Below are positions 1 to 39,610 of a stretch of DNA of 39,610 bases, piece by piece. The notes under the pieces were generated by a model. The model saw only the letters and a program-made list of their open reading frames with translations, made no database searches and was not told the DNA's origin. The position numbers were made by a program, and so were the translations under genes. Source of the stretch: Candidatus Fibrimonadaceae bacterium (GTDB lineage: Bacteria > Fibrobacterota > Fibrobacteria > Fibrobacterales > Fibrobacteraceae); contig JAITUM010000247.1 in assembly GCA_031286305.1 (NCBI GenBank), positions 1-39,610 of the forward strand, given 5' to 3'. The stretch's first letter is position 1, and every line of letters starts with the position of its first letter.

Positions 1-152
1 CTGCTATCGCTTTGCCCTAAAACTTTGCCGGAAATATATGTAATATTCACATGAGGAATTGGTCTATCAGTGGTTTCTTCCACAATTACACCACGAAACG
101 GCGTGGCATACAGAATCGCTGCTAAGAATAAAATGAAAAACAACAAACGCAT
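1..152 (-). CDS. N-terminus of a secreted protein (truncated by window edge)
   Basis: Reverse complement from 152 reads MRLLFFILFLAAILYATPFRGVIVEETTDRPIPHVNITYISGKVLGQSDS; signal peptide then a carboxypeptidase-regulatory-like beta segment; open to the window edge. Confidence 0.6.
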   Translation of the reverse strand, partial: MRLLFFILFLAAILYATPFRGVIVEETTDRPIPHVNITYISGKVLGQSDS

Positions 153-177
153 GAAACTAGAATTTAGTAAACTTGGA

Positions 178-1308
178 CTAAGCATATTCCATAAAATAAT
201 CGGGAAGCAGGGAGTTTTCAAGGGATTTTTGCGAAAAAATATAGCGGCCATCACAGATAAAACCAAGTTCAGACCAATTTACTGAATTTAGCTTTTCGCA
301 CATTTCATTGACATCTGCGTTTTGTTTGTTTGGGAAAATTGCAAGCACCGAGCCATCATAATTTTTGCAGTTATTAACAAAGAATGGTTTTTTATTGCGG
401 GTTCTAGAATTTACATAAATCCGCTCGCTATTAGAAATATAATGATTGCGCCCCCATAGCCACCAGTTATTTTCATCAAACGGTTTAACTCGTCTTTTTA
501 TCAATTCATCTTTGTGTGTTTCCAAATAGGCATTTTTCTCATTGAATATCATCTTTTTTAAGTGCCCTGTTTTACAAGTGCTTGAATACACAAATTCCAT
601 ATTGGCATACTTTTCATTTTCAAAAATTTTATCCGCTCCGCTTACCGCGCCGACTTTTACAAAAAATACATCCTTAAAACTAAGAGGGTAATGTAGATCG
701 GTAAATAAAAGCTGTCCGTTGCAAAAAATAAATTCTTTGCTTATATTTGTTTTGCGGGAAAAATTTCCTTTCTCAAAACGCCATATTAAACAATTTGGAG
801 AAAAGTCGTTGAAAACTTTTTTATCGCCCAAGTCTATAATATCCGTTATTGTTCCATTTTTGTAAATGAATTCATTCAACTTCATGCCACTTGTGGCTTT
901 TAAAAAATCTCTTGGAGTAATAAAAATCAGCTCGCCCTTGTTATTCAAATGGTTAATACACTTTTCTATAAAAAACAAATACAAATTTGTTCTTTGGTCA
1001 AATAAATTGCTTTTTAATTTTTCTTTTGTTTTTGGCAAAATATCTTGATAACGAACATAAGGCGGATTTCCGATAATTGTATCAAATTTATTCTTAATAG
1101 AATAATCAAAAAAATCCATATTTACGGAATGGTTATCGCAATGCTTTGAGTCCAATTCAATACCAATGCAGTTAGGAATACTTTTCACAAAAGCCCCATC
1201 GCCGCTCGATGGCTCAAGTGCCGAACCAAAGTTTTTTCGCAATTGCAGCATTTCCGTAACTATAAATTGCGGAGTAAAAACCTGCCCTAATCGCTCTACA
1301 TTATGCAT
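178..1308 (-). CDS. N6-adenine DNA methyltransferase (TaqI/Eco57I-like, NPPY motif)
   Basis: LGQVFTPQFIV, LEPSSGDGAFV SAM-binding motif and IIGNPPYVRYQ catalytic motif; 376 aa. Confidence 0.9.
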   Translation of the reverse strand: MHNVERLGQVFTPQFIVTEMLQLRKNFGSALEPSSGDGAFVKSIPNCIGIELDSKHCDNHSVNMDFFDYSIKNKFDTIIGNPPYVRYQDILPKTKEKLKSNLFDQRTNLYLFFIEKCINHLNNKGELIFITPRDFLKATSGMKLNEFIYKNGTITDIIDLGDKKVFNDFSPNCLIWRFEKGNFSRKTNISKEFIFCNGQLLFTDLHYPLSFKDVFFVKVGAVSGADKIFENEKYANMEFVYSSTCKTGHLKKMIFNEKNAYLETHKDELIKRRVKPFDENNWWLWGRNHYISNSERIYVNSRTRNKKPFFVNNCKNYDGSVLAIFPNKQNADVNEMCEKLNSVNWSELGFICDGRYIFSQKSLENSLLPDYFMEYA

Positions 1309-1337
1309 ATTGTGGAAATAATGTAGAAATATCTTCC

Positions 1338-1472
1338 ATGTTTAATGTTCTTCCTGGGTTCAATATGATTTTGGAGGAATGCGAGACGACCTTGGATATC
1401 TGGCTCCGGTTGTTTAACAATCTTCATAAGTTGGATGAGATTCCGGCTAGATTTAGGCTGGAGCTGCCATAA
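1338..1472 (+). pseudogene. C-terminal fragment of an Rpn/PD-(D/E)XK nuclease-transposase family protein
   Basis: Plus strand reads MFNVLPGFNMILEECETTLDIWLRLFNNLHKLDEIPARFRLELP*, resembling the 'W.L.LF.N..KL.EIP' C-terminal region of Rpn-family proteins; no N-terminus present. Confidence 0.5.
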
Positions 1473-2643
1473 CTTTTTCGTAGAATTCACCTTGTTTTTT
1501 AAAACAGGCATCCCAAGAAAATCGCTCGGAATATGCCCTGGCCTTTGCGCCTAGGGTTTGCATTTGATTTCTGTTTTGAGCAATATCGCAAACTGCATCC
1601 GCAAGAGCCTGCGAGGTCATTTTTGGCAAAATAATTCCGCCACCGGACTCACGGATGTGCTCCGCTGCTGCACCTGCATTTGCTGCCATTAAGCATTGCC
1701 CACTGGCCATGCCCTCTAAAATGGAGAGACCAAAAGTTTCCCAACTGCTAAGAGCAAAGCCTATTTCGCAACTGGCATTCCATTTTGCCATATCTTCTGT
1801 ATTTTTAACAAAACCTATGTATTTCACATGCTTGTACTTTTTTTTCGCTTCCATCACAAGGCGAATTCTATTGCCGGTTCCTGCAAAAATAAGCGCTGGC
1901 TCCAAGCCCAGCTTTTCGCAAATAATAGGATAAGCTTCCAGCAAAAGCGAAAGTCCTTTCTCTTCGCAAGAACGGTGCGGAAAAAACATGGTTAACCTAT
2001 CCGGCTCGCCTGCTTTTAATTTTGCTATTAAATTTTCATCTTTTTTTTGCGGACTGAAACGCTCAATATCAACTCCAAGCGGCAGCCAGTACAGGTTTGA
2101 TAAACCGCGAACATTCATTCTTTCCATTACTTCTTTGCAAGAAACCTGAATACCTTCGTAATTTTTAAATTGATGCCTTGCATAACTCCAAGCTATGTCT
2201 TCCAGCCTTTTTCCTAAAAAAGAATTTATTTTTTCAAAAACGCGGCGAATGTATGTAACCGGAAAATCTGCGTGCCAAAAACCTGTTAAAATCGGCTTTT
2301 TTTTCAACCCCCTGCATGCTTTGCGAACCGCTGCCGGAAGGACATATGGCGAACCGACTTCTATAATGTCTGCCTGATATTTTTTAATATAGAACCTGAT
2401 TTGCTTTGCGTTGTGGATAAAACGGTATTTCCACCACTTGCCGGGAACTTTAAAAGCCTTAACATGTTCTATTGTTAAAGTGGGAGAAATTTCTTCTGTT
2501 CTGTTGTGGTCATCTTGCATTAAAAAAACTAGTTTGAAATCGCTTTGTTTTTTTTGATAGTATTCCATTTTTTGCAAATGATAACAGCGCACGCCACCTC
2601 CACTGGGTGACCAAAAATTATTTATATCCAAAACGACCTTCAT
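1453..2643 (-). CDS. Glycosyltransferase family 4 (GT-B)
   Basis: N-terminal GGGVRCYHL, C-terminal FALSSWETFGLSILEGMASGQ (E-x7-E type motif); 396 aa. Confidence 0.88.
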   Translation of the reverse strand: MKVVLDINNFWSPSGGGVRCYHLQKMEYYQKKQSDFKLVFLMQDDHNRTEEISPTLTIEHVKAFKVPGKWWKYRFIHNAKQIRFYIKKYQADIIEVGSPYVLPAAVRKACRGLKKKPILTGFWHADFPVTYIRRVFEKINSFLGKRLEDIAWSYARHQFKNYEGIQVSCKEVMERMNVRGLSNLYWLPLGVDIERFSPQKKDENLIAKLKAGEPDRLTMFFPHRSCEEKGLSLLLEAYPIICEKLGLEPALIFAGTGNRIRLVMEAKKKYKHVKYIGFVKNTEDMAKWNASCEIGFALSSWETFGLSILEGMASGQCLMAANAGAAAEHIRESGGGIILPKMTSQALADAVCDIAQNRNQMQTLGAKARAYSERFSWDACFKKQGEFYEKVMAAPA

Positions 2644-2655
2644 GTATCAGGTGTT

Positions 2656-3252
2656 TTATTTTTTCTTCGATTTTTCGGTTTTAACTTTTTTCTGCAGAGC
2701 CGCCTTTGCCAGCTCGTCGGCTTTTTCGTTCCATTCATCTCCGCTGTGTGCGGCAATTTTTTCAAAAGAAGCCCACACTTTTAAGTCGGCTATTCTATTC
2801 ACATATATCTGCGAAACTGCGCTGCTGGTTTTCCACTCTTCCGTAGCCCAACTTTCAACCCCTTGATAGTCGTAGCAAATTGTTCCTTTACGTTTCTTTT
2901 TAGCCAAATATTCCATGGCTTTCCAAGCGGCATGAAGTTCGCCGTCTATGTTCCTGCTTGCGGCAGGGTGCGGAGTTGTTCCGAAATCCTTGGCTATTTC
3001 AACCCCATTTTCCACAGCAATCCACGACCATCCTGCATAATCGCTTATAGGCATAAAAGAGCCATCTATATAGACACGCAACCCTTTTTTCACAACTTTT
3101 TTTCCGCTAATCCAAGCCTTTGCATCTTCCATTTTCGCAAAAGACTTGTATTTAACGCCCGCTTTTCCCATGACGAGTTTTTCGCAATCCGGCCAGTTAT
3201 CACCTATCCAGTGCGTTTCGTCTGAGAACTTTGCTACATAAATTTTTGGCAT
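2656..3252 (-). CDS. rnhA: Ribonuclease H with viroplasmin-like N-terminal domain
   Basis: N-terminal KIYVAKF..W..C......G..YKSF; RNase H core RVYIDGSF, DGELHAAWKAMEYL, HSGDEWNEKADELAKAA. Confidence 0.85.
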   Translation of the reverse strand: MPKIYVAKFSDETHWIGDNWPDCEKLVMGKAGVKYKSFAKMEDAKAWISGKKVVKKGLRVYIDGSFMPISDYAGWSWIAVENGVEIAKDFGTTPHPAASRNIDGELHAAWKAMEYLAKKKRKGTICYDYQGVESWATEEWKTSSAVSQIYVNRIADLKVWASFEKIAAHSGDEWNEKADELAKAALQKKVKTEKSKKK

Positions 3253-3277
3253 AATGTTATAATGTAGAAAACTTAAA

Positions 3278-4036
3278 TCATCTCGCTAAAGTTAAAATTT
3301 CCACACCATGGCGGGTTATGGCTACGGTATGCTCCCACTGAGCAGAAAGTTTGCCGTCTACGGTTACAGCTGTCCAGCCGTCGGAGAGGGTTCTCACTTT
3401 CCATGTGCCTTCGTTTATCATAGGTTCAATGGTAAAAACCATGCCTTGCTGAATTTTTGGACCGGGTAAAAGTTGGCGGTAGTGCAGTACCGTAGGATCT
3501 TCGTGAAAGGCTCTGCCAATTCCATGCCCGCAATAGTCGCGCACAACGCTAAAGCCATGTTCTTCGCATATCCCGCTGATCATCGCTCCAATATCGCTAA
3601 AACGGGCATTTGGCAAATCGCAAACCTTTATGCCCTCAAAAAGGCATTCTTTTGAGGTAGCAACTAATTCCTCTGCGTTTGATTTTGGCTTGCCCACAAA
3701 AAATGTTTCGCTTGTATCTGCAAAATAACCACTTAAAATTGAAGTCACATCTATATTTATAATATCGCTATCTTTCAAAACGTAAGTCCCTGGAATTCCG
3801 TGAGTTACAACATCATTTACGCTTGTACAAACGCTTTTTGGAAATTTTTTATATCCTAAACAGGCGGGAATTGCACCGTTTTTCAATGTAAATTCGCGCA
3901 CAAAATCATCAATCTCCTGAGTTGTCACACCCGGTTTGCACATTTCTCCGGCTCTCGCCAAAGTCTCCGCCGCAAGCGCTCCGCAATCCCTAATGCGTTC
4001 TATTTCCTTAGGAGTTTTTAAAAGAATTTTAGACAC
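3278..4036 (-). CDS. map: Methionine aminopeptidase type I
   Basis: MAP signature: NIDVTSILSGYFADTSETF, YCGHGIGRAFHEDP, FTIEPMI, WEHTVAIT. Confidence 0.95.
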   Translation of the reverse strand: MSKILLKTPKEIERIRDCGALAAETLARAGEMCKPGVTTQEIDDFVREFTLKNGAIPACLGYKKFPKSVCTSVNDVVTHGIPGTYVLKDSDIINIDVTSILSGYFADTSETFFVGKPKSNAEELVATSKECLFEGIKVCDLPNARFSDIGAMISGICEEHGFSVVRDYCGHGIGRAFHEDPTVLHYRQLLPGPKIQQGMVFTIEPMINEGTWKVRTLSDGWTAVTVDGKLSAQWEHTVAITRHGVEILTLAR

Positions 4037-4042
4037 CCTCCG

Positions 4043-5065
4043 TCACTCCCCTCTGTTTCTTGCTGCGATGTTTTTGTAGCGGTTGTGCTCGGCGTAGGTT
4101 TTGCTGAAAAAGTGTTCTCTGGAGCCATCATCTTTTGCTACAAAATAAAGCTCATCTGTTTTCATTGGGAATAAAGTCGCTTCTATGGCGGCTTGACCGG
4201 GGTTTGCTATGGGACCAGGCATTAGACCTGCAAATTTGCGGGTGTTGTAGGGATTATCGCTGTTAAGCTGGCTCCTGTAAATGGGGCCGGTCATGTTGCG
4301 GAAAATAAAGCGCACGGTTGGATCTGCGCCGAGCGGCATCCCTATTCTATAGCGACTTATAAACACGCCCGCTATACGAGTGCGCTCGTGAGGCACAGCG
4401 GCTTCTTTTTCCACAACGCTTGCCATTGTCAAAATTCTGTGCCAGTCGCCCAATTCATTCCAAACAGGGCTATTTTTTGCTTGCATCTCATCTCTAAGCT
4501 TTAAATTTGCACGCACCAAAAACCTCACTGCGTCTTGCTCATCTGTGCCGTAAGGAAAATCATAGGTGTTAGGGAGCAGGTAACCTTCCAAGTCCTTTGC
4601 TTTCACGCCAAGAGACTCGGTAAAAGCTCGGCTATACATAAGGCTGTCCAGCTTCACGCTATCCAGCTCAAGCGCAGAATTCGCCAAAATTCCGGCAGTT
4701 TCCCATGCTGCTTTGCCCTCAGGAATTGTGACCCTTATGGTTGCCGTTCTTCCGGAGCTGAGCAACGCCACAATCTGCTCTATGCTTTGCCCCGTAGGAA
4801 TATTGTACCAACCCGTTTTGAAATTCACTTTGCCGGAGTTAAACCTGCACCACCATTTAAACGAGCGCGTGCTTTTTATAACCCCATTTTTTTGCAAAAG
4901 CTTCCCCACCTGCATTGCCCCATAACCTTTGGGAATTTCCAAAAGTATTGGTTCTTTCAATGGCGAGGGTTGTTGCCACTGCTTGTAAACATAATAAGCC
5001 GTACCGGACAGCAAGCCAAAGAAGCAAAAAAGCAAAAGAACAAAGATACTTTTAAGAATTTTCAT
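4043..5065 (-). CDS. mltG: Endolytic transglycosylase MltG (YceG-like)
   Basis: N-terminal TM, LEGYLLPNTYDFPYGT, ASVVEKEAAVPHERTRIAGVFISR, SPYNT-like DNPYNTRKFAGLMPGPIANPG. Confidence 0.93.
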   Translation of the reverse strand: MKILKSIFVLLLFCFFGLLSGTAYYVYKQWQQPSPLKEPILLEIPKGYGAMQVGKLLQKNGVIKSTRSFKWWCRFNSGKVNFKTGWYNIPTGQSIEQIVALLSSGRTATIRVTIPEGKAAWETAGILANSALELDSVKLDSLMYSRAFTESLGVKAKDLEGYLLPNTYDFPYGTDEQDAVRFLVRANLKLRDEMQAKNSPVWNELGDWHRILTMASVVEKEAAVPHERTRIAGVFISRYRIGMPLGADPTVRFIFRNMTGPIYRSQLNSDNPYNTRKFAGLMPGPIANPGQAAIEATLFPMKTDELYFVAKDDGSREHFFSKTYAEHNRYKNIAARNRGE

Positions 5066-5105
5066 TAAGGTTAATGTAGAAATTTTCAGAGCGCGAGACT
5101 AGCGT

Positions 5106-6002
5106 TTAGCATTCTTCTTCGTCATTGTAATGGCTTAAGAACTCCTCTGGAAAACCATTGTTTTTGAGGCAGTTTTTAAATTTTTCGCCAAGAAAACCGT
5201 AGTAATAATGCCCCCGGCACCAAGAATTCAAATTATTATTTTTAGCTTCCTCTTGCAGAAATTTTGCATTAGCTTTTTGACATGCGCTCACACGTTCGGA
5301 ATAAGAGTGTTCATTTGACCAAACAAGACAAGTCTTGCCATTGTAGGTTGCTTTTTGATCCAAACCGTAAGGGCTAGGATTGCTAAGAGTTACCGTTATT
5401 TTTTGCGAGCCTTTTGAATACTCGGCGGTAAAGCAACCAACAGCTTTTATTGTCCAGCCTTTGTATTCTTCATCAATAATCCCAAATCTTCCTTCACCAG
5501 TCAAGCAATAATCGCTTGTTAAATCGCTATCAAGAGTGAGAGTGTTTGGTGTAAATACGGCTTTTATAACTGCATAATTGTCACTGCACTCGGTATAATA
5601 TTCATCTTCATATTCATAGTACACTTCTTTGCAATGGGCATCTTTATCTATGTTTCTTGTCCAAGTGCCTGTGAGACCATTTTGATTTCCGTTGAAATTG
5701 TATTCAATTTCATTCCATTCATTCCACCTAACGGTCAAAATATTGTTGCTTATTGAATATTCAGCTTGCCTTTCATAAGCTTCATTCGCTCTCAATCCAC
5801 TTTCCCAACATTCGTAAAATTCTTCGTTCTCTATGTATGTGAAGGAATTTTCAGTTATGTCTTTTAGGCTATAAGTTTGGACATAAACCATTTCTTCTGT
5901 TGCAGAAGGAATTAAATCGTTGTCATCACTGTTATTGTTGGAACAGGAAAGGGCAAGTGCCAAGGCAAGCAACATAATTGTCGCTAAAATGACTTTTCTC
6001 AT
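5106..6002 (-). CDS. Putative lipoprotein, paralogous to the one at 38340..39206
   Basis: Start at MRKVILATIMLLALALALSCSNNN (lipobox LALSC), preceded by GAGGTAAAACT. Shares SFTY..EE, YSI.N..LT..W, NFNGN...L.GTWTR...K.AHC, TYNGK.C and EKF..C....GFP with the 38340 ORF. Confidence 0.8.
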   Translation of the reverse strand: MRKVILATIMLLALALALSCSNNNSDDNDLIPSATEEMVYVQTYSLKDITENSFTYIENEEFYECWESGLRANEAYERQAEYSISNNILTVRWNEWNEIEYNFNGNQNGLTGTWTRNIDKDAHCKEVYYEYEDEYYTECSDNYAVIKAVFTPNTLTLDSDLTSDYCLTGEGRFGIIDEEYKGWTIKAVGCFTAEYSKGSQKITVTLSNPSPYGLDQKATYNGKTCLVWSNEHSYSERVSACQKANAKFLQEEAKNNNLNSWCRGHYYYGFLGEKFKNCLKNNGFPEEFLSHYNDEEEC

Positions 6003-6074
6003 AGTTTTACCTCCATTTTCGAGAGTGTTAATATAGTAAAAACTTGTAATGTGAGACTTGTTAAACTCACTTGG

Positions 6075-6095
6075 GTATGGGGTATGGGGTATGGG
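6075..6095. repeat. (GTATGGG)x3 heptamer tandem repeat
   Basis: Read directly: gtatggg gtatggg gtatggg. Confidence 0.8.
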
Positions 6096-6168
6096 GCAGG
6101 GCCAGGGCAAACGCATCTTATTTTTCTATAATAGAGGTTGATTTTTACCATAGGCAGATTAATTTTCC

Positions 6169-6330
6169 ATGAAAAGCCCCATTTCATTTTTTTCAGATTT
6201 GCGCGACCCCCGCGTAGAGCGCATCAAGGCTCATTTGCTTGAAGACATTCTTTTTATCACTATAGCCGCCGTCATCTGCGGTGCAGAGACATAGGATGAC
6301 ATAGAGCTCTTCGGCAAATCCAAGGAATAA
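6169..6330 (+). pseudogene. N-terminal fragment of an ISAs1/H-repeat family transposase
   Basis: Reads MKSPISFFSDLRDPRVERIKAHLLEDILFITIAAVICGAET*DDIELFGKSKE*, the classic N-terminal associated domain of ISAs1 transposases, with an in-frame TAG and then truncation. Confidence 0.85.
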
Positions 6331-6515
6331 ACCTTGACTACAAGCTCAAGAAAGAAAGCTTCAGACTGAAGCTCAAAAGAATCTGATAACTTCATTTCCT
6401 TGTAATCTGGGAATTCATCCTTGCTGTTGTATAAAACCAAAAACTCAGGGGTAGGAATTTTAATCAAGCTTCTCCTGTATAAATCTTTGCTTTTGGTGAT
6501 CTTTTCGTATTCCCT
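6331..6515 (-). pseudogene. C-terminal half of a decayed Rpn/PD-(D/E)XK family protein
   Basis: Minus strand reads REYEKITKSKDLYRRSLIKIPTPEFLVLYNSKDEFPDYKEMKLSDSFELQSEAFFLELVVKVYSL (KIPTP.F.V.YN motif). Confidence 0.7.
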
Positions 6516-6517
6516 CG

Positions 6518-6622
6518 TCTGAATCAGAATTGGCCAGGATTACCAAAATTTACAGAATATTCGCAGCGTAACTCAACAAATTCTGAGAATTCTAAAAATT
6601 CTGGTCAATTCTGATTCAGACA
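6518..6622. repeat. Imperfect palindromic element with ~25-nt terminal inverted repeats
   Basis: Left arm gtctgaatcagaattggccaggatt; right arm (reverse complement) gtctgaatcagaattgaccagaatt; it separates the Rpn head and tail remnants. Confidence 0.7.
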
Positions 6623-6727
6623 ATTGCGCTGTAAAGTTCCAAAACCTTTTTCTCATTGCCGAATAGCAATGTAAAAACACTGGATTTATGCTCTCGATTT
6701 GCGAGTGGCTCTTCTCTTTCAACCATA
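6617..6727 (-). pseudogene. N-terminal head of a decayed Rpn-family protein
   Basis: Minus strand from 6727: MVEREEPLANREHKSSVFTLLFGNEKKVLELYSAI then stop at GTC TGA. Confidence 0.65.
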
Positions 6728-6746
6728 ATTTTCTATATTACCAATC

Positions 6747-8144
6747 ATGGCAAAAAAAGTTCAAGATGCGTTAAAAGATTTAGTTTCGCTTTGCAAAAGG
6801 CGTGGCATTATTTACCCAGGCTCGGAAATATATGACGGACTCGCAAATACATGGGATTATGGACCTTATGGAGCAGAGTTAAAAAAGAACATTAAAGACT
6901 TGTGGTGGAAAAAATTCGTTGCAAGCCGCGAAGATGTTGTGGGGTTGGATTCCTCAATTTTGCTGAACCCGCGCGTTTGGGAAGCAAGTGGCCACGTTGG
7001 GAGCTTTAGCGACCCGCTGGTGGATTGCAAAGTGTGCAAAGAACGCTCAAGAGCAGACCATTTGCTGGAAAGCAAACTGGGGGCAGGAGTCGCAGCCGGC
7101 AAAAATTTTGCGGAAATTACCGAAATGATGAAAGAAAACGCCATCCAGTGCCCAAAATGCGGCAGCAAAGACTGGACGGAACCCCGCTCCTTTAATTTGA
7201 TGTTTAAAACAGAAATGGGAGTTATTGAAGGCGCTGGGAACCAAGTGTATTTACGCCCAGAAACCGCTCAGGGAATTTTTATAAACTTTAAAAATGTAGT
7301 TGATAGCAGCAGGCAAAAAATCCCATTCGGCATCGGGCAAATAGGAAAAAGTTTTAGAAACGAAATTACGCCGGGAAACTTTATCTTTCGCACAAGGGAA
7401 TTTGAACAGGCAGAAATGCAGTTCTTTTGCAAACCGGGCTCCGAACATGAATGGTATGAATATTGGGTAGATTTTAGCCTGGAATGGCTAATGGAAATAG
7501 GAATACGCAAGGAAAAATTGAGAGTAAGAGAGCACTTACAAAAAGAACTCTCGCACTATTCAAATGGAACAAGCGATATTGAATATGAGTTCCCATTTGG
7601 CTGGGGCGAGCTGTGGGGCATAGCAAGCAGAACAAATTATGATTTGACCCAGCACATTGAATATTCAAAAGTTGATCTGCGTTACCATGATAAAATTGCA
7701 AACGAAAAATACGTTCCCTTTGTGATTGAACCTTCGCTTGGCATTGACAGGCTTTTGTTGGTTTTGCTAAGCGATGCCTACGACGTGGAAAAAACCGAAA
7801 CCGGAGAAGACCGCACAGTGCTCCGTTTCCATCCGAGCATTGCGCCGGTCAAGGCCGCAATATTGCCGCTCTCAAAAGATGAAGAACTAATGACCGTTGC
7901 AAAGGATCTTTACAAAAAACTCATCAAAAAATTCCCTGTGGAATATGATGAAACTCAAAGCATAGGCAAACGCTACCGCCGTCAAGACGAAATTGGCACC
8001 CCTTATTGCATAACAATAGATTTTGGCACAATAGGCAAAGACGGCGAAGATAAAAAAGGTTTGGTGACCATCCGTGAACGCGATTCAATGAAACAAGAAG
8101 TTATAAGGCTGGAAGATGTGGAAAAACGATTGACTGCAATTTGA
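6747..8144 (+). CDS. glyQS: Glycine--tRNA ligase (alpha2, eukaryote/Thermus-type)
   Basis: [80 protein letters not shown]. Confidence 0.95.
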
Positions 8145-9652
8145 TTATGCCAATGCAGATGAACATATCGCAGGGAATGCGGTTAGACCAAAAACTATCC
8201 GCACAGACCATACTTACATCAGAAATTTTACAAATGAATTCCCTTGAATTGGAAGCTGCCATTCAACAGGAACTTGAAATAAATCCTCTTTTGGAAATTG
8301 ACGATAGCATTGAAAGTGAAAGCGATTGGGCTGAGTTTGGGGAAGCAGATTCAAATTCAGACTCGGATATAGGCCTTTTGGACGATCCCAACCAAAAAAC
8401 AGATATTGATTGGGATGATTATTTTAAGGAAGGGTTCAAAGATTCCGAACCTGAGGATTTTAGCCGTAGAGACCCGGACGAAGATGATTGGGAGCGCCCG
8501 CAGAGTTATGATTTGGATGTTCAGCAATATTTGCTAAATCAATTAAAAAATCGGAATTTGCCGGAAAAAATTTTTGAATGCCTTATGTACTTAGTGGGCT
8601 GTGTTGGTGATAACGGATTTTTGCGCGATGAAAGCCAAAAAGAAATTGAAGAAGAAAACCACAATGAAAATCCTTTAATCAAAGCCATAGATCAGGTTTT
8701 GCGAAATGAAGGATCCTTGGCAAAAGCTCCTAAGGAAGTCAAAGAAGCTTTTGAAATTTTGCGCAGTTTGGAGCCGCCCGGAATAGGCGCTTTTGATTTG
8801 CGTGATTGTTTTATTATTCAGGCAAAAAGAATACCGGATTTTTCAAAAGTCGCTTTTAATATTTTAGAAAATCACTACGATTTGCTTTTAGAGCTGCGTT
8901 ATATGCAAATTTCAAAAACTTTGAGCATCTCCGTGCAAGAGGTCAACAATGCCGTAAAAGAACTTGCAAGGTTAAATCCTCATCCTTTAACGCAAATTCC
9001 GGCATCTAAGCTTTCTTTTGTAACTCCGGATTTTATTGTAGAGAGAGAACCCGATGGTTCATTTAGCGTAATGCTCAGAGACGGCACAAAATCACGGTTA
9101 AAAATAAATGACACTTACAGAGATTTGCTAAAAACCACAAGCGTAAGCGGTGCGGAAAAATCTTGGATAAGAAACAAATTAAATTCTGCAAATATTTTTA
9201 TGCGAAGCGTAGCGAGCCGCAAAGAGTCCATGCTTTTGGTAATGAATGCCATAGTGCGCCGTCAATACGATTTTTTTGCCCGTGGTCCTCAGCACTTGAG
9301 GCCCATGATTCTGCAAGACATTGCAGACGAGGTAAATCGGAATGTCAGCACTGTGAATAGAGTCACAAACGGAAAATATGTTCAAACCACTTATGGCATT
9401 TTTGAGTTAAAAAATTTCTTCTCCGCAGGTGTTGCCCAAGACGATGGCACTGAAGTGAGCAATGTAAAGATAAAGAACAGCATCAAAGAATTGATAAACA
9501 ACGAAGACAAGAGCAGCCCTCTTTCCGATTTGGAAATCTCCGAACTTTTGGAAAAGCGCGGCTTAAAAGTAGCCCGCCGAACCGTAAACAAGTACCGCGA
9601 AGCCATGGGAATTCTACCGGTAAAAGTGAGAAGGGGCAGATTGGAGATGTGA
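8141..9652 (+). CDS. rpoN: RNA polymerase sigma-54 factor
   Basis: N-terminal Q-rich [40 protein letters not shown]-terminal RpoN box [16 protein letters not shown]; 503 aa overlapping the glyQS stop. Confidence 0.95.
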
Positions 9653-9685
9653 GTGTCCTGTTCATAATTGTATCTCCTTTTTTGT

Positions 9686-9817
9686 AGGGGAAAAAATTCC
9701 CCCTCGCCGCTACTCCGTGCGCGGCTACCCCCAATGCGGGGCTGGTTCGCGTGGCCGCTCCCTAACGCCCCGCAACGCCCCGATTTGAGCGAAGTGTAAA
9801 GAGATGCCATGGTGGGT
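9686..9817. repeat. GC-rich intergenic repeat, copy 1 (132 bp)
   Basis: aggggaaaaaattccccctcgccgctactccgtgcgcggctacccccaatgcggggctggttcg...acgccccgcaacgccccgatttgagcgaagtgtaaa...gccatggtgggt; matches 12765..12896. Confidence 0.92.
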
Positions 9818-10063
9818 AAATTTAAACGAATATGCTTTCACAGGACCTAGTACCTTACCAAGAGACACATGGCTTACAAATGTTCAAATCACAACAGTAC
9901 CTTGGCAACGTGAATTTGCTACAGCATATAACGAGGCATGGAATAGCGCAAAGACCGAAAATAACAAAAGCGTTCCAAAACATCTTGAAGGCGGAACTGC
10001 GATTGATACATACGCTTGATGTATTAAACTACACCAAGCGAGTAATTTCCGACATTTGACAAT

Positions 10064-10201
10064 TTAGGGCGTGTAAGTACAGACAATATTTCCACTTCCT
10101 GGTTTTACTGTAATTCCACATGGGTTGCCTAAGTTAGAAGATACCCTTAAATATACATTTTTTTCATGCGAGAAGTAACATTCTTTAGAAAAACATATAT
10201 T
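10064..10201 (-). pseudogene. Orphan C-terminal coding scrap in frame downstream of the 10202 gene stop
   Basis: In-frame after TAA: NICFSKECYFSHEKNVYLRVSSNLGNPCGITVKPGSGNIVCTYTP*; protein-like composition. Confidence 0.3.
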
Positions 10202-10792
10202 TTACGCCAGTTGGTTCAATAAATTATATGTATTGTATCCTGTGTATTTTTGATATGGATTGACTGAATTAGATTTTCCTTTTTCTGGAATTTTCCCATG
10301 TTCTGCTTCATATTCTTTCATGGTGTTCTGGTAAATATCATAAAATTTCGAACATCTAGATAATTCGTCTTTCGTAAGTAATCCGCTACCCCATGCTCCG
10401 TTGGCAAATCTCAATAATTCTTGATTGGGATTTCCATAAATAGCATAATCGTTTCCTCTGTAGTTTTCATAAGCCGCTTTACGGTCCGGCGATGCAACGG
10501 ATACGAATTTCCATAACAACTTTTTTTCTTCAAGTCTAAATGCCTCTGTTGCTTTTCCAATATCTTCCATAGCCATTCCTTTTTCAGCAGTCTTTAAAGC
10601 CAATGCCCTAATAGCTTCCTCAAACTCCTCTTCCGACATTGCAACATCTTTACTTGGAATCATATTCCAATCAGGTTTAGGCAATTTGTATTTGATACCC
10701 TGCGTATTAGTAGGCATTAAAACACTAATTAGGCTGTTTTTATTCTTATTGGATTTATCATTCTTTTTTGAAAGTCCATCCATTAAGAGCAT
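10202..10792 (-). CDS. 'SPDR' family protein 1 (unrecognised family)
   Basis: ...LPKPDWNMIPSKDVAMSEEEFEEAIRALALKTAEKG...LLWKFVSVASPDRKAAYENY; core resembles the ORFs at 11736 and 13690. Start uncertain: the predicted sigma-54 TSS (~10830) rules out the upstream 10900 start; 10828 would be nearly leaderless. Confidence 0.6.
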   Translation of the reverse strand: MLLMDGLSKKNDKSNKNKNSLISVLMPTNTQGIKYKLPKPDWNMIPSKDVAMSEEEFEEAIRALALKTAEKGMAMEDIGKATEAFRLEEKKLLWKFVSVASPDRKAAYENYRGNDYAIYGNPNQELLRFANGAWGSGLLTKDELSRCSKFYDIYQNTMKEYEAEHGKIPEKGKSNSVNPYQKYTGYNTYNLLNQLA

Positions 10793-10840
10793 GGTTGTAA
10801 GGTCTTGGGAATTCGCAGTTATTCTCATATGTAAAATGCA

Positions 10841-10856
10841 CGCAAAAATCGTGCCA
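10841..10856 (-). promoter_or_regulatory. Predicted sigma-54 (-24/-12) promoter of SPDR-1
   Basis: Minus strand TGGCACGATTTTTGCG: TGGCAC-N5-TTGC with GG-N10-GC spacing. Confidence 0.72.
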
Positions 10857-11041
10857 GAATAATAACTAAACTTTTTCCCATAACATGCCGATATATACAA
10901 AGGAGTATTTTATGAATATCAATGAAATTACAAGAATGCAAACAGGCTTGAAGCAAATAAGCCAAGATAAGGGTGTTTTACATATAATTTTTTATAGGAA
11001 CAACAGGTCCGCCAATTGTAGTATACGGAACGTAGTGAAAA

Positions 11042-11305
11042 CTACTCATAATGCCCCCACATAGCCAAAATCTTAATTATTTTTTCTTGTTCCAAAACCT
11101 CATATACAAGACGATGCTGAACATTTAATCTTCGAGAATAAGCACCGTTCAAATCTCCCTGCAACTTTTCATAAGGTGGCGGCTTTTTGTACGGATTTTC
11201 CTTAATTAATGCTATGTACTCTTTTGCTTTCTCATACAAATATGATTTTTTTATTTTTTCAGAATCTTTCGCCGCTTGATTTGTATATAATATTTTGTAG
11301 CTCAA
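11042..11305 (-). CDS. yoeB: Txe/YoeB-family mRNA interferase toxin
   Basis: LSYKILYTNQAAKDSEKIKKSYLYEKAKEYIALIKENPYKKPPPYEKLQGDLNGAYSRRLNVQHRLVYEV...KILAMWGHYE. Likely TTG start overlapping the antitoxin stop (TTGA); alternative ATG at 11332. Confidence 0.9.
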   Translation of the reverse strand: MSYKILYTNQAAKDSEKIKKSYLYEKAKEYIALIKENPYKKPPPYEKLQGDLNGAYSRRLNVQHRLVYEVLEQEKIIKILAMWGHYE

Positions 11306-11550
11306 AAATTTACCTCTTCTTCCGACAAGCATTCACTAAGAGGCGTATTTAATCCCTCAATAATTTTTTCTTTCATTTTAGGTATGGAGGCTATATGCAG
11401 AGTTTCCATAATATTTTGGTATTCTTCTTCGGACATAATTACGGCATTGCCCTTTTCTGTCCAAATATTTATAGCATAGCCATACATAGCGGCATTTTCA
11501 AATACCTCTACAAAACTTCCTTTATACGCAGGCGCACTTATAGTTGTCAT
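11302..11550 (-). CDS. yefM: Phd/YefM-family antitoxin
   Basis: MTTISAPAYKGSFVEVFENAAMYGYAINIWTEKGNAVIMSEEEYQNIMETLHI; overlaps the downstream YoeB gene. ORF extends to an alternative start at 11583. Confidence 0.85.
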   Translation of the reverse strand: MTTISAPAYKGSFVEVFENAAMYGYAINIWTEKGNAVIMSEEEYQNIMETLHIASIPKMKEKIIEGLNTPLSECLSEEEVNF

Positions 11551-11686
11551 GGTAACAAATATAGAAATTTTTACAGCCTCCATAACTTCAACCCCACTTA
11601 AAAAACATCCCGCAAATATTTTTTACATGCGTAAGTGCCTGGGATACGCAGAGATACGAAAGGCCGCAAAAGCGACAGCTAAACAA

Positions 11687-11702
11687 TGGCGTAATTTTTG
11701 CA
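11687..11702 (+). promoter_or_regulatory. Predicted sigma-54 promoter of SPDR-2
   Basis: TGGCGTAATTTTTGCA; GG 11688-11689, GC 11700-11701, GG-N10-GC; start codon 35 nt further with GAGG Shine-Dalgarno. Confidence 0.62.
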
Positions 11703-11735
11703 TGTATAGATTTAAACAAACAAAACGAGGTTCTT

Positions 11736-12725
11736 ATGGACAGAATAAGCGGTTATAGCGTTGCAAGCAATTACAGCAGTTACAATGCAGGAAAAACATC
11801 GCAAACTAGCAATAAATCTTTTACGATTCCTACAGAAGCCCCTATGATTGGTCCGCTTACTTTTCAGAGAAAAGACAGCAGTTATAACCCATTCAAAGAT
11901 ATAGCCGAAACAGGCAATGTTAATTTTCCAGAGTGGATGCAAACAAAAACCACGCCTGCAAGGAGCGATGAAGAAATTCTAAAAGACATAGAGGAACTCG
12001 CAAAAGAACATGCAAGAATAGGCGTATCTAAATCTAAACTTGAAGATGACGAAAGATTTTTAAAGTTAATGTATGAATATATATCATCTGTTTCACCCGA
12101 TAGAGAAGGCATTTTAAAAAGTTCGGTAATGGAAATAAATGAAAGATTAGAGAACGAATTTCCCGGAGCAGTAAACTCGCAATATTATAGCATGAGTGAC
12201 ATATATCGGCAAGTTGACTCGCAAAGAACGAAAGAAGATGAAGATAAAAAAGAACCAATAGATTATTTAATTGAAATGCTTAAAAATAAAGAAAAAGCGA
12301 AAGGCAGTAGTGGCGGAACAATAAGCAGCATAACAAAGAATGGTGATTATTATACAATTGATGTTGACTACGGCGGAGGAAAGAAGTCAACTTTAAATTA
12401 CACTAACAGTGGTGAATTTGTAAGTATGCAAATGCAAGGTAATAATTACTTTGTTGGGGGAATTGACAGTTCCAGTGGCACAGTTACAGCCGCACAATTT
12501 TTCGATGATAGCGGCTACCGAATAATGGACTACAATCCTAACGGCGGCTTGTATCAAAAATACACAGAAGAAGAAAGTAAGCGAATGCAAGATGTGTTTG
12601 GTACATACAATGCTGTATATTATGTTGCTACAGGAGATAACAAAGGTTATGAAGCATTTAACAAGGAAGCATACAATAGCACTTACGAAAGGTTAATGAG
12701 CGAAAAGGCTAATAGCGTTGCGTAG
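11736..12725 (+). CDS. 'SPDR' family protein 2 (unrecognised family)
   Basis: FPEWMQTKTTPARSDEEILKDIEELAKEHARIG...LMYEYISSVSPDREGILKSSVMEINERLE...STYERLMSEKANSVA*; aligns along most of its length to 13690..14778. Confidence 0.85.
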   Translation: MDRISGYSVASNYSSYNAGKTSQTSNKSFTIPTEAPMIGPLTFQRKDSSYNPFKDIAETGNVNFPEWMQTKTTPARSDEEILKDIEELAKEHARIGVSKSKLEDDERFLKLMYEYISSVSPDREGILKSSVMEINERLENEFPGAVNSQYYSMSDIYRQVDSQRTKEDEDKKEPIDYLIEMLKNKEKAKGSSGGTISSITKNGDYYTIDVDYGGGKKSTLNYTNSGEFVSMQMQGNNYFVGGIDSSSGTVTAAQFFDDSGYRIMDYNPNGGLYQKYTEEESKRMQDVFGTYNAVYYVATGDNKGYEAFNKEAYNSTYERLMSEKANSVA

Positions 12726-12735
12726 AAAAAGGCAC
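12676..12735 (+). repeat. 60-nt exact repeat at the 3' end of SPDR-2 (other copy 14729..14788)
   Basis: atagcacttacgaaaggttaatgagcgaaaaggctaatagcgttgcgtagaaaaaggcac at both places. Confidence 0.95.
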
Positions 12736-12764
12736 TCCGTTCCCGCCGCTTGCTACCATCATAT

Positions 12765-12896
12765 AGGGGAAAAAATTCCCCCTCGCCGCTACTCCGTGCG
12801 CGGCTACCCCCAATGCGGGGCTGGTTCGGCTACGCTCACCAAACGCCCCGCAACGCCCCGATTTGAGCGAAGTGTAAAAGGGTTGCCATGGTGGGT
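12765..12896. repeat. GC-rich intergenic repeat, copy 2 (132 bp)
   Basis: Same length and near-identical to 9686..9817 apart from an internal block (cggctacgctcaccaaac versus cgcgtggccgctccctaac). Confidence 0.92.
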
Positions 12897-12980
12897 GTGA
12901 TTGCCTCTCTGATTCTATTAAAGCCTAGGGGTGAAGCTTTCTATATTGATTATTAACTTTTTTTTATAGGAGATTCCATC

Positions 12981-13589
12981 ATGAAAAGAACACTTTTAGT
13001 TCTCGCTTCACTTATGGCAATAGCATTATTGTCGTGTTCCGATAATTCAAATTCTTTAACAGAGGATTTGAATTTACCACAGTCACAAGCTCTGCCAAAT
13101 GGACTATCGGCAGGAGAATTAACTCCTATTAAAGGAAATAATTCTTTTCTAGCAAAGAAAGCTGAAGCAGCAAGCTCTGCGGAGGAATACAGTACATACA
13201 ATGTCAGTTGTGGCTCAATGTCTGTATCAGGCGTTTCGCATAATAATTGGGCTCAGTCAAGCAAGGCAACTTGTAATTTTACTGGTCTTCCAACAGGCTC
13301 AATTAATTTAGCTTATGAAATATTTTTCGGTTCATACTACAATGTTAATGGTACTTTTAGTATATATAATCTTATAATTGAATGCGGTAATAATAGCGGT
13401 TATTATGATGGTTATATTTATAACTGGTATGGTGATTTATATTCAGTAGGTACATACGCATTTCAAGGCGATCCAGCTAAAGTTACATGTCAAGTATCAT
13501 TCTATGGAAAATGCAATGGAACTGGTCTTGGAGGAACTCCTTGCAGTTTCGGAATTAACGGTGTAAACATGACTAGTTACTATCTGTAA
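12981..13589 (+). CDS. Putative lipoprotein
   Basis: MKRTLLVLASLMAIALLSCSDNSN lipobox; ataGGAGattccatcATG. Confidence 0.82.
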   Translation: MKRTLLVLASLMAIALLSCSDNSNSLTEDLNLPQSQALPNGLSAGELTPIKGNNSFLAKKAEAASSAEEYSTYNVSCGSMSVSGVSHNNWAQSSKATCNFTGLPTGSINLAYEIFFGSYYNVNGTFSIYNLIIECGNNSGYYDGYIYNWYGDLYSVGTYAFQGDPAKVTCQVSFYGKCNGTGLGGTPCSFGINGVNMTSYYL

Positions 13590-13607
13590 TTGAAATATGG
13601 TACGCTC

Positions 13608-13636
13608 ATATTTAATAAAGTATGGGCTTTTTTTAA
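13608..13636 (+). terminator. Rho-independent terminator
   Basis: gctcata tttaataaag tatgggc followed by a T tract. Confidence 0.6.
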
Positions 13637-13638
13637 TT

Positions 13639-13654
13639 AGGCACGATTTTTGCG
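13639..13654 (+). promoter_or_regulatory. Predicted sigma-54 promoter of SPDR-3
   Basis: AGGCACGATTTTTGCG; GG 13640-13641, GC 13652-13653; same GGCACGATTTTTGCGT string as the SPDR-1 promoter; ATG at 13690 with GAGG. Confidence 0.7.
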
Positions 13655-13689
13655 TATATAACCTTAGAACAACCGAAAGTGAGGTTTTT

Positions 13690-14778
13690 ATGGAAGTCAG
13701 TTACGGCATGGTAAACGATGTTTATGGTTATGGAACTCAAAACGCATCACAGAATAGCAAAAGCGCATTTACAATTCCTAACATAGACGAAGATATAGCT
13801 GGAACAGCTAGTGCTAGTGCACAAAAAAATAATGTTAGTGTCAAAGTAGATATGATGGGTCCTAATTGGTATGAAAAGGCTTTCTACGACCCATTCAAAA
13901 CAAGCAACGTTACATTGCCTGAATGGATGCAAACCAAAACCGAACCTAAAAGAAGCGATGCTGAGATTTTGAAAGAAATGGAAGAGTTGGCAAAATTACA
14001 TGCAAAAACAGGGCAATTCCAATATAGCGACGAAAAATTTAAAGAGTTAATGGATGAATATATGTCTTCTGTTTCACCAGATAGAGCTGGCATTTTGGAA
14101 AAAAGTGTAAATGAAATAAACGAAAGAATAGTAATGGAGATGTTTGGAATGGCAGGAACAAAAGAAGATCCAGCAGAAGAAGCAAAAAAGAAAAGTGAAG
14201 AACTGATAGATTATTTAATGACAGCAATGGATGCTAAAAAAGGAAATGGAAAAGATAAAGGAAAAAATGATACTGACATAATAAGCAGTCTTATAGCAGC
14301 ACGAGGAAATATAGCATCTAGCAGTGACGGATATTATACCGCAGTAGATATTGATCGTGGAGACGGAAAGGTAACAACATTAGTATATGACAATCAAGGT
14401 AATAAAATGCCGTGGTTTACGATGAAAGGCGATATGTATGATAGAGTTTCAGTACAAAACGGGAAAGTGTCAAGTGCATTTTTTAATGACAGCGATGACC
14501 AAATAGTAATGATATATAGCAATGGAAATGATAATAAAGATGGGATTAGGCAAATAACTACAAAAGCAGAACATGCTCGTCGCAAAGAACTTCAAGCCGT
14601 GTATAATGCTGTATATGATTTTTCTGTAGGAAGGTATAACTCACATGAACAGCCCAATATAAATGGTGCTATGCTAACCAATGTCAATGGCATTGAAAAT
14701 ACTAACGCTTTAACAAAAGAAATATATGATAGCACTTACGAAAGGTTAATGAGCGAAAAGGCTAATAGCGTTGCGTAG
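13690..14778 (+). CDS. 'SPDR' family protein 3 (unrecognised family)
   Basis: Start at MEVSYGMVNDVYGYG; LPEWMQTKTEPKRSDAEILKEMEELAKLHAKTG...LMDEYMSSVSPDRAGILEKSVNEINERI...STYERLMSEKANSVA*. Confidence 0.85.
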   Translation: MEVSYGMVNDVYGYGTQNASQNSKSAFTIPNIDEDIAGTASASAQKNNVSVKVDMMGPNWYEKAFYDPFKTSNVTLPEWMQTKTEPKRSDAEILKEMEELAKLHAKTGQFQYSDEKFKELMDEYMSSVSPDRAGILEKSVNEINERIVMEMFGMAGTKEDPAEEAKKKSEELIDYLMTAMDAKKGNGKDKGKNDTDIISSLIAARGNIASSSDGYYTAVDIDRGDGKVTTLVYDNQGNKMPWFTMKGDMYDRVSVQNGKVSSAFFNDSDDQIVMIYSNGNDNKDGIRQITTKAEHARRKELQAVYNAVYDFSVGRYNSHEQPNINGAMLTNVNGIENTNALTKEIYDSTYERLMSEKANSVA

Positions 14779-14788
14779 AAAAAGGCAC
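14729..14788 (+). repeat. 60-nt exact repeat at the 3' end of SPDR-3
   Basis: Identical to 12676..12735. Confidence 0.95.
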
Positions 14789-14901
14789 GCCGTTTCCCTT
14801 CGGGAAAGCTTACTCCCATTACGCTGACCCGTGAGGGCAGCCCCATTTGGATGCGCAAACAAAAGCCGGATACACACATAATTTATTACTACTGCAGTTT
14901 T

Positions 14902-15002
14902 GTTCAAATCTCCCTGCAACTTTTCATAAGGTGGCGGCTTTTATGATTTTTTTATTTTTTCAGAATTTTTCGCCGCTTGATTTGTATGTAATATTTTGTA
15001 GC
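14902..15002 (-). pseudogene. Internally deleted copy of the yoeB toxin gene
   Basis: gttcaaatctccctgcaacttttcataaggtggcggctttt then tatgatttttttattttttcagaa..tttcgccgcttgatttgtat.taatattttgtagc; matches 11147..11187 and 11241..11301 with ~54 nt missing between them. Confidence 0.88.
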
Positions 15003-15018
15003 ATTATAACCGATGATG

Positions 15019-15070
15019 TTGGCAAAAGCTCCTAAGGAGGTCAAAGAGGCTTTTGAAATTTTGCGCAGTT
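15019..15070 (+). pseudogene. 52-nt internal fragment of rpoN
   Basis: ttggcaaaagctcctaaggaggtcaaagaggcttttgaaattttgcgcagtt versus 8717..8768 of rpoN; two mismatches. Confidence 0.88.
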
Positions 15071-15144
15071 AGCACACCGCTCTCCATGTTCCAAGCGAGC
15101 TAATCAGCGTTTTCTATATTTAGTTGAATAAAACAGGAGTCCTT

Positions 15145-15627
15145 ATGTCCATTTTGGAAACTTTACCGAAGCCGCAGGCAAAGAATTGCTTGCTTGACTA
15201 CGCTGCAATTTTGCAACTTTTGCCGCACCGCTATCCCTTTTTGCTCATAGACAGGGTTATAAGTTTTGAGCCGGATGCCGAAAGAGCTAAAATCACTTGC
15301 ATAAAAAATGTGTCTTTTAACGAACCGTATTTTTCAGGGCATTTTCCAAACGACCCTGTTATGCCGGGTGTTTTGCAAGTGGAAGCTATGGCACAGGCAG
15401 GTTGCATTTTGGCATACCTAAAATTTGAAGAAGAGTCCAAGGGTAAAAGACCGGCCTTTATGGGTGTTGATGCCTGCAGGTTCCGCCGTGCTGTTCGCCC
15501 CGGAGACACTTTGAGAATAGAAGCCGAACTCGAAGAATTCCGCCGCGGCATAATCACCTTTGACGCAAAAATCTTTGTTGGCGAAGACCGTGTTGCAGAA
15601 GCAAAGCTAAAAGCGACAATGGTGTAA
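15145..15627 (+). CDS. fabZ: 3-hydroxyacyl-ACP dehydratase FabZ
   Basis: LPHRYPFLLIDRVI, FNEPYFSGHFPNDPVMPGVLQVEAMAQAG; aggag upstream of MSILETL. Confidence 0.92.
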   Translation: MSILETLPKPQAKNCLLDYAAILQLLPHRYPFLLIDRVISFEPDAERAKITCIKNVSFNEPYFSGHFPNDPVMPGVLQVEAMAQAGCILAYLKFEEESKGKRPAFMGVDACRFRRAVRPGDTLRIEAELEEFRRGIITFDAKIFVGEDRVAEAKLKATMV

Positions 15628-15630
15628 ACA

Positions 15631-16557
15631 ATGCGTATTTTAGTCACCGGTGGAGCCGGATTTTTGGGTTCGCATTTGTGCGACAGGCTTGTTGAACAGA
15701 AGCACGATGTTATTTGTCTGGACAATTATTTTACAGGCAGCAAAAGAAACGTTGAGCATTTAATTGGCAACCCTCGTTTTGAACTCATTCGCCATGATGT
15801 TACGGAACCCATATTGCTTGAAGTGGATAGGATTTACAATTTGGCTTGCCCCGCTTCGCCGGTGCATTATCAATACAATCCTGTAAAAACAATCAAAACC
15901 AGCATATTGGGCGCGGTGAATATGCTTGGTCTTGCTAAAAGAGTTAAGGCAAGGATTTTGCAGGCAAGCACAAGCGAAGTTTACGGAGACCCAACCGTGC
16001 ATCCGCAGCCGGAAGAGTATTGGGGCAATGTGAACCCCATTGGTATCCGCAGTTGCTACGACGAAGGCAAGCGAGTAGCCGAAACCTTGTTTATGGATTA
16101 TCACCGCCAAAACAAAGTTGATATTCGCATTGTGCGAATCTTCAACACATATGGTCCAAGGATGCATCCAAATGACGGCAGAGTTGTGTCTAACTTTATA
16201 GTGCAGGCTCTGCAGGGCAAAGATATTACAGTTTATGGCGATGGTTCACAAACCCGTTCTTTCTGTTTTGTAAACGACTTGGTAGAAGCAATTTTGCGCA
16301 CAATGGAGCAGCCTGAAATTGGCCCAATAAACATAGGCAACCCCGGTGAATTCACAATCTTGGAACTTGCGGAAAAAGTAATTCAGCTAACCGGCAGCAA
16401 AAGCAAAATAGTGATGGAGCCTCTCCCCAGTGACGATCCAAAACAGCGCCAACCTGATATTAGCAAAGCAAAAAAAGTTTTAAACTGGGAACCAAAAATA
16501 AATTTGGAAGAAGGGTTAAAAGAAACAATAGCGTATTTTTCTACCTTACCTCCATGA
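15631..16557 (+). CDS. UDP-glucuronate decarboxylase-like NAD-dependent epimerase
   Basis: [83 protein letters not shown]. Confidence 0.9.
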
Positions 16558-17339
16558 ACCGTAAGCCCACCCCCCGCCCACCCGCCTCCAGAGACGCCAT
16601 TGTCTCCCTTTTAAACGCAACCCTGCGCACCGCAGAAATCAGCGACCGCTCGGTTAATGGATTGCAAGTTGAAGGTGCGGAGAAAATAACAAAAATCGGG
16701 CTTGCAGTAGATGCGAGTTTGGCTACTTACAAAATAGCAAAAGAGAAAGGGTGCCAAATGATTATTGTTCACCATGGCATGATATGGGACGGCATAAAAA
16801 GCATCACCGGACCTATATACAAGCAAATTGAATTTTTGGTGAAAAATAATATAAACCTCTACGCCTCGCACTTGCCGCTCGATCTTCATCCTACGCTTGG
16901 CAACAACATATTGATAGCAAAAGCACTTGGGCTCAAAAATATACAGCCCTTTGGCGTTTATAAAAATGGAATGCATATAGGTTTTGAAGGTCGCCTGCCT
17001 AAGGCGGCGACTGTTAAGTCAATGTCGGAGCTGGTGAAGAAGAAATTCGGAGGTCCTGTGTCTGCTTTGCCTTTTGGTCCGCAGAAAATATGGCGAGTGG
17101 CTGTGATAGCGGGCGGTGGTTCGGCATCAATTCCCGAAGCCATTGAGAAAAAGATAGATTTGTATGTGACGGGAGAATCTGTTCACGAAAATCATCATGC
17201 CGCTTTGGAAGGTAACTTGAATGTAATTTATGGCGGGCACTATCACACCGAGAAACCTGGCGTGCAGGCACTCGGTGAATTTTTGAGCAAGAAGTTTGGT
17301 GTGAAAACAGAATTTTTAGACGTGCCGACTTTAGTGTAG
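16554..17339 (+). CDS. Nif3-like dinuclear metal-centre hexameric protein
   Basis: NGLQVEG...[69 protein letters not shown]. Confidence 0.92.
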
Positions 17340-17363
17340 TTCTGTCAGCACTTTATTCACGGT

Positions 17364-18194
17364 TTATCTCCGTATTTCAAACAGCGTTTCCTCTCTAATG
17401 CATAAAGAGCCGCATCCGCCGTTTGGGTTTTCTCTGCAGCCTGGAGGAGAAGCACACTCGTTTACGTAGCAGAAATGCGTTATTGGATTGTACTCTTTTC
17501 CATCGCACTTTTCTGTCAGCATTTCTTCTCTAACGCACACTGTTGGGCAATTCAAGTTTGGGTTTTCTCTGCAACTTGGGTGCATACCGCATTCATTTAC
17601 ATAGCAGAAATGTGTTTGTGGGTTATATTCTTTTCCGCCGCATTTTGGCAACATTGTGGTTCCACCGCAATTATTTGTTGGACTGCCTCCGCCCAAGCAG
17701 ATTTGCATTGGTGTTCCATTTGCGTTCAATGCCGATGGATTTCCTTTGCAGTCTGTAAATTCCCTGCAAGTTGGGCAATTTGGTATTTGACCCTGACAAA
17801 TTATGTATTTCCCATCATGGCAAACTTCTTTCATAGGATCGTACTCTTTCCCACCGCACTTTTCTGCTACCGTTTCTACTTTGTAGCATGCATCATTGCA
17901 AACTAGGTTTCCTTCGCAGCTTGGGTCTCTGCCACATTCGTTTAGGTAGCAGAAATGCGTTGCTGGGTTATACGTTGTCCAGTTGCACACAGAACTTCCA
18001 TCTACAATAGAGGAACTGCTGCCTTCCACCGAATCAGAGCTTTGTGAAATGCCTTCCAAGCCAGAGCTTGATTTTTCGCCGTTTGAGTTTGAGCTCAGCA
18101 GATTATCTGTTTCGCCGCGTGGGTCGCAGGAAATTGTCTGAATCCCGATACCCCCAATTAGGAGGATTAATCCGATTTTTAGTATTTTTTTCAT
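17364..18194 (-). CDS. Cys-rich repeat lipoprotein
   Basis: Signal and lipobox-like LIGGIGIQTISCD; Ser-rich stretch; repeated K-C-(G/D)GKEYNP.THFCYVNECG..P.CREN modules. Confidence 0.75.
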   Translation of the reverse strand: MKKILKIGLILLIGGIGIQTISCDPRGETDNLLSSNSNGEKSSSGLEGISQSSDSVEGSSSSIVDGSSVCNWTTYNPATHFCYLNECGRDPSCEGNLVCNDACYKVETVAEKCGGKEYDPMKEVCHDGKYIICQGQIPNCPTCREFTDCKGNPSALNANGTPMQICLGGGSPTNNCGGTTMLPKCGGKEYNPQTHFCYVNECGMHPSCRENPNLNCPTVCVREEMLTEKCDGKEYNPITHFCYVNECASPPGCRENPNGGCGSLCIREETLFEIRR

Positions 18195-18338
18195 AACGTT
18201 TTCTCCGTGTTTGAATTTCTCATATCAAATATACAATTATAATTTGAGTTTTAGGTGTTTTTCCTAAAAAAATACCATTTTTGTCAAAAAAAAGTGATAT
18301 TCAAGACACTCAAGGCACTTTTTTGTATTTTTCTCGCT

Positions 18339-19184
18339 ATGAAATCCATAACCGCAAGCCAATTAAGCAAAGTTTTTCCCAATGGCAAAAGGGCACTGAA
18401 CGCCATAAACCTATCCATTGATGAAGGTGAAATATTTGGTTTTTTAGGACCCAACGGATCTGGCAAAACCACGGCGGTTAAACTTTTAAACGGAATGCTG
18501 CAATTAACCGAGGGTTCGTGCAGTGTTTTTGGTATTGATCCGGCAAGCGCTCCCGAAAAAGTGCATGCGCTAGCTGGCGTGGTTACAGAACACGCTCAGA
18601 TGTACAATAATTTAACGGGCTTTCAAAACCTGTTATTCTTTGGAGAAGTTTTTGGAATCAACATAGACGAAACAAAGCGACGTGCTTTGGAAATTTTGGA
18701 GCGTTTATCACTTTTAGATGCAAAAGATCAAAAACTCCTCGAATACTCCACAGGAATGCGTCAGCGATTATCGCTGGCACGGGCAATGCTTCATCAACCC
18801 AAGGTGCTGTTTCTAGATGAACCAACTTCCGGATTAGACCCGGAAAGTGCGCAAAGCGTAAACAACTTAATCAAAAGCCTTGCTCACGATAAAGGAACAA
18901 CGGTTTTTCTTTGCACCCACCAACTGCGATATGCAGAAGAAATTTGCACAAAATACGGCCTGATTAACGAAGGCAACATGCTTGCCACAGGCTCATTTGA
19001 CGAACTGCACGCGCTTGTCTCCTCCAAACTGATGGTCACGATTAACGCTGATAAATACGAGGTAGATTCACAAGAAGAAATTCCCGCGTTGGTAAAGCAA
19101 ATTGTTGATAGCGGCGGTAAAGTGTATAATGTAGTGGCACGCAAATACTCCTTGGAAGAAATATATTTTGCGTTAAATTTTTAA
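18339..19184 (+). CDS. ABC transporter ATP-binding protein
   Basis: Walker A GPNGSGKTT, signature YSTGMRQRLSLARAM, Walker B VLFLDEPTSGLDP; start at MKSITASQLSKVF. Confidence 0.92.
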   Translation: MKSITASQLSKVFPNGKRALNAINLSIDEGEIFGFLGPNGSGKTTAVKLLNGMLQLTEGSCSVFGIDPASAPEKVHALAGVVTEHAQMYNNLTGFQNLLFFGEVFGINIDETKRRALEILERLSLLDAKDQKLLEYSTGMRQRLSLARAMLHQPKVLFLDEPTSGLDPESAQSVNNLIKSLAHDKGTTVFLCTHQLRYAEEICTKYGLINEGNMLATGSFDELHALVSSKLMVTINADKYEVDSQEEIPALVKQIVDSGGKVYNVVARKYSLEEIYFALNF

Positions 19185-19555
19185 TTGCGTTTCTTCCTGA
19201 AAAAGCCGAGCGTAGCTATATGGATGCTTAAGGCAAGGATTAGAAAGAGCAAGAAGCACACAACCCAAAGAGGCAGAGTTACAAGGTAAATAGTAGAGCC
19301 AATGCTAAGCCACACAAAAAATATGGAAATCAATTTTTGCCTGACCGGAATGGGTTTATTGTTAAGATAGTTTGAAAGATATTTACCAAATACTTTGTTT
19401 TCAAGCAGAAATTTGTGCATTTTTGGCGAACTACGAGCAAATAAATATGCTGCCAACAACAAAAACGGGGTTGTGGGCACAAGGGGCATAACAATGCCTA
19501 TGGAGCCGCAAATAACACAAAGAATGCCAAATGCAGCAAATATTTTTTTTTTCAT
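19181..19555 (-). CDS. YbaN/DUF454 family inner membrane protein
   Basis: GSIGIVMPLVPTTPFLLLAAYLFARSSPKMHKFLLENKVFGKYL. Confidence 0.85.
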   Translation of the reverse strand: MKKKIFAAFGILCVICGSIGIVMPLVPTTPFLLLAAYLFARSSPKMHKFLLENKVFGKYLSNYLNNKPIPVRQKLISIFFVWLSIGSTIYLVTLPLWVVCFLLFLILALSIHIATLGFFRKKRN

Positions 19556-19561
19556 ACTTAA

Positions 19562-20506
19562 TTAATCAAATCCTATAATCATGCGCACGCCGGCACCAAT
19601 GGATTTATCATTGGTTATAATAGCGTTAGCGTTTGCCTCTATACGAAGCATAAAATTGCTCGTGCGTCCTATTAAATACCCAGCAGCACTTTCTATAAGC
19701 ATGCCAACACCGTCTGTGTATTCATCACCGCAATACCAAGATTGAGAGCAATTAATTTCACGCTCCCTTTCGGTAGTCACAAAGCTTGCACCGCCGCCTA
19801 TGTAAAAAGCACTATTTTTATCTGTGAAAGGATAGTAAGCACGAAGCCCAAAGTCAACTATATAATTATGTTCGGAAAATCTCCAATTATAAACAAGTTC
19901 TCCCATAAAAGTTCTGCCATCTATAAAATATCCAACACCAATACCAAATAAATCTTCAAAGTTGCTGAAATAAGAACCTCCAACAGAAACTGTCCAATAT
20001 GTTGAAGTTTTCTTTTTCGTTAAACTCCTTGCATCCGCACTTGATACATCGTAAATAGTTTCAATAGCTGCAAATTTAGGGTCTTGCAAGGTGTTTCCGA
20101 GTTGGCTAAAAATAGGATGCAAGTCGTCTGGAGAATTTGCTTTATAAGCCTTTTTAAAAATATAACTGCTTGAGTTCAAATCCATAAGGCGAGCGCTTAC
20201 CTGCACGGTTTCTCCAAGGCGCGTTAATGTTGTTTGCAACAAGTAAGTGCAGTTGCGGCTCTTAGCCCAATTCACCTGGCGGTTTAAATCATCTGTTGTT
20301 GCGATGGAATCTGCGAGGGGCGACATAAGCAGTTGCCGCGAATTCATTCGTGTTTGCATACTGCCTTGCAATACCCTAACAGAAGATATACCAAAGTCTT
20401 GGTTCATCCCAACAACTTCGAAATTTGGAGCGCATATAGCCTCCGCAGAAAACACCGGCATTGCAAAAGCAACACACGAAACCAAAACGAAAAATACTTT
20501 TTTCAT
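19562..20506 (-). CDS. Secreted/outer-membrane beta-barrel-like protein with CsgG-like N-terminal region
   Basis: Signal peptide MKKVFFVLVSCVAFAMPVFSAEA; ARLMDLNSSSYIF; C-terminal alternating amphipathic strands ending RMIIGFD. Confidence 0.6.
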   Translation of the reverse strand: MKKVFFVLVSCVAFAMPVFSAEAICAPNFEVVGMNQDFGISSVRVLQGSMQTRMNSRQLLMSPLADSIATTDDLNRQVNWAKSRNCTYLLQTTLTRLGETVQVSARLMDLNSSSYIFKKAYKANSPDDLHPIFSQLGNTLQDPKFAAIETIYDVSSADARSLTKKKTSTYWTVSVGGSYFSNFEDLFGIGVGYFIDGRTFMGELVYNWRFSEHNYIVDFGLRAYYPFTDKNSAFYIGGGASFVTTEREREINCSQSWYCGDEYTDGVGMLIESAAGYLIGRTSNFMLRIEANANAIITNDKSIGAGVRMIIGFD

Positions 20507-20521
20507 AATTTCTCCTTGCGC

Positions 20522-20899
20522 TTAATCCCACACACTTTTTGTTTTTTCTTCTTCCACAGCGTCTGGCAAAGCATCCCACGCAGAAGAACCTTCACTACTG
20601 TCAAATTTTATTACTGTTCCAACAGCAGCATGACAAACCTTTATATAGCCAAATACGCTGGTTATAGAAGTATTTCTCAATTGAAAATCCATAATCGCAT
20701 CTCCACCCATTTCCCTTGCTTGGTCCAAAACACCATTATACATTTTCTTAAAATCTGCCCAACAATTTTCAAATTCAGCTTTTCCCAAAACTTTATGAGG
20801 TGGAATAGCGGTTGATTTAGTTGATATTATAGCTTTGCTGTAAGAGCTTGAACATGAGGTTAAAAAAGAAAACGCAAAAATCAGCAAAATATACTTCAT
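20522..20899 (-). CDS. Small putative lipoprotein
   Basis: MKYILLIFAFSFLTSCSSS lipobox; start overlaps the upstream ORF stop. Confidence 0.7.
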   Translation of the reverse strand: MKYILLIFAFSFLTSCSSSYSKAIISTKSTAIPPHKVLGKAEFENCWADFKKMYNGVLDQAREMGGDAIMDFQLRNTSITSVFGYIKVCHAAVGTVIKFDSSEGSSAWDALPDAVEEEKTKSVWD

Positions 20900-21279
20900 G
20901 GTGCACTCCTGAGTTTAGCTGGGGTTCCGGAAATAGTTAAGCAGGAACGATCAAGTATTAGCGGAAGAACACTAATTGAACGCTTGATTTCTACATCTAA
21001 CAAAACATCGGCATTATGTTTTTCTAATATCTTAGCTAACAAGGTCTCTTCAACGGGAAAATTACCGGACAATATAAGGTAAAAAAAGTAGAACCCAATG
21101 CAATCCCTTTCTTCAACAGGACCGCTCACGGGAACATAATACCTGCTGATTTTACTTGTTTGGTCGGAAACAAGCGTGAAAGAGGCTGTACCCGAAGCTG
21201 GTGACCCTGAACTTGAGCATGCATTTAAAAGACAAAGGCAAAATGCCACAGCAGCAAGCTTAAAGAAATTGCTGAACAT
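20896..21279 (-). CDS. Small putative lipoprotein
   Basis: MFSNFFKLAAVAFCLCLLNACSSSGS lipobox; TTTTTCTATATTATCCTC upstream of ATG. Confidence 0.7.
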   Translation of the reverse strand: MFSNFFKLAAVAFCLCLLNACSSSGSPASGTASFTLVSDQTSKISRYYVPVSGPVEERDCIGFYFFYLILSGNFPVEETLLAKILEKHNADVLLDVEIKRSISVLPLILDRSCLTISGTPAKLRSAP

Positions 21280-21411
21280 GAGGATAATATAGAAAAAAGT
21301 ACTGCCAGGTAGCCTCCGGTGGAGGCTCTTTTCACAAAAACAGCGGCTTTTCCTGCGAAAACATCTCCATTTTCAACTCAATCACTAATCTTAATTACTA
21401 TATTACCCGTG

Positions 21412-21720
21412 ATGTCTTCTGAAAAAAATATTCTAATAGAATTTCCTGCCGATAGGGATTATATTCCCTTTATTCAGGTTTTTTTGAAGGATTTCTTAAA
21501 AGATTTTGAATTTGGTGAAGAATTTTCAAAGAAAGCAGCTACCGAATCTTTGCTGTGGTTAAATGCTGTTATTCCAAACGAAAAATTTCTGCATGCCTTG
21601 CCAATTGTATCTTTTAACTGCAAATATTCCGAAAAAGGCATTGAAGTGGAAATACAAACAACAGATGAAAAAACGTTTACAGCATCTTTAGATCGGCAAC
21701 TAACGGAGAAAACAGCATGA
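21412..21720 (+). CDS. Putative degenerate RsbW-like (HATPase-related) regulator
   Basis: MSSEKNILIEFPADRDYIPFIQVFLKDFLKDFEFGEEFSKKAATESLLWLNAVIP resembles the N-terminal part of anti-sigma HATPases; ATGA overlap with the next gene. Confidence 0.5.
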   Translation: MSSEKNILIEFPADRDYIPFIQVFLKDFLKDFEFGEEFSKKAATESLLWLNAVIPNEKFLHALPIVSFNCKYSEKGIEVEIQTTDEKTFTASLDRQLTEKTA

Positions 21721-22517
21721 CTCTTTCCGATGAAGCCGATTTTTTGCTAAAAGGTTTAACCGTTCTTTCTTCGGAGCCCGGGCTTGCAGTTATAAGCGTT
21801 GCAAGCCCCTTGGACATTCCTGCCATTGTTCCTTTTAAAACCGCAGTTGACAGATGCATAGAGAAAGGCAATCTATTTGTAGTAGTGAATTTGGAGAACG
21901 TAAACTTTATGGACTCTCCATTCGTAGGTACTTTGATGGGGTGTCGCAAAACCTTGCAGCAAAAGGGCGGGGACTTGGCAATATGTGCTGCGTCCCAGTT
22001 TTTGCAAGATCGTTTGTCTATAATGGGCCTAGACAGAGTGTTTCATTTTTATGCCTCTCCGCAGTCAGCCATATCAGATTTTCACTTTCTTGGTTCAAAA
22101 GAGCAGTTTTTGCTTGTTCTCCCTTTGCAGAGAAGTTGTGTTACGCTTTTGAGAAGGTTCATTTGCTCCGTACTCACAAAAAAGGGCTTCAAGCCCAAGC
22201 TCATTTTCCACTTGGAGACAATAGTTGACGAGTTAGCAAACAATGCTATTGACTATTCGGATTTAGGCGGCAAAACTTTTTCTGCCAACTTGACCATAAG
22301 CCGAAAAAAAATTGTTTTAATTATCAAAAATTCACGTGGCAAAATGGATAAGGCTGCCATAAATATACTTTTTGATAAATACAAAAATCCCGTAATAAAT
22401 GCAGAATCCGTAAGAGGCAGAGGAATACCTTTGGTTAAAATGCTTTCGAATTCGGTAAATTTAGACGTAAGTCAAACGGAAGTGATTGTACAAGTAACCA
22501 AAATCGTTGAGGTATAG
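21717..22517 (+). CDS. STAS domain fused to an RsbW-like HATPase domain
   Basis: N-terminal FVVVNLENVNFMDSPFVGTLMGCRKTLQQKGG (STAS); C-terminal LIFHLETIVDELANNAIDYSD (N box) and ESVRGRGIPLVKMLSNSV (G box). Confidence 0.78.
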   Translation: MTLSDEADFLLKGLTVLSSEPGLAVISVASPLDIPAIVPFKTAVDRCIEKGNLFVVVNLENVNFMDSPFVGTLMGCRKTLQQKGGDLAICAASQFLQDRLSIMGLDRVFHFYASPQSAISDFHFLGSKEQFLLVLPLQRSCVTLLRRFICSVLTKKGFKPKLIFHLETIVDELANNAIDYSDLGGKTFSANLTISRKKIVLIIKNSRGKMDKAAINILFDKYKNPVINAESVRGRGIPLVKMLSNSVNLDVSQTEVIVQVTKIVEV

Positions 22518-22519
22518 CT

Positions 22520-22921
22520 ATGCTAGACGAAACACTACAAATGACATCTTCACCCATAGCTGAACAGCCCGGCTGTTTCTTGCTTACGCTGGAAGGTGAT
22601 CTGGACAGCTCTAATGCACAGGAAGTGACAAAGTTCGTGCAAAATTTATCTGAAAAGGAAGGTCTAATGCACTTGGTTGCAGACTTTTCAAACCTTCGCT
22701 ACATAAACAGCACCGGATTGGGCACAATATTGAGAATATCAAAGATGCTCGTTGGAAAAAAAGGCACTTTCAAAATAGCCAATCCAAATGACAATGTTTA
22801 TGAAATTATTGAAATTGTAGGCGCAAATAAGCTGCTGGAAGTTTACCCGACCAAGGAAGCAGCTTTGAGTGCATTAGAAGCTTGTCCAATTAGAGAAGAC
22901 GATTTGTCACCAGAAGATTAA
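22520..22921 (+). CDS. STAS-domain anti-sigma factor antagonist-like protein
   Basis: LTLEGDLDSSNAQEVTKFV...LVADFSNLRYINSTGLGTILRISKMLVGKKG; Ser at the phosphorylation position. Confidence 0.88.
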   Translation: MLDETLQMTSSPIAEQPGCFLLTLEGDLDSSNAQEVTKFVQNLSEKEGLMHLVADFSNLRYINSTGLGTILRISKMLVGKKGTFKIANPNDNVYEIIEIVGANKLLEVYPTKEAALSALEACPIREDDLSPED

Positions 22922-22932
22922 ACGGAGTGTTT

Positions 22933-24933
22933 ATGCGCAATATTTTCATAGTTCCCGCTGTTTGCCTAGTTTTACTTGGTTGCAGTTCCACACCTCAAGA
23001 CAAGGCTATTGCAAAAATAGGCAATACCTCGCTGTTCGTATCTGACGCAGAGTTTTTGGCTTCCATAAGACCCGAAACTTCCCGCGATAAAAAAAATATA
23101 AGTTCAGAGCTGCAGCAAACAGCAAACACAAGGCGAATGGCAGAAACCGCCCGCGTTTTGTTTGCCGGCGAGCAAACTTCCATCCAGCAAAATTTGGCTG
23201 AGAGCGAAGACGCAAGGCTTGCTCAAATTTATTCCTATTTCTATTTGCACGCAAACATGGGTCGCACAAACAAAGCATTGCTGGACTATTACGAAAAAAA
23301 CAAAGCGCGATATACGGATTCCGTTTTGCTTTCTTCTCCGTTCATAAATTTGCGCGAAAAAATAGCAGCCGATTTGTTTTTAGAAGAAAACCCGGAGCTA
23401 GCAGCTTTGGTTAATGATGCCAATAGAACAGCCATTATAGATAGCAGCCGCCGTGCAATGCAGTCTGCAGAAGCAGACAGGCTAAAAAAACTTTACAAAG
23501 TTGAGCTTGTGCCAATAGAACCGGCCGGCGCAGAAGAATACTATAAAAATCATCCCGAAGAATTTCAAACAAAAACCACATACAAGTTATTAGCCGTTTC
23601 CGATTCGGATTCCTCTGCACTTGCAGGCAAAATAAGAGGCATTTCTACAAGAGAAGATTTTGCTAAAATAGCCGTGGAAATGCCGATTATTAAACAGGGA
23701 CATGCCATTATGAATATCGGAATGCTGCCCGCTCTTGATACGGAAGTTTCAAAACTGGGTGCAAAAAAAATCACGCCGATTTTGCTGGCACCAAACACGC
23801 AAACATATTATGCGTTTTTCATAGACTCCATTATAGCCCCGCAACTGAAACCTTGGGATAGAGTTAAAAACCTCGCGAAATCCATAATAGAAAGTAAAGG
23901 CGATTTACCGCTTGATTCTTCTGTTGTTTTGGCAACAATTGATGGCAAACCTTTTGTGACTGAAAAAGACATTTTGCAGGAGCAAGAAAATATTCACCCC
24001 ATGCGCCGTGCAATGTTCCGCAGAGCTACCATTTTGGAAAATTTGATTGAAAGAAAAGTTTATGCCAAAGCTGCAAGAGAAAAGGGCTTGGATAAGTCTT
24101 ATGAATATATCGCTTGGACACGTCAATTAACAGACCAGGCTTATGCAAAGGTTTTAACAGATTCGCTTTTGACTTCTACGCTTGGCATTTCGATAGACTC
24201 TTTGAAAGTTGCTTATGAAGCGGAAAAAGACTCGCTGTTTTTGCCAAGGTCTTTTGAAGATTCAAAACTGGATGTAGCCGTTTGGTTAAGTGTTCCCAAT
24301 ATAGCATACAGAAGAGAGTTTGCTTTGAACAAACAGAATTACGGGCAAGTGGAAAATTGGGAGAGTATTAAAAGAACCATTTATAAAAACATAAGGAGCA
24401 GAGAGTTTGCAGACGTTCAGGAACGTGTGCTGGCTAAAAGAATTGTTCCGGCTGTGATTGTAGATACTTCTTGGGGTTTGGAGTTTGCCCCGAATAGTTA
24501 TGCAGAGATTGTTGCACGAGCAAAGGCTGAATATGAGGAACGCAATTTGCAAAAAGCAAAGTCGCTTTGGGAAAGAGCTAGAACCTTATTCCCAGATAAC
24601 GATTCCATACAAAAAAATGTTTCTTTTGAGCTTGCAAATATTTATCAGGAGCTTAGCTTGTATAAAATTGCCGTTGATGAATATAAAGTTTTAACCAGAC
24701 TTTGGCCAAATGAACCGGATACTTACAAAGCGTATTTTATGCAGGGTTTTGTGCTCAGCGAATATGAAAAGAACGATTCCCTTGCTTTGATTGCTTTTGA
24801 AGAAATGCTTGCAAAATTCCCAAACAGCGATCTTTCCGACGATGCAAGAACAATGGTGGAAAACATAAAAAGTGGTGGAAAAGTTTTTGAAGAATTAATC
24901 AAAAGAATTGAAGCTGCTTCAGAAGAAGAATAA
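22933..24933 (+). CDS. Lipoprotein with SurA/PpiD-like architecture and TPR-like C-terminus
   Basis: MRNIFIVPAVCLVLLGCSS lipobox; AIAKIGNTSLFVSDAEFLASI N-terminal chaperone-like segment; C-terminal TPR-like repeats. An upstream GTG at 22927 is possible. Confidence 0.6.
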   Translation: MRNIFIVPAVCLVLLGCSSTPQDKAIAKIGNTSLFVSDAEFLASIRPETSRDKKNISSELQQTANTRRMAETARVLFAGEQTSIQQNLAESEDARLAQIYSYFYLHANMGRTNKALLDYYEKNKARYTDSVLLSSPFINLREKIAADLFLEENPELAALVNDANRTAIIDSSRRAMQSAEADRLKKLYKVELVPIEPAGAEEYYKNHPEEFQTKTTYKLLAVSDSDSSALAGKIRGISTREDFAKIAVEMPIIKQGHAIMNIGMLPALDTEVSKLGAKKITPILLAPNTQTYYAFFIDSIIAPQLKPWDRVKNLAKSIIESKGDLPLDSSVVLATIDGKPFVTEKDILQEQENIHPMRRAMFRRATILENLIERKVYAKAAREKGLDKSYEYIAWTRQLTDQAYAKVLTDSLLTSTLGISIDSLKVAYEAEKDSLFLPRSFEDSKLDVAVWLSVPNIAYRREFALNKQNYGQVENWESIKRTIYKNIRSREFADVQERVLAKRIVPAVIVDTSWGLEFAPNSYAEIVARAKAEYEERNLQKAKSLWERARTLFPDNDSIQKNVSFELANIYQELSLYKIAVDEYKVLTRLWPNEPDTYKAYFMQGFVLSEYEKNDSLALIAFEEMLAKFPNSDLSDDARTMVENIKSGGKVFEELIKRIEAASEEE

Positions 24934-24934
24934 A

Positions 24935-25567
24935 ATGAATTTTCCCAATTGGCTGGTATGGATAGACAAAAATCTTAAATGGCTATCCATACCCAAATTG
25001 CCATTGACCTTAACTTTAATACAAGCTATTGGATTCATTTTAGTTATAGGAAAGCCCGGCTTTGATGAACAGCTTATTCTTGACCCGAGCAAAGTTTTTC
25101 AAGGGGAGATTTGGCGTTTATTTACATTTATAGCAAACCCGCTAACAGAGAGTTTTTTAGTTATCTTTGTGCTTTGGTTTATCTACAATATTTTGCTTTG
25201 GCTGGAAGATGCATGGGGTTCAACTCTTTTAACCGTTTATTTTTTGTTTGCATGGTTCAGCACAATTTTGGCATCTGTGCTAACAGGGATTCCAATTAAA
25301 ACTTTTGTTTACATGGAATGTTCTTTCTTTTTTGCCGTTGCAACAATTAATCCAAACAAAGAAATTTATCTGTTCTTTATTTTGCCTATAGCGTTCAAGT
25401 GGATAGCGTTTTTTGTAGCGGCGGTTTTGTTCATTGTTCCGTTGGTTTTGGGTTCTTATGAAGGTTTGTTTTATTTGACCCTATTCTTTGCAAATTATCT
25501 GTTGTTCTTTGGCAAGCATTACTGGCTTCTTTTCAAAAAGGAGTTGGAGAGGAGAAAAAAGATTTAA
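24935..25567 (+). CDS. Rhomboid-fold-like integral membrane protein
   Basis: Multiple TM segments with VFQGEIWRLFTFIANP; no obvious GxSG/His pair. Confidence 0.55.
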   Translation: MNFPNWLVWIDKNLKWLSIPKLPLTLTLIQAIGFILVIGKPGFDEQLILDPSKVFQGEIWRLFTFIANPLTESFLVIFVLWFIYNILLWLEDAWGSTLLTVYFLFAWFSTILASVLTGIPIKTFVYMECSFFFAVATINPNKEIYLFFILPIAFKWIAFFVAAVLFIVPLVLGSYEGLFYLTLFFANYLLFFGKHYWLLFKKELERRKKI

Positions 25568-26602
25568 GTGTTTCGCATATTCTTTTTTCTTTTTGTTTCG
25601 CTTTTATTTGCATCAGTTCCGCAGATGATTAGCCGGGATATGAGCAAAAGAATTTTGTTTAACAATCCGGATATCAAAACCGATTATTCGCCATTGATGC
25701 TTGAGAAGAATTCTCGTGCGGATTCCCTTTTGCCGGCCCTTAACGGTGACATGGTTTTGGCAGACCTCCTTGCTGCTAATCCGAATTTATGGGGTATAGA
25801 GAACTTGCGGAATGAAACAAATTTGAGCACAAAATTGCATGTGAATATAATTTACATAGATGGCACAAGAGAAGAGGCTTATTGTGATTTTTCAAAAACA
25901 GCCAGCGCGGAAAACTGGGAGTTGTCCATAGGCGTGGACTTTGTGTCTGGCAGTTCAAATTTGGCAGGCATACATATTCAGCAGTGCATAGAGCAGGTTA
26001 GGGATAACATTGGTTATGCAATCCAAGATTCTGCGGGTAAAACTTTGGTTATCCCGCCTAAAAAAATTTTGGAAGAGATTGTAAAAAGTAAAATCCCTGA
26101 AATTATTCCCATAGATTTGCAAATGAAATTATTGAAGGCCCATAGAAGCGTTGCAGAAGACGGTCAGTGCCCGGGTGATATAGATGCCTACCTGATTCTT
26201 TTGGATGTTTGGGGGCAGGTTAAGGATATTGAAATGGATCTTCCGACCATAAGTGATGCTTTGTACAGGGAAACCGTGCAAAGTTGTGCGTTTAACAGGG
26301 AGTGGAATAGAAGATACAGCGAAACGGCCACGTTCCGCTGTAATTTGAGCGATATATGCGAATATAACCAAAGCGAAGACGGCAAAACTTTTTGGAGCTG
26401 GAACGCTTCTGAAAACCGCTTGGAGTATGAGCGAAAAAAAATCCTTTTTATCTCTTACGGCAAAAAGAGCATTCACGCTGGCGGCACAATGCTTGATTTG
26501 CGTATAACTCCGCTTTCGTCGAGGCTTTTTTTAGAGAGTTACTTAAACTTAAAAGGCGAGCCTATGAGTTTGGGATTAATAATAATTGGGGAAGAGATAT
26601 AA
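25568..26602 (+). CDS. Conserved-looking secreted hypothetical protein
   Basis: GTG start; signal peptide MFRIFFFLFVSLLFASVPQ; follows the membrane protein stop directly. Confidence 0.6.
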   Translation: MFRIFFFLFVSLLFASVPQMISRDMSKRILFNNPDIKTDYSPLMLEKNSRADSLLPALNGDMVLADLLAANPNLWGIENLRNETNLSTKLHVNIIYIDGTREEAYCDFSKTASAENWELSIGVDFVSGSSNLAGIHIQQCIEQVRDNIGYAIQDSAGKTLVIPPKKILEEIVKSKIPEIIPIDLQMKLLKAHRSVAEDGQCPGDIDAYLILLDVWGQVKDIEMDLPTISDALYRETVQSCAFNREWNRRYSETATFRCNLSDICEYNQSEDGKTFWSWNASENRLEYERKKILFISYGKKSIHAGGTMLDLRITPLSSRLFLESYLNLKGEPMSLGLIIIGEEI

Positions 26603-26699
26603 GGGTAAAGTATTTACTAAAGTAATCAATGACTTACTCAATGTTTACCCGCGCTTCGCACGGTTCACCAGCGAAATGCAAAGCGAGGTTCAGACAGAA

Positions 26700-26763
26700 A
26701 GCAATGTAAAAACGCTGGATTTATGTTCTCGATTTACGAGTGGCTCTTCTTTTTCGACCATAA
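26700..26763 (-). pseudogene. N-terminal head of an Rpn-family protein
   Basis: Minus strand MVEKEEPLVNREHKSSVFTLLSV*; matches the head remnant at 6617..6727. Confidence 0.65.
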
Positions 26764-27018
26764 CTGGTTCTCCTATTTAAGTGTACACTCTGTTAGACGG
26801 AAAAAACGGGAAAAATAATTTTAAAAATGCAAAAAAAATGCAAAGTGTAACTATCTGTTGTCATTTGCTGTGATTTTGGGCTAATTTCGTCGTTTTATTT
26901 GATAATTGTAAAAACAATGGTTTTTGCACTCCCCACTCCCCGCGGTTTACGGCGTATAGCGCCACGGCCAAAAAATATCTTGCAATTTATGCCTAAGCTA
27001 TTATAATAGGTCAGTTGT

Positions 27019-27090
27019 TGGGGTGTGGCGCAGCGGTAGCGCAGTTGACTGTTAATCAATTGGTCGTTGGTTCGAATCCAACCACCCCTT
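27019..27090 (+). tRNA. tRNA-Asn(GTT)
   Basis: D-stem GCGC/GCGC, anticodon arm GTTGA-CTGTTAA-TCAAT, T-arm GTTGG-TTCGAAT-CCAAC, 6-bp acceptor GGGGTG/CACCCC. Confidence 0.93.
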
Positions 27091-27190
27091 CGCACTTTGT
27101 GCTTTGGGTGGTCTTAATACGCATCCGAGCCATAACAGCAGTAAAAATATCCTCATGCGTGACAAATGCAAGAAATTTCTATTTAGCATG

Positions 27191-27218
27191 AAAAAAGCCG
27201 GGCTTGCCCGGCTTTTTT
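27191..27218. terminator. Bidirectional intrinsic terminator
   Basis: aaaaaagccgggcttgcccggctttttt. Confidence 0.85.
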
Positions 27219-27220
27219 GT

Positions 27221-27517
27221 TCAGCAACTGTAAAAATAAGTCGTGTCTATGTTATAGGTGCAGGTGCCGTCAATCCTGTAGCAATTTCTGGCGCTTTCAT
27301 ATCCGATGCATGCCAAAGCGAACTGGTTTCCGTTTTTGCGGGCGAATTCGCCGGTCCTGGCGAATTTGGTCAAATCCACGAAGCCTGTGTTATGTTTGCT
27401 GCGGACTGCGAAGTCATCTGGGCCGATGGTAACGCCTGCTGTTGCGCTTTTGCCGAAGACCCATACCGACAGCAGAAAACCGACAAAACCGAAAATTTTC
27501 TTTGTTATACGTTTCAT
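27221..27517 (-). CDS. Small secreted hypothetical protein
   Basis: MKRITKKIFGFVGFLLSVWVFGKSATAG signal peptide; stop directly abuts the terminator. Confidence 0.5.
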   Translation of the reverse strand: MKRITKKIFGFVGFLLSVWVFGKSATAGVTIGPDDFAVRSKHNTGFVDLTKFARTGEFARKNGNQFALACIGYESARNCYRIDGTCTYNIDTTYFYSC

Positions 27518-27539
27518 CTTGATGCCTTAAAGTTTGAGT

Positions 27540-28823
27540 TTAGTGTATTTTTTGTATCCACATATCGAATGTCGAAACTGTTGCTTCTGGTGCCTGTCCT
27601 GAAAAGATATCCGGGTCACCACAATCGTTGAAACTAACCCCTTGGCCGATAAGATTCTTTACCGTGCTTTCATTACAAAGTTCTGTGAATCCGGCGGTGG
27701 AACAATTGGCATACCTGACATGCTTTATGCCAAACCATTCATAGCCGTCTTCTTCGACAAATAAAGCATATCTTAATATCCTTCGCCGGTCGGCTGATTG
27801 ATTGTTCGGATAATGGTTGGATACGGAATCCATTTTTGCGCGAACTTGCGTCTTGCTTGCGCTATGCAATCCTTTGGCAAAGTTTATATTGGCATCAGTT
27901 ACTGGAACGATATCCGCGAAAGTAAGGTCCGCTTGAACATTAATAATCGCTCCTTTAACATTCCTTATATCTGCGCAGTATATCGAATTAAAGTTGCCAA
28001 CTTTCCCGCTTTTTGAATCAGAAGTAGCCCAATACTTATTGGTCGCGGGATTAATATACATTCTTCTTTGATCTTTATATTTATCGTCATACAGAAATTC
28101 ATCTGACGGCAAGTATCCGGAATTAATATATTCTTTAAGCCAATCGTATTCGAATGCATATGCTGTATCCAGCACGAATATAAAAGTACTTGAAGAAGAC
28201 TGTTGTCCTCCGGTTTGTGTAGACTCTTCGCTGCTACTGGATGAGGCCGACGAAACCAAAGCAGACGAGCTGCTGGGATCGATGATGTTAGAGCTTGAGC
28301 TTACATAATCAGAACTCGAGCTCAGCGTAATAATCACAGAACTCGAACTTGGGTCAATAATAACGCCCGACGACGAAGTCCCACCTTCTTCCTGCGAACT
28401 AGACGACGGCACCCGAAGACCAGACGACGAAGAATACACAAAATCGCTAGAAGAACTTGGCGTTATTATCACAGCCTTGCAATCTGCTTCTATCTGGCCA
28501 AGCGTCTTGTCTGCGCTAATGCGGTTATCGTTGGATTCGCATTCGCCGAATTGAAGATTGCCGGCGACAAGCGTCCAGAACACCTTTTCGCCATCGGTGA
28601 ATTTACATTCGGTCATGATGGCGTTTGGTGTTTTGGATTTATCCTCTGCAAGCTCTTTTATGCATTTGTCTTTATCGACTTCTCCTGTTGACGGGCCGTC
28701 GTTGCTGTTGCTGCTGCAGTTCCATGCAAACAACGCAACTGAAACTAAAAAAAGCGTTTGAATTTTACAGGCACAGTAAGTAAGTGCCTTTGTTAAAAAA
28801 CGACTGGGTTTTATGATATTCAT
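27540..28823 (-). CDS. Lipoprotein with multiple poly-Ser linkers
   Basis: VSVALFAWNCSSNSND lipobox; IITPSSSSDFVYSSSSG...SSSS linkers; aggagatacaattATG. Confidence 0.8.
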   Translation of the reverse strand: MNIIKPSRFLTKALTYCACKIQTLFLVSVALFAWNCSSNSNDGPSTGEVDKDKCIKELAEDKSKTPNAIMTECKFTDGEKVFWTLVAGNLQFGECESNDNRISADKTLGQIEADCKAVIITPSSSSDFVYSSSSGLRVPSSSSQEEGGTSSSGVIIDPSSSSVIITLSSSSDYVSSSSNIIDPSSSSALVSSASSSSSEESTQTGGQQSSSSTFIFVLDTAYAFEYDWLKEYINSGYLPSDEFLYDDKYKDQRRMYINPATNKYWATSDSKSGKVGNFNSIYCADIRNVKGAIINVQADLTFADIVPVTDANINFAKGLHSASKTQVRAKMDSVSNHYPNNQSADRRRILRYALFVEEDGYEWFGIKHVRYANCSTAGFTELCNESTVKNLIGQGVSFNDCGDPDIFSGQAPEATVSTFDMWIQKIH

Positions 28824-28900
28824 AATTGTATCTCCTACAAAAAAAGAAAATTCTGGAAAAATGTGAAATTTAATTTTATAGCTTTGCTTTTATCAGTTGT

Positions 28901-28959
28901 TGCTGTGCTGTGCTGTGCTGTGCTGTGCTGTGCTGTGCTGTGCTGTGCTGTGCTGTGCT
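28901..28959. repeat. Pentanucleotide microsatellite (TGCTG)~12
   Basis: 59 nt of uninterrupted TGCTG units. Confidence 0.97.
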
Positions 28960-29193
28960 TATTATAGCGTAGCCTGTACCTGAGGGTAGAGGCTTGTTAA
29001 GCGAATAGCATAGGAAATGGATCATTGATGGGAAATATAGAAAAATGCTGATTTAATCGTCTGGGGAGTTGGGTGTGGGTTTATTTAAAAATAACGGCTA
29101 AATCAGCTCAAAAATAGGGGTTAAACTTTGCAAATCATGTTAATCCTTTAATCAAGTGAGTCGGGGTTCAGACAAAAAGCAACGTTGTCCAAA

Positions 29194-29253
29194 ATCGGGG
29201 CGTTGCGGGGCGTTTGGTGAGCGTAGCCGAACCAGCCCCGCATTGGGGGTAGC
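29194..29253. repeat. GC-rich intergenic repeat, copy 3 (partial, inverted)
   Basis: Exact 60-nt reverse complement of 12803..12862. Confidence 0.93.
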
Positions 29254-29380
29254 GGAAAACGCCGTCGCCGCCGTAGGGGCAGTACCTATGTGTCTGCCCC
29301 TTTGCCACGTAAGGCGGTTGCAGCGAGGGGGACTCCCCCATACCCAAGCGAGTAAATCAGCATTTACTAAATTAACGCTT

Positions 29381-29950
29381 ATGCGTTATATTTTACTTTT
29401 TCTCGTTTTGGCATCTTTTTCTTTTGCGGAGCCTCTTAGCCTAGGTAAACCTAATGAAGAGAAGGAGCATTCTCCTTGGATCAATGTGGGCTTTGGTATT
29501 GGAATTTTAAGCCCTACTACTGATGGCTATAAGGAGCAAGGCAAGGCGTTTGCAAACCCATCTCTTTTATTTAGCATTCAATTTGCAGAGCTAACGGCTA
29601 CAACTCTTGAACTCGATTTGACCAAGCCCGATGGTGGTTGGGGCGTTTGGTTTGGTGTTGAGCAACAATTTATTGAGAGGCAAGTCACTCCGTTTGCAGA
29701 GCTACAGGTTGGAGCTAGGTACCCAGGCAAGCATAAAAGAAGCGATATGAATTCCTTTGGAGATGCATTTGGTGTAGCCACGTCTGTGAATGGGGGAGTT
29801 ATATTTTTCAGAGAGAGCCAGTTTCGCATTCGCTTAAAGGGTGGTTATGAAGGCATATTTAATCAGAGCACGGATATGTCTTGGAATGCTGAGATTGGTG
29901 TTTTGTTTGCCCTTGGCAGGGCGGGTCTTAAAACCATTAAGGTAGATTAA
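29381..29950 (+). CDS. Secreted hypothetical, outer-membrane beta-barrel-like
   Basis: Start at MRYILLFLVLASFSFAEPLS (signal peptide); upstream part of the ORF is repeat DNA. Confidence 0.65.
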   Translation: MRYILLFLVLASFSFAEPLSLGKPNEEKEHSPWINVGFGIGILSPTTDGYKEQGKAFANPSLLFSIQFAELTATTLELDLTKPDGGWGVWFGVEQQFIERQVTPFAELQVGARYPGKHKRSDMNSFGDAFGVATSVNGGVIFFRESQFRIRLKGGYEGIFNQSTDMSWNAEIGVLFALGRAGLKTIKVD

Positions 29951-29974
29951 AAAAAAATCTATCTTAGTTAGCCA

Positions 29975-30048
29975 CGGAATGTAGCTCAGCCTGGTAGAGT
30001 ACTTGAATGGGGTTCAAGTGGTCGGTGGTTCGAATCCACTCATTCCGA
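29975..30048 (+). tRNA. tRNA-Pro(GGG)
   Basis: Acceptor CGGAATG/CATTCCG, anticodon arm CTTGA-ATGGGGT-TCAAG, T-arm GTGG-TTCGAAT-CCAC. Confidence 0.92.
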
Positions 30049-30181
30049 TTTCAAATTCGCAAAATGGATTTGAACCACCGACCTTGGTCGTGGTTTGACA
30101 CTGCCATTCGCTCGTAAGAGCGAATATCCGGCAGTGAGCCGTCTATCTGTGTCTCAATGTAATTTTTTTTTTAAATTGCGG

Positions 30182-30221
30182 CTTATCCACTCATTCCGAT
30201 GTCTTATCCACTCATTCCGAT
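30182..30221. repeat. Tandem duplicated tRNA-Pro 3'-end sequences
   Basis: cttatccactcattccgat at 30182..30200 and 30203..30221; atccactcattccgatttc at 30206..30224 equals 30034..30052 at the tRNA 3' end. Confidence 0.9.
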
Positions 30222-30223
30222 TT

Positions 30224-31513
30224 CTAATGCACTGCCATTCGAAATATTTGCTTATCGACTTTGACTAAGTACACACCTTTTGCCAAGCTTTGGTGATTAG
30301 ATACGCGCTTGCCTTGAAAGTTGTACACTTCTACTTTTGCGTTTTGTGGAAGCTCATTCAAGTTTTTCAAATTTGCTGCAATAGATGTGGTGGCGTCTGA
30401 ACTGCTGCTTGGAGTTGTGGAGCTGCTACTTGAAGTTATAGAGCTACTACTGCTGACATTTAGTCCGTAGTCTATTGCCATTTGCGGATAGAGTTGCAAA
30501 CGAGCGTTTGAGTGGCGACCGCTGTTTGTGCCACTTACCCAATCAAAAAGTACTTGACGCCAATCAAAAGGCTCCCACACAAAGGTACCAAAACCTTTAT
30601 CATCCGGCAAATTGAAAATTATATCGTTAACACGTCGATGATTATCTGCATATTCCACAGCAGATATTTTGATATTATGATTATCAGCTATTCTATTCAC
30701 CACTCTTTCCAAACTATCCGGCTGGCCGTGCCATTCCGAATAATAGGAAAGTCCAATAACATCTATTTTATTCGCTGCACCTGATTCTACCTGATTCAAA
30801 TTATTTTTTAAGTTTGTTAACCAACTGCCTGGATTTCTTTCATTAATAGTATGCACCATAATTTTAATATTTTGATCCACATCTTTTACTCCATTAATAC
30901 CGGCATTTACCAAAGTAGCAAAGTTTCTCCAACTGCCAACACCGTTAACAGCGTAATTACGACCTTCGGGCCAAATCATTCCACCAACAGCTTCATTGCC
31001 AATTTGAACCATATCCGGCAAAAGGTCTTCGTCTTTAAATCTTTCAAGGCTCTCTTTTGTATATGAACGCACTTTTTCGGCAAGCTGATTTATAGTAGTA
31101 AGGTTTTGCCATGACATAGGTTTATATTGCTTGGCTGGGTCTGCCCAGGTATCGCTATAGTGGAAATCTAGAAGAAATTTCATGCCAGCGTCTTTTGTTC
31201 TTTTTGCCATTTTTAATGTAGAGTCAAGCCCGCAATATGCTGCTGGGGCAGGAGAATAGGGCGATTCGCTTTCATTAGGAATTGTTGCGGTAGGGTCAAC
31301 AAAAAGCCTCAAACGTATGTAGTTGAAACCATGCTCTTTTAATATTGTAAAAGGGTCTACTCTTTGCCCGTTATGATAATAACGAACATTATTATTCTCT
31401 CTTTCGTGTACCCAAGAGATATCTGCGCCTATGGCAAAATCATTTTGAGCGTAAGCGGCACCTAGTGCAGCACAGGCAGCACAGAGCAAAAAAACAAACC
31501 GGTTTTTGAACAT
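30224..31513 (-). CDS. Arabinogalactan endo-beta-1,4-galactanase (GH53) with Ser linker and C-terminal sorting-like domain
   Basis: FAIGADISWV, GFNYIRLRLFVDP, MKFLLDFHYSDTWADPAKQYKP, DMVQIGNEAVGGMIWPEG, SAVEYADNH; tail VEVYNFQGKRVSNHQSLAKGVYLVKV. Confidence 0.9.
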   Translation of the reverse strand: MFKNRFVFLLCAACAALGAAYAQNDFAIGADISWVHERENNNVRYYHNGQRVDPFTILKEHGFNYIRLRLFVDPTATIPNESESPYSPAPAAYCGLDSTLKMAKRTKDAGMKFLLDFHYSDTWADPAKQYKPMSWQNLTTINQLAEKVRSYTKESLERFKDEDLLPDMVQIGNEAVGGMIWPEGRNYAVNGVGSWRNFATLVNAGINGVKDVDQNIKIMVHTINERNPGSWLTNLKNNLNQVESGAANKIDVIGLSYYSEWHGQPDSLERVVNRIADNHNIKISAVEYADNHRRVNDIIFNLPDDKGFGTFVWEPFDWRQVLFDWVSGTNSGRHSNARLQLYPQMAIDYGLNVSSSSSITSSSSSTTPSSSSDATTSIAANLKNLNELPQNAKVEVYNFQGKRVSNHQSLAKGVYLVKVDKQIFRMAVH

Positions 31514-31574
31514 AAGAACTCCTATAACTGTGGTTATAAGTTTAATGTAGTAAATACTTTTCTACATTCTCCTT

Positions 31575-32108
31575 ATGTCAAATTCTGAAAACCTCTCACT
31601 TTGGGGATATTATGTAAAATGCTGGAAAAATTATGTAAATTTTGAAGGCAGAGCAAGAAGAAAGGAATATTGGGGATTTTACCTCTTTAATCTTCTTATC
31701 GCAATGGGCATAGGGATTGTAGAAGGTCTTACATCCGCTTTTTGGCAAGTGCTTATTACAATTTTGGGCCTGCCTGTTTCAGAATTGGTTGTGATTTTTT
31801 TGACCAGCATATTATCCACCCTATATGGTTTAGCCATATTTTTGCCCGGCCTTGCAGTTCAAGTTCGCCGATTGCACGATATAGGAAAAAGCGGATGGTG
31901 GGTTTTGATTTTGTTTGCTCCAATTCTTATTGGAATAACGGCGGCTATATTAGTTCCTCTGTTAGCTAACTTCTCGGTTTATTCAATCACTTTTGCAGTG
32001 CTTGTTGCAGCAAGCGCCATAATAGTACCCGTTATAGTTATGCTTGTGTGGTTAGTCAAAGATAGTGATTCCGGAGAAAATGAATACGGACCAAATCCTA
32101 AGATTTAA
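31575..32108 (+). CDS. DUF805 family membrane protein
   Basis: YYVKCWKNYVNFEGRARRKEYWGFYLFN...QVRRLHDIGKSGWW. Confidence 0.9.
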   Translation: MSNSENLSLWGYYVKCWKNYVNFEGRARRKEYWGFYLFNLLIAMGIGIVEGLTSAFWQVLITILGLPVSELVVIFLTSILSTLYGLAIFLPGLAVQVRRLHDIGKSGWWVLILFAPILIGITAAILVPLLANFSVYSITFAVLVAASAIIVPVIVMLVWLVKDSDSGENEYGPNPKI

Positions 32109-32422
32109 CGCCCTCTTTTGGGATTATAATTGTTATTAGCCACCATAGCCAAAGTGACACACAACATAACAACGCCACCCACTACAACCTGTTGTTTGTA
32201 GTTGTATGAGCGAACATTGTGTTTCGGATCATTTTCAAATCTTTGTTGCGGAGTTAAATTATCAGCTAAATCTTCGCTTGGAGAATCCGGTTGCGCAGCC
32301 TGCACAGTTTCTTGCATCATAGCCTGCATCTCAGAAATAGGCTCCTCCTCTTGCGCGTAAATAATTGAGAATTGAGAATTAAGAATTGAAAACAACAAAA
32401 CTGTACATAAAATTTTCCTCAT
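32105..32422 (-). CDS. Small secreted hypothetical protein
   Basis: MRKILCTVLLFSILNSQFSIIYAQEEE signal peptide; one later hydrophobic segment. Confidence 0.55.
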   Translation of the reverse strand: MRKILCTVLLFSILNSQFSIIYAQEEEPISEMQAMMQETVQAAQPDSPSEDLADNLTPQQRFENDPKHNVRSYNYKQQVVVGGVVMLCVTLAMVANNNYNPKRGR

Positions 32423-32438
32423 AAACCACTCCAAATTC

Positions 32439-32843
32439 TCAATTCTCAGTTCTCAATTCTGCCATTACGGTAGTCTGTATCCCGCCTCTTGCGTTGAAAA
32501 TTCCTGTCACTTTCATGCTTTGTGGGCTAACAGCCTTTATGCAATCGTTCAAAACTTTATTCACAACGTGTTCGTGAAAAATGCCGAGATTGCGGTAAAA
32601 GAGCATATACTCTTTAAAGCTTTTTAACTCAATGCAAAATTTTGTGGGACGATACTCTATAACAAGGGTGGCAAAATCCGGCAAACCGGTTTTGGGGCAA
32701 ATGCATGTAAACTCCGGCACCTCAATTCGCAAATCGGTAGCGGAATTAGGGTACATAAATTCCCACTTGTCAATTTTTGGTGTTTTGAGCGCCGGAATGT
32801 GCCCCTGTCGCTCGTCGTAAGCACTTTTTTTAGCCATTTTCAA
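32439..32843 (-). CDS. queF: NADPH-dependent 7-cyano-7-deazaguanine reductase QueF (short form)
   Basis: FTCICPKTGLPDFATLVIEYRPTKFCIELKSFKEYMLFYRNLGIFHEHVVNKV. Confidence 0.93.
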   Translation of the reverse strand: MKMAKKSAYDERQGHIPALKTPKIDKWEFMYPNSATDLRIEVPEFTCICPKTGLPDFATLVIEYRPTKFCIELKSFKEYMLFYRNLGIFHEHVVNKVLNDCIKAVSPQSMKVTGIFNARGGIQTTVMAELRTEN

Positions 32844-34092
32844 CTCCTTTTAATATGTGTTCCAAACCGGCAACTCCCTGTTCTCCGGTTGCTAAAATTT
32901 TATATTCCCAAACGCCGTCTTTTGACTTTTCGCCATCGGCAAAAACAACGCATTTTGCTCCGGCTGCATTTGCCATTTCCAATTGTTTGGTGAGCTTCAC
33001 TGCATTTAAAGAATGCGAACAGGCAATGTTTTTTTTGCGGAATTCCGCAGCTGTTTTAAATAAAACTTTCATATCGCTGCTGAAAGATGCAATGAACACT
33101 TGCAAATCGGAACGGCTTTGCGGGAGCAGATTTTTTTCTGCAAGCAAATCGGCAAGAACAACATCACCCATTCCAAAACCAACACCCGTAATTTTTTGAC
33201 CGCCCAAAGTTTCCGTCAAATTATCGTAGCGTCCACCACCGGCAATGGCGCGCATATTTTTATTCTTGTCAAAAACCTCAAACACAATGCCTGTATAATA
33301 AGCAAGCCCGCGCACAACGGATAAATCTAAGTTAATGCAATTTTCATATCCGGCAGCCTTTAACAATTCAAATAAATTTTTCAGCTCGGAGACACCTTGC
33401 CCTTCAGGCAACTCTTCAATGCTTGAGCAATTCATAAAGTCGTTCAATGTTTTTATTTTTTCGCTGCTCAGACCTGCATTTAACAATTCCTTTTCAAAAT
33501 CTTCCGCCTTCATTTTCAAGCGTTTGTCCAAAAGCGGGTAAATCAAATTCGGGTTTTTCACTTCCAAACTTTCCAAAAATTCGGCAAGCATTCGTCGGCT
33601 GGAAATTCCGATTGTGAAATCATTTTCGTTCAAGCCAAAATCAAAAAGCATACTCGCTATTGCAGAAATCAAATCTGCTTCTGCGCTAATATTTTCCGTG
33701 CCGAGTATATCTAAATTCAACTGAAAAAATTCACGAAGCCGCCCTTTTTGCGCCCGCTCATAACGAAACAGGCGCGGAATTGAAAACCATTTGAACGGTT
33801 TTTTTAACTCGTTCCCCTTTTGTATAACCAACCTTGCCAGCGTTGGGGTCATTTCAGGCCGCAGCGCCAAGGCTCTATCGCTTTTGTCTGTGAAATTGTA
33901 AAGTTGCGCAACAATTTCTTCACCGCTTTTCCCGGTGTAAAGCTCCAAATGTTCAAAAGTAGGCCCTTCATATTCTTCATAACCAAATTTCAAAGCAGCC
34001 TGCCGCCAAATTGAAAAAATATGATTCTGCACCCTCATATCAACAGGGTAAAAATCTCGAGTCCCTTTAGGAAGCTGAGGCGTTTGTTTCAT
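32830..34092 (-). CDS. hisS: Histidine--tRNA ligase
   Basis: PKGTRDFYP, LRPEMTPTLARLV, FRYERAQKGRLREFFQLNLDI, GLAYYTGIVFEV, AGGGRYDNL. Confidence 0.95.
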   Translation of the reverse strand: MKQTPQLPKGTRDFYPVDMRVQNHIFSIWRQAALKFGYEEYEGPTFEHLELYTGKSGEEIVAQLYNFTDKSDRALALRPEMTPTLARLVIQKGNELKKPFKWFSIPRLFRYERAQKGRLREFFQLNLDILGTENISAEADLISAIASMLFDFGLNENDFTIGISSRRMLAEFLESLEVKNPNLIYPLLDKRLKMKAEDFEKELLNAGLSSEKIKTLNDFMNCSSIEELPEGQGVSELKNLFELLKAAGYENCINLDLSVVRGLAYYTGIVFEVFDKNKNMRAIAGGGRYDNLTETLGGQKITGVGFGMGDVVLADLLAEKNLLPQSRSDLQVFIASFSSDMKVLFKTAAEFRKKNIACSHSLNAVKLTKQLEMANAAGAKCVVFADGEKSKDGVWEYKILATGEQGVAGLEHILKGVENG

Positions 34093-34200
34093 TTTTGAGA
34101 ATATAGAAAATGGTAAGGTTAACTCCCCTTATGCCGCAACGCCCTGTTTTTTCAAAAAAAAACGACGAAATTAACCCAAAATCGCCGCAAAACACATTCC

Positions 34201-34370
34201 TTTTTGTATGAACCCCGATTAACATGATTGCAGAATTATTATGCAAATTGTATTTAGCTCGTTTTATGGGCAAGAACGACCGCTACGCTCAGTTGGCTTA
34301 TGCTGAGGAGCAGGGCGCGGCGCGGGGTGTTGCCATTGGCGAAGCGAAGCAAAAATTTGGGTTATTGTAG
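34201..34370 (+). pseudogene. Dispersed-repeat scrap followed by an Rpn-like C-terminal tail
   Basis: tttttgtatgaaccccgattaacatgatt then LARFMGKNDRYAQLAYAEEQGAARGVAIGEAKQKFGLL*. Confidence 0.4.
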
Positions 34371-34679
34371 CCCAGCCACAACTATACGTTTGTGTTAATG
34401 CCTATGCTGCTTTGCCCCTGCGTTGTTTGTCAGTTATACTTGACAAATTCGTAAGATTTACTGTATTTGTAGAGTATGGTTTGAAATCGCCCTCTGGGGA
34501 GTGCCCAAAGGGCTGTGTGGGACTAATGCACCGCTATGCGCTTTGTAGCGCCCTTGCGGTATTCAATATACACACCCGGTACTGTGGGTTTTTGCGTACC
34601 CAGGGCCAACGCATCTTAATTTTTGAATTAGCCGAAATTGGATAGAGCACAGAAAAATTGTGCAATGGCTAAAAGAAAA

Positions 34680-35534
34680 CTAAATCACAGATTTTACGCT
34701 TTGCACGTAGCTTAAAATATATGCGAAAGATAGCAGCAAATCGCTTGCTACTATGAAAATGAATGAACTGACAACAGAACGCGATGTGGCTGTTGGCACT
34801 GCGCGCAGGTCGTTTGGAATACGGGTGCCGTAGTAGCAGGCATTGGTGATTATTATGGAAGCAAATATAAAAGGCTTAACAATACTCATTATAAAGTCAA
34901 CAGGGCTTAGAGCGTCTAAAATTGACATAAAATAAGAACTCCATTCCAGCTGGATTTTGAAGAACCCGTCTAAAAAAACAGTTGCCGCTTTTGTTACCAA
35001 AAAACCTGTGCCAATAGCAGAAAGGCAAAAAAAAGTGTTTGCAATTAGCATTGCTATAATCCCACCTATGAGCGCAGGCATAATTAAAAAACGCACAGGA
35101 TTAATGCCAAGAGTTTCAAGTGCGTCTATTTCTGAGTTCACCTTCATGCTTGCTATGCGCGTTGTCAAAGAACTGCCGCAACGCCCTGCGATTAAAAAAC
35201 CGGTTAAAATAGGACCCAACTCACGCACTATGGCTATAACCATCAAGTTTCCAAAAAAATTTCCAAAACCGACTTTTGGCACCAAACCTATAGTGCTTAT
35301 TATTAACACTGTCCCCAAAATTGTACCAACTATGAATATGAGCGGCAATGATTTTACGCCTATATGGTAGGTATGTGAAATTATTTCTTGGATGTCTATT
35401 TTTCGGTTTCCTTTTTTGTAAAGAATTGAACTAAGAGCACGAATTTGAAGCGATAATAGTTGCCCGACATGCGATTTTAAAAAACGATTTCCAAACCAAT
35501 TTAAAACATGCCCGAGTTTTGAAAGTTTAAACAT
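34680..35534 (-). CDS. mlaE: MlaE/YrbE-family ABC transporter permease
   Basis: ELGPILTGFLIAGRCGSSLTTRIASMKVNSEIDALETLGINPVRFL. Confidence 0.92.
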   Translation of the reverse strand: MFKLSKLGHVLNWFGNRFLKSHVGQLLSLQIRALSSILYKKGNRKIDIQEIISHTYHIGVKSLPLIFIVGTILGTVLIISTIGLVPKVGFGNFFGNLMVIAIVRELGPILTGFLIAGRCGSSLTTRIASMKVNSEIDALETLGINPVRFLIMPALIGGIIAMLIANTFFCLSAIGTGFLVTKAATVFLDGFFKIQLEWSSYFMSILDALSPVDFIMSIVKPFIFASIIITNACYYGTRIPNDLRAVPTATSRSVVSSFIFIVASDLLLSFAYILSYVQSVKSVI

Positions 35535-36141
35535 TAGCCGCCTCGTTTGTGCTATTTATTGATAACAGCATGCCTATTTCTTTCCAAAGCTCCGGTAAGC
35601 CTTTTTTTGTTTTTGAACTGATTGTGAGCGGAAAGTTTGGCAGGTTAAAATTCTCCTTCATTTTTTTTTGAGCTGCTATAAATTCCGAGCGGTTTAATTT
35701 ATCGGCTTTGCTTGCAACCAAAAGAATAGGAACCTTTGCGTTTTTTATTCCGTTTATGGTTTCAAAATCTATTTGATGCCCGCCGTGCCTAATGTCTAGC
35801 AGGTAGACTACACCTTTCAAATCGCGCGCTTTTTCCACATAATTTTTTATGCGGTTTCCCATTTCGTCTCGCATGCTTTTGCTTACCTTTGCATAACCTA
35901 CACCGGGTAAGTCAACAAAGTAATATGAATTGTTCAGCGAGTTCACCAAGAAAAAATTCATTTCACGGGTTTTCCCCGGAGTATTGCTTGTTTTTACAAT
36001 TTTTTTTTGAAAAAGCGCATTCAGCAAACTCGATTTACCCGCATTTGAGCGCCCAAGAAACGCAACATGCGGAATTCCGTCTTTCGGCACCTGTTTAATT
36101 GAAGTGGCACCTAAAATAAAATTAACATCAGAGATTTGCAT
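35527..36141 (-). CDS. engB: Ribosome biogenesis GTPase EngB/YsxC
   Basis: HVAFLGRSNAGKSSLLNALF, TPGKTREMNFF, DLPGVGYAKVS, VASKADKLNRSE. Confidence 0.94.
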   Translation of the reverse strand: MQISDVNFILGATSIKQVPKDGIPHVAFLGRSNAGKSSLLNALFQKKIVKTSNTPGKTREMNFFLVNSLNNSYYFVDLPGVGYAKVSKSMRDEMGNRIKNYVEKARDLKGVVYLLDIRHGGHQIDFETINGIKNAKVPILLVASKADKLNRSEFIAAQKKMKENFNLPNFPLTISSKTKKGLPELWKEIGMLLSINSTNEAANV

Positions 36142-36205
36142 TGTTCAAGAATATAGTAAACGCGGGGCGGACTTTCCCCTCTATAATTTTCTAGATTACC
36201 ATGAA

Positions 36206-36928
36206 ATGAATCTTATATTTATAGCAGTGGAAGGCCCTATAGGCGTTGGAAAATCAGCTCTTATAGATGCTCTTGAGAAAGAGTATGGCAAACAAGTATT
36301 GCATTCTTTTAGAGAAGAGCTGGAGCCAAACCCGTTTTTAGACTTGGATAAGTTTTACGGCGATAAAAAGAAATATGCGTTTCAAACACAAATATCTTTT
36401 ATGCTATCCCGTTACAAACAGTTTGAAACATTGCAAAAAAGCTTAAAGCAACCGGACATGTTCACAAACCACAAGATTTATATATCTGATTTTATATTTG
36501 AAAAGAATGATATTTTTGCCGAGCTAACCATAGAAGATGAGCAGGAGTGGAAGCTTTACCAAAAGATGCGCGATATTCTTTTGGAATCATTGAATAAAAA
36601 TATCAAACCGAACTTCGTTATATATTTGAGAGCAGGTGAAGAGACCTTGTATCGCAGAGTTCAAAGCAGACTCAAACGAACGGAACAGCTCATGCTAAAA
36701 GATGTTGATGGCGATAAAGGTATAACCAGAGATTATTTGAGCAGGTTAACCAACCTATACGACCGATACTTTTTTCATTACAAAGCAAGCCCGGTTTTGA
36801 TAATAGATGTGAATAACATAGACTTTGTGCACGACCCTTCACCGGTATCTGCCATTATAGGCTCCATAAAAAAATCAATTGACAACCCGCCCACGCAAAA
36901 TACTTATATTAAAGTTGGCGAGCTATGA
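36206..36928 (+). CDS. Deoxynucleoside kinase family
   Basis: MNLIFIAVEGPIGVGKSALIDAL P-loop; ISDFIFEKNDIFAEL; VIYLRAGEETLYRRVQSR. Confidence 0.85.
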   Translation: MNLIFIAVEGPIGVGKSALIDALEKEYGKQVLHSFREELEPNPFLDLDKFYGDKKKYAFQTQISFMLSRYKQFETLQKSLKQPDMFTNHKIYISDFIFEKNDIFAELTIEDEQEWKLYQKMRDILLESLNKNIKPNFVIYLRAGEETLYRRVQSRLKRTEQLMLKDVDGDKGITRDYLSRLTNLYDRYFFHYKASPVLIIDVNNIDFVHDPSPVSAIIGSIKKSIDNPPTQNTYIKVGEL

Positions 36929-38052
36929 TAGACTACTCCCAAGTTCCTTCTCCTTGTTATGTGCTTGATGAAGAACGTCTTGTGCATAATTTGGAAATTT
37001 TGAATCGAGTTCAAAAAGAGGGAAATGCCAAGGTTATATGTGCGCTTAAAGGTTTTAGTTTTTGGGAAACATTTCCGCTTGTTTCAGAGTATTTGAGCGG
37101 AGCCACCGCAAGCAGCTTGAATGAACTTTTGCTTGCCAGCCAAAAAATGGGCAAAGAAGTGCATGTGTGTGCGCCCGCATACGGAACAGACGAAATTGAA
37201 CAAATTTTAAACCACTCCAGCCACATAACTTTTAACAGTTTTTCGCAATGGGAATTGTTCAAAGAGCAAACGCTAAAAAAGAAAGTTAGCGCAGGGATAA
37301 GAATAAACCCGGAGTTCTCAACTGTTGGCGTGGACTTATATAATCCGGCAGGTCGCTATAGTCGCCTTGGAGTGACAAGGAAAGAATTTAAACCCGAACT
37401 TTTGGATGGCATTGAGGGTTTGCATTTCCATGCGCTTTGCGAGCAGAATGTAGACGCTTTGGAAGCTGTGTTGGAAAAGGTGGAGAAGAATTTTGGGGAA
37501 TGGATTCCCAAAATGAAGTGGATGAATTTTGGCGGCGGTCATCACATAACCAGAGCGGATTATGATGTTCAAAAACTCATAAATCTTTTGAACAGCTTTC
37601 ATAAAAAATATCCGGGAATTGAAATAATTTTAGAACCGGGCGAAGCTGTTGGCTGGCAAACCGGCGAACTGGTGAGCACCGTTTTAGACATTGTGCATAA
37701 CGAGATAGACATTGCTATTTTAGACATATCAATATCTGCTCACATGCCGGATTGTTTGGAAATGCCGTATCGTCCCGAAGTTATAGGCAGTGATATGCGT
37801 GATGTAAAAAAGCACAACTATCGCCTTGCCGGAAACACTTGCCTTGCCGGCGACATTGTTGGAGATTATTCCTTTGACGAACCTTTGAAGGTCGGTTCCA
37901 AAATAATTTTCCTGGATATGATGCACTATACAATGGTAAAAACAACTTTTTTCAACGGGGTAAAACACCCCTCGATAGGAATTTGGAAAAATAATAAATT
38001 TCACCTTGTGCGCAAATTTACCTACGAACAATTTCGGGATAAGCTGTCTTAA
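36925..38052 (+). CDS. nspC: Carboxynorspermidine decarboxylase
   Basis: PSPCYVLDEERLVHNL, CALKGFSFWETFPL, LHFHALCEQNVDALE, MNFGGGHHITRADYD, EPGEAVGW. Confidence 0.9.
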   Translation: MIDYSQVPSPCYVLDEERLVHNLEILNRVQKEGNAKVICALKGFSFWETFPLVSEYLSGATASSLNELLLASQKMGKEVHVCAPAYGTDEIEQILNHSSHITFNSFSQWELFKEQTLKKKVSAGIRINPEFSTVGVDLYNPAGRYSRLGVTRKEFKPELLDGIEGLHFHALCEQNVDALEAVLEKVEKNFGEWIPKMKWMNFGGGHHITRADYDVQKLINLLNSFHKKYPGIEIILEPGEAVGWQTGELVSTVLDIVHNEIDIAILDISISAHMPDCLEMPYRPEVIGSDMRDVKKHNYRLAGNTCLAGDIVGDYSFDEPLKVGSKIIFLDMMHYTMVKTTFFNGVKHPSIGIWKNNKFHLVRKFTYEQFRDKLS

Positions 38053-38081
38053 TTTTTAGCAATTTTTTCTATATTTCTAAC

Positions 38082-38312
38082 ATGCCACAAGAACGCACAT
38101 TGGTATCTTTTGACCGGGCAATTAAAAACTTGCTCAGGAACAAGGCTGACTATGTGGTTCTTGAAGGCTTTTTAACAACTTTGCCGGGCAAAAAAATAAA
38201 AATCAAAAGCCTACCTGATAGTGAAAGCAATAAGGATTCAGAAGAAGCAAAGTATAATCGCGTGGATGTGCTAGCGGAAGAAGACGGCACCGTGATTATG
38301 ATAGAAAATCAA
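38082..38312 (+). pseudogene. Truncated Rpn/PD-(D/E)XK family head fused in frame to a lipoprotein ORF
   Basis: MPQERTLVSFDRAIKNLLRNKADYVVLEGFLTTL...VDVLAEEDGTVIMIENQFH, colinear with the intact-looking copy at 39258 up to the junction. Confidence 0.85.
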
Positions 38313-38339
38313 TTTCATCCCCAAACAAGGAGAAAAATC

Positions 38340-39206
38340 ATGAATAGAACAAAACCTATTCTCGTGGCGGCTATTTCTATAGCTATGACATTAACCTTTT
38401 CCTGCTCTGACGGTAACGGAGGAGACAGCTCTAGTGGCGATACTTTCACGGAAAGTCTTGCCATAAAAGAAATAAACGATAACTCATTCACGTATGTGAG
38501 TTATGAGGAATACGACTGTCGAAGCAATGGAACTTTGGAAAAATACGAAGGGATTCGTGAAGCAGCATATTCAATAAACAACGGAGTTTTGACCATTAAG
38601 TGGCGGGAGCGGAGTGATGCTCCGGAATTTAACTTCAATGGAAATTCAAGTAGCCTTATAGGCACCTGGACAAGAAGTAAAAATAAGGCTGCTCATTGTT
38701 ATGAGGACGATTATTATAATGACTACGGTTGTCACTATGGTTACGATTTTACAAAAGCCGTATTTACGCAGAATAAAGTTTCAATTACACGCGATTTTTG
38801 CTGGACAGATGAAGAAGAAGACGGAAAAGTAAATAGTATAGGTTGGGCAACAAAAGTCATTGACTGCAACACTGTAGAGCAAAAAAAAGGGAATGACGTT
38901 GTGAAATTGAACATAAAATTTAGCAACAATTCTATGAAATGGACTGCTACTTACAATGGCAAGTCTTGTGAAGCGTCTCGGTCAGAACCATCTGTTTCCG
39001 ATATGGAAAAAGCTTGCAAAGAGGCTGTTGAAAAGGGTGGGCACGACTACGATGAGTACTATTGGGATCTTCTTTACGGTGATTCTTGGGAAAAATTTGA
39101 AACGTGCATGATAGACAAGGGTTTCCCCAAAGATCTTTTTGGTGATAGCGATGATGATGAATCCTACGAAGGAGCTGCTATGTTAGGGAAGAAAATGCGG
39201 CGATGA
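38340..39206 (+). CDS. Putative lipoprotein, paralogue of 5106..6002
   Basis: MNRTKPILVAAISIAMTLTFSCSDGNGG lipobox; aaggagaaaaatcATG; shared motifs with 5106..6002. Confidence 0.82.
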   Translation: MNRTKPILVAAISIAMTLTFSCSDGNGGDSSSGDTFTESLAIKEINDNSFTYVSYEEYDCRSNGTLEKYEGIREAAYSINNGVLTIKWRERSDAPEFNFNGNSSSLIGTWTRSKNKAAHCYEDDYYNDYGCHYGYDFTKAVFTQNKVSITRDFCWTDEEEDGKVNSIGWATKVIDCNTVEQKKGNDVVKLNIKFSNNSMKWTATYNGKSCEASRSEPSVSDMEKACKEAVEKGGHDYDEYYWDLLYGDSWEKFETCMIDKGFPKDLFGDSDDDESYEGAAMLGKKMRR

Positions 39207-39257
39207 TTTTTTAAAAGATTTATTGAGTTTGTAGCGTTTATTTTCTATATTTCTAAC

Positions 39258-39610
39258 ATGCCACAAGAACGCACATTGGTATCTTTTGACTGGGCAATTA
39301 AAAACTTGCTCAGAAACAAGGCTGATTATGTGATTCTTGAAGGTTTTTTAACCACTTTACTGGGTAAAAAGATAAAAATCAAAAGTTTGCCAGATAGTGA
39401 AAGCAACAAAGATTCAGAAGAAGCAAAGTATAATCGCGTGGATGTGCTAGCAGAAGAAGAAGAAGACGGCACCATGATTATGATAGAGATACAATTCACT
39501 GAGGAAATAGATTATTTTCATCGTATGCTTTTTGGTTCTTGCAAGACTATAGTGGATTATTTTAACAAAGGCATGCCTTATTCCAAGGTCCGAAAAGTTT
39601 ATTCTATAAA
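39258..39610 (+). mobile_element. Rpn-family recombination-promoting nuclease/putative transposase (partial, window edge)
   Basis: MPQERTLVSFDWAIKNLLRNKADYVILEGFLTTLLGKKIKIKSL...NRVDVLAEEEEDGTMIMIEIQFTEEIDYFHRMLFGSCKTIVDYFNKGMPYSKVRKVYSI. Confidence 0.88.

Follow-up and report, generated by a model that had tools for sequence, protein, structure and literature searches.

Three genes beside rpoN raise the question of what their protein products do and what switches them on. The window, i.e., the whole 39,610-nt stretch of Candidatus Fibrimonadaceae DNA that was analyzed, had been described in a sequence-only reading as carrying three paralogous genes with an SPDR core. The reading did not recognise the family and regarded it as a diversifying, non-Sec, rpoN-linked regulon behind sigma-54-type promoters, possibly related to motility, surface, or export.

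An unnamed protein family beside rpoN

The coordinates and sequences of the three genes were exact, and their paralogy was confirmed (Table 1). P0001 and P0002 were 46% identical when aligned, and P0003 matched P0001 across the SPDR core (BLASTP, E=7e-5). The proposed profile search with the SPDR cores was run, and iteration linked the three paralogues to 21 further complete members, giving 24 complete members. The family showed no convincing match by sequence in Pfam, NCBIfam (curated cut-offs), PHROGs, or PDB, and Foldseek returned no match at E <=0.001 with models built on 16–24 sequences (pLDDT 72–77). Assignment to a known family was therefore rejected and, as judged by these comparisons, SPDR is a previously unnamed family.

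The SPDR core is soluble and helical, and contains neither cysteines nor a signal peptide. AlphaFold2 placed residues 1–42 of P0001 in a disordered region (pLDDT <50). A hydrophobic segment was absent from residues 1–45 in 24/24 complete members, indicating no Sec signal. The earlier view of a diversifying non-Sec family was supported. The N-termini of P0003-type proteins were less polar than those of subfamily A.

Two truncated paralogues and a divergent sigma-28-like promoter had been overlooked; one of these remnants lies behind that promoter. The truncated paralogues sit among rearrangement scars, and the pieces of the scar at 14902–15070 were 96–100% identical to 11147–11187 and 11241–11301 (toxin gene) and to 8717–8768 (rpoN). 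In addition, a toxin-antitoxin pair is inserted within the SPDR island. The 3' end of P0001 is identical to that of P0002; therefore, the sequence indicates recent gene conversion or duplication.

Table 1. Positions of the SPDR genes, their promoters, and neighbouring features in the window
Feature	Position	Strand	Details
rpoN (sigma-54)	8141..9652	+	island neighbour; Pfam Sigma54_AID, CBD, DBD
C-terminal remnant of subfamily D SPDR gene	9804..10019	+	matching part FATAYNEAWNSAK...PKHLEGGTAIDTYA; BLASTP E=8e-13, 7e-7 to subfamily D members
P0003	10202..10828	-	subfamily B SPDR protein, 208 aa; AlphaFold2 pLDDT 72
Sigma-54 -24/-12 site TGGCACGATTTTTGCG	10841..10856	-	before P0003; first G of GG to ATG 27 nt
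Sigma-28-like promoter TAAACTTT-N12-GCCGATA	10867..10893	+	divergent from P0003 promoter
N-terminal remnant of subfamily C SPDR gene	10912..11064 (also given 10912-10974)	+	first ~20 codons match, MNINEITRMQTGLKQISQD; BLASTP-short E=5e-8, 3e-7 to subfamily C members
YoeB/ParE-type toxin	11042..11332	-	Pfam PF06769 E=8e-10, PF05016 E=4e-7
Phd/YefM-type antitoxin	11302..11583	-	Pfam PF02604 E=9e-7, 0.8 bit below curated cut-off
Sigma-54 -24/-12 site TGGCGTAATTTTTGCA	11687..11702	+	before P0001; GG to ATG 48 nt
P0001	11736..12725	+	subfamily A SPDR protein, 329 aa; AlphaFold2 pLDDT 76.5
P0001 3' end	12677..12735	+	DNA identical to 14730-14788 at P0002 end
Sigma-54 -24/-12 site AGGCACGATTTTTGCG	13639..13654	+	before P0002; GG to ATG 50 nt
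P0002	13690..14778	+	subfamily A SPDR protein, 362 aa
Rearrangement scar	14902..15070	+	duplicated toxin-gene pieces (14902-14942, 14942-15002) and rpoN piece (15019-15070)

The end of rpoN had been placed correctly at 9652, and all three sigma-54 Pfam domains are present. The term "rpoN-linked" was not supported: tblastn of RpoN across all loci analyzed located rpoN beside the family only in loci that overlap the window. A meaningful linkage was therefore rejected on the scale of the flanks covered at the other loci (~2–12 kb), and the proximity is probably incidental, although a looser linkage may exist.

Sigma-54 and sigma-28-like promoters of SPDR genes

The three claimed upstream strings were all present, and each combines TTGC with GG-N10-GC spacing. 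Two of the three sites match the -24 element TGGCAC at 6 or 5 of 6 positions; the P0001 site reads TGGCGT. Across the genome, the GGCNNNATTTTTGC pattern gave 14 matches compared with 1 for the reversed control, and the TGGCACNNNNNTTGC pattern gave 32 compared with 2. A sigma-54 site was located within 75 nt of 16/24 complete members, whereas 0.12 were expected from shuffles and 8/107 control ORFs had one, indicating that such sites are commoner before SPDR genes. The spacing between site and ATG was fixed at 26–27 or 48–51 nt. The leader of ~23–25 nt proposed earlier holds for both plus-strand genes; however, the mRNA of minus-strand P0003 is predicted to be leaderless because its ATG, 27 nt from the GG, sits at the predicted TSS (12 nt beyond the GC), which had been missed.

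The sigma-54 account stood for most members and was incomplete, as part of the family lies behind a sigma-28-like promoter. An element equivalent to that in the window, AAACTTT-N11-GCCGATA, precedes intact genes of subfamily C and one gene of subfamily D. These elements resemble the sigma-28 (FliA) form TAAAGTTT-N11-GCCGATAA, the window copy having N12. Because subfamily C and one D member carry them, we rejected the view that every member depends on sigma-54. Among the complete members, 16 have a sigma-54 site, 4 a sigma-28-like promoter, and 3 lie downstream in an operon; that is, 23/24 have a site of either type or an operon position behind another member. The strict sigma-28-like pattern matched six times in the genus, four times before SPDR genes or remnants and twice before one other unnamed family. 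It was rejected as a general motility marker, since GCCGATA was near none of the four flagellin starts inspected in the genus (L133, L135 twice, L137), two of which have a sigma-54-like site.

Co-occurrence with the flagellum

The sigma-54 promoter class of the SPDR genes also precedes homologues of flgA, flgB, flgE, flgF/G, flgH, flgJ, flgK, flgL, and fliD. By our own count, ~43 of the ~65 annotated sites with an ORF in the genus precede flg genes. Other genes behind these promoters encode a MerR-type regulator and a protein resembling MgtE_N.

The SPDR family was found in 11/12 genomes of this termite-gut Fibrobacterota genus, in 2 other Fibrobacterota, and in 19/397 Lachnospiraceae. Among Fibrobacterota relatives, 12/33 FlhA-positive and 0/28 FlhA-negative genomes carried it. 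All 19 SPDR-positive Lachnospiraceae contained flhA, compared with 211/397 of all sampled (p=4e-6). An Accumulibacter-labelled match (L178) appears frame-broken, possibly through a binning error, and was excluded from the evidence. Because the promoter class is shared and the family is restricted to flagellated genomes, SPDR genes very probably belong to the flagellar regulon, in agreement with the sigma-54 regulon and the motility link suggested earlier. In two distantly related groups of gut bacteria, expression of the family thus seems to be coupled to that of the flagellum, through which its products may be exported.

A flagellated member of the genus (G005, 92% complete) had no SPDR match, and the family is missing from the majority of flagellated Fibrobacterota; therefore, on this distribution, the family is accessory. 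Two separate clades each contain members from both phyla.

Possible flagellar export and alternative explanations

We propose that SPDR proteins are flagellum-co-expressed determinants, most likely flagellar type III export substrates, with a probability of roughly 0.5. One set of SPDR genes would be transcribed by sigma-54 alongside rod, ring, hook, and cap genes, and another set from sigma-28-like promoters. The proteins would leave the cell through the flagellar type III export apparatus, with their ~40 disordered N-terminal residues as the export signal. The cargo would comprise the helical core and the variable beta and C-terminal regions, and would work outside the cell, either released or bound to the filament. 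The family would diversify via duplication and gene conversion. By promoter class, SPDR genes are predicted to be co-expressed with late export substrates. Against this reading, the flagellar export signal is not known to have a sequence motif that would permit a check, the N-termini of P0003-type proteins are less polar, and the family is accessory. Given the co-regulation and the disordered, non-Sec N-termini, we tentatively infer export through the flagellar secretion system and extracellular action, at somewhat short of an even chance. A wider picture is doubtful, namely that a fast-diversifying, flagellum-exported family common to gut Lachnospiraceae and termite-gut Fibrobacterota is released at two assembly stages by sigma-54 and sigma-28, so that gut symbionts of both phyla would use the flagellum for delivery.

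SPDR proteins could also belong to the flagellar regulon and be retained in the cell, where they would act as export chaperones, regulators, or modulators of the motor; we consider this possible while leaning against it. The promoter and co-occurrence evidence fits this equally, the soluble helical core without cysteines or signal peptide would suit a cytoplasmic protein, and the MerR-type regulator and MgtE_N-like protein share these promoters. However, many divergent copies per genome, a variable C-terminus, remnants, and gene conversion would not be typical of a core chaperone or a component of the motor, and most flagellated relatives do without the family.

It is improbable that SPDR is a mobile or conflict-related family (e.g., from a toxin or defence island) whose members acquired flagellar promoters and are expressed only in motile cells. 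Toxin-antitoxin genes do occur within or next to the island, both in the window and in several relatives, the locus has undergone rearrangement, the Falcatimonas homologue adjoins apparent integrative-element genes, and the two clades each span two phyla. Nevertheless, tblastn searches of phages with P0003 and of plasmids with the Falcatimonas homologue yielded no relatives, nor did a scan of virus contigs or PHROGs, and a phage or plasmid origin was rejected; a generic mobile element would not be expected to be confined to flagellated members of two phyla. It is very improbable that the upstream regions resemble sigma-54 sites by coincidence and that the genes have no flagellar role: the promoters are predicted from sequence and 8/107 control ORFs have a match, but the 16/24 sites against 0.12 expected, the fixed spacing, the genome-wide enrichment (14:1 and 32:2), and the second flagellar-type promoter of other members argue against it.

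Connected with flagella by promoter and by co-occurrence in gut symbionts of two phyla, this sequence-defined family supplies concrete candidates for non-structural flagellar proteins among commensals. It occurs in ~5% of sampled Lachnospiraceae genomes, yet in no Pfam or NCBIfam model. In addition, a termite-gut lineage now has an outline of its sigma-54 flagellar regulon, drawn from metagenome-assembled genomes alone.

Comparison with known systems

The profile homologues with an SPDR core in Lachnospiraceae, found in Falcatimonas sp. MSJ-15 and 18 further genomes, all come from FlhA-positive genomes, and two of their clades join Fibrobacterota clades. Unlike Fibrobacterota members, they mostly end in FD-x-KA, and a sigma-28 -10-like element lies upstream of only 10/22, compared with 0.7 expected.

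In polar flagellates, rod, ring, and hook genes lie behind sigma-54 promoters (PMC7064773). The lineage studied here likewise has rod, ring, and hook genes under the sigma-54 class with a sigma-28-like tier alongside. Its regulon differs in that it extends to the SPDR family and, judging from sequence, to genes for chaperones; moreover, ~41/65 of its genes begin at the predicted TSS.

Published work describes the Feds (flagellar co-expressed determinants) of Campylobacter jejuni as secreted, sigma-28-dependent proteins (PMC5223770). The absence of a Sec signal and the disordered N-terminus seen in SPDR proteins are necessary, not sufficient, for Fed-like export. Most SPDR members, unlike Feds, lie behind sigma-54 sites, and their secretion is predicted. 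By description, SPDR proteins would be analogous to Feds in being non-structural, flagellar-regulated, present in several copies per genome, accessory, and found in a gut bacterium.

SPDR genes and remnants in the window

The three ORFs that the sequence-only reading took for paralogues were present with their upstream strings as it gave them, and the paralogy was borne out: P0001 and P0002 are full-length paralogues with 46% identity, the similarity of P0003 is mostly confined to the core (E=7e-5, one comparison), and iterated profiles united all three. The complete SPDR members were sorted into subfamilies A (P0001 and P0002), B (P0003), C and D. However, the inventory of three was incomplete, as the window also contains remnants of subfamilies D and C (Table). 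The subfamily C remnant is preceded by TAAACTTT-N12-GCCGATA. The 3' DNA ends of P0001 and P0002 are identical, and scar fragments of the toxin gene and rpoN were found. Judged by its sequence, the island is recombining.

Two near-identical G+C-rich intergenic repeats bracket the island and are candidate recombination sites. Between the two subfamily A genes lies a lipoprotein-like ORF with a hydrophobic N-terminus and LLSCS, which had no Pfam match.

Table. Features of the SPDR island and its surroundings
Feature	Position	Strand	Remark
RpoN	8141-9652	+	all three sigma-54 Pfam domains
G+C-rich repeat	9685-9817		
C-terminus of subfamily D member	9804-10019	+	E=8e-13
P0003	10202-10828	-	subfamily B
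First ~20 codons of subfamily C member	from 10912	+	E=5e-8
Toxin gene	11042-11332	-	YoeB/ParE-type
P0001	11736-12725	+	subfamily A
G+C-rich repeat	12764-12896		
Lipoprotein-like ORF	12981-13589		
P0002	13690-14778	+	subfamily A
Pieces of toxin gene and rpoN	14902-15070		scar fragments

Promoters of SPDR members and the sigma-54 regulon

TGGCACG-N4-TTGC is the textbook sigma-54 element. The sigma-54-type sites noticed earlier at SPDR genes proved enriched: GG[CT][AG]-N6-TTGC occurred within 75 nt in 16/24 complete members (0.12 expected from first-order Markov shuffles; control ORFs, 8/107), and AAA[CG]TTT-N9-13-GCCGATA preceded 4/24 (0 expected; control ORFs, 0/107); both expressions were written after viewing the same upstream sequences, so that the counts are partly fitted, and the controls were scored with identical expressions. 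Three of the 24 closely follow another SPDR gene, and one, in genome G053, falls in none of these three promoter/operon classes.

Across the own genome, GGCNNNATTTTTGC had 14 matches vs 1 for its reversed control and TGGCACNNNNNTTGC had 32 vs 2; GGCACGNNTTTTGC had 5-15 matches per genome in 12 genus genomes vs 0-2 for controls. Target genes were read from the DNA downstream of 60 genus sites, plus own-genome and further loci. By our count, ~43 of the ~65 sites with an ORF stand before FlgA, FlgB, FlgE, FlgF/G, FlgH, FlgJ, FlgK or FlgL, where Pfam backs one representative per target type except one FlgB-like type (locus L108), which had no Pfam hit and is named by resemblance; FlgL was named by its flagellin-N domain. 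The own-genome FliD is preceded by TGGCACATTTTTTGC. A MerR regulator and ClpB (Pfam) and GroES, Hsp20 and GrpE (named by eye) were also among the targets, the chaperone/heat-shock genes being at loci L107, L229, L099, L114 and L056.

The spacing from GG to ATG was 48-51 nt in subfamilies A and D and 26-27 nt in all sigma-54 subfamily B genes, which are predicted to be leaderless because a GG at -25/-24 places the ATG at the transcription start. The shorter spacing is common to ~41/65 regulon genes by our count (e.g., loci L036, L065, L109, L110 and L111; window, 10828-10856). By predicted start sites, the genus-wide sigma-54 flagellar regulon would be largely leaderless.

Other genes accompany these promoters. 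At loci L223, L224 and L226, in tandem in genome G004, sigma-54-type sites precede genes with a weak Pfam match to a PD-(D/E)XK-like or transposase_31-like family. A second unnamed family (MTI-x-GC-x-GRIFDYVKV...), with two tandem copies at L139 and L142 (G007:C260), has in front of it the strict sigma-28-like pattern that also precedes subfamily C; the one copy searched had no Pfam or NCBIfam match. A conserved sigma-54 site, AGGCACGCTTTTTGCAT, has no ORF behind it at L208, L210, L242, L245, L257 and L085, and the apparent 3' end of a murE-type gene (by eye) lies on the opposite strand further downstream; these sites possibly drive a sigma-54-dependent small RNA.

Distribution of SPDR and flagella

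The window corresponds to contig C224 in a 94.7% complete genome of 3.19 Mb and 277 contigs, and the indications of its organism's habitat, the literature among them, point to the termite gut. Flagellar motility has been predicted in termite Fibromonadaceae and was lost in Fibrobacter (PMC4704652).

Profile A2 matched 13/168 Fibrobacterota genomes, comprising 11 of the 12 in the window's genus and 2 that belong to a single genus outside its family; incompleteness could explain the negative genus member. A match in genome G033 (E=0.09), absent from the A2 matches, was excluded as chance. Among 61 relatives, SPDR was found in 12/33 FlhA-positive and 0/28 FlhA-negative genomes (Fisher p=2e-4), a signal that is phylogenetically confounded because it comes mostly from one genus. 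Lachnospiraceae served as an independent test of co-occurrence: 19/397 genomes matched the SPDR profile (E of 1e-4 or better), and FlhA was present in 19/19 vs 211/397 overall (hypergeometric p=4e-6, the 19 being counted as independent whatever their kinship). Within the sets tested, the family is restricted to flagellated genomes.

[AC]CGATA[AT] lay within 150 nt upstream of 10/22 Lachnospiraceae members (0.7 expected), at least one being too near the ATG for a promoter. In a tree built from 146 core columns, with uneven support, A and D group with one Lachnospiraceae clade and B and C with two others, as two deep branches. This topology is compatible with an ancient duplication or with two or more transfers.

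Structure and protein features

Structure prediction, proposed in the sequence-only reading, was run with AlphaFold2 and modelled a helical core in both proteins. P0001 (pLDDT 76.5) has disordered residues 1-42, the core at ~50-141, eight strands at 195-275 and then C-terminal helices; P0003 (pLDDT 72) has the core and a short three-strand part. With Foldseek, neither P0001 (PDB and viral libraries) nor P0003 (PDB) had a match at E of 0.001 or better. No SPDR member has a hydrophobic N-terminal segment. The family appears to have a conserved C-terminal tail.

Its ending is FD-x-KA in many Lachnospiraceae members and -LA or -VA in many from Fibrobacterota; examples of family C-termini are those at loci L185 and L192 and of P0001 and P0003.

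Interpretation and known parallels

These comparisons establish SPDR, at the sequence level, as an unnamed family with defined promoter classes and turnover. From the promoters, we infer that SPDR would be expressed together with the flagellum. Its regulation, together with its disorder, its turnover and the lack of a Sec signal, leads to the further inference that the flagellar type III apparatus may export it. For the SPDR promoters, the regulatory frame is the tier of rod and hook genes under sigma-54 in polar flagellates (PMC7064773); in function, the Feds of C. jejuni are the closest analogue of the SPDR proteins (PMC5223770).
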